Assembly: GCA_944472135.2 (NCBI GenBank)
Contig: OX235265.1
Span: forward strand, 48,271,459 to 48,335,458
Direction: 5' to 3'
DNA from: Trichobilharzia regenti
Lineage: Eukaryota; Platyhelminthes; Trematoda; Strigeidida; Schistosomatidae
DNA length: 64,000 nucleotides
Under the pieces are notes generated by a model that did no database searches, had not been told where the DNA came from, and worked only from the letters and a program-made list of their open reading frames with translations. Of this stretch, positions 1-64,000 are shown in pieces. How positions within the stretch are numbered: the first letter of the stretch is position 1; each line of letters opens with the position of its first letter. Both the position numbers and the translations under genes were made by a program.

Positions 1-1599
1 CTACAAACTAATTCTTAAAAACATATAAAGGATTCCAGTCCTAATCACTTTCAAATAGGCTACTTGTCTAAATAAGGCAGCAAATTCATCTATAAGGAAC
101 AAATAAATTTAAAGATTTTAATGTAGAACAAATATTTGGATGCAAATTTGTTCTTCGTATAATTCAAAATTTCACTGTAATTGACTTCAATTAGGTTTGT
201 ATTTATAATATGTAAAGAATGTTTATCAGTTCACAGAGAAAGACATTAGTGACAGTTGACTAATTTTCAGTTTAAATAATGCTCAATTCACTGAAGTGAA
301 GTTATTCGTTTCACGTACTAGACATGAGTGAAAAATACAATTCCCCTCCCCTCAACTCCACTTCACTTCACTCCCCCACTCCCACGCCTACTGCTGCCAC
401 TAATCACTCACTTCAATTTACTCTACAATATTTTCTTTGTTTTAAATGATTAGGTGAATTAAAATGAAGAAAGAGGGAAGTCTGAATAGGAAAAGATATT
501 TTTCAGAGAAACGATTTTTTTGTTATGCCAGAATGAATTTATCTTAAGGACTAAACCATCAAAATAATTGACTTTCTTTTGGCTCTCTTAACTGAAATCC
601 ACCAGTGTTTTTGTGATTTTCACTGTTGTATTCCTGAAATATGTTAGCAGAGTTGATGGATTCTACAAAAGAGATCCATTTAAAATATTGTTTTCCTCAG
701 AACCCAACCCTCTTCACTTCATTGAATGAAATGAAAGTCTTTAAAAATAAAACAGGTCTAGCTGCAGTTTGCAATCTGAGTCTATAAATCCTAATATGTA
801 AGCTTACTATTGGCGTCAAACAAGAGTGCAGTGTTTAACAAATTAAGACCACTAGGGAAGTTTTTGAGGGTGTCTGATATTATTCATGGAAGTATATTTG
901 TGTTGGGAATATTCTAACCGGAAAAGAAGAGAAACAAGTGAATTGGTGGTAGATTTTCATAGTATCACATAAAATATCACAGAATAGTCTATCTGAGCAC
1001 AGTGATGAAGTTTGACTTCAGGAGAGATTAATTCTGGTGATATGATTTGTCCCTGTTTCAGAGGCAGGAAGCTTGATAACTACACTTCACGTAGGGCAGG
1101 GTTTGATTCTCGGCCAGCGTAATGCTAAACTTCACTAAGCTGATGACCAGCTCAGAAAAGAAAGAAGGCTGATTGTGTGACTAACGATCCAACTCCGTTT
1201 AAAAAAGCCACCGCTACAGAAATGTTAGGCCTGAAGTTCCATATTCCCATTGGAATGCAACAAATGAAACGAAAAATGATGGTAAAGTAAAAGAAGTCGA
1301 AGAGGTACGTCTTTATTCTTTTGTATAACAAGTACACTTTACTGTTTAGGACTTTTTTGTAATAAAGATGTCTAAATTAACACTTTTTCTTTCAATGACG
1401 CAATTTCAATCCTTCATACTCTTGGAACGTTTAAGTACCTTAAAAATCCCTATTGAATCATATGAAAAAGAGAATACGTTCAGCGAAGATATTTTTTCGG
1501 TGAATTCATTCACATAACTGTACAATAGCATTTATGTATGACTATTTTGTGCGTGTGTGTGTGTGTACATGAGGTTTGTCAAGTTTAGATAATTACAGG
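1..1599. other. No gene recognised
   Basis: AT-rich with many stops in all frames. A C-rich patch lies at 343-395 (CCCCTCCCCTC, CTCCCCCACTCCC). A faint tRNA-like remnant (GGGTTTGATTCTCGGCC) is at 1095-1115. Confidence 0.6.
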
Positions 1600-1745
1600 G
1601 TTTCATCATAAGCTGAAATTAGTTAAAGAACCACTAGAAAACCTGGGAGTACTGGAAACCTGTTTCGTCCTAGTTTGGGACTCTTAAACGGTACACATCC
1701 ACTGCAGGGGTTCGAACTCAAGACCTTCAGGTTAAAAGACGAGGT
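1600..1745 (-). mobile_element. Hammerhead-SINE family, degraded copy
   Basis: Minus-strand tail, hammerhead segment (GTTTCGTCCTAGTTTGGGAC on plus) and B box (GGTTCGAACTC). The core is decayed. Confidence 0.65.
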
Positions 1746-1799
1746 AATTAATCAGGTAATACAAGAATGTTCTAATATTTAAACAAGATTAATTAGACA

Positions 1800-2080
1800 G
1801 TAACTAAAGTAAGATTGAGTTAGTAAGTTAGATGACGTAATATGATTGGCTAAATGTTTCAACTTTGGTCAGGGTAGCAACAGAGGTAATTACTGGTAGA
1901 GACTAAGTGGAGGTAGGGTAGAGAATAATGTCATTTAAATTAGAACTAAAGTTGAGCAAATAAGCTGGATGACGTAACATATATGACTAGAAACTGAATG
2001 TTGGTCAGGTCAGTAACAGCGGTAATAAGGTGTAGAAATTAAATCAAGTGGGGGGTAGAGGACAAGAACGTTGAAAATGT
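1800..2080 (+). repeat. Two-copy degenerate tandem repeat, period about 137 bp
   Basis: GATGACGTAA at 1831 and 1968, TTGGTCAGGG/TTGGTCAGGT and GGTAGGGTAGAG/GGGGGTAGAGGA recur with a near-constant offset. Confidence 0.55.
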
Positions 2081-3769
2081 AAAATATTGCAATTGAAAGT
2101 TGAACGTCTTCATACTCTGCTAAATTTTATATAAATACGTATGAAGAGTTGGTATGTTGATCAGAATGTTCAAAATGTGTTACACAAATACATGATACAT
2201 ATCAAAAAATGATTTCTTAATGTCTTTTCAGAATTTTTAGGCTAGAATTTGGGACAGTTGAAAACACCAACAGGCCCCAGAAGAGTTTTTCTCTTTGTAT
2301 GAGCCTATGAAATTCCAGGATGAATCTTAACTCCTTTTTCTAAGCTCAGCATTAACTAAGAGGAACATCATCGCCTATTAGCTTTCATTTTCTTCTCCAC
2401 ACACGATTGTCTCCACATCGCTTTTTCATGAGCACCTTACTCAACTCATGCTTATGTCAAATCCATCTTCAGTTTTATCCCGCATATTTGTTGGAAGGTA
2501 CGTTGTTGGTTTGTTCGTTACCACAATTCCTTGTTTCTGTTACTTTCTGGCCATCTGATGTTCTCCATGAAACGAAGTCAGTTGATAATGAAAGTCTCCA
2601 TTATTTTATTGGAAAATAGTTTCCTGAATCATATAGAGATGTACTGACGTGATATTGAAATTCGAATCTTGTAATTTATTCTAGAACTGACTGAAATTGA
2701 TTGATTAAGACAACGGGAATAATAAATATTTTGAAGAAAAAAATCCAACTTAGGCTGTACTTCCGCTTGGTAAATTTAAGTCTATCTCTTCTACACAGCA
2801 ATTTTAGACTCCAAATAGAACGTCAATTTGAATACACTAAAATTTGGCAGGTATATTAGTCGAGTATTGATAGTTTTCTGTGCACAACCTTAGCAATAAA
2901 TCAAGTATACTTTTAAAAGATTTTATGACTGATTAGTAATTACAACTATTATTGCTGTCAATATTACTATTACTATTATTATTACTATTAAATTAATAAA
3001 CGCCTTAGAATACAGATTAATCTGACACATGTCTTTCTTATACATTTATGTGTCTGTAGAAGGCATCAATTCGTATTAAAAATAGGAATTCTGATGATAA
3101 ACTAACTACGTCAGTACATTAATTTTTTTACTGCCTAAACAGTATTATACTCTGCAAACTTTTTCCACATACTTTCTCTCTCTTTCTCTCTCATCCATTC
3201 TGTCGAAAAATCATCAATCAAAGCCTTCTAATCACTGTCTAATCAAATTGGACGAACAGACTTAAACTGTCTTAATTGTGTTTATTTTTCGTGAAATAAT
3301 AATATTATTAATAATGGCATGTTCGATTATTTTTGCATAGGTAAGATATAGATAAATCTGTTGATTAATTATTAGCAATACACTAAGTTTTAATAATTTG
3401 TCTTATCAGCTAGACATTTTTTCTGTTTGTTGTATACAAACGAAAGAAAACACCGAAGTGCATAACGAACTTTTAGACCGAATCACTTTTATTCACAACT
3501 AAGAAGGCATACATATGGACGCATTTAATCGATTGTATAATAATTTGAACACTAATGAATATGTTTTCATTTGTTGTTCTTCATTTTTTGGTTACTAGAA
3601 AAGGAACCGATCAAAGTATGATAATATCTGTAGTAAGAAGTAAATATTTTGATGAATTCAGTCGACATATATTTATGCCGAGTTGAAGGCTAAAAGTGAC
3701 GGCGATACAAACGCTGAATATATGTGCAGTTGTTTTAGCACTTTGATCTTAGCTGATAATAACTAGCAG
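2081..3769. other. No gene recognised
   Basis: AT-rich, with ATT trinucleotide stretches (2940-3000) and a TCTC run at 3173-3192. The short frames look random. Confidence 0.6.
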
Positions 3770-4580
3770 CAAAATCTACGATGTGAATATTGTCCTGTTT
3801 AGGACATGTCAGGTGAATTCACCTGCCTGCCTTTCCAATTTGTGATGTTTTTCCTACCAAGGCTCGAACCCTACCGATGTCGTTTCAAACATGAAAACAT
3901 TATTCACTAGGCTATGAAGGCCACTTTTTATGTCAAATGTTATTGGCTTTTAGGTTAATCTGCATTCGCCGTTGACTGATTATTAATGGACCGAAATGCT
4001 GTTGACATGCTGGATTCCACAGCTATTTAACGTCAGCTAAAATAACGTCATAGTAACATTTGGACATCGTCGAAGCGTCTGTACTAGGAGCTGACTTTGT
4101 AAAGGAGACTCAGCATGTTGACGCAACACAGTCAATCAACAGGAAAACCAAATTAACCTAGCAGTGGGATCAAAGATGTTCATTTCGTCACACTTGTGAC
4201 TCGTCATCCGAATGTATCCACTGTCCCCAGTGAGTGGATATGATTCCCGCTGAGACTCAAACCCAGCATCCATCGTTTCCAATGTTAAAGCGTTATCCAC
4301 TAGACCACCTTGGATACGAGAACGGAATCTTATGCAACGAGGATAATTTATTATTTTGTTTTGATCAGTCTTTTTTTCTCCATCGACTGACTAGACTGAA
4401 AGTGTCGGTACCTGTTGATATATCTGACCCTCAGTATGGAGGCTTCGACGACGCTTCTCGCTGCCCAAGTGGTTTAATGGGTAACTCTTTGGCATTAGAA
4501 ACAACAGGTTCTGGGTTCAAGTTCCAGGGGAACAATATCAACAGAGCTTACGAGTCCCAAATAGGACTAAATGAGCGACT
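3770..4580. mobile_element. Degraded Smα copies, mixed orientation
   Basis: Minus-strand remnants at 3790-3930 (hammerhead-like CCTGTTTAGGACATGTCAGG; B box GGCTCGAACCC) and 4170-4325 (TTTCGTCACACTTGTGACTC, GAGACTCAAACCCAGC). A plus-strand tRNA-like head is at 4450-4560 (CCCAAGTGGTTTAATGGGTA; GGGTTCAAGTTCC). The minus copy at 4170-4215 reads ATGACGA for the core, so C3 is lost. The 119-residue open frame here is a chance product of these repeats. Confidence 0.6.
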
Positions 4581-5334
4581 TGGACTTCACTGATGGTTAT
4601 TATCAACCAAATAACGCCCATAAGTTCCTTATTTGTCCATTTTGACACTGGCTTTATGAAAAACTTCAAATAGGATACGTTTGTACACAGCACAGCACCA
4701 CGTCAACCACTTCGAGCCGTTAAACAACCATACACAAGTTGATCGCTCCCCAACATTACTTTAAACGTGTGTACAATTTATACAGTTTAGTGTTTAGGAG
4801 TTATATAGAAAGAAGTGTGAATTGCTGATGGATGGTTGAAGTCGACTCTCAAGAAGACGCAGATCTAGCTTATGTACCATCTGTCACACGTGGTAATGGG
4901 GCAAATATTGAACCTTTGGGGAGAAGATTTGTCATTTGAAGGTTCGAACAAGTATTACCGAAAAGAACCTTAAGAGCTCTATCAAATTATTCTGTAGTTA
5001 CGAAAGTAAGATTGACAATATTCATTTGTGTACCAACAACAAAAGTGGTGACAATTCTCTCAATAAATATCTAATTCTACTATATAGTAGTTATTGGAAA
5101 TGGAATATGAGCCATTTGTATCATTATTTTTCAAATGTTGGTTTGTAGGGATTTGATTGGTTTCAGGATTTCATCATGAGCTGACATTAGTTAGAGTCTT
5201 TTTGAGTCTTTTTGAAACTGAATTTCAGCAAACGTGTCATTGAATGTGAGATTTTTCTGAGACAACTTTGATTTTTGACTATCCCTTCGAATTCGTTTTA
5301 AGCTAATATCAACTTTTACTTTCTTTCCATTTAT

Positions 5335-5740
5335 TTTTACGAGTTTGATCACGAATTGATAACATTTAGAGAATCATTGAAAATCAGCGCTGGAGTACTA
5401 GACAGCTGTTTCATCCTAGTTTGGGAATCATCCGCAGTACGCGCCCACCACCAGTGTTCGAACCCACCACCTTCCTGTTACAAGACAAACTCGTATGACA
5501 TTCAGCCACTGGGACCGGATTCAATGGTCAGCCCATGAATTCGAACCTCTACCAGTTCGTGTTTTAACGCGACCACCAACCAATGTCACCGGTAGGAAAT
5601 CCATCCTCACACTTGACTGGTTGGACTTCACTGGTCACGACTTCTTACTAGAACTCCAGGAAACGCCATCCTGTAGCAAGTCACTAGCGTGCATCAGATT
5701 AATTTTCAAGATTTGGTTTGTAAAGATTGCATTTGTTTTT
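5335..5740 (-). mobile_element. Hammerhead-SINE family, complete unit, second subfamily
   Basis: Minus-strand unit with the subfamily-2 hammerhead segment at about 5395-5440 (GTACTGCGGATGATTCCC, GGATGAAACAGC on minus), a tRNA-like head and a body ending in GCATCAGATTAATTTTCAA, the same end as at 39735. The core is mutated (CGGATGA), so it should be inactive. A detached tail piece of the other subfamily lies at 5140-5215. Confidence 0.7.
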
Positions 5741-6523
5741 ACGAGAAAATGTTTTTCATATGTTTGCATTCCAAGTGTAACATGGGGTCCCAATCTTTAA
5801 GTTGTGATGTGTTAGTAGGACTTGCATTATTATGATTATTTTTACTGGGTAAAGATGCTGACGACTCACCCAACCTTTCCTGATTTTCAGGTTTAGTATC
5901 AGCTAGGCTTGGTTAGGATGTGCGTCGGCAGGGAATCGACCCAAACCCATGTCAAGCGTAGCTGGCGAGGATTTTTAATCTCTGGACCACTGACTAACTT
6001 TCATTAATTTGCTTTACTTACATATAGCTCCGGCATTCGTTGGCAGAAGGGATCAGTGGTGTATACTGTCACGTTAAGAACAAACCGTGATTTGTGTCAT
6101 ATTATACAGTATACTGTATACGCACTCACACAACCACACAATGTTTTGTCTACTGCCGCTTATAAAAATTTCTTTGAATACAATGTCACTAAATCATTTC
6201 ATCGTTTTACTTGAGAATAATTCTAAGATAAAGCGAACTATCCCATTCAACCTATTGGGGAGGAGTTAAGAATAAGATATTGGAGAAAAGAAGAAAATGA
6301 AGTCAAGATATTGCGTGACTCATTCTTCTTTTTATTCTTCAAAAGTATTTCAGGTCAATATTTCGTTAAATTAATTAAATATTGTAGATAAATGAAATGG
6401 TTGTTTGTTTGATTCTAAGGGTTAATCATATTTAATACTAATCACATTGACTTATACATATATATATAAAGTACAGTTCTTAAAGGAACACAAAAGGTCA
6501 ACAAATCGAAGTAATTGACACTG

Positions 6524-6562
<39 letters not shown>

Positions 6563-7544
6563 GGACTACTGACAACCCATTTGTTGACTGATAATGTATA
6601 GATGAGAGTATTGTGATTAGACTTCAATTAGAAGTTAAGTATATATACGTATGCATTTGTGCCCGTAAGTCTTTACTAAAATTTTTTGTCTGTTTATTAG
6701 ATAAGGTCACTTAAAATCATAAAGTCATGAATAGATCACATTCATTTGAAGCTAATGCTAATCACGAAGAGTTCCGTCCACAACCAGAACAATGATGTAC
6801 AGAAAGTATGCGAAGGCGTTTCCTTCTTCTTATTCTTCGGGAAAGATTGATGTCGGATTATTTTGTTTTTAAGAAAATAGATTTTAAAGCTTCTCATGTA
6901 TGGCTGGTCAACTGACCTCACGGACCATCATATCAAAAATCAGCGATTCATAAAATGTAAAGTGTCATTGCGATAATATCATGGAAAAACCGGTTGAGGA
7001 AAGAAAAGTAAAACCATGTTATGTCTCTTAAATGTTGCTAAAAACTGATTTATTCCAGAATATTTTACATCCAGTAATTTGGACTGGTTAACTTTCGAAG
7101 CTCCTATCGTTGTTTTAAATAGCCGCAGGTTAACGCTTACGATGTTGTTTGGAATGACAATCGAAGCATATTCAGTTTGACACAGCTCAGGGAGCCAAAT
7201 CATTTCAAACCACCAAATTTCCTATATTATTCATCCGTTTTTAAGTAGCTACATAATCTGTTAAACCTTAGGATCCTTTATGGTGTTTTACATACTTTTG
7301 CATTATCGGCAAGAACAGCTGGAAAGAAAGATGAACTATCCAGTAGAAGTTTTTCATATTCTTACAAGTGATTGGATCAGTTCGTGTGTTTTGAAGATTG
7401 CTTTCATGTTCACCGCTCAGCATATACGCTGGAGTAAAACAGCTCATGTTTTGCGTGAAAAACAGTGCCATAATGATTTGACTAATTCTTGAAGAAGCGC
7501 TGATATCGATAACTAAAGTCGGCGAAAACAATTAAAGTACAGCT
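5741..7544. other. No gene recognised
   Basis: Holds a faint tRNA-headed remnant at 5870-6000 (minus) and the TA run at 6528-6559. Nothing else identified. Confidence 0.55.
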
Positions 7545-7905
7545 CACTAGCGACTGGCCCTACTCAGGCAGTTAACCTGGGGTTCTAGTGAGAAGCTGTG
7601 ACCAGTAGGGCACAGCAAGTTGAAGATGAGGCAGTAACTCATCGAAGAAGACATTGCAAAATGGTCGTGATATTTCGTGAATCGACAGAAGTTAGAATTC
7701 AATAACCGTTGGATTGGGTCCCGGTGGCTCAATGGTCTACGAGCTTACCTTGTAACCAGAAGGCCCTGGGTTCGAACCCCGCGGTGTGGATGCGTACTTC
7801 TGAAGAGTCCCAAACTAGGACAGGGCAAACAGCTGTCCAGTACTCACAGGTTTTCCAGTGGTTCTCTAACTGATGTCAGCTTATGATGAAATCCTTCATG
7901 CAATA
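7545..7905 (+). mobile_element. Hammerhead-SINE family, near-complete unit
   Basis: Plus-strand copy with body (CACTAGCGACTGG, GGGGTTCTAGTG), tRNA-like head (CCCGGTGGCTCAATGGTC, TTCGAACCCC) and tail (CTCTAACTGATGTCAGC). The hammerhead segment at 7794-7843 keeps CTGAAGA and both stem II arms, but GAAA is disrupted by an insertion (CAGGGCAAAC), so it should be dead. Confidence 0.78.
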
Positions 7906-8654
7906 AAGTACAGCTCTTTCTAATTATGCTAGGAGGATCACAAGTGCCTAACTGAATGCAAAATATAAAGGTTAGTTTAGCTTGACATAAAAATAGCTTG
8001 TAAACACATAAGTCTGTTTTGATCCTTTATTAACCACGTCTCTTCAATAAACAAACACTTTGAGTCAAGAGATGATATCATGCAAAAGCATACTTTCCAC
8101 ACAGACGTTTGTTCAGGCCATTTTTCTAATGAAGCAGACTTCGCCGCTGATCGGTACAAAACGACACTGATTTAATTCACTATAGGAATAACTGATTACA
8201 GCTGATGAATACAAATTAAAATCCAGTAAATTAGTTGTGAATATGCCAAACGACATCACATATATTTGCTGAACTCTGGTTGCACAATTCATCTCAAGAT
8301 GACTACTGTCAAGGATGGCTGATATTTTGACTACATTTTCAACTTAACAGATCAGCTGCTGATTTTACCATACATTTTCCTTCAAATAATTCTTTAATTC
8401 TCTATAAAATTTCAGTCTCTCGCGTGTTTTGATTACGCACACTTTCAACATGTCTCTTTGAAAGTTCATTTAAAGTGAAGACAGGATATGTTGCATAGAG
8501 AATAATTTGAATTAAATCGTAAAAGATTAACAAATGCAAGTATAAAAGTCAAAATAAATACTTTCTAAATTTGAGTTTTATGTGATAAAATCTGATGAGA
8601 CAAACAAGATATTCAGGTAATACTGTGTGACACAACGTACAACACAACTGTTAG

Positions 8655-8990
8655 TAGAATGATATATTTGATAATGATAATAGCTTTATTCCAAAACAGT
8701 ACTTGTGATACAGAATGGAATTATCAGCATTTTACTACAGTATTGCATCCAGTTAGTAAATTAACAATAAAATAAAATTCTACATAGATGAAGGGTAATC
8801 TCAGTTAGTTTTGACAACAACATATTGCCATGTCGGTAGCAAAGCCAAAATTGAACAGAGTGTTTCAAGGTACTAGAAAAGTAGGTTCCAGCGTATTTAC
8901 TGGCGTAAGCTGAAGAAAGAAACAAAGCTGCACATAACAGAAAAGAGAGAGAGAAAAGGAAAAGAAAGAAAGAAAAACGTTGTACCTATA
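8655..8990 (-). pseudogene. CR1-like element 3' end
   Basis: TAATAGCTTTATTCCAAAAC, AGTACTTGTGATACAGAATG and TACAGTATTGCATCCAGTTA on plus match the 3' end at 44750-44830. Ends in an AAAG-rich stretch (8935-8975). Confidence 0.65.
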
Positions 8991-9819
8991 AATGATATGA
9001 GGTGGAAAGACGAGATCCAGTTGTTCTACTGACTATTTAATAAGTTAAAGGTTTCACGCCTAATGGTCGATATAAGTCAGTAGTGAAACTTTTGACTTTG
9101 TTTCTATGTAGTGTACGGCTTAATCTGACAGTAAAAATATGGCCCACCTACTAGCTGGAGACATTCCTTGGTGGTGCTTTTCAATAGACTGGACCTCAGG
9201 TTCAAGGACTATCTACTAACTGATGCCTAACAGATAAAACTTAGTTTCAATGCATTCAGGTGCATGATATAACATAGTCTAATGCCCACACAGCACATTA
9301 GATCCAACAAGTTTCACAACTGAGATCATAAGTCTATATTAATTACTTTTCAATGGCTTATTCATGTGTTTGAGTATGTGACTCATACTAATGACCGATG
9401 GATGAATATGGAGATTTGTCTAATTCGCATTACACTGTGTGAATGTGATCTTCCAAAAGTAATCTCCATGAAACTTTTGGTTTTTTCCTCATGTGTGACC
9501 TTTAATTTTGTGAAGACGGAGTTAATTTTCCGCTATAGTCAGTCGTCAACTGAAGAAATCAGAACAAATTAAAATAGTTTAAATGACTTGATCCTACTCT
9601 GACCAAACTGGTTGTCATTTTGAGCAAATGACAAGCGATGATGATTGCCGCTGCCGATCTACAAGCGTTAAATAGCATCTGAGGACAAGACAATCGTTTT
9701 GTCAGGAGGACACTTGAAGCCACGACACAGTATGCGGATTAAAAGTCTTTTACACGTTGTCGAAAAGTGTGAAACCTTCTAATTAAGCAAGATAGACTTA
9801 ACGAATTTTGACTGGAAAC

Positions 9820-10115
9820 TAGCTAGCAACTAGTGTAGTGTATCTAATCCTTCGCGTGCTGCAGACTGAATTCTGTCAGTCACGTAGGGGGTTGGCCATC
9901 ATGGTTTACTTTGCATAGTTGATATCATATGGCTTGAGACAATCGGCGGGAAGTTTAGTACCTAGGTTTGGTGCTAGTTGACACTCACCAGACAGCAAGG
10001 CTTATCTGCAACTTTGAAGGAACTCATGTCTCTTTTCTGAGACTCGGACCCACGTCACCCAGTGAGGCTGCAGTCAGAAACGTTACCAATAAGCTATTCT
10101 GGTTAGCGATTAACT
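9820..10115 (-). mobile_element. Third tRNA-headed repeat family copy
   Basis: GACAATCGGCGGGAAG, CTCACCAGACAGCAAGGC, GAACTCATGTCTC and GAGACTCGGACCCACGTCAC show the same order as at 21235-21420. Confidence 0.6.
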
Positions 10116-10388
10116 TTCTGTAGCACTGCAGGATGTTAACGGTTTACTACCTTTTGCCTCCAGCCATCGAATATCAAACTTAACCAATGCTACAGTATGT
10201 AACAGAAGGATCAAACCTGCGATTTAAAGGTTATGTGGTTTGAAATGAAATTTCAATATAGTTTCTTTTGGAAACCAAAGGAACTTTTGAAATTGCAGGT
10301 CACGAGTTAATTTGCTGATCTAATTTAGTGTATTACTCGTTCACCTAGGTAGCTAGCCAGGATATGGGTGATAATAATATAATAATTT

Positions 10389-10617
10389 TTCCTTAACACT
10401 CCCAGTGGAACATAGGGTATGAAGCTAGTGGCTTGAGGTTTCTGTAGCAGTGTTTATTTTTACAGGATGGGGTTGTTAGCCTCGAGCCCAACCTTTCCTC
10501 TTTACCAGCATTATTTCTGGCTAAGCGAGGTAAAGGAGTGCGTCAGTGGCCGGGGATCAAACCCCGGACCATGTGCATGGTCGGCGAGCGTCCTTGCCGC
10601 TGTACCGCCGACGCACA
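10389..10617 (-). mobile_element. tRNA-headed SINE, long-body form
   Basis: Shares the tRNA-like head of the short form (GTGCGTCGGCGGTACAGCGG; CATGCACATGG; CCGGGGTTTGATCCCC on minus). The body differs: CTTTACCTCGCT, GGTTGGGCTCGAGG, CCTGTAAAAATAAACACTGC, ending GTTCCACTGGGAGTGTTAAG. Relatives are at 23985-24220 and 52921-53152. Confidence 0.75.
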
Positions 10618-10648
10618 AAGTGCCACCGCGTCACCACATCGATGCGCG

Positions 10649-10695
10649 TGGAGATGCCGGGGATCGAACCCGGGACCTCTCGCATGCGAAGCGAT
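10649..10695 (-). tRNA. tRNA-Ala(CGC) 3' half, truncated
   Basis: Minus strand: anticodon stem-loop TCGC / TTCGCAT / GCGA (anticodon CGC), then GAGGTCCCGGGTTCGATCCC (variable and T arm) and CGGCATCTCCA (3' acceptor). These are canonical tRNA-Ala sequences. The 5' half (GGGGATGTAGCTC...) is missing; unrelated repeat sequence lies there. It is a truncated retrocopy or SINE part, not a functional tRNA. Confidence 0.65.
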
Positions 10696-10699
10696 GTGG

Positions 10700-10865
10700 G
10701 TGGTTTGAACTTATTCGACTCTCTGAACTGGGTCACCCTGTGTACGCCGCTGATGAGCTTGGCCTCAAATAAGCGAAATGGCCATCCTGTTGTTCAGATG
10801 ACTTTGATAATCTGGCTATCAAGCACTACTGATTGATATGATTAGTGTCCAACTACTCATATTAG
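10700..10865 (+). repeat. Dispersed repeat shared with 25040-25290
   Basis: TTGAACTTATTCGACTCTCT and CTCAAATAAGCGAAATGGCC correspond to TTGAAATAATTCAACTCTAT and CGCAAATAAGCGAAACCGCC at 25130-25205. Family not recognised. Confidence 0.5.
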
Positions 10866-12009
10866 CCAATCAGTAGTATATACACCATATAACAGAAAAA
10901 GTTTCAATGAATTGGATTAAAAATGTATATTCAACTTTCTTCGTTTCTTTTCTAGGATAACCTTTCAAAATAGGTGAATAATGATGATGACTAAATTAAG
11001 CATTCATTTTACGGTTTTATTCGTGTCCTAAAGTTGAAACATATGCACAAGTTGATTGTACACAAATTATCTCATTATTCTACTTCGTTTGTCAGCTGAC
11101 ATGAAATGAGAAACTTGAGAATAATTTCAAAAATAGATGTGGTTGTTGGTTTTAATTTTTTCTTTCTCTCTCTCTATTATTATTATTCTCGGTTCATTTA
11201 TTTGTCTAGTTTGTTAAAACTTTTGTTGCATATCCTACCTAACTAAACTGTTGTTTTTTAGCATGTCTATGCATGAATATAGTAGGATATACAGTATTGA
11301 ATATCCTTCCGTTTTTGTTTCGTTTTTATTTTGTAATAAAAGCTGGTTAAATTACATAGGAAATTTATTCATTTGTTTTCTCATTCTTGTTTGTAACTTG
11401 TCTGTTCTTCCCTGTTTTTCTTTTTTCCTATTAACTAACTAGCTCACTCACACTGATGTCAGTGGTGTCTTTCACGCATTTCTTTTTTATTACAGACACA
11501 AGTGTATACAAATTGCGAAAATAATGGAGTTGTGCGATTTTCTTAAAATTGCTCACTGATAAATACAGTAGTAAAATATATATATGTAAGTTCTTATTAC
11601 AGTTTACATTTTAATGAGGAGGAACATAATAAATAGAGTGGTGAGGAATATTCAGTAAGTAGGTTGTCCGTTTCGCTAGTTATTTTTTCCTCAATGAATC
11701 GTTACTCGTATCCTTGCTGTCTGTAACATGATTCTATTGCTTTTGGGTTTCGTTCATAAAGCTTAAGAATTTTGCAATCTGTAAAGTTTGAAGAAGTTAA
11801 CATTTCTGAAATAAGAAGATATTTTGCTAGACTGAGAACATTCACACTTCTCTGTTATAATCCTTTCTATTCAGTTGATGTCCACAGAAATACCTCCTTA
11901 ACTTTGAAAGGTTCATTGTGGTCTAATCATTATTCATTTTCATATATAAACAAATGCTGTCACAGAGAATTGAACAGCAATGATTTGCAAGCACTTCTTT
12001 TCGTTAGGA
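10866..12009. other. No gene recognised
   Basis: T-rich, intron-like; CT and ATT runs at 11160-11190. No repeat from the families above. Confidence 0.55.
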
Positions 12010-12490
12010 TTTTCTTTGATTGGTTGGAGGATTTCATAATCAGCGATTACTGGACAGCCGATTTGTCCTAGTTTGGAGCTCTTCATCGGTGCGCGCCCAC
12101 CGGAGTTCGAACCTAGGACCTTATGGCTACAAAGTGAGCTCGTAGACCATTAAGTCACTGGATCCCAATCAAATGAACAACCCATCGCTTCTAACTTCTA
12201 CCAGTTCATGGCATAGCACGACCAGTGCCAACAAATACTTGCCAAAGACATTGGCCAGAAGTCACGCTAAATCACGAATTGGTGGAAGTTAGAATTCATG
12301 AGTCATTGAATCGGGTCCCACTGGCTGAATGCCATACGAGTTTGTCTCGTAATTAGAAGGTCCTGGGTTCGAATCCCAGTAGGTGCGTACTGGAGATGAT
12401 TCCCAAACTAGGATGAAACAGCAGCGGTCCAGTACTCCGTAGTTTTCAATGGTTCTCTAGTTGATATCAATCCGTGATCGACTCGTAAAA
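12010..12490. mobile_element. Two hammerhead-SINE copies head to head
   Basis: 12010 to about 12245 is a minus-strand copy (hammerhead at 12050-12095, B box near 12107). From about 12246 a plus-strand copy runs through head (GGTCCTGGGTTCGAATCCC) and subfamily-2 hammerhead (GATGATTCCC, GGATGAAACAGC). Both body ends meet at the junction, so the pair is an inverted dimer. Confidence 0.7.
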
Positions 12491-13769
12491 TACATATCTA
12501 ACCCTTACAAACCAAACTATAGAAAACTAAGATGTCACACGAAAATTCAAAAAAAAGCATTCACAGACTCATAGAACTTGGAATTATACCAAAGGTAGAA
12601 TAAGGGAGTGGAGAAGTTTCTTCCGTGGACATATATAAGGGTTTTCTATCCTGATCGCTAAGGCCTTGGTAATGCAAAGTTCACGGGGGCCATACTTACA
12701 ATTTTGATTATTCATAACATTTCAGCAGTACTTTGATGACATAAACAATAACCATAACTAATTTTTTGACAGTCCTAATGTGCACATATGCACACCAAAT
12801 AATTCCATATAAATGCGATTGTACAGGTGAGTGAATGGATTCGGCGAAAAGAAACTCTTCGATGAATTTTGTTGCTCTTACATCTAGAATACCCTTACTT
12901 TTGCACAGTGAACAGTGTCGGAAACAAACAAAGGTTGAATAGGGAATAAAATCGACTCCGTGGTCAATCATCATAGTTGGGCATGGCTAGTAATCCACAG
13001 GAAGTTCTTTGAGTCATGTTACGCACCAGGTTTCAATTTTACCTTCACTTATCAGCACATTACGCTAAATATTTCGCATTACTACTCTCAGCACAAAGTG
13101 TGAAAAATGTAGCATTGCGTTATTTCTTTTCAGTAAGACTGAAGTTTAAACTTTGATTTTCATTTTGAAGTGAGAGTTTATGTGACGCTTGCAGGAAGTA
13201 TGTTTCGATCTGTCTTGCGCAAAATATTAAGTAGTACATACAATTCTTTGCATAAGATGTTCAAATTACTTCCATTTCAAAAGTACCCAGAAAAGCAGTT
13301 AAAAAGATGCGTTATCTACTTAACATATTTATTTCTGGCTGATCACCTACTCTGTGAATTACCACCCACTACTATGTTACTTCACTAGTCTCTTTTGCAT
13401 TATTCATGCTGATTACACATAGTCAATTCACTTGAGTTTAAAACTTTCACTATTTATTCAACTGTCCAGCACGTAAATATGGTGCTTACTGTAATCTGCC
13501 TTCATTCTACTATCTTACCAGTCAGTTGCACTGGATCATTCAGTGCATTTTCTTTCTATCCAGATGAGGATATCAGATCCAGGATCGTACAACCAAGATA
13601 GACCATCACTGATCTGAGATTACAGTTGAAATCCTCTCCATTCAGCGTAAAGAATGAGATACAGATTTTCAAAACTACTGTTGTATCAGCCAGTAATTCT
13701 ATATGGTCCAGATAATAAGTGTGTCACGAAAAGCGTGTCTAATAGCTCACTGTAGCCTTTCGTCAACAG
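12491..13769. other. No gene recognised
   Basis: The frames of 72-88 residues here lack any motif, signal or splice context. Faint RTE-like words appear from about 13560. Confidence 0.5.
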
Positions 13770-14080
13770 CTGACCTTCACTCGATACTGAAAATTAAGTG
13801 TCCACCAAGGATAAACAGCAAGTAACTGTGGCTAAAAATCAGCCAAGAAACTATAGCCCAACAAGTATGCGGATGGGAACAGGGGAGCATTAGCCATACA
13901 TTGAGTGATACCACACACCCCAGGTAAGCACTCAAGCAGCATCGGAGTGGGAAACGACGAGCTATGAATGGGTCCTTGAATGACATGAAGGAGATCATAT
14001 GAGAGGGAAAAAGCTTATAGGTTCTTGTGGAGCCAGCTAAAAATGATTGCATAGAACAGGGTAATACCAATAGTAGTAGT
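13770..14080 (+). pseudogene. RTE-like 3' fragment
   Basis: GGGTCCTTGAATGACATGAA, GGAGATCATATGAGAGGGAA and GTGGAGCCAGC follow the RTE 3' pattern (ACATGGAGGAG, CGTGTGA). It ends in TAGTAGTAGTAGTAATGG. Confidence 0.5.
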
Positions 14081-14739
14081 AGTAATGGTTATGACAACTG
14101 AATACCAAGTAGTGCTTTTATTTAAAATTGATCCCCTTCCAAATTTACTGCATTAATTTACACTTAAGTACAATATACTAAATGATATTGAGGTGTTGCT
14201 GTGTTCTTCCAAGCGGATGGTTTAATGACGAAGACTCTATTGTCATTCTAGACAATATTTCTACTACTAGCTTAAGAAAATGAAGTCACCAAATGAGTGA
14301 GTGCACAGGGCTTCATTATCAACTATATTTATAACTGCTATGATAAACACGATTTTAATGTCTTTGACTAAAATCTGAAAAGTCATGTCTAGCCAACAAA
14401 TAATATGAAAATGGACCGAAAAACTGATTTTTCGAGGGGCTTCGGTGGATACTCGCAAAACATTTTTATCGCTAATAATCTTTTTGTAACAACAGAAGAC
14501 AAGGGCCAGGCAACAGATGGTTTTATCACGGAAATCAACACGTATTTATAGAAATTTCGCATACATTATTATAGCCTAGTCAAGTAGACAAACGCAGTCT
14601 TCTGACTGGTTGTTTTCGAGTTCCTCGGAAAGTGGAGCCTTCTATCTGCGAATCATATTTGCCCACGTATAAGTTTGCTGTGATTGGTTGTTGAAACAGC
14701 CTTGTTCATATTTTCTCACGGCCCATATTAGTGACTTAG

Positions 14740-15430
14740 ACATTGACGTAGATTAATGTCAATTAATTGGCTAGCAGGCTGCTCTCACCACATATTGACC
14801 AAAGCCCACTTATTATGGCCTGAACTCAGGAAACCAATCAATACGTCCTACTGTATAGCTGAAGAAGACTTCTTTGAGTTACTCACAGTCACAAAATGCC
14901 TCAACAACAGCAAAAAAACAGTTATTTGCAGTAGAGTCTGAGGTTTTATTCAACAATCATGATATATATCAAAGCGCAGAATTACCCCAACCATGCTTTT
15001 AGGCAGCTATACAGATCCAATGGTTTCTTGAATACAAAATAAATACTATATGACAGAATTACTCAATCAAAATCAGCCCTATGAAGCACCAAGAATCGAG
15101 AAGAATATTCCTAGCAAGGTTGGATCAAAAATTCTTTCAACAAAAATCACACTTCCCGCACATAATCCAAGTTCGGGATGACCATGACTCAATCAAACAA
15201 AATCACCTCGTAAAACAACACATTATCAATATCCTCAAACAACCACAAAGAGAAACATAAGAATTAGGATCAGGTTAACAGACGATATGCAAACATCAGA
15301 ACAATGATATGTGGTCTAGGAGAAAAGAGGAAAATAATGACAAAGTTGATTGAAATATCCAAATAAATATTATTATTTCTGTAATTAGACAGTTCACGAG
15401 AGGTTCTCTAACACAATTATTCAGTTACAT
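14740..15430 (+). repeat. Unclassified dispersed repeat, about 650 bp, shared with 57430-58080
   Basis: Common blocks in the same order: TACGTCCTACTG, TTAGGCAGCTATACAGA, ACTCAATCAAACAAAATCAC with CGTAAAACAACACATTAT, GACGATATGCAAACATCAGA, ATGATATGTGGTCTAGGAGA. No protein family or terminal repeats recognised. Confidence 0.6.
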
Positions 15431-16418
15431 TTACCAATTTGGTTATTTTCACACATCAAGTTGATGCGTAGATATCATTTTACATAATGTTTTTACTATT
15501 CATGTAGTATATATATATACATATACACTGCCATGTTAAGTTGTAGGTTGTGTTTTAGTAACATTTAAAAAAATCACCATACTCTCCCTTTAGTAAAAAT
15601 TAAGAATATCTCCAATGAATTACTATATGTCACTATTAAGTCGTTTATATTGCGTAGCTATGTAGAGGTAGTTTTTCTTGAGTATTACGAAGTTATGCCT
15701 AATTATTTATTTATTCAGTCATTATTTTCTATACACAGTAGATTTTTATCTTGTATAATATGACGTAAGCTCGGAACGGTTTTTCTCTCTTTATATCATG
15801 AATTTTAACGTAATAATATTTTGTATAAAGGAAGTCACAGTCACATTTTTATATTGCCTCCCTTATAACATGCCTAGTTGCCTTAAGTTTACAACTATAT
15901 ATAATGAACATTTACGCCGTTATCTGGCTTTCCACGCCTCCCCACCCTCCCAACACCCATATTCTTATCAGTGACTGGTACTTCAGTTGTTTGTTTTGTC
16001 TTGTCTTCAGTTTTTTTTTCTTCTTAACCTACGACGACATTGTTTTTCTGTCTGAAAAATAAAAACTAAAAACTAACTGTAAAGAAATGCAGAAGAGCAC
16101 ATAATGGAGTGGTTGATGTGTGTATTTCATCTGGTTTATGTTTACTAAGTTCAAGTGATGAAAATATCTAATTAACTTTATTAGCAATAATTGAGGGTTT
16201 TTGGCAAAATGACAAGAAGATAATTCAGAATTTCAATAAGATATGGAATCGATAAACAGTTAAGTATGTGTAAACCTTTTTAATGAACTTCAGTAATCTT
16301 AATTTATGAAGTGAATTTATTAAGCCCATGGGCAATTTTATGTAAAATAGATCACAAGATTTTTAACGGTGATAATACAACTTTTAATATCAGTTCCCAA
16401 TATATATATATATATATA
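15431..16418. other. No gene recognised
   Basis: AT-rich; TA runs near 15508 and 16400. Possibly intron or repeat flank. Confidence 0.55.
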
Positions 16419-17510
16419 CTGCGAACGTCTAACCTTAAATCCCTCTAAATTCCAAACGGTTAATTTCACCTTTAGCCATAAATCTAACCTAAACAAACTG
16501 GTTAGCACTCACGAGTTGTGCTACGTAGATGGCACTGAAATAAAAACCAAGTCGAAAATGAAATATCTTGACATCATTCTATCTGCTGATCTTTCCTGGT
16601 CGTCTCATATCTTGATGATTTCTAAGAAAATATTCTGTCTTACCTTCTACATCAAGAAGTTAAGACATTCTGGAATAACCCGACCCTTACTCCTACGATT
16701 CGTTAACTCTTACACCCTGCCTATTATTCTCTATTGTTTCCCCTTAATTTTTCCAGGGCTACTGAAGAAAGACTATACCTTATTACGCAGGATGTTAAAG
16801 GTTGTCAGCACGGTAAGCTACGTGTCACTTAACCAGCTTGTTAATATTCTGGTCGACAGGCACTTAAACTCATTTGGAAAATGGGCCAAATCCATTCTAT
16901 CTAACTCACACCACCCTCTTCATTCACAACTCACCCCCCCCCACTTGTATCTCATCAGGCAGAACCAGAAGCCTACATAGAAAACTATATGCTCTGACTA
17001 GCAAGTACAAAAACTCAACCATACCCTACTTAGCTCGTGTTCTGTGCAATAAAGAAAGCATTAGTCGTGAAAGCTATGACTTATTAAATAGTCAGCAGAA
17101 CAACTGGATTTCGTATTTCCAACTCATATCATTTAATGGTACAACGTTTTCTTTCTCTCTTTTCCTTTTCTCTTTTTTCCGTTGTCTGATGTTTTGATTT
17201 ACTCTTCCTTACAAACTCTACTTAAAACATTCTTGTTCGTTCTTTCACACTCTGTATATCTCGACTTTTTTGTTACCGCTTACGCCAGTAAATATGCAAG
17301 CATCTACTTTTCTAATACCTTCAAACTCTGTTCAATTTCGGCTTTGCTACCGACTTGCCAATATGTTGTTGTCAAAACTAACTGAGATTACCCTTAATTT
17401 ATGTAGAATTTTAGTTAAAGTTCATGCACTAACTGGATGCAATACTGTAGTAAAATGCTGATAATTCTATTCTGTATCACAAGTACTGTTTTGGAATTAA
17501 GCAAATTATA
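16419..17510 (+). pseudogene. CR1-clade (SR1-like) retrotransposon, C-terminal part
   Basis: After a TA run, an open stretch to 16980 reads LTLNPSKFQTVNF, KTKSKMKYLDIILSADLSW, IKKLRHSGITRPLLLRFVNS and FPGLLKKDYTLLRRMLK. These are the same blocks as the thumb and C-terminus of the element at 44745-46840. A shift within the C run at 16935 leads to RRKLYALTSKYKNSTIPYLA in another frame. The 3' end at about 17505 (ACAAGTACTGTTTTGGAATT) matches the other copies. The catalytic core is missing. Confidence 0.78.
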
Positions 17511-17794
17511 TATATATACATCGTTATAACTACAAGAAACGTTATGATAGAAGATGTCAACGCCAAGATCGGAGAAGAAAGACAGATTTGTGTTATTTTG
17601 AAATCAGAGTAGAAATCCATTGCATTTAGCTTAAGGAATAAGATTTAGATCTTCAGTGCTTCCCTCTGTCTCATTAATTTCATGTGCATGCCACAAAAAT
17701 CATTTCAAACAATCTATTACAGTCTTTAATCAACAGACGCCTTCAATCCATACCAAGGATTAGAAGACCAGAAAGGATTAAGGATAAGGAACTT

Positions 17795-17915
17795 TGATGG
17801 TTGGAGGCAATCGGCAGGAAGCCTTGGACCTAGGTTTCGTGCTAGCTGGCACTCATCAGCAAGGCGTCTACACCAATCAGAGGACTAGACGCATCCCACT
17901 AGTTACTGGTGTCGG
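17795..17915 (-). mobile_element. Third repeat family fragment
   Basis: GGAGGCAATCGGCAGGAAGC, GACCTAGGTTTCGTGCTAGC and GGACTAGACGCATCCCACTA. The tRNA-like part is absent; an RTE fragment follows. Confidence 0.5.
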
Positions 17916-17929
17916 ATAAGGAACTTTGT

Positions 17930-18185
17930 CAGGCAACAAGCCAACCAAGGATTTATTACCTAGCAAGTATGTGGGATGAAACGGGGGTGATTGGACACAT
18001 GTTGTGAAATCCATTGAGTTGCATTACGTACCAGGTAGACATTTAAGTGGAATCCAAATATCGAACGAATAGTTGGGCATGGGTCCAAGGATGACATGGA
18101 GCGAATCGTGTGAAGAGGAAAGGGAAGGTTTTCAGCTAAAAGGCTAAGAAAGACTGCTGAGAACAGAATGAAATACAAATGTGAT
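17930..18185 (+). pseudogene. RTE-like 3' fragment
   Basis: GGGTCCAAGGATGACATGGA, GCGAATCGTGTGAAGAGGAA and GACTGCTGAGAACAGAATG match the RTE 3' region. Confidence 0.55.
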
Positions 18186-19654
18186 TCTGCAACTGATATG
18201 CTGACTATATTGTAGTGTACTAGATTTTAATGTTGTATATTAAATCTCACACTTGACTACTAATAGAAAACAGGGTTGTTCACGTTGTGTGAAATGTAAG
18301 TTACTCAATGGTGACGTTAAGATATGATTATCATGTATTATGAGAAATAATAGTTCTAAAGATGATTCCCCAGTGAGTAAATGTTTCACACTGTCCAAAC
18401 CAAGATCGAAACAGATCCTGAGTACAGCACTGAGTCTGTTGATACTTAAGATCAAAGAGTAATAATGTACAGCTCACTTGTTATCATGAGTTCTTCGAGC
18501 AACCCCCAGAACCAGAGATGCCCACTGATTTGTAAGTATTCATCATATCGCTAGACTGTTAAAAATATACGCAAATCGGAACATAATTATCTTATAGGAC
18601 ATAGGAATAACCTAACAAGATATAGGATACTTTCAGTTTCATACTGCGTTACCCTGACTAATCTTTTAAGGTTGTACCCTGCGGATGTTTTCACACACAT
18701 GTCATAAGTCACCAGAAATGTGCAAAACGTCACTCAATTCGATATCAGCTGATAGTTCAAACAACAATAGTAATAATAATGATAAATAATAATCTTATTG
18801 CGTCAATCAACTTACATTCTTGCCTTATGTTGATTGACACGGTAAAGTACAAAAGAGAGATTTTATGTGTTATTCAATGATTTTGTAGTACGAAAGGAGT
18901 TATATTTCAGCTTACTATTTTTGCATGATTATATCATCTGATTTCTGTGCATTATAATCATGCTGCACTGTACTCGGACAGGTTAACGTGAAATGATATT
19001 ATAATCCAAGGGTTCTTTTTCATTCGAAGTCAATCTATTTTCTCCAAGGTTTATTAAACAACTTTTGCCTTCCAGGTAATTCGAGTGACATATTATACTA
19101 TGAGGGTAAGAAATAGCTTCTAATATATTTGACGCAAAAGAGTTAAAAAATAATTATAAGGAAAAATCATTCCATTTTTATTTATAAGGTTGTTTGAATG
19201 ACCTAGAATAGTCGTACTGATTTAAAAACTACTAATTACAAACTTTAACTAAATTTATGGTTGATAATGAAAAGCTGAACCGTGTTTTCTTTGAAGACGC
19301 CCTGACTTCAGCAGTTTTTGTCACCTGTATCCCTGGGATATTCTAATCAAGATTGCGAAGCATCATTTCTTAAAATTGTGTATCACTTTTTTGCTGTCGG
19401 TCATTCACGAATATCAGTGATGGATTCCTTAAACAGATTAAATAAAGATCACTGACTTTAAATTTCTTTGACTTGAATTCAAAGTATTTGTTATGATGAT
19501 TTAGTGTTTAACAAAGAATCATAAAAATTCATCTATTTCTCTAATCAACTCTGAACTTGTTTTAGCTTCTTCATTTAGGCAGTCATTTTGCGATAATGAA
19601 GATTTATATTCATCTGAAGAGAAACAGGATAATGTTAAATTTTTACGCGTTGGT
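18186..19654. other. No gene recognised
   Basis: AT-rich with AATAAT stretches (18770-18790). Nothing matched. Confidence 0.55.
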
Positions 19655-19905
19655 CACGGTTTGATATCAGTTAGAGAACTATTGAAAACCAGGAAGTACT
19701 GGAGAGCTGCTGTTTCATCCTATTTTGGGTCCCAGTAGCTGAATGGTATACGAGCTTGACTTGTAACAGGAAGGTCCTCGGTTCGAACACCCGTGTGTGT
19801 GTGTGTACTGCAGATGATTCCCAAACTAGGATGAAACAGCTGTCTAGTACTCCCTGGCTAGTTTCCGATAGTTCTCTAACTAATATCAATCCGTCGTAAA
19901 ACTCG
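19655..19905. mobile_element. Two hammerhead-SINE fragments in opposite orientation
   Basis: 19655-19733 is minus-strand tail plus half a hammerhead, ending TTTCATCCTATTTTGGG. It joins directly to a plus-strand head (TCCCAGTAGCTGAATGG), hammerhead segment and tail of subfamily 2. A GT run (19791-19808) lies between B box and hammerhead. Confidence 0.7.
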
Positions 19906-20094
19906 TAAAACCGAATCCAATCATTACAAATCAACTATAAAAAATAATGTTAAATGTCAAGTGATTTACCGAAGAAACCTAAGCATAATCTTTGAAGTGA
20001 AAATAGGATTAAGAAAAGGCTGCCCACCACCAACGATCAAAAGTCCTTATTATGGTGAACTGCATTATGTAGCAGACAGTAGGGAGTAAAAGGA

Positions 20095-20890
20095 CATGAA
20101 TACATTGAACAGAAAAAAAAACTCTGGAAGACGTAGATTTTACGGACGAGGATCTGCAGACTAAAACCAACAAATTGACAGAAAAGATAACGAAGACAAG
20201 ATTTCAGATAAACATATAGAAGACAGAGGTGGTTAAAACACTTAACCATAAACAACAATCCCTAATCACTATCAATGAAACAGATCTAAAGGAAGTCACT
20301 TTTTTCACTTCCGTAAGCATCATCATTCCAACTAGGGGCTGTGGCACGGATGACTTGGTCAAAGCCTGCTAAGATTGGAAAACAAATACAGCCTTTTATT
20401 ACCCTGAAGTTGATGTGGCAATTCCCTGCACTCAGCACGAAGAACAAGATTCAAAATTTCAACACTAATGTCAACTCAGTGCTTCTACATGGTTCAGAAA
20501 TTTAGCGCGTTACAAAAAGCATTTCTGACAGGCTACTTCAAACTTTCTTAAACACCTGCTGTCTTTAGTGGTTTAATATTAAAGATTAGAGGGTTAACTA
20601 GAAAGAATAAGCACTAAAGGACTAAAGTCAACTGCGAACTAGTAGAGAATTCACCACTCAACAAACATACCATGTAAAATTGGGATGGATTAGGCATTTG
20701 TCGAGGAGATAATCAGGTGAAATTACTTGCCATGCCCTTGAATGTAACCCAACTGAGAAGTCAAAGTAATTTGCGTGTCCAAGGGTGATATGGAAGAAAT
20801 CGTGTGAGGAGGAAATAAAAGCTTATCAGCAGTGAAATGGAGGTGTTTTAAGGAAGCTCTCTGCTACACACTGAACCCAAAGGAATAAAA
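20095..20890 (+). pseudogene. RTE-like retrotransposon fragment
   Basis: TCAACTCAGTGCTTCTACAT and GGTTCAGAAATTTAGCGCGT (20470-20507) correspond to the NVKSVLLHGSE stretch. TGGGATGGATTAGGCATTTG (20680-20699) corresponds to WDGLGI/WIGH. The 3' UTR part (GGTGATATGGAAGAAATCGT) follows. No frame stays open. Confidence 0.6.
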
Positions 20891-21234
20891 ATAAGTAACA
20901 TAACCGGATCTTTGTATGGCAAAGAATAATTCTGGCTCAGGAAGAAGGTATCATAGCTTAAGTCTTCTTTGAATTTGGTTTTCACTGAGGTAAGTCTTTC
21001 AATGTCTTTCAACATATATATATATATATATTCCAGGATAATAATGGTTTTAGAACCTGTGTGCAAGCTAGACTTCGTACACATTTCATCTGGTTTCAAG
21101 ATGCATGAGTTAGTACTTTAATATGAAATACCGAAATTCAGTTTACAAGAATATTAACATGCCAACCAAAACAAAGTACTATGTTTTCCTGCGTCACACA
21201 AACTAGTGATCAGCTATTACACTTTGGTATTAGA

Positions 21235-21600
21235 TGGTTGGAGGCAATCGGCCAAAGGAAGCCTTGGACCTAGGCTTCGTGACAGTTGACACTCACCAGT
21301 CAGCCAGGCGTATCTGCAACCTTCAAGGAACTCATGTCCCTTCTGAGATTCGAACCCGCGTCACCCAGTGGGGCTGCAGTCAGAGACGATACCACTGAGC
21401 GGCTCAGTCTCGCGATCGACCTCCTGTAGGACTGTATTGGATATTTTTTTGATTGCACACTAGGCAGTAACTACTGTAGTTTTTCTAGTCCGTAATAGCG
21501 AGCCACCTGGCATGGTGGCCACATTGCAACCTTGAGTGATAGAATCTAGTCTGCCGTTATACTAGTTAATGACTAGCGTTCAATCAAAATATGCTCTTAC
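21235..21600 (-). mobile_element. Third tRNA-headed repeat family
   Basis: Minus strand: A box GCGGCTCAGTGGTATCG, B box CGGGTTCGAATCTC, then ATGAGTTCCTTGAAGG, CTGACTGGTGAGTGTCAACT and GCCGATTGCCTCCAACC. A second module follows on the plus side (GGTGGCCACATTGCAACC, GATAGAATCTAGTCTGC). Copies or parts occur at 9820-10115, 17795-17915, 24540-24980, 41160-41485 and, weakly, 54850-55060. Confidence 0.65.
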
Positions 21601-21604
21601 ACTT

Positions 21605-21840
21605 TATTCGTCAGTGGTTCGCAGCAGAATACTCACCAATTGTACACATGGTCCGAGGTCGGGATTCCCAGCCAGCGCATACCTCTCCTTACTGGTTGTT
21701 AGCCTGACGAAGTGGGAAGGTTGGGATTAAGACTAGCAATCCCACCTCGTAAAAGACATCAGTGCTACTGACACTTCAAAGTTCAAGCTTGAAGCCATAT
21801 GCTTCACTCGAAAAGCGAAGGAATAAAAATTTTTAAAAAT
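21605..21840 (+). mobile_element. tRNA-headed SINE, long-body form, diverged
   Basis: CGTCAGTGGTTCGCAGCAGA, ACACATGGTCCGAGGTCGGG, TGGGAAGGTTGGG and GTAAAAGACATCAGTGC follow the head and body order of the family. Ends in an A-rich tail. Confidence 0.6.
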
Positions 21841-22065
21841 AAATCTTTTACTTTGCTGACAAATTTCTTTAAACCCTAAATACTGGATAGTTAACTTAGT
21901 CTGGTGGAACTATTAGCTGTAGGAATCTACTAGACTTATTCAAATGAACGTAATAAAGGCTTCTACTTTAATCGGACAGAGATAATAAAGCCAATAGCTT
22001 ATCGGAAGGATATTTATGAAGTTTATTGATATATTATCTTTCAATAGAAGTTTAATTAATCTCTT

Positions 22066-22093
22066 TTTGTCTTCTCTTTTCTTTTTTTAATAG
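22066..22093 (+). promoter_or_regulatory. 3' splice acceptor of the protocadherin exon
   Basis: A long pyrimidine-rich tract (CTTTTTGTCTTCTCTTTTC, then a T run) ends in AATAG directly before the open exon. This matches a spliceosomal acceptor. Confidence 0.75.
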
Positions 22094-23232
22094 ATACAAT
22101 CTTGAAATACATGAATGTTAGGCGAATATCTTTAATATTTATGTCACATTACCAGTTCCAATGGAAGTGTATACTATTAGTTTATTATGGCATATTGTAT
22201 AAATGCCTTTTATTCACTTTTACTTGTACAAATCTATTTCATATAACCAATGCATGTCAGAGTATTACAACGATTAAAATTACAGAATATTCTACAGAAC
22301 AATTTTTACATCCTGCTAACTTTAATACAATTCATCATTCAGCATGGCCAATGAATCCAACTAATTCACAGTTGTTATCTGTAAATTTAAGTGAAATTCT
22401 TTTGCAAAATTTACACTTAACTCTAGATGATATAAATTCTCCATTGTATTTCTCAGATGTTGAACAAAGTGAACCTTTTGTTATCCGTCGAAGAATAAAT
22501 GATGATCAGACAAAGTCTTTTTGGTATGAGCTAACATCAATTATTCCTATTAATCGTGAGACAATATGTGATGTGAAACGTTACCCGGAACGTGTATCAA
22601 TATCTCAGTTGTGCTGTTCAGCGACAACTACAACTCGACCGACAACATTATTACTAACAGATAGTGTTATTCGTAGTGGAAATATTCACAGTCTTAATGG
22701 TCCATGTTGTGTATTTTTAGGTATTACTGTTGCATCAAGTAATACCTATTTTCTACGTGTTGATATTACAGATGTGAATGATAATTCACCAAAATTTCAA
22801 GATTTAATATTTGGTAAATCTTTAATTAATAAACAGGATAATTATGGAAGATTTTTAATAAGTATCATGGAGAATACACCACCGGGTAGATGGATACCAC
22901 TACCTAAAGCGATCGATTTAGATGAAGGCGTAAATGCTTTCATTCAATATTCAATAAGATTACCAAATAATGAACATTTATGGAGTGAATATTTTAAATT
23001 AATAGATAATGTACAAAATAGTAATATTGAAGCAAATGAAATACCTACAAAAGTTTATTTAAATGGTGATACAAATGAATTTAGTGCTATGGCAGCAGAT
23101 TATAATGGACCTGGATTACTTATCTTAAAGACGTTGGATCGTGAGGTAGTATCTAGTTTTACATTTGTTTTAATTGCAAATGATATGGGACAACCGTATT
23201 CACGATCCAGTTCACTGAATATTTGGCTGAGG
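22094..23232 (+). CDS. Protocadherin, first coding exon (signal peptide and first cadherin repeats)
   Basis: Cadherins are calcium-dependent adhesion proteins of the cell surface; this exon gives the extracellular N-terminus of one. The first ATG in frame is at 22111, giving 374 codons to the exon end. Residues about 1-50 hold a hydrophobic segment (KCILLVYYGILYKCLLF) ending near NAC, which fits a signal peptide. A degenerate first cadherin repeat follows, with INRETIC (compare the protocadherin IDREELC motif). It ends in the linker VDITDVNDNSPKF, a textbook DxNDNxPxF calcium site. The next repeat has MEN, DLDEGVNA (DxDxGxN), LDRE and IANDMG, all in order. A pyrimidine tract and TTTTTTTAATAG end at 22093 (acceptor), and GTAAGT at 23233-23238 is the donor. 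The exon ends on a codon boundary (phase 0). No stop precedes the ATG within the exon, so an upstream coding exon is not excluded. Transmembrane and cytoplasmic parts are not in the exon. Which protocadherin paralogue it is cannot be told. Confidence 0.9.
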
Positions 23233-23238
23233 GTAAGT
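23233..23238 (+). promoter_or_regulatory. 5' splice donor of the protocadherin exon
   Basis: GTAAGT follows AGG at a codon boundary. The reading frame stops three bases later (TAA at 23239-23241), as expected just inside an intron. Confidence 0.8.
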
Positions 23239-23639
23239 TAATGCATTCTGTACAGATTTCTTTAAACTAGCTGTTTTTTAATTGATAATAAGCCTTCTTG
23301 AAGTATTTAAATGTAAAATTTGTATAAGTATTTATAGAGAATGCCTGTTGTACAGGTCATTGTTAATCATTTTAAGGAGAACTGAATTTTACACAGTTGG
23401 AATGTGTCTCTAGAGACAAAGGTTTTTCAAAATGTATATCAATTATGTTTGCTTTAAGTTACTGGGAAGTTTTTAACACTCTGGACACTGAAATCGATGT
23501 TGTTTCTAACTGAAATAATACAGTGATATGTAAAATGTTACACTTTCAAAGTATAGAGATATTTTGCCAGGGTAATAAAGTTCTAAGTCTCTAAGTGCTG
23601 GACTGAAGGAATTCAATTAGTCCTAAGATCAGACATTAA

Positions 23640-23815
23640 CTGACTTAAGCTGGAGACCTGATTTGAATTGAGGCGTACTGGACGAATGTTTCATCCTTAT
23701 TTAGGACTCCGCAGCAGTGCACACCAATGGCCTCACAAAGGATCGGATGCCCAGTACTCCATGGTTTTCAACGGTTCTGTCACTGCAGTCATTTCGTGAT
23801 CAGTTTAAGAATATG
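23640..23815. mobile_element. Hammerhead-SINE fragments in opposite orientation
   Basis: A minus-strand tail and hammerhead remnant (TTTCATCCTTATTTAGGAC) is followed by a plus-strand tail (CCAGTACTCCATGGTTTTCA). Degraded; it lies in the intron downstream of the protocadherin exon. Confidence 0.5.
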
Positions 23816-23984
23816 GTTTTAATTAGAAAGATCACAGGAATCCCAAAAAGTTACTGAGAACAAGTGACTAAAATCTGTATCATAAAAAGTTAGCGCACCT
23901 AACAATGAAATATCATGTTTCATGCTAAGAATATACTTTGGCTAGCCATACAAATGTATTCCTTAGAGAATAATAGTAGTATGG

Positions 23985-24220
23985 TGTTTTTTTCAATTCT
24001 TTCACGTTCTCAGTGGGACATAGGGCTTCAAGCTAGAGTCTTGAAGTTTCTGTAGCAGTGTTTATTTTTACAGGATGGGGTTGCTAGCCCTATGCTCAAC
24101 CTTTCCTCCTTACCAGCTTTTCATTGGCTTAGCAAGGTAAAAGAGTGCGGCAGCCAAGGACCAAACCCCGGGCCATGTACATAGTCGGCCAGCGTCCTAA
24201 CCGCTGTGCCACCGACGCAC
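23985..24220 (-). mobile_element. tRNA-headed SINE, long-body form
   Basis: Close copy of 10389-10617 with the same head and body, in the intron after the protocadherin exon. Confidence 0.75.
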
Positions 24221-24539
24221 AAGTACACCGCTAGAGAAGGGTTATCATTCTCAGTGAAACAAATTCTTAAAACTTCGACGGAATTTGCTGTATTCGGTCT
24301 TCGAATTTGTGTAGAAGTGGAACAATAAACGCAGACTGGGAAAACGCTGCCCTTACCGCTTTGGACGTTCTGAATCAGTAAAACAAATTACCACAAAATG
24401 GTTTGCTATGAAATAGTTTTCCCGAAATCGATCAGTTACTTGTGTCTGATAACATAATGTAAATCGAAAGTCAAAAGTTACAGATAACCTTAGCCAGTGT
24501 TCTAAATTCGTAGATCTGGCAAATAACTTTAAGCGGACA

Positions 24540-24980
24540 CTGCTGTTACGCCCAAAGTACTCACAAACATAAGACCAGACACATTACGCCAGTAACAAAC
24601 TGGTGTTCAATCAAAGTATCCAATTAAGTCCTATGGGAGGTCAATCTTGAGCCCGAAAAGCTTGGTGGTCACGTCTCTGACTACAGCCTCACTGGACGAC
24701 GCGGGTCCGAGTCTCAGAAGGAACATGAGTTCCTTCAAGGTTGCAGATACGCCTGGCTGACTGATGAGCGCCAACTAGCACGAAACCTAGGTACAAGACT
24801 TCCATCCAATTGCCTTCAATCTTCTGATATCAACAATTCAAAGTGCGCTGTGATGGCGAGCAACATAGCATTGGTGGCCATATTGCCAACTTGACTGATA
24901 GAATTCAGTCTGCACCAAAGACAGGACTAGACACATTACATTAGTTACTAACCAGTATCTAATCAAAGTACTGACTGACT
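24540..24980 (+). mobile_element. Third tRNA-headed repeat family, plus-strand copy
   Basis: GGTGGTCACGTCTCTGACTA, GACGCGGGTCCGAGTCTCAG, ATGAGTTCCTTCAAGG and AAACCTAGGTACAAGAC match the copy at 21235 in the opposite orientation. ATAGAATTCAGTCTGCACC and ACTAACCAGTATCTAATC at its end match the module at 41165-41235. Confidence 0.65.
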
Positions 24981-24999
24981 GAGGTGAGTAGTTGTATTC

Positions 25000-25290
25000 C
25001 AATCATATTAACCAGTAGTGTTTGCTAGCCAAACAGAAGTGATCGTAGCACCAGACGGCCATTTCCCTCGTTTAAGATTGGGCTCATAGTACCAGTTCGC
25101 TCCAGTAGCTATCCAGTAGTCGGGTTGCTTGAAATAATTCAACTCTATGGACTGAGTCAAATCGGGCACACAGTTGATGATGTCAGCCGCAAATAAGCGA
25201 AACCGCCGTCTGGTATTTAGATCACTTCCATCTGATGAGCAAGCACTACCGATAAATGTGAGTGGTGTCAAGCTATTGATTTCAGTCGGT
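25000..25290 (+). repeat. Dispersed repeat shared with 10700-10865
   Basis: Longer copy of the same unrecognised repeat, with AGCAAGCACTACCGATAAAT near 25240 matching ATCAAGCACTACTGATTGAT at 10818. The short open frames here are incidental. Confidence 0.5.
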
Positions 25291-27654
25291 CAAGAACCTC
25301 TGTTTGCTTTCTTGCTTGCTATTTATAGTTTTGAGGAGACAACATGTTGTGATCTAAATAGTTTCTGCTTCGAAAGAAAACTGTGGTGAAATTTCACCTT
25401 GAAGCGGCGTACTCTGTAAGCCGCTAATCTGATATAAATAAAATAAGATTTAGTGCCTTCAATATCTTAAAATTATTATTTGAAACATTACTAGTGATAT
25501 AAATCGATATCTTGTAATCTCTAATGCTTGTTTGATGACTAAGAGTATTTATTTTGCTTGAAAATGGAATTCAACTGACAAAGTTAAGACTATAAAATTT
25601 CAAAATAAAGTTAAAATGTTTTAAGTATAATCTTATGATTTGTGAACTGAAAAATTCTTCATACGCTTTAGAGCGTTTGTTTTAAAATTAGTAAACAACC
25701 CTGCCGAAGGTAAATAATTGACTTTCATGTCATCGATCGGTATGAAATGCTCGAGATAAGCAAAATGTTTAGTTGATCAGCTGATATAATCCAATATGAA
25801 CAGAAGTGTTAAAGATTGAAACTGATCTTTATTTCCTTTAGAATTAAATGATGTAAACTCAGGTTACAAGAAAGGTGACAAACATTCATTTTTTAGTCTT
25901 AGTCAAAAATAGGTCTAGTGATATCACTGAATGTAAGAAATCTAAAGTATTCTTATTGAAACAAAAACAAATTATAAATAATGATGATAGAAAGAAGTGT
26001 ACTTCGAAGAATCTATTTGATGTCCACGAATTAACGGAGAGGCAACATGTCCGCTCGTCCAATTAAGTGGAACAACCACGTGAAGCTCATCATAGCAACT
26101 AAGCACTCAAAAAACCTACCAAATTATTAAACTAGGTTTTTCGGTAAAGCAAGAAAGAACAGATTTACGGTATAAGATCACTATTATTATTCCCTTCTGT
26201 AGCATATCTGCATGTCATCCTGTTGTATGGAGTCTTTTACAGATAGCTCCACGACTGTCCATAAAATTTCATCTCTTTATCAGTATATCTCCTCCATGTC
26301 AGCTTCAGATCCACGTCTAACAAATCTTTTCCCATTCGGTTTCCACTTGATGGCCTGACGTTCACGTAATGTCACTCAATAGTCCCCTCAGCGTAAGTCC
26401 AATCCATCTCTATTTTGTTTAACATATTTTTTAGATGATAAGTTCTTGTTTGGTTTGTTGCCAGATTTCAGTTTTGAGCCAGCACAGGTGGCTGTTCTTT
26501 AAGTTTGTAGTAGTCTATTTGAAGTGCTACTGGTGAGGCGTAGTGCAAATCTCTAAACCATACAGAAGGAATGACTTGACATTAGTGTTGAACAGAACGC
26601 GAATCTTATTCCTTATGCTGAACGTCACAAATATCCACACTGATTTCAGGTTAATGTAGGTCCATCCTGAATTATTGGAATGATAAGTTGTCTAAAATGA
26701 CCTCACAATCATAAGTACTAAAGACAAACTATTCAATGTAGGGTAAGAATTTCTCTGGTATGAATGAAGTATTTTAAAAATTACGTTCATTAGTTGACAG
26801 TTGATTTCATTTGTGAAAACTGGATGACACGGCTGATATGAACTTGTTATTGAAACGTTTTAGTCTGAACTTACAGAAGTATGAAAAATTACTTTATATA
26901 AACACTTTTTACAGTTATGCATAACTTAATTCGTGTTCAGGTGTATTTATTTTGAGGACTACTGTGATTATATACCCAAAAGCTTTATTGCCTCCCATTG
27001 TTTGTCTCCACTGGACTGGAATTCTCAATTTCTGCTTGCATACTGGAGGCCAATAAGTGGGCTATGATGACAACAAGGAATTCATATCCATTGCACAAAG
27101 GTGATTTCATGGCTTGGTAGCTTGAATTACATAGAAATTCGGTTTTTGAAACTATGGGTATTGACTTTAATTCTCAGTGAGAATAACACAAACTCCCATT
27201 AAGATGAAACTTGTCCCGTGAATTCCACTGCACAATAAATCTTTCTACTCAACTACGTCACATTTTAAAATATTCGCTTTATCCTTCTTGATACGATGAT
27301 TGATCAGCGCATTCATTGAGATTGCTAAGCCTTTTCTGAGATTAATTATTTCGATAGGATCAGTCTATATCTAGATAGATTTTTGTGATCTCACATTCCG
27401 ACTTACGATGACCTACATATTTGTCCTTATATATATTTTTTTCAGGTGGACATTTTGGTTTGAGCTGTTTTTACTGAGCTTGATGTTGAGTGAATCTCTT
27501 TCTCTCTTTGTTATGTGTTTTGATATCACGATTAGAAAAAGGTGTTTAATTGCCTAAATGGACATCCTATCATCGTCAGCATCAGTTACAAATCTGAAGA
27601 ATACAGTGAAATTCGCCTTTCAGTGAAACAAAGATCTAATCCTAATTTCCACAG
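25291..27654. other. No gene recognised apart from the RTE fragment at 26180-26665
   Basis: 25291-26179 and 26666-27654 are AT-rich and intron-like. A possible pyrimidine-rich acceptor (TTTTTTTCAG, 27437-27446) has no convincing open exon after it. Confidence 0.5.
26180..26665 (-). pseudogene. RTE-like 3' part, degraded
   Basis: On plus, CTCCTCCATGTCAGCTTCAG, CCTCAGCGTAAGTCCAATCC, TAAACCATACAGAAGGAATG and AACGCGAATCTTATTCC parallel 28110-28510 of the longest copy. Many stops. Confidence 0.65.
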
Positions 27655-30215
27655 ATTATTATTATTATTGTTCCCTTGAGTTCCGAGGGGGACATAAGGC
27701 TTCAACAACACATCTCCACTTTAACTCAATTTTAGATTTTCCCATCGATTGATTGAACCGAAGTGCTCAGTCTCAGGTTGACATGTCGGCTTCTTGTGCA
27801 GATGCTTCGACGATGTCTGGGCATTTAATTAGAATTTAATTGGTGGATGGTGACTAGTAGGGGAATCCAGGGTGTGCATTTCGTCCTATTTAGGACTTGT
27901 CATCTGAATCTACCTGCATTTCTCAGCGAGTGATGATGTTCCCACCGAGGTTCGAACTAGGAAATACAGGTACATCCAGCTGACGAGTCCCAAATGCGCA
28001 TCCTGGATTCCACTGCTAATCACTATCCACCAAATAAATTCATCCCCACTTTGTTCTGTTTTCTGTCGCCCTCTACAGCTTGGACCACAGTTACCCACAA
28101 TCTCTTGTCTCCTTGTCACACGATATTCTCCATGCCACCCTAGAACCACCCAGTCGTCGCTTCCGACTCGGATTCCTTTGGAGTACCTGGTGCGCAATGT
28201 CTTTCGATGGTCTCCTCAATGTGTGCCCGATCCATCTAAATTTTCTAATTCGTATTTGCTAAGTGATCGGCTCTTGGTTGGTTAGTTCCCAGTTAGAGTT
28301 TCTTGTTCCTAATTCTTGCCGGCTGCCAGCCATTTCATCTTCAGTCTGGAGCCAGCGAAAGTGGCAGCTGTCGATGAAAGTCTACAATCTGTTGCAAATC
28401 CTTCTCTTGACTGACAATTAGTTCAAGTTTCTGGCCGCATAGAAGAACCGACCGACTTGACATTGGTGTTGGAAATCCTAATCTTGTTCTTTATGTTGAG
28501 TGCAGAAGATTTACAGATTGGTTTCAGGTTGATGAAGGCGTATTTTGCCTAGCTTTGACATCTTCATCCCTTGCGAATGTCTGTGATTGAAATGATGCTT
28601 CCTAGATAAGTGAAGGAAGTCACCTCTGTTAAGTCTCTCCCTCTGAAGGTGATTGGTGCTGTTGTCGGTTGTTGCCGTTGCTGCTGGTTGGTTATCTTCA
28701 TCACCTCCGCCTTCTTTATTTTAACCTGCAGTCCTGTCTTCGCAGGCGGTCAGTGCAGCCGGTTTGTTGGTTTTCACCTGAAAGTCTTCCAGTTCGTGTG
28801 GCATTAGACATTCAGAAATTCAGATCTTCCAGAGTGGTCATCTTACCCAACGCATAGTCTGATGCTTAATTCAGTCCACTACAATTAAGAATATCATCTG
28901 TGATAATACAAAGCCCTGCCTTACTCCTGTGTGCGCTTCGAACGCCTTGCTGAGTTTTCCGTTGTGGATCACCCGACACTTGGCATCGTCACAGAGCAAG
29001 CTGTTGAATGAGGTTGATAAAGACATGAGCACCCCACGCTGTGGTGTTAGAGAATTTTCAGAAATACTCCTTGACGAACGCTGTCTGTCGAAGACCTTTT
29101 GGAAATCGAAGTAGTTGAGGAACAGGTTTGACTGCCATTCTATGCTTTGTTTTGTGCTGACGATGCATGTAGTTGCAATTTGATTAGCACATGACTTGCC
29201 TTTTCTGAATACAGCTTGTACCGTTGGGTGGCATATTCCACATCCAGTGAATTTTTCATTCTCTCCAGGATGATACGACTTAATATTTTACTTGGCGTGC
29301 ACAAGGGCATTATTTCACAAAAGTTCTCGGAGAGATCCAGGTCACTCTTCCTTGATGGTTTGACGAGGTAGCCTTTCTTCCAATCGGTAGGTACCTAATC
29401 TTCTTTCCAAACCTTCTGCAATAATGGCGTGAACAAATCTGTGACAGCCTATAGGTTCGTTTTAAGTGCCTCGTGGGGTGGAATTCCATCTGGTCCCGTT
29501 TCCTTCTTGGCTGGACTGCAGTAGCTTGATCGCATTTAGGATTTCTGCTTTGGTTGTAGTTTTGGTGTCCACTGACAGGCACTTCTGTTCGTGATAGTAT
29601 TTCTGGGTTATTTGCAGATGATGGTCGATTCAAGAGTCCTTTAAAGTGATCAGCCCACTGTTTTATTTACTTCTTCTCCTTGGTAATCAGGTTCCCATGA
29701 ATATGTTTTATTGGTTTCAACATCTGGGTTGACCTCTTTCCGGATAGAGACCTGGTTATTTAATATGTCCTGAGATCTCCTTTACCTGCCGCCTTCCTCT
29801 TCTGCTTCATTTGTCAATGTGTCCTAAAATTGTCTTTTGTCTTTTCTAACACTCTTCTTCACTTCTTTATTCAGTGCAGTGTAGATTGAACTCAGCTTTT
29901 CCTTCTGTTTTCCATTTTTGTATTGAGTCATCTCTTTCACAATCCTTCTCTCCTTGAGGTAGGTATCCGTTGAGAGCCATTCTTTGTTGTATCTCTTCTT
30001 TCTCCTTAGAACATTTGTACATGTTTCCTTGAACATCACCTTCAGAGAGTTCCGATGTTCTTCCACACAGGTTTCCTCATTGATATCATATAGTGTCTCC
30101 AACGTTGCCCTGATCCGATCTGTAGTAAAGGCATCCCCTGTAGTCTTGTCTTTCCGTTTCTGAATGCTGAACTTGAATTTTGGTCTGTCTACAGTTGTTT
30201 TAAAGGATTTTAGCT
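27655..30215 (-). pseudogene. RTE-clade (SR2-like) retrotransposon, 5'-truncated, dead reverse transcriptase
   Basis: RTE elements encode an AP endonuclease and a reverse transcriptase that copy their RNA into chromosomal DNA. Reading the minus strand from 30215, there is an open piece (KKRYNKEWLSTDTYLKERR, 30102-29824) from the stretch between endonuclease and RT. Then come RT motifs in several frames: GKSCANQIATT (29210-29180), LFLNYFDFQKVFD (near 29110; usual FIDFKKAFD) and GVRQGFVLS (near 28930; usual GVRQGCLLSP). The C-terminal part includes VKSVLLCGQK (near 28460) and MDRAHIEETIERHCAPGTP (about 28240-28185; usual WIGHTLRK). Stops and frameshifts are frequent. The endonuclease is missing. 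An Smα block interrupts the 3' region (27723-28048). The 3' end is a TAA/TTA repeat at 27655. Assignment to SR2 is by RTE motifs and schistosome context. Confidence 0.8.
27723..28048. mobile_element. Smα inverted pair inserted in the RTE 3' region
   Basis: 27733-27955 is a minus-strand Smα (hammerhead at about 27870-27915; core mutated to ATGACAA). 27970-28045 is a plus-strand piece: CTGACGA core, then GTCCCAAAT joined straight to GCGCATCCTGG, so stem II's second arm and GAAA are missing. The flanking RTE sequence (ACACATCTCCA ... TTTGTTCT) is continuous at 63838-63852, which shows that this block is an insertion. Confidence 0.72.
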
Positions 30216-30529
30216 TCGCTTTGAAGATTCTTATAACTGGATACTTTCATTATTCGAAGTACGGATGTTAAAGGCACTGTAGGCAGTTGAGGAAGCTGTA
30301 ATAATCATATTTACAAAAATGTAGTGGAATAACATTTCTAGATATTTTATGAATATACAGAATCTGATGCCCTTAAAGTGCCTGACCACAGGAAGAAGAT
30401 GCCTGGAGTTCAAGCTAGAAGTTATGACCGATAGGATCCCCCGGATTTTGTGTAAAGGCATATATTCAGTGATGACATTAGCGCTAGCAGTCACGCTAAC
30501 TATCTCGAAATGATAGGTGTTCGAGTTCA

Positions 30530-30720
30530 TAGGCCATTGAATTTAATACCAGTAGCTGAATAATCAACAAGCTCCCTGGATAACTTGAAATTTTCACGTT
30601 AGACCACTGATGAAGTAAACTGTGTGTACTGCTGAAAATTCTTACATTAGGCTGAAACAGCTCTCTCCAGTTTACTCCGGTTTTCAATGATTAATTTCTA
30701 ACTGATATCACTGTGCGAAG
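30530..30720 (+). mobile_element. Hammerhead-SINE family, degraded subfamily-2 copy
   Basis: Recognisable by AATACCAGTAGCTGAATAA, GTACTGCTGAAAATTC, GGCTGAAACAGC and TTCTAACTGATATCA. The B box and stem II are eroded. Confidence 0.5.
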
Positions 30721-31779
30721 CTTGAAACTAATCAAATCAATACAAACTAATACTTGCAAGTTAAAATGCTACATGTGTCATTTAATTCTCATTCTTATTC
30801 TATGAACACTTAATCAGCCACAAAAGATTGAAGATATGTATGAATTGATTGTCTCTTTTTGATAGTTTGTTCTACACGTGTACACCTAAAAATGTTGTTG
30901 TTACTACAGTTTCCCACTTACAGATTCTATCTGATAGTTTTCACATACAATCAGTGATTGTTTAAACATCAGTTTATGCATGATATACTGAAGTCATTTG
31001 ATATCCTGTAGTATATATATATATATATATATTACTGGTTTTAAAAACTGTTTCCATTATTGATTTCATGGTAAAACTTCCTACTTTAACTGCTGTTTTT
31101 ATTATATTTCTTAATTCGGTAAATCTCTGTTTTAATGTGAACAACTCCATTGTCTATATATACATACATATTATTGTTTTAACGATAACATATTATAATA
31201 GGAGTGAGAATACAATGTCAACAGCTACTTCACATTGAGCTAATCACATAAATGTGCCTACAATCAGAAAGTGGTTGTTTTACTCAACAATCTCATTGCC
31301 ATTATTAACAAACACATCCATTTTGTCATTTTCTAAAAAATTAAAAAAAACCAACTCTGTTTCACCCTCTCCGCTTGTAGATAATTATCTAGGCGCCGTT
31401 CATTCAACATTTCAGTGGACACGTCGGAAGTGTTCACCTATGTGAGTAAAATCAGAATGTTTCTGAAAATCTCTACCGTTTCTAAAACAAAACAAAAAAA
31501 TTTTAAACAGGTTTTATAAGATTTCACAGGATTTTTAGTAAAAACTAAAAGAAAACGGAGATCCGGTTTTAAGGAATATACATCATATTGTCTTTCATAT
31601 TAGAACGAGTTAATCCTCTATAGAAGAAGAATTTGCATTTTTTCTAGTTCGTGTTATCAAAGCGCTTTGGAATACATCTGAGTATCAGCAGTACCTAAAT
31701 ATCCTCATGAGGAACTATGTGAATGCTAGATTTCATAGCTTGTTTAGCTGATATCCATTCCCAGTGAAATCCACTTTGA

Positions 31780-32125
31780 CGTTCACGTTAACAGGCCAGC
31801 CCTTTTGACGGATCAGTTGCTGGGTTAATGCCGTTTTTACTTCCGGCAATTTGTGACCACTCACGGATGTCATCAATGAGTATCCTTTTTACTCTGACCC
31901 AGTGAACCTAACAAGCGATGACTTCTTATCAGAACCTCAAGACAACTGACCCTGTATCTGTAGACTGATCTTCAGATTTTAGGTGTTGTAGGGATTTTCA
32001 CTTATTTTAATTGGTTAGATTCGTAATTTGAAGGTCCTAGATTATATCCTTGATGTGGTGGTGGATGCTGGCCTTTAGAGAATCCAAACGAAAGATAAAA
32101 CATCTGTACGGTTTGATTATCATCG
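31780..32125. mobile_element. Degraded hammerhead-SINE body and head remnants
   Basis: 31780-32000 resembles the minus-strand body (ACTTCTTATCAGAACCTC, GGTGTTGTAGGGATTT). 32005-32120 resembles a plus-strand head and hammerhead (GAAGGTCCTAGATTATATCC, GAGAATCCAAACGAAAGA). Both are very diverged. Confidence 0.4.
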
Positions 32126-32235
32126 ATTCTCTGTTTGCTCCTGGAAAAATTTAAATTGATAGAAATTAGTAAAAAAAATCAAAATTATGAATATTTAGAG
32201 TACCATCTATTTTATTTATTGAACTGATCAATGTT

Positions 32236-32400
32236 AATTTTATGTTGGTGGAATCGTAAATCGCTCGCCAACCGGACCTCACGTGGTCCGGGTTCGATCC
32301 CAGCTGATGTGTTTGTAAACTTTGGCTAGCTTGCTAGCGAGTATTGCACTTGGAAGACAGGAAGGACTGATGCATGAATCTAGTGACACTATTCTGTATA
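32236..32400 (+). mobile_element. tRNA-headed SINE remnant
   Basis: GGTGGAATCGTAAATCGCTC and GGTCCGGGTTCGATCCCAGC give a tRNA-like head. The following sequence is not clearly matched elsewhere in the window. Confidence 0.45.
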
Positions 32401-33054
32401 AAACAATACCACCACTTATATAACTTCAAAACTTATTCTTTGAAACCCTTCATTCCTCTTAAACCGCGAAGAAAGTAAGCAGTACTGAAATTTTAGCAGC
32501 AAAAAGTAGAACAATGATGAAACCCTGACAAAGTCTTTCTTTTTCTGTTTCTAACATACTTAATTTAATCAGAAGAAATGATGAGTATACGAATAGATAT
32601 GCATTCATTATTCCAAAATCAGTAACTGCATTAGAAAGCATGGTTTCTTGTAGATTGTACTGTGTCACTAAAAAGTTGTTTTGTCTTTACTGCTAATAAA
32701 ATCTTGTTTTACAAGTCAGTCTTTGTCTTGCCCTAAAATATTTGAAAATCAATTTGCCTTTGTTGTATCTTACATTACAAATGTTCGGTTTTCTCCAAAA
32801 TAATTCACATTGTGGTGGGCTGTCACACTGCTTGTATTCGCTTACAATAGAAACACCTAGGTTTGTAATAAACAATCGCAGGAATCAGGTGAATTGAAAC
32901 TGTTAGAAAGGCAAAAGTATTGTGGAATTTAATCAAAAATTCAGAGATTGAAAACAGTGAATTACTATCTATTCTGTTTCTTCAAAATATACACAAACAG
33001 AAATGTGTATACATATGAGGCTGTTACTAAACAATGTTCACGAGTTTTCATCAT

Positions 33055-33449
33055 TTGGAGTGCCACTGGAAAACCTGGAAGTACTGGATGGCTCTCTAGT
33101 CCTAATTTGAGACTATTCACAGTATGCATCCCTTGGGGTTCGAGCGCAGGGCCTTCAGGTCATAAGGGGAGCTTGTTGACCATTCGGCCACTAGGACTCG
33201 ATCCAGTGGCCTACGGACTCCAACTTCTACCTATGATATTGACTGGTGGACGTAATGTATATTAGTAGAAGTTAGAATTAATTGGTTATTGGATTGAGTC
33301 ACATTGGCTAAATGGTCTGCAAACTCACTTTTTACCAGAAGGTCAAAGGTTTGAACATCAGTGGATGCGTAATGCTGAAGAATCCCGAACTGGTAGGGAA
33401 CACCTGTCCATTACTTCCAAGTTCTGCAGCGGTTCTCTAACTGATTTTA
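33055..33449. mobile_element. Head-to-head hammerhead-SINE pair, 3' end split by a later insertion
   Basis: 33055 to about 33245 is a minus-strand copy; about 33250 onward is a plus-strand copy (AAATGGTCTGCAAACTC, GGTTTGAACATC, TCTCTAACTGATTTTA). The plus copy is interrupted at 33449 and resumes at 33830 (CTAACTGATTTTAGC). Hammerhead segments are degraded. Confidence 0.65.
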
Positions 33450-33843
33450 CTATTATTATTGTTCCCCTGAGTTCCTAGTGGAACATAGGGCTTCAACTGA
33501 ACGTCTTCACTCGCTTCTGTATTCTGCTGTACTTTTCACCTGCATCCATGTTAGTCCATACTCTTTCAACTCCTTTTCACACGATCTTCTCCATGTCAGC
33601 CTTGAACTGACGTCCCACTCGCCTCATCCCTTTTGGGTTCCCCTCAAGCAATAGCCTGACGCGTGCGCGATGCCACCCAGCGGCCTCCTCAGCCGCGAGT
33701 GTACAATCAAGTTGCTAGCACCACGCCCCAACCCCCCTCTTTATCCGAGCTTGGGATCGGCTAGAAAACTAGCAGGTTAGTAGTCTAGGCGAGGCTAGAA
33801 AACCAGCGAGCTAGTAATCCAGGCGAGGTTCTAACTGATTTTA
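33436..33843 (-). mobile_element. Non-autonomous RTE-derived element with 14-bp target-site duplication
   Basis: The 14 bases TCTAACTGATTTTA occur at 33436-33449 and again at 33830-33843, flanking a 380-bp insert. On the minus strand the insert ends in the RTE (SR2-like) 3' sequence (GTTCCACTAGGAACTCAGGG, then AATAATAATA). Its 5' part is GC-rich and unlike the RTE body, with GCTAGTTTTCTAGCC-type repeats near 33755-33815. This fits a short element mobilised by RTE machinery in trans. Confidence 0.65.
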
Positions 33844-34234
33844 GCTAGTCATCAATCCTGTCATCAACATTGGAAATTTTCTGAGGTGACGCAAATCATA
33901 TAGTTTTTGGTTTTTGTAAAATCTAGTTGTGATTACCTCATAATATAGGTGAAGTAATGCAGTAGTTCGTTAATTTTCTGAGCAATTTTCTATCCACAAA
34001 TACTTTAAACTTAAGCATTCTCTGTAGTTTATTTTCGTTAAAATTCTTTGAAAAAATTAAAGTGTCTTTCCAGAATGTCACTTTATGTCAATTTGTAAAG
34101 TTTAACAGACTTCTTCGTTTGAATATTTTTGCTCCATCGAACAATGAGCTGTCCATGTCAAGTTAGAGTCCAGAATGAATTATATCACTGATATTCAGAG
34201 TTCATAGAACATGTAATTGTAACATAGACACTTT

Positions 34235-34450
34235 CACAGTGGCTCAATAGTCTACGAGCTCACCTTGTAACCAGAAGGTCCTAGGTTCGAACCCCTGTGA
34301 GTGCGTACTGATGAAGAGTCCCAAACTAGGACGAAACAGCTGTCCAGTACTCCCAGGTTTTCCAGTGGTTCTCTAACTGATGTCAGCTAATGGTGAAATC
34401 TTCCATGCAATCAAAAAAATCCCTACAAAACCAATACTTGAAAATTTAAT
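34235..34450 (+). mobile_element. Hammerhead-SINE family, head and tail
   Basis: Plus strand: GTGGCTCAATAGTCTACG (A box), GGTTCGAACCC (B box), hammerhead segment 34305-34350, then CTCTAACTGATGTCAGC. In the hammerhead the first core base is changed (ATGAAGA for CTGANGA), which removes invariant C3. Stems I and II are otherwise perfect. Confidence 0.78.
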
Positions 34451-34729
34451 ATAACTGTCATTCAGTTTGTAAGCGTTCATTCGTATTCATATCGATATAC
34501 CAGAAAAGAATCTTCAGTTACCAACCAAATTAATATGATTTTTTGGTGTGATTAGTTTATATTTTGTGTAAAGTCATTCTGTACTCCAAATGTACATCGA
34601 ACGGAACACATAATTTTTTGTGACTTATGCTACCTCTCCCTCTTACAACAATGACATTATGACTAGATAACTTTAGTTCTCAATGTCTTTATAAATTGTT
34701 AAGTCATGGCAAGATAATTACATATAGAA

Positions 34730-34965
34730 AGCTTTCTTCAGAAACCTACTCCCCTTACGATAGGCCCTCGAGTGAAACCCGAACGGGAAGCGGCAAGTTG
34801 GTTGTCAGTGCGAGGGTGACATGGAGGAGGTCACGTGAACAGATGAAAGCATATGGTAAGATGTGGAGCCAAGTGAAAACGTTGGTAAAGAACCGAAGGC
34901 AATGGATACGTGCGGCTGAAACCCTGTGTTCCTCTAGGAACTAAAAGAAATAATAATAATTTGTG
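34730..34965 (+). pseudogene. RTE-like 3' fragment
   Basis: GCGAGGGTGACATGGAGGAG, AGGCAATGGATACGTGCGGC, CTGTGTTCCTCTAGGAACTA, then AATAATAATAAT. This is the family's 3' terminus; the open frame here is a relic of its last coding part. Confidence 0.65.
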
Positions 34966-35524
34966 AATTTGTATAAAGAAAGAAAACAACAGTTAGTGGG
35001 GAGTAAGATGGTGGCATCATTTTTATCATCGGCTTTCAATCACCTGCGTATAGCAATTTTAACATACTTGCAAATGTGACATGTTTTGAGTGAACTGGAG
35101 ACTTGAAGACTAATAAACAATCCCCCCCATAAATTACATCTTTTATAAGTTATACGCAGAAAGCTCAAGTGTTTACAGAAAAAAACTCAGAAATATCATA
35201 GTAAATGTGCGGATACCATGGAAAAGGAGTTATGCAATAAAAACAAGAAGTGGATAAAATGAATTGTAACTAATAAGTTGCATAGCAATGTGATGAGTTC
35301 AACTCAGATCGCAGAAACAAAAGACAAGCGAAATTACCTTATAGCGGAAGGAACGAGGTTAAATCCAGTGACTACGTAGTCAGATAAACGGGGGAATAAA
35401 GACGTTGAATTACTAGAGCACGGAAAGACTGATAACTTCTTGCTAATACTCCATTACAAGTTAAGTGTCACTGCTACCATTGAAATTCGCATCATTTTCA
35501 TAACTCCCTTCTCCCAAAAAAATA

Positions 35525-36090
35525 AACATGGAGTTCATTTCCGTTAAATTAACCACGCAAATATTTTTGAATGACGTTGGCTTTGTAGACCAACAGCAGC
35601 AGCAACAACAACAGACAACAATCAGCTGGCATAAGTGGCAGAAATCTGAAAGATGCAACCTTCTTTGCCTACCAACCTGGAAAGCATCGTTTGATCCACA
35701 GGCTGAACTAACGAGAATATCAAATCAGCGAGGATCGGAAAACCGAGTCAAGCTTTCATTTCTTTCAAGTCTAAGTGTAGATCGACAGATCTAAGCATGA
35801 AAATGAACATAAGATCAAGATTTTCAACACCAATGTGAAGTCAGTGTTACTATGCGGATCGGAGAATTGGCGAGTCACGAAGGGCACTTCGAACAAACTA
35901 CGGAACTTCATCAACAGCTATCTTCTCTCACTACCACTCAAGATCAGATGGGTGGCCAGAAGAGATCAAGAACAGGAATTTCTGGCAGTGGGCGAACCCA
36001 CGCAGCACGAACGGAGTGTGTAACAAATATGCAGGAAGAAATAGAGGTGGATTGGTCATACTCTGAGAAAACTATCAAGTGATATCACTC
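35525..36090 (+). pseudogene. RTE-like retrotransposon fragment, C-terminal region
   Basis: 35588-35625 encodes a glutamine run followed by TTIS, as at 48390-48425. 35835 onward reads MKSVLLCGSENWRVTKGTSN, the RTE-type (V)KSVLLYGSETW motif. 36045-36075 reads WSYSEKTIK (compare WIGHTLRK). Several frameshifts. The 3' tail is absent. Confidence 0.72.
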
Positions 36091-36114
36091 GACAAACTCT
36101 GAAGTTCTAGTTTC

Positions 36115-36215
36115 CATTTTTAGTGGGGGTCACCGGCGTGCACTGCTGTAGAACCCCATACTGGAACGAAACAGCTCTCCAGTACTTCTCTGAATGAAGT
36201 TATTTCATGGTCACA
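36115..36215 (+). mobile_element. Hammerhead-SINE fragment
   Basis: GTGCACTGCTGTAGAACCCC, GGAACGAAACAGC and CTCCAGTACTTC mark a degraded hammerhead segment without its head. Confidence 0.45.
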
Positions 36216-38299
36216 CTTGCAATAATAATAAAAATAATAATTAAAATGTATGATTTTTACAGCTAAATCACAAGAACACGTACACCTGATATGAATCTAA
36301 ACACAAACCTAATGTGATAACAACACATTTATGAGATATACCTTTACTGATCAGAATTACCTGTCGGTCTCACCATCAGAATTAGGATTTAATATCACTA
36401 CTGTAAGTTGATCTGTATACTATAAACTCATTTATAAGATAAACTATTGAGTAGGGTAATTTGAAACTTCATTGACATCAAAAAAGAAAATGTATTTCAT
36501 CAACCTGAAATAATGCCTGAAGAAAGAAGTAAAAATCACACAAGTCAGCCGAGACATGAGAAAAATAGCTAAGTAAATTGAATCTATAGACTAAATTACT
36601 CTGCAGAGAATAGAAGTTATCGCTCTCTTACAATTACAAAAGGAAGTATCAATACTTAAAACAGAAGAAAAAGTAGAAAGTAGAAGGAGAATAATAATTC
36701 AATTTTTCACAGTTTCGTATGCTCGATGATTGATTTAATAATCTGTATTGTTATTTGTTTGTAAATTTCTCCCCTGAGGGTAGGATGCATCGATTTTATA
36801 TGTAATGATATCTTTTATTTTTTTTATCAATGATTATCCTACGGTATGTTATGCAATTCGATGTCTATTTGATGAAAGTTCCGCATAGAAGTATGGAATC
36901 ATATGCATATATATATTTATACATATTTATCACCCTTAGGCATAAATCCCATGTAAAAACTAAATGTCTCCTTTACCTTTTACCAAACATGAAATTTGTT
37001 AGAGAACCTATAAAGCAATTATCTTTTTCCAGTTTATTACATACGAATGTACTACCGGAGTTCAAAAGGGCATAAAAAGAAAGCCACAGGTTCTGTATTC
37101 CAATCCGTTTTCACGTAGACGATTGGAAAAGACAGATAATCATATAAAAGCCATTCATCTCCACTGGAATTTGACTTCAACACTGAATTACATGATTCCT
37201 TATCACTTTATCTTATACAAAAAATATGCAGTAGGAAATGGAGATGGATTTGACATTGTATGAGGGGATCGATGAAAGAAATCGTGTTCCAGGTCAGGGA
37301 TCGACCAGAACCCGAATGGGATATCACGAGCCGGGTGTGGATCCAAGCGTAACATACAAGAGATTCTGTGAGGAGGGGTTGAAGACTTATAAGCAATCAT
37401 GCAGATAACGGAAAGGAGTGGAAATGTAGTTTTGAAGCCTACTGTCTTTATTAACAGTATTACGAAGTCTGTATCTTCCCCTTTATGATGGCTGAACCCA
37501 ATTGATGTTGATTACTTCAACTTGTCAATGAAATTAGTGTCTCTTAAGGCCATTTAAAACATATATATATGCGGAATGGTCCCCAAGCCTTTTCGCTGTT
37601 GAGTCAACACAGTAAAAAGCTCTCTTGTCAACGGTAAATCTTCTTTCTTGCTTGATTCGCATGTCGATGTTATCGTGTTATCTTGGTTAACGTTACGAAT
37701 TGTGACTGAAACAGTAGGCTGACATATCTAATAGGTAGGAGAGAGACAGACTCGTTCATTGCCAGATGTATTGACGGTCATATCAGTGATCTTATCTTTT
37801 TGCAAGTTTCAAGCACAAAACTTGTCATCTACTTTATTTCTCGAAGTTTGAGTTTCGGTCACTCAATCTTGTATCTGCTGACGCTTCTGTGAATTTCTAC
37901 TCTTGAAGAGAATCTACTAAGTTCTCCTTCTACCATTTTTTCACCTTTCTTGTTGCAAATGGAACGTTTTTTACACAGATATTCCAGAATAATCCCATTT
38001 GTCAAGTACTGAATATAAAAAGCACAGTGGTTTTTAAAGCGTGTTTCTGTTTGTGATAGTCGTGTGAGTTGATTGAATAGTTTTATACAGGAAGACCATA
38101 GATATGATTTATTTAGGCGTAGAATTTATCCGCTGTGGTAGAATGTAATTCCATTGTGTATAAATCTGCGCGATGTAACACAATTGTATACCATTGACAA
38201 ATGGATATAAATTATCAGTTTTCAATGCAGTATATTATATATTAACTAATCTAGTGTGTAACCGAAGGTATAATAATAGACATGATCTCCCAAACCTCT
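36216..38299. other. No gene recognised apart from an RTE fragment at 37225-37425
   Basis: AT-rich; the 81-residue frame at 36830-37075 shows no motif. Confidence 0.5.
37225..37425 (+). pseudogene. RTE-like 3' fragment, degraded
   Basis: GATCGACCAGAACCCGAATG, GTGTGGATCCAAGCGTAACA and GAGATTCTGTGAGGAGG recall the RTE 3' stretch. No tail. Confidence 0.5.
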
Positions 38300-38470
38300 C
38301 CTAGTTTCCCAGTGGCTGAATGGTATACGAGCTTGCCATGTAACCAGAAGGTCCTAGGTTCGAACCCCAGTGAGTGCGTACTGCCGATGATTCACAAACT
38401 AGGATGAAACAACTGTCCAGTACTCCAATGCTGGTTTTCAATGGTTCTCTAGCTGATATCAATCCGTATT
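38300..38470 (+). mobile_element. Hammerhead-SINE family, subfamily 2, head to tail
   Basis: CCCAGTGGCTGAATGGTATA (A box), GGTTCGAACCCC (B box), CCGATGATTCAC, GGATGAAACAACTGTCC, then TCTAGCTGATATCAATCCG. The core has CCGATGA (invariant U4 lost). A minus-strand SINE with a T run abuts its 3' end. Confidence 0.75.
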
Positions 38471-38474
38471 CAAC

Positions 38475-38669
38475 TTTTTTTTTTTTTTTTTGATTGACAG
38501 CTTGATTCCACACCGTATTTTTGGTACAAGTATGGAATTTTCAGCGTGGATATCGGTAGCCCAAAATTCGCAGGCCGACCATAGATATCGGGCGTGCGTC
38601 GGCGTGGGCTCGAACCCCGGACCATGTGCATGGTAGGCGAGGATCCTAACCACTGTGCCACCGACGCAC
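38475..38669 (-). mobile_element. tRNA-headed SINE with poly(A) tail, short form
   Basis: Minus strand: a tRNA-like head (38669-38594) whose ends GTGCGTCG and CGACGCAC are perfectly complementary, with A box TGGCACAGTGG and B box GGTTCGAGCCC. A 90-bp body follows (GGTCGGCCTGCGAATTTTGG; GGTGTGGAATCAAGC) and an A-rich tail (17 T on plus at 38475-38491). Four copies in the window share both ends. Confidence 0.8.
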
Positions 38670-39364
38670 TGGTAATCTAGTATGTGTTCCTCAGACACGA
38701 TCTTCAAATAAAATAAAAATAATCTATAATTCATTTGAAGCATTTTCGCTTTATCCAATACTCCACAATCGCTTTCCCGAGTTTTCTTTAAAAACTGTTT
38801 ATCAGTAGGTTAAAACTAATTGAAAATGGGCGTCAGCGCCGGTTGCTACTCAAGGATTCAGTTAAATGAATAAAACACCATAAAACGCAGTAAATATGAT
38901 ACATTTTGATGGATGGACTAGTGATGTGCATAGGCCATCATTAGACTAGTATCAACTTTCAAAACAATGGCCATCTAAGTAATCTGTTCAACTCTAATGA
39001 TTTTACCTAAGAATTCCACAATATTTTAAATAAATGCAAAAGTGACTGAAATTTGAGTATCTTTCTTATTATTGTTTATGTCGCAAAATCACTAATATGT
39101 CGAGTTATGTAGGAGAGTTTCTTCACTCTCATCAACTGAATCGTTAAAATTACTCTTGTCAGAACCTAATGGAATTTTATTCGAATATATATATATATAT
39201 ATATAGCATAATGAAGAAGGTACTATGAATGGGGTTGAACATAAATTACTTGGTTAGTTGTCTAGCTTTTGTATGCCATTTCATCCACGTCTTTCTTTTC
39301 TTTTTCTAACCAGCTGGAGAAACGTCTTTTCCTAAAATTTCGTCTTAATTTAATTTTTTTGTAT

Positions 39365-39761
39365 GAAGGATTTAATCATGAGCTGACCTCAGTTAGAGAA
39401 CCGTTGGAAAACCTGGGAGTACTGGACAGTTGTTTCGTCCTAGTTTGGGACTCCTCAGCAGTACGCACCCACCGGGGTTCGAACCCAGGACCTTCTGGTT
39501 ACAAGGCGAGCTCGTAGACCATTGAGCCACTGGGACTCGATCCAATGGTTCTTGAATTCTAACTTCTGCCAATTCACGATATAGAGCGACCATTTCACAA
39601 TGTCTTCTTCGATGAGTTACTACCCCACCTTCAACCTGATGCACCATACTGGTCACGGCTTCCCACTAGAACCCCAGATTAACTGCGTGAATAGGACCAG
39701 TCGCTAGTGAGCATCAGATTAATTTTCAAGTATTGGTTTTGTAGGGATTTTTTGATTGCAT
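39365..39761 (-). mobile_element. Hammerhead-SINE family, complete unit (tandem copy 1, 397 bp)
   Basis: Read on the minus strand, a tRNA-like head has an A box (GTGGCTCAATGGTCTACG) and a B box (GGTTCGAACCC). A hammerhead-like fold follows at 39464-39419, then a tail with GAGCTGAC/CAGTTAGAG motifs read on plus. The same order of blocks recurs at 39762-39870, exactly 397 bp away, so this is a head-to-tail repeat. Other full or near-full units are at 7545-7905, 5335-5740 and 62050-62400. The head resembles a tRNA with anticodon-like TGT (Thr-like), but this is only a resemblance. Pol III transcription is inferred from the boxes. Confidence 0.8.
39419..39464 (-). ncRNA. Hammerhead ribozyme, core intact (copy 1)
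   Basis: Minus strand, in order: GTACTG (stem I 5'), CTGAGGA (core C3 U4 G5 A6 N7 G8 A9), GTCC / CAAACTA / GGAC (stem II and loop), GAAAC, a short stem III ending CTGTC (cleavage after C), CAGTAC (stem I 3', fully complementary to GTACTG). Every base invariant in hammerheads is present; position 7 is G, which the family tolerates. Stem III is only ACAA/CTGT, so monomer activity would be weak. Predicted cut is between 39425 and 39424. Confidence 0.7.
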
Positions 39762-39870
39762 AGAGGATTTCACCATGAGCTGACATCAGTTAGAGAACCA
39801 CTGGAAAACCTGGGAGTACTGGACAGCTGTTTCGTCCTAGTCTGGGACTCCTCAGCAGTACACACCCACG
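39762..39870 (-). mobile_element. Hammerhead-SINE family, partial unit (tandem copy 2)
   Basis: Repeats the tail and hammerhead part of the unit at 39365-39761 with a constant 397-bp offset. It breaks off just beyond the hammerhead at CACCCAC, so its tRNA-like head is missing. Confidence 0.8.
39816..39861 (-). ncRNA. Hammerhead ribozyme, core intact (copy 2)
   Basis: Same layout as the copy at 39419-39464: GTACTG, CTGAGGA, GTCC / CAGACTA / GGAC, GAAAC, AGCTGTC, CAGTAC. Stem I is a perfect 6-bp helix. Stem III is ACAG/CTGU, a self-complementary octamer with no loop, so it would form either 2 bp closed by AGCU or a double hammerhead between two RNAs. Predicted cut is between 39822 and 39821. 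Confidence 0.72.
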
Positions 39871-40134
39871 TTTCACTTTTTTGATACTTCACAAAATGTT
39901 TGACAGTGTCATTATTATGTTTCTAATCAAAATTGAAAAAAAATAAACAACAAGGCTCTTAATTACTGACCGAATTATCTCCTAAATAAATAAATTACTT
40001 TGTATATAAAGGATATTTCACAGGAATCTATCAGTGCAGATAATTATTTGTTAACCAACAACTGAGCTTATTAGTTGGAAATGCCAACTCATGATCGAGC
40101 TATTCAGTTATTATATTAAAATGTAGACTTCGTC

Positions 40135-40240
40135 AAGAAAAAACACCAGTTAGCTGTCGTGGAAAAGTGGGGAGCACTGGACATCTGTTCATCCTAGCTC
40201 AAGACACTTCAGTAGTGCGCATCCACAAACCTGACAGGGG
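40135..40240 (-). mobile_element. Hammerhead-SINE fragment, degraded
   Basis: Minus-strand remnant around TCATCCTAGCTCAAGACACT and AGTAGTGCGCATCCAC. No head remains. Confidence 0.4.
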
Positions 40241-40973
40241 AAAAACGTGAGCTACTTGTTCAAACATTAACTGAACTGGTAAATAAAACATATCAGACCA
40301 TCAGGAATTATTAAATCATATTTTCGTCGATTGAGAGAAAAATAGTCATTCCCCATTAACAAACTTATGAACCAGAGAACACATGCATAAAGTATGTGCT
40401 AGGACTTCTAACAATTCATGTAGGAAGTGGATATCAGAGCAAGTGTTTCATCACAGTTTAGGTGCTAAAGAGACTCAAACGTCTGTCAGGTAGTAGCACT
40501 ACTCGTCAGTGTATCCACTTGGACGATTTGAATTCATTTTAGGCCTGTCCGTTAGTGAGTAGACCTAAATAAGTGAAAACATTTCATCTGAAGTTTAAAA
40601 AAACTATTCCATAAGACGTAATCGTTTGATGCATTCAGTGGATTTGTTTGATATATAGGTAGTATAAACTGATTCGGTTATCTGAAGTGAGTCACGTAGA
40701 GTAAGCATCTAATGAGGATGACCATTAACGGGTGAAGTAGCTATTTGTTACTGAGATGAATTTGGGGATTTTCAAATGCTTACATCTGTCAACATATAAT
40801 GCGATATAATTTATCAGAATAAAGTGAAAGCAGCTTGGCTTAAACTTGAGACTTATTTATAGAAAGCAGTTAACGGAAAACGCTGGTTACAATATACGTC
40901 AATGCAGGAAAAAGGGGAATGTATTTCTTTGATTTATCACTATTACAGCAGATATCAGTTCGATTATGGTTAA

Positions 40974-41126
40974 AAGTCCCACAGTGTTATACACTAATAT
41001 TTACTGATGTCTCGAGAACAATTTATTGCTCATAATCATATAATATCATACCTTGATATGATCATGAGCAATAAATTGTGCTCGAAACGTCACCAGTAAA
41101 CATTACTGTATAACACTGTGAGACTT
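40974..41126. repeat. Inverted repeat with about 65-bp arms
   Basis: AACAATTTATTGCTCATAAT on the left arm is mirrored by ATCATGAGCAATAAATTGTG on the right. CACAGTGTTATACACTAATA is mirrored by ACTGTATAACACTGTG. A few mismatches and a small indel. Confidence 0.75.
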
Positions 41127-41159
41127 TATCAAAATGAACTTTATCCATAATGGAATTAA

Positions 41160-41485
41160 ACTCTGATTGGACACTAGTAACCAGTGTGACGTGTCCAGTC
41201 CTTTCGTTGGTGCACACTGAATTTTATCAGTCAAGTTTGAAATGTGGCCACCATTCTAAGTAGTTCACCATCACAGTGCACATTGATTTGATGATATAAG
41301 ATGGTTGGAGACAATCGGCCACAGGAGCCTTTGACCCAGGTTTCGTGGTATTTGGCACTCACCAGTCGGCAAGGTGTATCTACAATCTTGAAGGAACTCA
41401 TTTCCCTTCTTAGATTCAAACCCTTGTCACCCAGTGGGGCTGCAGTCAGAGACATTACCACTAAGCTATTCAGCATTATAGTCTA
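41160..41485 (-). mobile_element. Third tRNA-headed repeat family copy
   Basis: GACAATCGGCCACAGGAG, CACTCACCAGTCGGCAAG, GAACTCATTTCCC and GATTCAAACCCTTGTCACCC match the family. The module at 41165-41235 (GTTGGTGCACACTGAATTTT) precedes it. Confidence 0.6.
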
Positions 41486-41734
41486 TCACAGTGCATAAGT
41501 TTTATTCTCATATCAAGAGATCAGTTGGGTTTTGTATTTTCTTCGTTGGTGATCACATTAACGTCTCATTTTCTAAACTTCCTATGTAGTGATTTTTATT
41601 TGACAGTATATCATATTCGCCAGAAATCTGCAGATTTTAAAATTCGAAAATGTAATGATAGAGCCGGGCTTCGAATCAGCTAAAATCATAAGTCTTCCTA
41701 CAAACATACTATAAATAATGGTCAGACATATTAC

Positions 41735-41919
41735 CTTTTTTGATTACAGCTTGATTCCACACTGTATTTTTGGTACAAGTATGGAATTTTCAGCATGTGA
41801 TATCGGTAGCCTAAATTTTGCAGGCCGACTATAGATATCAGGTGTGAGTCGGCAGGTGATCAAAACCCGGACTATGTACATGGTCGGTGAGAGTCCTAAC
41901 CGCTGTGCTACCGACGTAC
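41735..41919 (-). mobile_element. tRNA-headed SINE with poly(A) tail, short form
   Basis: Same head and body as the copy at 38475-38669, with several substitutions (acceptor CGACGTAC). Tail is a 7-base run (T on plus). Confidence 0.75.
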
Positions 41920-42204
41920 CTAACACCATCTCGGATGTAAATGCCAACTTTCGGAACATACAACTGGTTCTTATTTTTGATTTCATGCACCAGTTTTCGC
42001 ATCCTCATAACTTCTATTTTTAAGCTCAGAGATACACATCGAGCTGTTCTGTTCAGATTATATCAAACAGGTAAAATAAATCCCTTTCTTAGTTACTGAA
42101 ACTGAAGATTATGATACGAAAAAGTACATGAACTAATATATTGGCAACTAGGGTGCAAACATTAACAAAACTGACATTTAATTGCAAAGTTTTAAGATGA
42201 TAAA

Positions 42205-42400
42205 ATCATTATTATTCACTTAGGTTTCGAGTGGATCAAATGGCTTCACCTGCGTGGCACCATTTTGCTGTGTTTCTCGCAGTCTTTTTGATCTTGCTCT
42301 ACGGCTCTCCATTTATTTACATTTCCTCCTCACATAATCTCCTTTGTGTCACAATCTCAGACTACTCGGATTCAACTTGAGGGCCAAATCATCTCTCTGG
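42205..42400 (-). pseudogene. RTE-like 3' fragment, degraded
   Basis: ATTATTATTCACTTAGGTTT, TCGAGTGGATCAAATGGCTT and ACATAATCTCCTTTGTGTCA on plus match the family's 3' end. Confidence 0.5.
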
Positions 42401-42913
42401 ACAAGACAACAAAATAATAAATTGACTAACATCTCATTTACACAATAGTCTAACAGGATCACTAAGTACTGTTTTTGCAGCCATATTTCCCGTAAAAATG
42501 CACTTAAAAATCTTCCTATCTACAGAGGCAGCGATAATCTTTGATAATACGATGCATTAAATATGCTTTTTTTTAAACCAATAGAAAAAACCTTATGAAT
42601 ATACGATGGTATTCATATCATGTTTCCAAAGTATTTTAGAATTTTCCAGCAGGCTACGGTAACATCGTTTTATCAGATTCTGTAAAGAAAATTGGAAAAA
42701 ACAAAAAAGTTGTATACCGAAAAGCATACAAGATAATGTTAATATGAAAGGGCTAATCACTTCAGTTGGAAAGAAAATACTTCATAGGGGCACGATAATA
42801 ACAATAACAACGAAAAGTGGCTTCATTCAAGTCTGTTAACTGATAATGCTACAAAAACGGAACACGAACCGGATATTAATAATTTTATTTCAAGATTTTA
42901 CCAGGATATAATA

Positions 42914-42915
<2 letters not shown>

Positions 42916-42955
<40 letters not shown>
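42916..42955. repeat. (TA)n microsatellite
   Basis: About 20 TA units. Similar runs: 6528-6559, 16400-16420, 21011-21030, 31012-31031, 39186-39204, 57033-57073, 60355-60389. Spurious YIYIYI open frames arise from them. Confidence 0.9.
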
Positions 42956-42958
<3 letters not shown>

Positions 42959-43194
42959 TCGTTCACGTTTTCATTAAAATGAATGCACAGACATGTCTTC
43001 TCGTCATCTCACTTTCCATTCGAATTTAACTGGGGAAGGATTTCAGTTACTAACTGCTAGATCAGAGTCCTTAATATAATTTCTATTCGATGAACTGATT
43101 GTTACAATCAATGTACGAATACTCCAAAACGAAGTGACAATCTCTCAGTCTGCGAGAAAAATCCAAAACTAAATTCTTCCAAATAAATTTTTTT

Positions 43195-43375
43195 ACGAGT
43201 TGATCACGGATTGATATCACTTAGAGAACTATTAAAAACCAGGAAGTACTGAACAGTTATTTCATGTTAATTTGAGAATCATCCGCAGTACCCACCGACC
43301 ACCAGGGTTCTAACCCAGGACCTTTCGGCTACAAGCCAAACTCGTATACTATTCAGAAACTGGGACCCGATTTGA
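43195..43375 (-). mobile_element. Hammerhead-SINE family, subfamily-2 copy
   Basis: Minus strand: tail (GATCACGGATTGATATCACT on plus), hammerhead remnant (GTTAATTTGAGAATCATCCG), B box remnant (CAGGGTTCTAACCCAGG) and A box. Body missing. Confidence 0.6.
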
Positions 43376-44109
43376 AACCAAACCGTTTTGAAAAACTGTA
43401 AGATTTATTCTTTTATTTAACAAAATATATCCAATAATTACTGAGCAAACTATCAGTTATAAGGTTATCCATCATTCTAATACGAAGAAAACAATGGCTG
43501 AATACAAAAATGGCTCACAGTTAACAAAAGTGTACATCTTTAGAAAAAATGTATAACAGTTCAATGAACCACAAATTGTCTAATTAACACAAATATGTAA
43601 AATGGTATATAAAGTACAACTTCAGTATTTGAAGGTACAATATCAGACGTAACACCAATTTTGATGTAAGATGCAGATTTTTAAAGTAGAAGAGGAAACG
43701 ATTCGTACTTCATCTGGCTAAATGCTACTTCTACTAAAGCTGTTCATGTAACAAACTAAATATACAGGATATCTGTAGGCAAAACAAACTTATGAAAAAA
43801 AAATAATCATGGCCTACTAGACCTGATATTCCTGTTCATGGAGAACGACTTCAGTCACTGAACCAATAAGTTTACAAAATGAAACTGAATAAGAAAAAAT
43901 TAAACTCTGCCAAACTGAATTCCATGTCATAATATCGACAAAAACTAGAAGACTACATCAAATTCATTTTGCATAGCATTTGTTTTTCCTTGAGAAGATT
44001 AAAACAGTCAGCTACTTTGATAAATTTAAATAAGGCATTAAGAATACAAATATTATGTGGTTTCTGTACAACCACTTCACAACTAGCAGTGGTTCACAAC
44101 ATTAAAATG

Positions 44110-44405
44110 ACACGTTTTAGTGGACAGCTGTTTCATCCTAGCTTGGGACTTTTCATCAGTACGCTGTGAAACATACATATATATATCTAATTGACAGAAT
44201 TTGGAACTCATGGGCTGGCCATTGAATCGAGTCTTAGTGGCTGAGTGGTCTACAAGCCTGCCTTGTGAGCGGAATGCCTTGGTTTTGAACCCCAGGAGGT
44301 TCGTGCTGATGAAGAGTCTCGAACCGAAACGAAACAGTTGTCTAGTACTCCCCAGGTTTCCTTACTGGTTTCTAACTGATGTCAGCTCATGATAAAACCA
44401 GTAAC
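44110..44405. mobile_element. Hammerhead-SINE minus fragment next to plus-strand copy
   Basis: 44117-44165 is a minus-strand hammerhead segment only. 44195-44405 is a plus-strand copy with head (TAGTGGCTGAGTGGTCTAC), hammerhead segment (GATGAAGAGTCTCG, AACGAAACAGTTGTC) and tail (TAACTGATGTCAGC). Both cores are mutated. A short TA run lies between them. Confidence 0.6.
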
Positions 44406-44744
44406 GAACCAAATCCCTGTCAAGTAACACTTGATATTCACTTATATAAAATGTAAGTGTATAAAAATAACCAGTCGTATCTTATTAGTTCACGTATTCC
44501 ATAATATACAAATTTTGAAACGTTTTGTTTTGTTTACACATAGTTTGGGACGCATATGAATAATTACAGAAGTGTTTCCATCATCCTGACTAATCTTTAA
44601 TTAGCGTTATGTGAAAATAGTTGAGAAATAGTCATTAAATTGAGTTTATGACTTGACATTATTAAATGCTTTACAGAGGATGATGATGGATTTCTACTCT
44701 CATTAGGAAAATTTGGATTTTCCGTGGCTTAATAACCGTTTAAT

Positions 44745-46840
44745 AATAACAATAACAGCTTTATTTCAAACAGTATTTGTGGTAAAGGTATGGAATTTTC
44801 AGCGTGCATTACAGTATTGCATCTAATTATCTCATAAATTTTATAAGATTTTAAAATCAAAAGCAACAACCAGAAAATAGATAAATAAAAAGAATAGCAT
44901 AGAGTTTACATTTCAAACAATGTACCACAGGATATGAAATATGAAGTTGATGTGTGATAGAAGATGAGAACAACAATATAATAGTAACAAAGAAACGAAA
45001 ACAAAAACTAATGTGACTATTTGTTAGAGTGCCGCAGTAAGTTTATCGTGTCATACCTAACGGATTTCTCATCGCATAACAGCTGTGCCGGATATGGTAT
45101 TGTGGAGTTTCTGTACTTGGTAGTCCTAGCATATAGCCTCCTATAGCTGCTTCTAGTTCTACCAGATGAAATGCAAGGAGACAGCTGCATATAGAGAGGA
45201 TGCTCGGGGTCCGACAATATTGTATTCGCTAGTTTCTTACATGACATTTTGTCTATCCACAGTAGTGTTCACCAGTTGGTTTAACGATAACCCACTTGCC
45301 CTACTAACGGCTTTTAGTGCCCTTCTCAACAAAGCAAAGTCTTTCTTAAGTAGTCCAGGAAGGATAAACGGGGAGCAGTAAAGGGGAATGGGAAGAATAC
45401 AAGAAATGACAAACTGAGAAAGCAAAGAATGCTTTATACCATACTGCCTTAACTTCCTAACGTAGTACGTTAAGCGAAACATCTCTCTAGTAACTGGCAA
45501 GATGTGCGAGGACCAGGAAAGATCGGAGGAAATACTCAGTCCAAGGTACTTGACATTAGATGTAATTTCAACCTCTATGCCGTCAATGATAGTGGGGCCA
45601 TGTGAGCTAACTAGTTGTTGTAGGTCACGTTTACATCTGAAAGTGAAATTGACTGCCTGACATTAGGGGGATTAAGCTTAAGGCCGTTTGAAGAGGACCA
45701 CTGACTAATTTCCCACAGAAAGTTATTTAATTTGGAGCAATCTGACTGAGAGTTGACAGACATAGAAACCGAGAGGTCATTGGCATACTTAACAAAAGTG
45801 GCTACATCAGAATGAGGCAAGTCATGTAAGAAAAACGAGAACAGAAAGGGAGAAAGAACATCACCTTGAGGAACACCAGCTAAAGTAAGTGACGTAGTGG
45901 AGGACTGTCCATTGTAGAGGGTGTACTGGTTCCTATCGGAAAAATAGGAATGCAACCACTTATTTGTCCAGCTCTCAGCCTGTGTCGCAGCAAGCTTACT
46001 TAGGAAGAGAGACCTGGGAAGAGAGTCAAATGCAGATGTGTAATCAAGGAAGGCACACCGAACGTATTTAGCTCCTTTATCTAAATTAGAGACTATACTA
46101 TGATGTAGGACAACAGTGGCATCTAACGTACACCTACTATGTGTATAAGCAAACTGGTTGGGGTCATTGAACGGCTTTAAAGAGGGTTCAAGATTAAGTA
46201 AAATAAGTCTTTCCATGACTTTCAAAAAGGTGAGGTAATAGCAATGGGTCTAAACTTAACATTAGGTCCCCTTGTTGATTTAGAAACATCTTTCTGATAA
46301 CATTGCAACGTTCTATTGACTTAGCACAACTGCAGGTTAACCTGTAGATACGGAGTGAACTACAGCCCATAAGGTTCCGTTCATCTGTCGTAGACATAGA
46401 GGTTGAAATTTTTCAAGATGTAAAGAAAAATGATGCAACGTAGAATGGGCGCTTGATAGTTGGCCGAAGACCTTAAGTTGTCACTTGTATAATTTGATCA
46501 CCCTTGAGTGGTAGTTTAATGAAAACAGCTTTCTTTGGTGCGGTACTGCTTATTCCGAGAAACAGTCTTTCCCTACCTTGACAAACAACGCAGCCTTCAG
46601 GATATCGGTTAGTCAAAAAAACTGAATATATGTGCAGTAGCTCATCCACTAATGTATGGCTTTTGTAAACTTTACGGGTTTTTGAAAACAGGCATTTAAT
46701 TAGGGAACGTTAGTATTCCATGTAAGCTTACGAAGTATTGATCGTCTAATTGTTCCGTCGTCCGCTAAATCACTGAAATACTCAGGAAACCAGGGTCGAA
46801 TACTAAAGTCACTCGAATATTTGGATGAATATCTTAATTT
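44745..46840 (-). pseudogene. CR1-clade (SR1-like) retrotransposon, 5'-truncated reverse transcriptase
   Basis: The minus strand has a 204-residue open stretch (46225-45611) with reverse transcriptase blocks in order: MERLILL, DPNQFAYTHSRCTLDA, FLDYTSAFDSLPRS (usual FLDYSKAFD), LAGVPQGDVLSPFLF (usual GVPQGSVLSP), and FVKYANDLSVS where the catalytic YADD is changed to YAND. Frame-shifted pieces continue with the thumb and C-terminus: FRLTYYVRKLRQYGI and ILPGLLKKDFALLRRALK (45500-45237), then CISSGRTRSSYRRLYARTTK (45247-45017). The 3' end is at about 44745 (AATAAAGCTGTTATTG on minus). Upstream to about 46840 there are decayed coding remnants. No endonuclease is seen. YAND and the frameshifts make it inactive. 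Confidence 0.8.
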
Positions 46841-47039
46841 AAGTTTTTTTTAAGTTTTTTGATTACAGCTTGATTCCACACCGTATTTTTTTAGTACAAG
46901 TGTGAAATTTTCAGCGTAGATATCGGTAGCCCAAAATTCGCAGACCGACCATAGATATCAGGTGTGCGTCAGCGTGGGCTCGAACCCCGGACCATGTGCA
47001 TGGTCGGCGAGATTCCTAACCACGGTGCCACCGACGCAC
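46841..47039 (-). mobile_element. tRNA-headed SINE with poly(A) tail, short form
   Basis: Same family as 38475-38669; acceptor CGACGCAC kept. It abuts the 5' side of the CR1-like element at 44745-46840. Confidence 0.78.
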
Positions 47040-49450
47040 ACTAAATAAGAGTCAGAGAGTTGTCAATCGATATATTATTTTCGCTAGTAATTACCGTTCA
47101 CAAAGTGTGAAGTTTATAGGCATAGCTTACATGTCTTTCTACAATTTTGACATAAACACGTCTGCCTGAGAAGCATACAACAAGGCTTCCTATTCCAACA
47201 TCATCAATTTGTTTAAATGTTTTCCCTTGAAAACTAGATCTTATGTTTTCTATGTATGTTGAGACTTTATCTTTGATGTAAGTGGAAGGTAAAGGTGATT
47301 ATACTTCACTACTTGTGATATTATAGCGAATGAAATCGACAGCCTCGTTGAATGGAGTATTAGTGAACAAGTGTTCTTTGCCAGCTAAGCACATTACCTT
47401 ATATCTTAAGGCTCATAGTGATCAGGATGTTAACAATAAAGAATGAGATTTTTATGAATTGTTTTGATCAAGAATTTCTTACAAGTGTAACCAAGTTGAC
47501 AGTTTCATGATGTGAAGAATTCGACATATTTAAGATTGGTCCTAGTAGGTTTTTTCGGGAGGCTGTAAAACTGGGACGGGTTGGGTTCGATGGGTTTCAG
47601 TTTTATTGGTATGCACTTTTATTTTATTATTGTCAATCATGCCAGTTGTGAAGTGATTACATAAAACCTCCGAAATAATATCATTTCTCAATATTTGTTT
47701 TATTATTTATTATTATTTCCTTTAATTCCTAGAGTAACATAGGGCTTCAGCCGCCGTCACCATTGCGTTCAGTTCTCTGCTAAAGTCTTCACCTGGCTTC
47801 AAGTCTGCCCACATGCTTTCATCTCCTCTTCACATCACCTCCTCCAAGTCATCCCACCCCGTCACTGACGACCAACTCGCCGCTTCCCTTTCGGCCTGGT
47901 TCCAGTCGAGCGATGGCTTTTCTAGTGATGTCACTCACTTGATGGTTTCCTCAGAGTATGGCCAGCCAATCCATCTCCATTTCTTCCTACCTATTTGTTG
48001 CACAATCGGTTCCCGGTTGATTCGCTCATCGCCAGAGATCCCTGTTGGTGATCTTTTCTGACAGGCCATCTGATCTTGAGTATTGAGCGAAGACAACTGT
48101 TAATGAAAGTCTGAAGTTTGTTTGAGATGCTCTTTATGACGCGCAGTGCAAGTCTCTGATCCGTATAGTAATTGGCACTGACTTCACATTGGAGTTGAAA
48201 ATCCGGATCTTATTTTTTTGATTCTGAGTGCTGTTGACCTCCACACAGACTTGAGAGTAATGAAAGGTTGTCTTGCTTTTCCAATTCCGGCTTTGATATC
48301 CTCGTCAGTTCCGTCCGCCTGTATTTGAAACGATGATTCCCAGGTAGGTGGGTAGGTGAAGGAGGTTGTTTCTTTCAGGTTCCTCCCATTTATGCTGATT
48401 GTTGTCTGTTGTTGTTGTTGCTGTTGGTGCTGGTCAGGAATCTTCATCACCTCTGTTTTCTCTATGCTCACCTGAAGTCACATCTTCTCTGGATGCTTCT
48501 TCTGCCAACTTGTTGCTTTTTATTTGCATATCTTTCAGTTTGTGGGTAATCAAAAATATATCATCGGCGAAGTCCAGATCCTCCAAGTTTATTTTATGGG
48601 TTCATTTTATGCCTGTTTCAATATTCGTATTCTTAAAACCCTATTTAAAAAGCTGTTTTCCACATTATTAGGAACAGAATAACTAAATCCTACTTTTTCT
48701 ATGAAACCATCATTATCAAGATTATTTTATTATTAATAAATAAGTCAAATTAAGTTTATGATATCTGTTCACTCCACCATAAAACTAATTTAGTACACAA
48801 ATATAATTTCCATAATATTCAAGTAATGAATTAATTCGTTTTGACATGATGAACAGATTAAACAGTTCACTGCACCTTGATTCCATATAACAACTCATGC
48901 AATGAACGCTAATATGAAGTTATATGTATCGACTCGTTTACTTATTAACCTTAATTTGTCAGTTTTGCCTATATAAGAATTCTTAGTTTAAATTTGAAGG
49001 GATAGAATAAGTGTATTATGTTTTTCTTTTTTTTTGAATTAGGTTGGTGTGTTTCTCATTTCATTTCACGTCTACTAGAACAGTTCAAGTGTTCTGGTGA
49101 AAACCTGACAGTAACGTTCGGTATACAGCTGAATTTAAAAGTGCATTCAAAAGTATTCTCAAAAATCTAGAAGCAGGAATCTAATGATTTACTGAGAAGT
49201 ACTAAATATAAGAGTTTATCAAAATGCCGGGTAAACTCGGAAAAATATTGTGTCATGAGGAAGTAAACAAAATGTATGCTATATGCTTGGTAGCATTACT
49301 GCTGTAGCTTGAACTACTGACAATTTTCGTAGGTAGTTTATTGTGTTTGATGTCTTTTGCAAGAATATGGATTAATTTGCAACAAGGAGAGATGAGGGAT
49401 CCTTGTAAAGCATTATAGAAGGCATACACAGACGATTTTATCGTCTAGAC
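47040..49450. other. No gene outside the RTE fragment at 47705-48615
   Basis: 47040-47704 and 48616-49450 are AT-rich with no recognised repeat or open exon. Confidence 0.5.
47705..48615 (-). pseudogene. RTE-like retrotransposon 3' part
   Basis: The open piece 48471-48184 (minus) reads KTEVMKI, a glutamine run, then TDEDIKAGIGKAR and LKSVWRSTALRIKKIR. That is the part after the RT catalytic core in RTE proteins. The rest decays toward GTTACTCTAGGAATTAAAGG and a TTA repeat at 47705, the family's 3' end. It breaks off near 48615 (5' truncation). Confidence 0.75.
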
Positions 49451-49692
49451 TTTTACTTCTTATTTTCCAACGATTTCCTTGCCAGTTCCTTGCTTTTCCA
49501 CAGACTGAACATTTGTTTATCTGCCTTACTCTTGTTCAGTCGCTGACACCTATTTCCGCAGCTCAGTAGTTTGCAGGCTTCTTGGCATTTGTTGATTGTA
49601 GCACTCATTAACTGCCCCGTGATTTTTATTAGCCCATTTACGTTTATAGGTCGTGCTGGATCCACTCAATGCAGCTAGCGAGAGATGATGTG

Positions 49693-50010
49693 GTTGTGCT
49701 CTCATAGCTGGATAGTTAATTTGCGAAGCTTTCATTGCCCTACTAGGCAACATCTTTGGCTCGTATTTCAATCTGATGTGAGGTTTCAGATTTCTCCCTG
49801 AGTTTATTAATCACCTCTCCTGATGACATTGAAAGTGATTGCTTGTTGTACAATCAAAGACCAATCACTTTCAATGTCATCAGGAGAGATGATTAATAAA
49901 CTCAGGGAGAAATCTGAAACCTCACATCAAATTGAAATACGAGCCAAAGATGTTGCTTAGTAGGGCAATGAAAGCTTCGCAAATTAACTATCCAGCTAAG
50001 AGAACACAAC
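49693..50010. repeat. Long near-perfect inverted repeat (148-bp arms, 22-bp spacer)
   Basis: Arm 49693-49840 is the reverse complement of 49863-50010 without indels and with about five mismatches. The spacer is 49841-49862. Both arms carry the same sequence, e.g. AATTTGCGAAGCTTTCATTG and TCCCTGAGTTTATTAATCA. A transcript would fold into a 148-bp hairpin. Confidence 0.92.
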
Positions 50011-50039
50011 ATAAGAAACATCCACCTGAGTTATAAATC

Positions 50040-50283
50040 TTCTCCATCATATCTGGAAGTATTGACCCATTCCATGAACTAATGAACCAGTAGCTACGTT
50101 TTCGAGTTTCTGTCTAGGCTTTGTAATGTACTTCGCAAAAGAATTGTCCTTTTTGCTGTCGAAACCAGTGAATCTCCGTCTTTCCCAAGCTGCAAGTTCA
50201 TGAAAACTCTGTAATAGCTTCTGTCTGTCTGCTAGGCTGTCAAACGTCAAAGTCAGTTGCTCTGAGACGTCCTCCAAAGTCAT
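50040..50283 (-). pseudogene. Unrecognised coding-like segment beside the long hairpin
   Basis: A 78-residue open stretch on minus reads LTLTFDSLADRQKLLQSFHE, WERRRFTGFDSKKDNSFAKY and TKPRQKLENVATGSL. It is charged, helix-like and compositionally protein-like, unlike the chance frames around it. A second open piece (ARKSLENKK end; 49665-49453) and a third frame (INKLREKSETSHQIEIRAKD in the hairpin arms) lie beside it. They may all be parts of one mobile-element or host gene. I do not recognise the family. Confidence 0.4.
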
Positions 50284-50959
50284 CTCTACATTTACTGTAC
50301 ACGAACTTCTTTAGACAACTTGAACTCGACCCCTCAGCAGAGTTCTCTGCATCATCGGACTAGAAGTCGGATCATTAATGCCTACTAATGAAGTGATGGT
50401 TTGGGACTGCTATCTCGGAGACCCGGATGTCCCTATCTTCGAAAGATGAAAGCCATGAACGCATCATCAAATCGGAAGCAGAGACACCAAATGTCACAGT
50501 GAAACACAGTAGTAATTTGTAGCAGACTGTTTATGGCAATGAAAGCATCTCATATTTTTCAGTGCTGTTTATGAAAAGAAACTGTGCACTGTGTTTCACG
50601 GTTGTGTAATCCTAATGTTATAGGAGGCGACTTAAACTAATTTAAACCTTTGGGCTTTTGCCACAATCCGATTGGATAACTTTAGATGCCTGAACTTATT
50701 TAACTAATAAAATTAGTTATTTACTGGCTTAACTTTCCTAGTATTTGTAATGTATATTTGTCAAGTAAAAGAAATTGTTCTCACCAGTTAGGACCATTCT
50801 GTTTCCTCTATTTTTAGGGACATAGGGGAGGCTTAATAGACCGGTATTCAGTATTTTGTATTCGGTCTTCAGTTGAGTTGCATTTCAGTACTGTGCCCAC
50901 AAATCAGAATTATAACTGATCATATCAGAGAATATATGACAAATTGTGTTTGATACTGT

Positions 50960-51460
50960 TGTTTCATGAGTTGGATGGTTGAATTGCTAAGCTGCCATTG
51001 TCTTTCTGGACAGCATCTTCACTACTTAATTCAAGATCAAGTCAGAATTCGGAATTCTCAAAGAATGAAATATCCGTCTCTTCTCGTGACCATAAATGTA
51101 ATTGATCGCCACTAGAATTCGCCTTAGGATAGTGTCTATTTTTTAATTAAGCTGACTTCTAGTATTTGACCTTGGATACGAAGATGGAAGGAGTCAGCAT
51201 AGTACTACTTTTCGCAGTTGATGCAGTCATTCTAATAGATGAAGCTGACTTTGTCGTTCTCTTCTTCCTCATATGGACATAACCTCTTCATAATCATCAT
51301 AAAAGCCGGAAAAATTCCAAAAATTCACTTTGGATTGAAGTTGTTGCTGCAGATTTTGTCTAGAAATAAAATAAAACTCTCGTCATAAACCATCCAGCTC
51401 AGAGAACACAACTACACTGAATACACTCATCTGATCTACAAATCTTCTCCATTATTTCAT
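50960..51460. repeat. Diverged relatives of the hairpin arms, inverted
   Basis: 50965-51060 (TGAGTTGGATGGTTGAATTG, TTCTGGACAGCATCTTCAC) resembles the left arm at 49700-49790. 51385-51460 (CCATCCAGCTCAGAGAACAC, ACAAATCTTCTCCATTA) resembles 49990-50050. The two are in inverted order about 330 bp apart. Confidence 0.5.
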
Positions 51461-52149
51461 AATTTTAATCTTATGACCGTATGTTTAGAAGTCCATGATT
51501 AGTTAATGTATACGGGAAACGTGAGAGAAAATTCGTCAAAAACAATATTTCTCATTCACTAATTTGTGTTGTGTTGCTAAACGTGGATATTTCAATAACG
51601 TCTAAAACTGGAAGATAATTAAATCTCAAAGAAAAATATCAGTGACAACAGATCTTAGTATACCGATGGATAATTACCATTCATGTAAATTCTTAGTACT
51701 TCATCATTATCGGACTTATCATCGGTTTGCTCCAGTAGATTTTTAGTTCTTCGACTATCCGATACTATCTATTAAGCTTACGATATCAATGTATAAGCTG
51801 TATTCACACTACTAATACAATGAAATGAGATCGATAAGATTTGAGGTCATATTTTTGAAGGTAAACAACTGTCAGTGTCATGAAACCAAATAGTGGATAT
51901 ATGGTAATAGATTCATGCTTGCAGTTCAATTCTCATAATTCGAATTCTAGTAGAATTTCTTAACGGCCAGTTTAATAAGACTACTGTCGTTTAGTACAAT
52001 ACTAATCATTCACAGTGGTTTGTATAAAAACTCTGACAAAATGATTCTTAGATGATCGTAGGCGATGAAAAGGAAGCCGTGAACTTAGACTCCCTGCTTT
52101 TTGGAACTTTTCAGCACGTGTATCTGCAACCTTGTATTATTTATTAAGA

Positions 52150-52260
52150 AATGAAATACAGTTCAGTGGACAAAATTTACCTTATCGACAACATCATCTT
52201 CAGAAACCGCACATACGTATTTATATTTACCAAAAACGTATAGTAGTTTACTGTTGAGTA
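52150..52260 (+). repeat. Repeat inverted at 54235-54350
   Basis: ACCTTATCGACAACATCATC, TTCAGAAACCGCACATACGT and TTACCAAAAACGTATAGTA are found as reverse complement near 54250-54340 (about 90% identical by eye), at the outer edge of the GIY-YIG relic. Confidence 0.65.
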
Positions 52261-52559
52261 ACAAGAGGTAACATAATTGACACAATTACTCAAAAATGGG
52301 TTCTTAAATGAAAATCTACATAATAATCAACGACACAATGGAAGACAAAGCTTGAAACATCATAAGGTACAAACTGTTATTGAATGATAACTAAGATGGT
52401 TGAGTGTTGGCTTGACATCTGTGAAGAGGTCAGGAAAAGGTACACAAGAAATATGTGCATCTTACCTATTCTTCTTTGCTGTTCACATTTATTCTTTCCT
52501 GGATTGCTTAAAAAAGACTATGTCACATTTCGTAGAACTCTGAAGACTGTCAGTAGGGT

Positions 52560-52740
52560 GAGTGGTATCCCGGTGGCTGAATGGTACACGAGCCTGCTTT
52601 GTAACCGGAAGGTCTTGGGTCCAAATCCCAGTGGGTGCGTACTGCCGATGATTTTCCAAAACAAGGATGAAACAGCTGTCCAGTACTCCCTGATTTTTAA
52701 TGGTTCTCTAACTGATACCAATCCGTAATCAACTGGTAAA
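52560..52740 (+). mobile_element. Hammerhead-SINE copy nested in a CR1-like element
   Basis: Subfamily-2 head (CCCGGTGGCTGAATGGTACA), B box variant (GGGTCCAAATCCC), hammerhead segment (CCGATGATTTTCC, GGATGAAACAGCTGTCCAG) and tail (CTAACTGATACCAATCCG). It splits the coding relic of the element at 52440-53610. Confidence 0.75.
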
Positions 52741-52920
52741 GGAATTTTGTCAGATTGTGAGCATCCACTCAAACCGCAGCTCCAACCTTGTGTCTCCCCG
52801 GGTAAAACAGGAAGTCTTTTCAGAAGACTTTATGCACGTGCGTCCAAGTAAAAAAAATTCCACTATACCATATATGGCACGTACTTTATGTGGTAGAAAT
52901 AGTGTTAGTCATGAACTAAC

Positions 52921-53152
52921 TGTGCGTCGGTGGTATAGCGGTTTGGGTGCTCGCCGAACATACACATGGTCTGGGGTTCGATCTCCGGCCGATGCACTCC
53001 TTTACCTCGCTGAGCCAGAAATAATGCTGGTCAAGAGGAAAGGTTGGACATGAGGCTAGCAACCCCATCCTGTAAAAATAAAGACTGCTACAGAAACTTC
53101 AAGCCACTAGGTTGAAGCCCTATGTTCCACTGGGAACGTGAAGGAAAAAAAA
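52921..53152 (+). mobile_element. tRNA-headed SINE, long-body form, nested, with 8-bp flanking repeat
   Basis: Plus-strand copy from GTGCGTCGGTGGTATAGCGG to GGGAACGTGAAGG and an A8 tail. GAACTAAC at 52913-52920 recurs at 53154-53161 right after the tail, a likely target-site duplication inside the CR1-like fragment. Confidence 0.78.
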
Positions 53153-53639
53153 CGAACTAACTAACCTCCTCTGCACTATTAAATAAAACATTTCCCCCAA
53201 CCTTTCAACATCAAGCTTTGTTGTTATTGTTCTTCTTATATTTATAATCCTCACAATTTTTTGTTTTTATTTGTTTATTTTTTCATAAGTATAAGATCAA
53301 TTAAACTGTGTTATGACTGTTAATTTTGCCTTTCCCTTAACTATACTATATCAACAGAACATTAGATTCAATACTCTATAACATGCTAAAATTTCGAAAC
53401 TGAAAGGACAAGCTCACCGTTATTAGTATTATATTTATTATTCGCATTTTGTACTTTGAATATTTTGACTTTATACTGCAAATGTGGATAAATTCCTCTG
53501 GTTAATTTTGTTTTAATTTTATTTATCAGATGCAGTATTGTGACAGGTGCTGTAAATTCCATTCTATGTTATCACTACTGCTTTTTGGAATAAAGTAGAT
53601 TATTATTGTATGTAAAAGTGGTAATAGCTAACTAATTAC

Positions 53640-54345
53640 TAAAAGTAGAAGCAAATGGTTAGGGAATAGATTTAGATTAGAAGAGAGTGGAGCAGTAAAC
53701 AAAATGTTTCAGCACACTGTTATATTGACGAATTACCGGTGCCTCCACCATACACATTTGCCGAAACATAACGCTCCTTTTTCCATTTGATCTCACTTTA
53801 TAAATAATCTTAACAGACGACAGTGGTGGAGATGCACTGTTTGAGTAACACAAATTTTCGAGAATTGAGCAAGTAACTGTCTTGAATTGTCCTCTTACTA
53901 ACCATGACAGATAATGTTCAGAGAAGCGTTGAGGTGTGCGATTTTTGAGGCGAATATAACTAGCTCCACAGGAGCTTTTGAATTTATAAGCACACAATAA
54001 AGTGGCTCATAGTGGTATTTTGTTCACATGCATCCATTGCAGAAATTGATCTGTAGCTCAACCGAAAAGAAGGCTTCTCTCATCAAATTAGATAAGCTTT
54101 TTCAACGAGTTCACTTTTAATAGAATAACATTTTCAACCAAGTTTGATCAGTGTTCTATGTGAAACAGTGTTAAATGTGGAACTTACTATGTAATTAGCG
54201 AAATAAATGGTTCTCCTATTGTCTCCTATTTATAATTTACGGTGACAAAACTTCTATTACTATACGTTTTTGGTAAACATAAATACGAATGTGCAGTTTC
54301 TGAAGATGACATTGTCGATAAGGCAAATTTTCCTCACTGAGTTGT
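53640..54345 (-). pseudogene. Penelope-like element remnant, GIY-YIG endonuclease domain
   Basis: Penelope-like retroelements carry a C-terminal GIY-YIG endonuclease. The minus strand at 53997-53677 is open for 106 residues: CAYKFKSSCGASYI, then NRTPQRFSEHYLSW, GQFKTVTCSILENL and VKIIYKVRSNGKRSVMFRQM. The CxCG.xYIG..R.....R..EH order fits that domain, with the second glycine lost (YIRLKNR), so it is probably inactive. Upstream sequence to 54345 decays into several frames. The RT part is not seen. An inverted relative of its outer 110 bp lies at 52150-52260. A GIY-YIG protein of another origin is possible. Confidence 0.55.
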
Positions 54346-54395
54346 CTTTTATTTTATTTTACTCACCATTCGTCCTTTCTTAGATCCTGATATGT

Positions 54396-54593
54396 ATTTT
54401 TTTTATTTTTATTTTTGATTACAGCTTGATTCCACACCGTATTTTTGGTACAATTGTGGAATTTTCAGCGTAGATATCGGAAGCCCAAAATTCGCAGGCC
54501 GACCATAGATATCAAGTGTGCGTCGGCGTAGGCTCGGACCCCAGACCATGTGCATGGTCGGCGAGAGTCCTAAACACTGTGCCACCGACGCCA
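54396..54593 (-). mobile_element. tRNA-headed SINE with poly(A) tail, short form
   Basis: Same family as 38475-38669, with a T/A-rich tail and B box variant (GGCTCGGACCCC on plus). Confidence 0.78.
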
Positions 54594-56794
54594 TGTAGAC
54601 AGATAAACAATAGATTATGCATTATTGATGATATAGTGATCAAGGACAGTCCGGAAATAAACCAATCAGCACTGACCTACGTAAAATGACGCCCACTATT
54701 TTATTGATCATTATTATTTTAGGCTAATTGATATATCTAAAGTGATTTTTTAAATCATACATTATTGTGAGAAATATACTGTTCGGCAGTCGTCGTTATG
54801 TATCTTCGTTTAAGTAGAGCGGGCTAAGGAACAGGCGGCTATCGCATCATTTCATTCTCACTGTTGTTGTGAAATATGATAAATGTTGACACCATAACAG
54901 ATTTGAACCCACTCTACCCAATGTCACAGTCCGATATGTTACAACAGAGCTATTCGAGCTCACGATTTACCTTCTATAGAACTGTAATAGATACTCTGAT
55001 TGGTTACTAGAGTGCAACTAATATCAGATAACCAGTCCTCAGTGTTGATGCGGACAGCATTTTAGAGAAGTAAGTTTTATTGATATCCACTAGTGACAGG
55101 AACCGTAACATCTATAACGCACACACACACACACTGAAGCACGTCCGTAAATACACAATTTTCTTTTTTTTGTTGCAAAATTCGTAATTGCATTGTACAC
55201 TTACAATACGGAACGAAAATCTCAAGTGTTTGGGTATTTTTTACTGAGGTAAAAAAGGAACAGAAATAAAACAGCATTCATCCTAAGGAAATGAATAAAT
55301 ATTGGTAAAAGACGAGAAAATAACATTAAATTAGGGGCATAAAAATCCTTTAAAAAAGAGAAAAAAGAAAACCTAATTAACCAGTAAGTAATTCACAGTA
55401 ATCATATACATCTGACTAAAAATTATCAAAGTTTATTTTTTTTTTTTGGTGCGTAAGCGTATAGAAAATAGGTGAAAGTTGTTGATGTAAAAAAAAAGCT
55501 GAAAAGGAAAGACAAGCACGCTACACAGACAACTTGTGTTTCCGGTCTAGTCAAAGAGAGAACCATTTTCTGTTAAAAAAAGAGAAAAAAAAATATCATA
55601 CAGTAATGATGACTAAATGAAGTAGTAAGGTACTTCTGGCAAATTTACAAGCACACTAACTAACACATTAGAATAGTTTGATAAAGAGTTAAATATGTGT
55701 GCATATACATATATCCATATAATTCATGCAAGATAATAAGTCTTTGCTAGAAAGACAGTATTCTCTTTTTGCTGATTTAATCAGTAGAATTGTCAACTGA
55801 TGCTATCATTCAGATCTTGATGACAGTTGGTGTTGTAATTAATTATTATTGCCAATACTGGAAGGTAATATTATTCCTAATTTTCAAGCACAACACCTGA
55901 AAATCATATATTGGTCTCAAATTAAATAATTTCATAATTTACTAATATAGTGGTATTGCAGAGAGAGAGCAAACAAGACACTTGGTAATGGACACTTATT
56001 ATTAAGGAAAAAAGACACCATATTTATACATTTTCAGCCACATTTAAGGTCGATCAGGACAGGATTAGGACAATAAACTGTCCTGAATGGTTGCTGATTT
56101 TCTCAAGGCTAAACCTTGAGATTACCTCCTGACCAATACGTAAGCTAAATCCAGATATGAGGAAAAAAAGCACTTCTACTTTTGTAGCCACTGACTTCAA
56201 AGATTGTTTTTAATTTTGGCCAAATCCTGCATCAATCTGCGTCTACATACTACTGACAAATCTTGTCAATAGCACACACCAAATTACATTATTTTACTGA
56301 GTATAAGCACAACCTCTAGAAATAAAAAAAATGAGTTGAAACTAACAAGAGAAAGCCATAGAATTCAGATTACAAGCATAAAGAATCGATCAACAAAAAT
56401 AAAATGTAACTACTATGATATACTCAATTCATGGATAATCCCCAGCCAGGCATTAGTGAAAACAAAACAAGTAGATCAGCGAAGAGTCTCTTTTCGGCGA
56501 ATTCATTTTCTTAGCTGAACAATCGAAAATATATATGTGTTATTTTGTATATATCTCTACATTAAGTTTGTCAAACAAAATTACAATTGGTTAAGGTTAT
56601 TTTAGCTAAACAGGTGAAGATTGCTAAAACAAGTCAAGAAAATCGGGTGTTAGTGAAATTTGGGTAGTAACAAAGGTGATGAGTTGTCACAAACAGTTGT
56701 TAAAAGAAGTTATGTAATAATATTAGTAGTTTGATGAGTGAGTTTTACTCACGATACACACAAACAATTACGTAAGAGCTCTAAATGATAAACA
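54594..56794. other. No gene recognised
   Basis: AT-rich with A runs (55340-55600) and a CA run at 55118-55133. Weak third-family SINE similarity at 54850-55060. Confidence 0.5.
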
Positions 56795-57022
56795 CAAATA
56801 TGGGAGAGCGTCTCAATGATTCTGTGATATAGTACTCGCCTCACGTAATCTAGGTTGGACTCTCTGCCGACGTCTCACTCATAAAACCCTCTTAACCGAA
56901 AGCATGTACAGTAAAGACGGAATGTTTGACGTGCATCTAGCGACCACATCCTTTAGAAGACAATACTGCAGCCAATAAAGCTTAAAAACTAGGTTTGAAA
57001 CCAAATATTTCACTTGGACCCT
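56795..57022 (+). mobile_element. tRNA-headed SINE, long-body form, strongly diverged
   Basis: Body order is kept (ACGTGCATCTAGCGACCACA, AGAAGACAATACTGCAGCC, TTTCACTTGGACCCTAGTG). The head is barely recognisable. Confidence 0.45.
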
Positions 57023-57030
57023 AGTGAAAT

Positions 57031-57032
<2 letters not shown>

Positions 57033-57073
<41 letters not shown>
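57033..57073. repeat. (TA)n microsatellite
   Basis: About 20 TA units, directly at the 3' end of the diverged SINE at 56795-57022. Confidence 0.9.
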
Positions 57074-57076
<3 letters not shown>

Positions 57077-57429
57077 CCAGCGTTCAGTAATACTGTGTCC
57101 ACTACCTTGTATTTTATTTAATGTACGAGCATTGTTAAAATAATTCGATATTAGATACAGTTGACATAATCATTCTTATCTTGTTTTCGTTGCCATTGAC
57201 ATAAATAACAAAAAACAAAGTCGAAATATTTTGTAACATCTTTTGAATAAAACATCAGGCTAAAAGCTTAAAATAAAACGACAATATACACAAATAAATA
57301 TAAAGAATATTATTCACTGTAGGCGCATATACTGCTTTTTAACGTACAAGTACTATTTTTGTCACACATATGGAGTTGTTCAAGCCCTACTTCAATAATT
57401 AACTTTATGTGGTGTTGTAACGACCAAAA

Positions 57430-58085
57430 TCATTTCGTTGTCGTCTGAAAGCAGGGAAACGATCCGTTACGTCCTACTGCAAAGCCGACAAAACTTCTTT
57501 GAAAGAAGCACAGTTACAGAACACTCCGAAAACAGTAAAGAGATAGTTATTCATGGTTCGACATATGTGTGGTTCTGTCCAGTAATAATAATAATAGTAA
57601 CAACAAAGCTTCAAAACTACCTCAACACCGCCGTTAGGCAGCTATACAGACTATGTAAGTTTCTGAGTACAAAACAAATACTGTAGAACAAAATTAGTCG
57701 ACCGAAGTTGAACTGTAAGAAGCACCTTAGAATCAGATAGAATATTTCAAATAAGGTGGGATCAGAACTCTGTCCACAAGAATCATACACCAATGTCCCC
57801 AAGGTCAGAAGGACGTTGATTCACTCAAACAAAATCACCTCATAAAACAACACATTATGAAAAATTTCACAAGCACAAACAGAAGCATTACAATTATAAG
57901 TCAGACGGGAACAAAGACAAAAAATAAGGATTAGGTCAACAGACGATATGCACATGTCAGAACAATGATATACGGTCTAGGAGAAAAGAGAAAAATGATG
58001 ATAAAGTTATTGGAAACATCAAAATAAGCATCATTATTCCGATTAGATTGTTCAAGAGGAATTTTCCAAACAACTGTTACGATAA
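57430..58085 (+). repeat. Unclassified dispersed repeat shared with 14740-15430
   Basis: Second copy, with the block order given for 14740-15430 (TACGTCCTACTG at 57470; GACGATATGCACATGTCAGA at 57942). No coding function is evident. Confidence 0.6.
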
Positions 58086-59409
58086 GGCTGGGTTAGGGTG
58101 AAGCTAAGTGAGGCTAAATTTGTCCAAGATGTTACACAAATTGGGAAATCTAAATATGCGCCAAGACAAGTCGCAGTCTTTTGAGAGATCTTTTTTACCG
58201 TAATAATCCAATTAGTAGTAACTGCATTCAAGACATATCATAAATAGATCTGCTAATGTCTTTTTCGAAGACTGTAATACACTCTCATTAAATATGTTGA
58301 AACAGAAGAGTATAAGAAAGGGAAATAGTAGATTGAGAAAATTATAAATTTAAATGACACTTAATTAAACTTTTGGAGTCATATTACAATGATTGTTTTT
58401 CTGTCATATTCCAAGACTATTTCATTATTGGTTACCTGTTCGTTTAAGACACCAGTGAACTTCATTCTCTAAATGAAATGCACACTGGTTATACTCTGAA
58501 TTCATCATTCCAGAAAAACCCTCATAAATATTCACTAATGCATTTTGAGATTAACTTGCTTAACAATTGTTTCATGTGAAGTTTATCATTAAAATGGTAT
58601 TTCATTAAAAAGAGGTCGTTCTTTTCTAAAATGTCTGTTCCGACATTTACTTTAACTTGAATCTTTTACTTACAAAGGTTATTAGTCACTCTTGACACTG
58701 CTAGATAACCCTATGGTAAAGTGACTGTTTACTCTCATGACGGAGCATTTCTCCAAGTGGTTGAAAAAAAACAGCTGAAGTCAAGTTATCAGAAAGTTCG
58801 ATAACAAGCCATCTTACAGGCTTAAGATATGATATTGACTCTGTCAAGTCACTGACTTTTATCATCTAACAAGTAAATGGAAAGATGTTTGCATCTGTAG
58901 AGGCTTGTGGAATTAGAGTGCGTCAAGTAGATCTCTGTGTACAGAAGGATATGAGAGTCACTTTAAGTCTACCGCAGCAATATCTGTTATTAACATTAAT
59001 ATTTTATTTCATCTCTCATTATTATTATTATTACTTTTGACTCATTTAAAACTGTCGTTTGTCAGTGCGATTATCCTAACGCATTGTTTATCATTAGTAT
59101 TTTTACTCATTCTGCAATCCCTGACATTTTCAGGTTCTTTCTCTAGTTACTAATTATTTATTTAAGTAATGTCACTGAACTGTATTCCATTATGTTCCTA
59201 ATTTTTAATCTCTCATAACTGTTCCCTCTTACGTGTCTGAAATCAGCCTATGAAGAATTCACAGATGTCGTTTTGCATGAATGATTCACTGTAGTCTACT
59301 AATTAATCACTTGAATATCTCCCAATGTATTCCTTATCGTATAGAGAATTCAGGTAACAGGTTCTCCGGAGTTTTATGAATTCATTAAATCCTCCTTTAT
59401 TGAATTCAA
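58086..59409. other. No gene recognised
   Basis: AT-rich with ATT stretches near 59017-59035. Nothing matched. Confidence 0.5.
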
Positions 59410-59700
59410 CTTTTAGATTTTCCCGTCTGTTGAGTGGACCAAAGTGTTCGGACTCAGGTTGACATATCGGCTTCTCGTGCAGATGCTTCGACAATGTCTG
59501 GGCATGAAATTAGAAGTTAATTGGTGGATAGTGACTGGCAGTGGAATCAAGGATGCGTATTTCGTCCCATTTGGGACTCGTCAGCTGGATGTACATGCAT
59601 TCCCCAGTGGGTGATGATACTCCCACCGAGGCTCAAACCCAGTGCCCATAGTTTCAAACGCCAAAGCGTTATCCACTAGACCACTTGGGCCACGGGAGCC
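59410..59700 (-). mobile_element. Smα-type hammerhead SINE
   Basis: Minus strand: tRNA-like head at about 59690-59620 (GTGGTCTAGTGGATAACGC A box; GGGTTTGAGCCTC B box), hammerhead at 59594-59538, then a body shared with 27733-27850 (GCAGATGCTTCGAC on plus). This matches the known schistosome Smα family, a tRNA-headed SINE with a hammerhead. It is the best-preserved Smα copy in the window. Confidence 0.82.
59538..59594 (-). ncRNA. Smα hammerhead ribozyme, core intact
   Basis: Minus strand: ACATCCAG, CTGACGA (N7 = C), GTCCC / AAAT / GGGAC, GAAAT, ACGCATC (cut after C), CTTGATTCC. All invariant core bases are present. Stem I has one mismatch (CCAG against CTTG), and stem III is short and imperfect. 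Confidence 0.65.
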
Positions 59701-59739
59701 ACCTCTTGTACAACGGGACAAATTAATTATTTGATTTGA

Positions 59740-59900
59740 TTTTAGATTTTCACATAGATTGACTGGGCTGAAGTGTTCGGTCTCTCGGTGGGAACATCAT
59801 CACTCACTGGGGTTCGCAGGTACATCCAGATGACGGGTTCTAAACCGGACGAAATGAGCATCCTGGATTCCACTACCAGTCACCATCCATCCATTGGCTC
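59740..59900 (+). mobile_element. Smα fragment facing the 59410-59700 copy
   Basis: Plus strand: GTACATCCAG, ATGACGGGTTCTAAACC, GGACGAAATGAGCATCCTGG, ATTCCACTACCAGTCACC. Core positions C3 and A9 are mutated, so it should be inactive. With the minus copy it forms an inverted pair. Confidence 0.7.
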
Positions 59901-60350
59901 CCGTATTATCAGCTGTGGCGTATTCAGAAATTTGTATCAGTAAAAAAGTTCCACGATACTAGTTTTTCATGAGAATGCATTTAGGCAGTAACAAAAACAC
60001 GTTGGTATAATGACTAAACGGATATCAGACGAAAAGCACTGGAATAATATTGGGGAAGTCTTGAGTATATTATATTCGGGTCGTTTCGTAATTGTCAAAC
60101 TCACTTTAACAAACATTACAGTTTACCAATAACAGACAGACATTTACAGCTACATATCACTTCAAACTTCAACACATATGGAGATACCACGTTAAGTAAA
60201 GAATTGACTTCAGGAAATAATGGGTAGTCGTTTTGCCCATGACACCGACATGGATAGAACCCAGAGCCTTCAGTATACGGGGCGAGATGATATAACATTC
60301 AGCCATCGAGATAAAATCGAAAGGAACTCCGATTTCATTTTCTTCCATTT

Positions 60351-60354
<4 letters not shown>

Positions 60355-60389
<35 letters not shown>
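60355..60389. repeat. (TA)n microsatellite
   Basis: About 17 TA units between minus- and plus-strand SINE remnants. Confidence 0.9.
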
Positions 60390-60390
<1 letters not shown>

Positions 60391-60489
60391 CACCATCGCA
60401 AACCAATGTCATCGGTGCATATTTGTGTTCATACCCAACTTGACATATCCTATTGGTTATGACTTCGCATCAGAACTTCAGGCGACTTC

Positions 60490-60625
60490 AACTTGTAGTG
60501 CTCTCTAGTGAGAGGATGCGTACTCCTGAAGAATCTCAAACTAAGGTAAAGCAGCTATACAGTACTCACTAGTTTTCAACAGTCTCTCTGAATGAAATCG
60601 GTTTGTAATGAAACTTGAAATCATT
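60490..60625 (+). mobile_element. Hammerhead-SINE fragment, degraded
   Basis: GATGCGTACTCCTGAAGAAT, then CTCAAACTAAGGTAAAGCAG and CAGTACTCACTAG mark an eroded hammerhead segment. A minus-strand relative (B box region at about 60235-60320) lies on the far side of the TA repeat. Confidence 0.45.
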
Positions 60626-61934
60626 GAGATCCCTTCAAACCAACATCTGGAAGTCTGCAATAATAGCAACACCTTTCAACAACACCACTAGTTTTAAACA
60701 TAACCGAAATGTGGACATGTGGAGTCCATATATATATATCACTTAAAGTGGTAATAAAACTGCAATAAAACCATTCATCTAAGGGTATAGAATATTGAAA
60801 TTATCCATCTAGGCTGTTACAACATTCACAGTACACTGATATTTGTTGTGTACAATTCCGTAATGAATGAAGAGATTTCTAATTAAAACTGACACGTACA
60901 ATAATTGTTGTACTTATGACACTAAATCAACAACTGCAACAACAACAGACAACAACAGCTATAGTGTGAAGTAGATTTCAATAATTCTCTTTAGTAAACT
61001 AATTAATTCCAACTGTCTATGCCTATCTGTTCTTCACTGTTTGTATGTATGTATTTATGTATGTGTGAATTTTGTTACCTGAATGTTACTTTAGGTAGAT
61101 CATTCACTTACTTATTACTTATGTAGAACTTTTTATCTCTAAAACTCTACTCACTATCTCTCGCTATGTTCTACACAGCAATCTCTGTATCTTTTGCATC
61201 TTTCCAGCGCGCTCTGAAGAGAACATTTCCTCTCTATCTCTCCCTCTCTCTCTCTCTCTTTCTCTCTCTCTCTTGCTCTCATTTTTCTCATTCTAATTCT
61301 CGATACTACTGATTATTCTATGTCCCATCCCCACCCCTTTAGCCTACTGGCACTAGATGAATTTCACCTGTCAGTGGAAATACAAATATGTAGAACACAC
61401 TGTGAAAAGATGAATCACACGGGAAAAATAGACCAAGCCTCTTTTATTATTTTCTGCTTATATATTTAGTCTAAATATTGTCTAGGAACAAGTGATGAAA
61501 TGTATTATGCAGCAGAATGAGTACTTGTTTAAAAGTTAAATAATATAACAAAATAAATAAAGTTTGATCATCTGTGCAGTCAGTCATGCAGAATAGTAAT
61601 ATTAATATCTTGTTCAACTCTGACAGATAGATGTAAATAAATTTATTTATAGAAATTTAGTTTTTGACACATTATTAGAGTTGTTTGTTCTCATAAGTGT
61701 TGTAATGTAAGTTAGTGTGGCATTAAACATAGAAAATGTATATGGATATAATACTGACATATATGTATATATCCAGTGCACACTATAATTTAGGCGAATA
61801 AGCATATTTTAATCCAACATAGATTGAATATGTAGATACTTTAAAAGACTCTGAAAATAAGCGTATGAAAATCGTTATAAGACAGGTAAATTAACCCATT
61901 AGTTTGGGGAACAGCACTTATATAGGTACATATA
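60626..61934. other. No gene recognised
   Basis: Contains a CAACAACTGCAACAACAAC stretch (60928-60957), perhaps from the RTE glutamine tract, and the CT run at 61220-61276. Confidence 0.5.
61220..61276. repeat. (CT)n pyrimidine-rich microsatellite
   Basis: CTCTCTCTCTCTCTTTCTCT-type run. Shorter ones are at 3173-3192 and 11161-11176. Confidence 0.85.
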
Positions 61935-62045
61935 TTCTTTTGCTCCCCAAATGGGCCATTCAGCTTCAAGCTTGAGCTCTGAACTTTCATTAGTGGTGTT
62001 TTTTACGAGATGGGAACGTTAAGCTCACGTCCAACCTTCTCTTAT
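61935..62045 (-). mobile_element. SINE long-body 3' fragment
   Basis: Minus-strand body end only (GCTTCAAGCTTGAGCTCTGA, TTTTACGAGATGGGAACG on plus). It adjoins the hammerhead unit at 62050. Confidence 0.5.
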
Positions 62046-62049
62046 TTCA

Positions 62050-62400
62050 AGTGTTGGTTTGTAGGGATTTGATTAATTACAGGATTTCATCATGAGCTGA
62101 CATCGCTTAGAGAACTATTGGAAAACCTGGAAGTACTTGACAGCTGTTTCGTCCTAGTTTGGGACTCTTCAGCAGTACGCACCCACTGGGATTCCAACTC
62201 AGGACCTTCTGGTTACAAGACTAGCTCGTATATCATTAAGCCATTGGGACCCGATTCAATGGCCCATGAATTCTAACTTCTGTCAATTCACGATATAGCG
62301 CAACTGCTAGCCAATGTCTTCGGCGAGTATTTCTCCTCACACCTAACCTGCTGCACCCCACTGGTCACGACTTCCTACTAGAACCCTAGGTAACTACCTA
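62050..62400 (-). mobile_element. Hammerhead-SINE family, near-complete unit
   Basis: Block order matches the 39365-39761 unit: tail (GAGCTGACATC), hammerhead (62133-62178), tRNA-like head (B box at about 62190), then a body with TTCTAACTTCTG and CACTGGTCACGACTTC. The body ends near a tRNA-like head of another SINE family at 62425-62500. Confidence 0.75.
62133..62178 (-). ncRNA. Hammerhead ribozyme, core intact but stem I weakened
   Basis: Minus strand: GTACTG, CTGAAGA (N7 = A), GTCC / CAAACTA / GGAC, GAAAC, AGCTGTC, then AAGTAC. All invariant core bases are present. The base pair next to the cleavage site in stem I is lost (G opposite A). Confidence 0.55.
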
Positions 62401-62424
62401 CCTGAATTTCCTGTTTTAATACCG

Positions 62425-62505
62425 GCTGCGGCTGAGGATCCAACCTAGACCGCATGCATGGTTGGCGAGGGTTCTACTGCTAGACCACTGACACCGCTAC
62501 ACAAC
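62425..62505 (-). mobile_element. tRNA-headed SINE head remnant
   Basis: Plus reads GGATCCAACCTAGACCGCAT, GCATGGTTGGCGAGGGTTCT, CCACTGACACCGC, a degraded head of the GTGCGTCGG family. A similar remnant is at 5915-6000. Confidence 0.45.
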
Positions 62506-62689
62506 TTAGTGAAATAAAATAAGCTGACAACAATAAAGAACAGACACCGAAGTCAAAAAGACCTTGAAACAACCAATCAGACTCTCTTAGGTAAAAAGTG
62601 GTATTTCATTTATGAAAATTTAGGTGTAGTAAAAATGAATTTACGATGTATGTCTCTGATATGTTTCAAAAATTGGTCCTACTTTCTTG

Positions 62690-63520
62690 CAGAAGTAGTT
62701 AAAGACAAATCAAACCAATGTCATTATAAAAACTCATCTAAGTGGCTACTTTGTTTTCAGAATCCTTCAACAGAACGTGAATGGGTTCCACCTATAGGAT
62801 CCACCACTTTAGAAGAATGATTGACTTTATGATGAATATGGCCTAGTGATGATAATTGCGAATAACCTTTCCACTCATCTGTGTGGGTTTTAGTACATGA
62901 AAGGCCTAGTTGATGAATTACTGGTATTAAAACATCAGCACTTCTGTTCTGGGTTACGTTCTACAAACCCTTTTCGAAAATTTGTATCGTACAGTGGTTC
63001 GCTCTTCGTTTACCGCGATTCATTCTTCGTTTAGTAAGTACTGTTTCGTCAATATGAACGACGACACCAACTCCTCCAAGTACACAAATAATTTCGCTGA
63101 TCTTTTGTGACGTAATATCCCACCAGTGCAACTGATACACTTGGACTGTTGTTGGCATTTTATTATTTTCTATTTCTGCATCTGTAGCAGATAGTGGTTA
63201 TTTCAGTAGCCGATTGAGGTACATATGCAATATTTTACTAAGGGAGAGTCTCGATTTCGAGAAGAAAGTATGCAAACAAATACCATTATGTACGCCTTAC
63301 CAACACTTACAGACTACCTGGCATAACTGTGACTGCACCTGAATGCACCTAAATCACCAACAACCCCGTAATACTTTTTAAGAGTCGTTATTCCCTCACC
63401 TATGCATGTTTTGGTCCTCCCTATCAATCCATTTTTTACGCAGAAGTCAAAAACCAAATCTGGGTGAAACTTGCAACGAAGATTATGAACAGCATCACTT
63501 TGTAATGCCAAATGATCTGA
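62690..63520 (-). pseudogene. Merlin-type (IS1016/ISXO2-like) DDE transposase relic
   Basis: Merlin transposases are DDE enzymes related to bacterial IS1016; they cut and paste DNA transposons and are known from schistosomes. Minus strand, in order: a zinc-ribbon-like N-terminus (63511-63314: LVFDFCVKNGLIGRTKTC, TTLKKYYGVVGD, AFRC); then GVVVHIDETVLTKRRMNRGK (near 63060-63000; first acidic residue and RKxNRG motif); then another frame with QLGLSCTKTHTDEWKGY (near 62890-62840; second acidic residue) and LGHIHHKVNHSSKVVDP; and last GGTHSRSVEGF followed by TGA, where the family has EGFW (third acidic residue, 62770). Frameshifts and that stop kill it. No terminal inverted repeats were identified. 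Confidence 0.72.
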
Positions 63521-63782
63521 CTGGTTGGTTCACAGTCAATTGACTTTGGAGTCGATTGTTTATTCTTGCCAATAAGCTTCTGTTAGATAGCTGGAGGGAG
63601 CAAAATGAACTTACAAATAGCAGTTTCTGGCTTATGAGTATACTGAGTGCTTAAGTGATGTTTCGTTGTGGAGATTCAGACTACTGTTACCATGGTATTA
63701 TTTGAGCTCTACTTAGGTCTTCCACGAATAACGACAAATAAGGCTCTGTCTAATATGAATGAAGTGACTACTGTGGCACAGT

Positions 63783-64000
63783 AAAAATTAATTATTATTC
63801 CTCTGCGTTCCGAGTGGAACATAGGGCTTGAATAACACATCTCCAATTTGTTCTCTTCCCAGCTTTCCTCTTCAGCTGGGTACAGGACTGTCCATAATCC
63901 ATCATCTCCTCCTGGCCACACGATCTCCTCTACGTCACCCTCACATGACCCTTTTATCGATTCCCATTGGGGTTTCCCCTCCAGCAATGGCCCCGCTCAC
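63783..64000 (-). pseudogene. RTE-like 3' end, runs off the window
   Basis: Starts at the tail (ATTATTATTCCTCTGCGTTC on plus) and continues through AACATAGGGCTTGAATAACA, ACACGATCTCCTCTACGTCA and CCTCCAGCAATGGCC. It is the uninterrupted version of the region split by Smα at 27723-28048. Confidence 0.7.

What the first reader, a model, noticed from the sequence alone, without database searches (positions are those of the whole stretch)
39365..39870. Tandem SINE units, each with an intact hammerhead core: a retrozyme-like locus
Two hammerhead folds on the minus strand (39419-39464 and 39816-39861) are exactly 397 bp apart, in head-to-tail copies of a tRNA-headed unit. Both keep CTGANGA, GAAA, a cleavable GTC and a perfect GTACTG/CAGTAC stem I. 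A transcript through both would release a 397-nt RNA with 5'-OH and 2',3'-cyclic phosphate ends, able to circularise. Known schistosome Smα satellites and plant or animal retrozymes have this logic. I do not know of a description of this particular family, whose stem I and body differ from Smα.
Basis: partly seen in the sequence, partly recalled or inferred. Interest (0 to 1): 0.88.

Follow-up and report, generated by a model that had tools for sequence, protein, structure and literature searches.

The report
Ribozyme SINE with Penelope-type insertion scars
This stretch of what is likely a blood-fluke genome holds one and a third head-to-tail copies of a small repeat that carries a predicted self-cutting RNA motif; many relatives sit as two copies joined head to head, often inside one duplicated target site, so the family is likely spread by Penelope-type retrotransposons, which would name a partner that papers on such repeats leave open.

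Summary
In detail: two minus-strand type I hammerheads (39816-39861, 39419-39464) lie 397 bp apart in head-to-tail copies. But the locus is 1.30 units; the first copy starts at its hammerhead. In 314 kb of the same genome a profile finds 103 copies. The surprise is how copies insert: 21 head-to-head pairs, 0 tail-to-tail (500 shuffles: means 2.4 and 2.5). Of 15 pairs tested, 10 lie inside one 11-15-bp target duplication. Of the two outer ends one is short and one about 36 nt longer in 14 of 14 pairs with both ends resolved. Papers describe partial tandems, inverted partners, an optional 30-40-bp tail and a hammerhead for Penelope-like elements (PLEs). PLEs with long open frames, a hammerhead-like core and similar arrangement exist here. 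Not shown: SINE-PLE homology, cleavage, circles; the finding's own locus has neither inverted partner nor target duplication. Of 67 readable hammerheads 56 are broken, so cutting seems dispensable for spread.

The parts
39354..39869 (-). the whole element: 1.30 head-to-tail units of the 397-bp hammerhead SINE
   Evidence: blastn to a multi-unit reference, unit position 255 to 375; no significant target duplication found
39816..39861 (-). hammerhead 1, type I, intact core; predicted cleavage between 39822 and 39821
   Evidence: RF00163 52.6 bits; core table
39419..39464 (-). hammerhead 2, type I, intact core; predicted cleavage between 39425 and 39424
   Evidence: RF00163 51.4 bits; core table
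39730..39758 (-). A+C-rich optional tail of the first copy, lying between the family's two 3' end positions; proposed reverse-transcription start zone
   Evidence: 86% A+C, richest 29-mer of the unit; bimodal 3' ends at 349-375 and 399-405
39704..39724 (-). unit junction: linker then start of next unit
   Evidence: 27-mer found at 9 places in 314 kb, this one included; five scrambles 0,0,0,2,0; 6 junction-crossing copies in 264 kb, this one included
39538..39711 (-). body of the second unit, upstream of the tRNA-like part
   Evidence: nhmmer and blastn copies
39464..39536 (-). tRNA-like part with A-box-like (39519-39529) and B-box-like (39476-39486) words
   Evidence: RF00005 17.3 bits, below the cut-off; boxes read by eye, box consensus recalled
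39805..39808 (-). T4 run between the two hammerheads, a possible Pol III stop
   Evidence: read; its effect is inference
39354..39418 (-). 3' part of the second unit, ending at the short end position
   Evidence: 3' end at unit 375

Best explanation
The locus is a partial head-to-tail dimer (1.30 units) of a 397-bp hammerhead-bearing SINE with a tRNA-like part, a family likely inserted by a Penelope-like element (PLE) acting in trans. Proposed steps: (1) multimeric or circular SINE RNA is made (inferred from copies that read through the unit junction); (2) a PLE protein would cut both strands of an AT-rich target with an 11-15-bp stagger (duplications shown, enzyme inferred); (3) reverse transcription would start inside the RNA at one of two sites about 36 nt apart on either side of an A+C-rich segment (the two end positions are shown); (4) each DNA end would prime its own copy, one from each site, and the two 5' ends would be joined, giving the head-to-head pair with one short and one long end (structure shown, course inferred); (5) when only one side succeeds a single or partial tandem copy would result, as in this locus (inferred). 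The two intact hammerheads would be able to release a 397-nt RNA if a transcript spans both, but cutting is probably not needed for insertion.
For: 103 copies in 314 kb: head-to-head 21, tail-to-tail 0; 500 shuffles mean 2.4 and 2.5, maximum 8 each. One target duplication round the whole pair, score 11 or more, in 10 of 15 tested pairs against 1.7% of 1500 random places (one of the ten is TA-rich). Pairs with both ends resolved are one short/one long: 7 of 7 in the 314 kb, 7 of 7 in loci chosen by hammerhead spelling; 9 of the 23 pairs had an end that could not be classed; chance about 3e-5 to 6e-5. 3' ends bimodal, 349-375 and 399-405. The zone between is the most A+C-rich 29-mer. Of the 8 loci L035-L042, fetched by hammerhead spelling, 7 are head-to-head. 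The junction recurs. PMC11167929 (passages): PLEs have partial tandems, a hammerhead, internal starts at two adjacent sites in an AC-rich stem-loop, an optional 30-40-bp tail signature called unique to PLEs, and the anole protein cuts and extends both strands. PMC3846280 (passages): head-to-head inverted repeats, tail on one of the inverted copies, short target duplications. PLEs here: 134 matches listed, many open frames of 810-823 aa, tandem spacing 2.90 kb, neighbours within 12 kb 10 head-to-head to 1 tail-to-tail (counted by eye); hammerhead-like core upstream of the frame in both stretches read.
Against: The locus itself has no inverted partner and no target duplication. The 15 pairs tested were the better preserved ones; over the 21 composite blocks of 264 kb, tandems included, 5 reach a score of 10 (null 1.8%). 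No sequence similarity between the SINE and the two PLE stretches read (blastn E 3 or worse; SMalpha unit 0.12), nor to 120 homologues of the PLE frame (the best of 1740; best E 1.1 for SMalpha, 1.8 for the SINE); Rfam does not call the PLE hammerhead-like core. Only one PLE group was examined. In vitro the anole PLE showed no difference of start site between strands (PMC11167929), so the strict one-short-one-long rule is not predicted by it. A looser motif rule for the ends gave 7 long/short, 1 long/long, 2 short/short, with 8 of 18 pairs truncated or unclear. Partners in a pair are mostly no more alike than other copies. No stem-loop was predicted in the A+C-rich zone. Single-strand copies with their own target duplication also exist (L020 2946, window 7542).
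Confidence: 0.7

Rival explanations
1. Classical metazoan retrozyme: the hammerheads cut multimeric transcripts, the 397-nt RNA is circularised by a tRNA ligase, and the circle is copied and inserted; tandem copies arise by reading round the circle more than once.
For: Fixed unit junction; both hammerheads here intact; L020 2946-3342 is exactly one lap, 374 to 373; 13 of 73 placements lie between 0.85 and 1.16 laps, 10 between 0.55 and 0.85, none above 1.37. PMC7229834 (abstract, two whole sections, passages) shows such circles in coral, mussel and axolotl.
Against: Groups with shared dead hammerheads spread too, and one such copy (window 5344-5728) crosses the junction. A circle alone does not explain head-to-head pairs. 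The fold of the 561-nt transcript gives hammerhead 2 almost no weight. A linear multimer explains the junction equally well.
Confidence: 0.35
2. Ordinary LINE-driven SINE with 5' inversion by twin priming or template jumping.
For: Target duplications of 11-15 bp and 5' truncation are also LINE-like (recalled); several copies start near the tRNA-like part.
Against: In resolved pairs both members carry their own 3' end, unlike twin priming as I recall it; 3' ends fall in two internal classes; four other repeat queries that I took for LINEs, 71 copies after merging same-strand pieces, had no close inverted pair.
Confidence: 0.12
3. DNA-level duplication: local tandem by unequal exchange, inverted pairs by chance insertion next to each other.
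For: This one locus lacks a target duplication, so an exchange origin is not excluded for it; its two units agree at 89.3% of 122 positions.
Against: Dispersed loci share the junction; 21 to 0 orientation bias; one target duplication round pairs.
Confidence: 0.08

Closest known systems
SMalpha / W36.2 and W25.2, W26.2, W27.2 hammerhead repeats of Schistosoma mansoni (PMC8490949, one section and passages; PMC2770079, passages)
   Same: Type I hammerhead with very short stem III, SINE-like, tRNA-derived (SMalpha), tandem and dispersed copies in tens of thousands; unit 399-428 bp in W25-W27 against 397 here; three of five tested candidates (W25.2 and W36.2 variants) cleaved in vitro; a target duplication suspected for one W25.2 copy.
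   Different: Letters of W25-W27 were not available, so homology is untested; the SMalpha-type stem I (ATCCAG) belongs to other copies in this window (59546, 59824, 27865). Head-to-head composites and the two-end rule are not mentioned in the parts read.
Metazoan non-LTR retrozymes (PMC7229834, two sections and passages; PMC7761336, passages)
   Same: Type I hammerhead, small low-GC tandem unit of 150-450 bp, no LTR.
   Different: tRNA-like part; mostly dispersed copies, many in head-to-head pairs; circular RNA untested; those papers leave the partner open (PLEs named as a candidate in PMC7229834) without insertion evidence in the parts read.
Penelope-like elements (PMC11167929, PMC3846280, passages)
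   Same: Partial tandem, head-to-head inverted copies, optional 30-40-bp tail between two start sites, hammerhead, short target duplications.
   Different: No reverse transcriptase or endonuclease; non-autonomous; one-short-one-long in 14 of 14 resolved pairs; no sequence match to the PLE stretches read.

Membership tests
Hammerhead ribozyme type I (RF00163) | Conserved core and three helices, score above gathering cut-off | tested here: met
   52.6 and 51.4 bits against 34
Hammerhead ribozyme type I (RF00163) | Self-cleavage | not testable with these tools
   no assay; folding is mixed
Metazoan non-LTR retrozyme | Short tandem units with type I hammerhead, no LTR or coding region | tested here: met
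   fixed junction, 397-bp unit; tandems are few
Metazoan non-LTR retrozyme | Linear and circular unit-length RNA | not testable with these tools
   no RNA data
tRNA-derived SINE | tRNA-like head with Pol III boxes | tested here: inconclusive
   17.3 bits, below 29; box words present
PLE-type insertion | Head-to-head inverted copies within one target duplication | tested here: met
   for the family: 21 to 0, 10 of 15 pairs; not met at the finding's own locus
PLE-type insertion | Optional 30-40-bp tail on one of the inverted copies | tested here: met
   14 of 14 resolved pairs; looser rule 7 of 10 resolved
PLE-type insertion | Start zone is an AC-rich stem-loop | tested here: inconclusive
   86% A+C, but no stem-loop predicted
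PLE (autonomous element) | Reverse transcriptase plus GIY-YIG endonuclease | tested here: not met
   SINE has no coding similarity to 120 homologues of the PLE frame; it is not a PLE
SMalpha | ATCCAG-type hammerhead and SMalpha body | tested here: not met
   stem I GTACTG/CAGTAC, other body
W25.2-W27.2 | Sequence homology to the S. mansoni units | not tested
   sequences not available in the text held

The most novel reading that the evidence does not exclude
Schistosome hammerhead SINEs, including the SMalpha type, are Penelope passengers: the typical new insertion is a two-sided event in which each end of a staggered cut primes its own copy, one from each of two start sites round an A+C-rich segment, so the PLE machinery is the long-sought mobiliser of animal retrozymes and the hammerhead is an optional part.
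Probability: 0.6. Interest if true: 0.87.

Novelty: new variant of a known kind. Interest (0 to 1): 0.72.

Why it matters
Which enzyme spreads animal retrozymes is stated as open (PMC7761336: no conserved motif from which to deduce the partner; PMC7229834: PLEs a strong candidate). Insertion scars are evidence on that question and can be counted in any schistosome genome. They would also offer a natural record of PLE insertion chemistry at very many sites (a simple core pattern is about 48,000 above its reversed control genome-wide), and suggest that the hammerhead is dispensable for insertion, as reported for the anole PLE in vitro (PMC11167929).

Tried and rejected
Retrozyme reading as the whole story: rejected because of the head-to-head pairs and the groups with dead hammerheads. 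The hammerhead cleavage product as source of the truncated first copy: rejected, that copy starts upstream of the whole hammerhead. RNase Z cut of the tRNA-like part as its source: considered, 5' starts scatter. Derivation of the SINE from a PLE leader or PLE coding start: no support. GIY-YIG family search for PLEs: one match, 150 of 1801 candidates scored. Partner copies from one and the same RNA: mostly no support. Rfam search near the first PLE copy: no hammerhead, one chance match. Species name: not established; one frame had a 67% hit in unnamed data.

Full report
OBSERVATION. Both hammerheads are real and sit exactly 397 bp apart on the minus strand. The whole element spans 39354-39869, 516 bp. 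Placed on a 397-nt unit it runs from unit position 255 through the unit junction to 375, 1.30 laps. The first copy therefore starts just upstream of its hammerhead; only the second has body and tRNA-like part. The tRNA-like part scores below Rfam's cut-off. Both hammerheads keep CTGANGA, GAAA, GTC and a six-pair stem I. Stem III is nearly absent in one copy alone but could form 7 of 8 pairs between the two hammerheads of one transcript (pairs listed; the dimeric mode is known for newt and viroid hammerheads, PMC6155905, passages). The predicted fold of the 561-nt transcript gives hammerhead 1 partial and hammerhead 2 almost no weight.

THE FAMILY. The window is C4:48271459-48335458 of a 954-Mb assembly. 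That the animal is a schistosomatid is inference from SMalpha-type hammerheads and from homologues of a reverse-transcriptase frame in Schistosoma and Trichobilharzia. An iterated profile found 34 places in the window (the alignment file held 31). I fetched 200 kb (100 kb next to the window, ten stretches on C1-C3) and 50 kb of C1, chosen by coordinate; with the window 314 kb, 103 copies above 15 bits. The profile also catches SMalpha-type copies. Eight further loci (L035-L042) were chosen by hammerhead spelling from the rows (20 were asked first). With L005, L007 and L008 they are counted apart as chosen loci.

JUNCTION. Copies that reach the start of the unit mostly continue upstream into the previous unit's tail and a linker of about 13 nt: by my reading, 10 of 12 rows that I judged readable; 8 of the 20 listed rows were set aside (head-to-head partners, internal gaps, or flanks that I could not read). 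Six copies, the finding's included, cross the junction by blastn in 264 kb. A 27-mer of the junction, up to 7 mismatches, occurs 9 times in 314 kb, the finding's included; five scrambles gave 0, 0, 0, 2, 0. So the template was multimeric or circular. L020 2946-3342 is exactly one lap. Lengths have a weak second mode near one lap and end at 1.37, which suggests a circle but does not prove it.

HEAD-TO-HEAD PAIRS. In 314 kb, 21 close pairs are head to head, none tail to tail, 5 same-strand. Shuffling positions and strands 500 times gave means of 2.4, 2.5 and 4.9, maxima 8, 8 and 14. So same-strand pairs are not in excess by number. Four other repeat queries, which I took for LINEs from their open frames, gave 71 copies and no close pair; same-strand pieces had been merged, so only inverted pairs could have shown. 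With a stricter blastn definition 14 head-to-head, none tail-to-tail and 2 same-strand pairs remain in the 314 kb, and 9 head-to-head pairs in the 11 chosen loci; 7 of the 8 loci L035-L042 have one. Fifteen head-to-head composites, the better preserved ones of those known then, were tested for one direct repeat round the whole pair: 10 reach score 11 or more, against 1.7% of 1500 random places; five (L040, c1b 11165, L020 5520, big 5217, big 42009; c1b = L030-L034 joined, big = L009-L018 joined) do not. An earlier test of all 21 composite blocks in 264 kb, tandems included, gave 5 at 10 or more against 1.8%. Eleven duplications, nine round pairs and two round single copies, are 79% A+T against 63% in the window. 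The finding's own locus has none.

TWO ENDS. 3' ends cluster at unit 349-375 and 399-405 (50 placements of at least 78% identity; a group at 338 belongs to a diverged lineage). In pairs where both ends could be classed by coordinate, 14 of 14 have one short and one long (7 in the 314 kb, 7 in chosen loci); the other 9 of 23 pairs had an end that could not be classed. A looser motif rule on 18 pairs gave 7 long/short, 1 long/long, 2 short/short, and 8 with a truncated or unclear end. If ends were drawn independently, 14 of 14 has probability 3e-5 to 6e-5. The segment between the two ends is the richest A+C 29-mer of the unit (86%).

PENELOPE. PMC11167929 and PMC3846280 (passages only) describe for PLEs: partial tandems, head-to-head inverted copies, a tail of 30-40 bp lying between two internal start sites in an AC-rich stem-loop and optionally present on one of the inverted copies, short target duplications; for the anole element also a hammerhead and cutting and extension of both strands. 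The SINE matches these except that no stem-loop was predicted and the cutting was not testable. This genome has a PLE group with open frames up to 823 aa: 134 matches, 132 of 57,299 candidates scored, so lower bounds. By eye that table has arrays spaced 2.90 kb, and among neighbours within 12 kb 10 head-to-head and 1 tail-to-tail. Three homologues scanned carry a reverse transcriptase match (one of them just under the cut-off); two of the three a weak GIY-YIG match (E 0.008 and 0.0024, below the cut-off). Two upstream regions, 1.2 and 1.4 kb, show a hammerhead-like core just before the frame with a palindromic stem III (by eye; not called by Rfam). Against a direct link, no similarity between SINE and PLE was found. 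S. mansoni is reported to have PLEs of the Perere and Penelope/Poseidon families (PMC6515669, passages).

RIBOZYME STATUS. Of 67 copies with a readable hammerhead, 11 have intact core and GAAA by a strict position rule; 24 have C3 changed to A, and 9 share a U4 change with loss of the 10.1-11.1 pair (SMalpha-type rows included). Such groups spread. Anole PLE hammerhead mutants also insert in vitro (PMC11167929). So the ribozyme may process RNA but seems optional for insertion.

SMALPHA. A profile from the ATCCAG copy at 59341-59720 gave 80 places above 30 bits (many shared with the first family), 13 head-to-head, 1 tail-to-tail, and 4 same-strand pairs with gaps of 7-9 nt; one head-to-head pair (L015 246-581) has the duplication AAAAAGATATT. 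The mechanism may thus cover SMalpha-type elements too.

NOVELTY. No paper describing these scars for hammerhead SINEs was seen in the listings; these cover open-licence papers only, and I read few of the papers listed. The family itself is probably related to S. mansoni W25-W27.

Noticed in passing
window 17821-17865 (-): A third hammerhead type, stem I GCCTTG, palindromic stem III, stem II GTGC/GCAC; similar spellings recur in the genome list.
   Followed up: no
window 59546-59590 (-), 59824-59868 (+), 27865-27909 (-): SMalpha-type hammerhead copies, the first two facing each other head to head.
   Followed up: partly
L020 5520-5824: Two halves of one head-to-head pair differ at the catalytic C3 (C in one, A in the other) while sharing another variant; C3 to A occurs in 24 of 67 readable hammerheads, in both stem I types. 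Cause unknown.
   Followed up: no
window 22060-23241 (+): 393-aa open frame with weak protocadherin similarity, 67% to an unnamed 399-aa protein.
   Followed up: no
L040 172-867: A 1.29-unit tandem that starts at nearly the same unit position (251) as the finding's locus (255) and has an inverted partner; no target duplication found.
   Followed up: partly
G000 C1:108014293-108020994, C3:110285192-110294663, C1:19546254-19576205: Head-to-tail arrays of PLE copies at 2.90-kb spacing, most with open frames, suggesting recent activity.
   Followed up: partly
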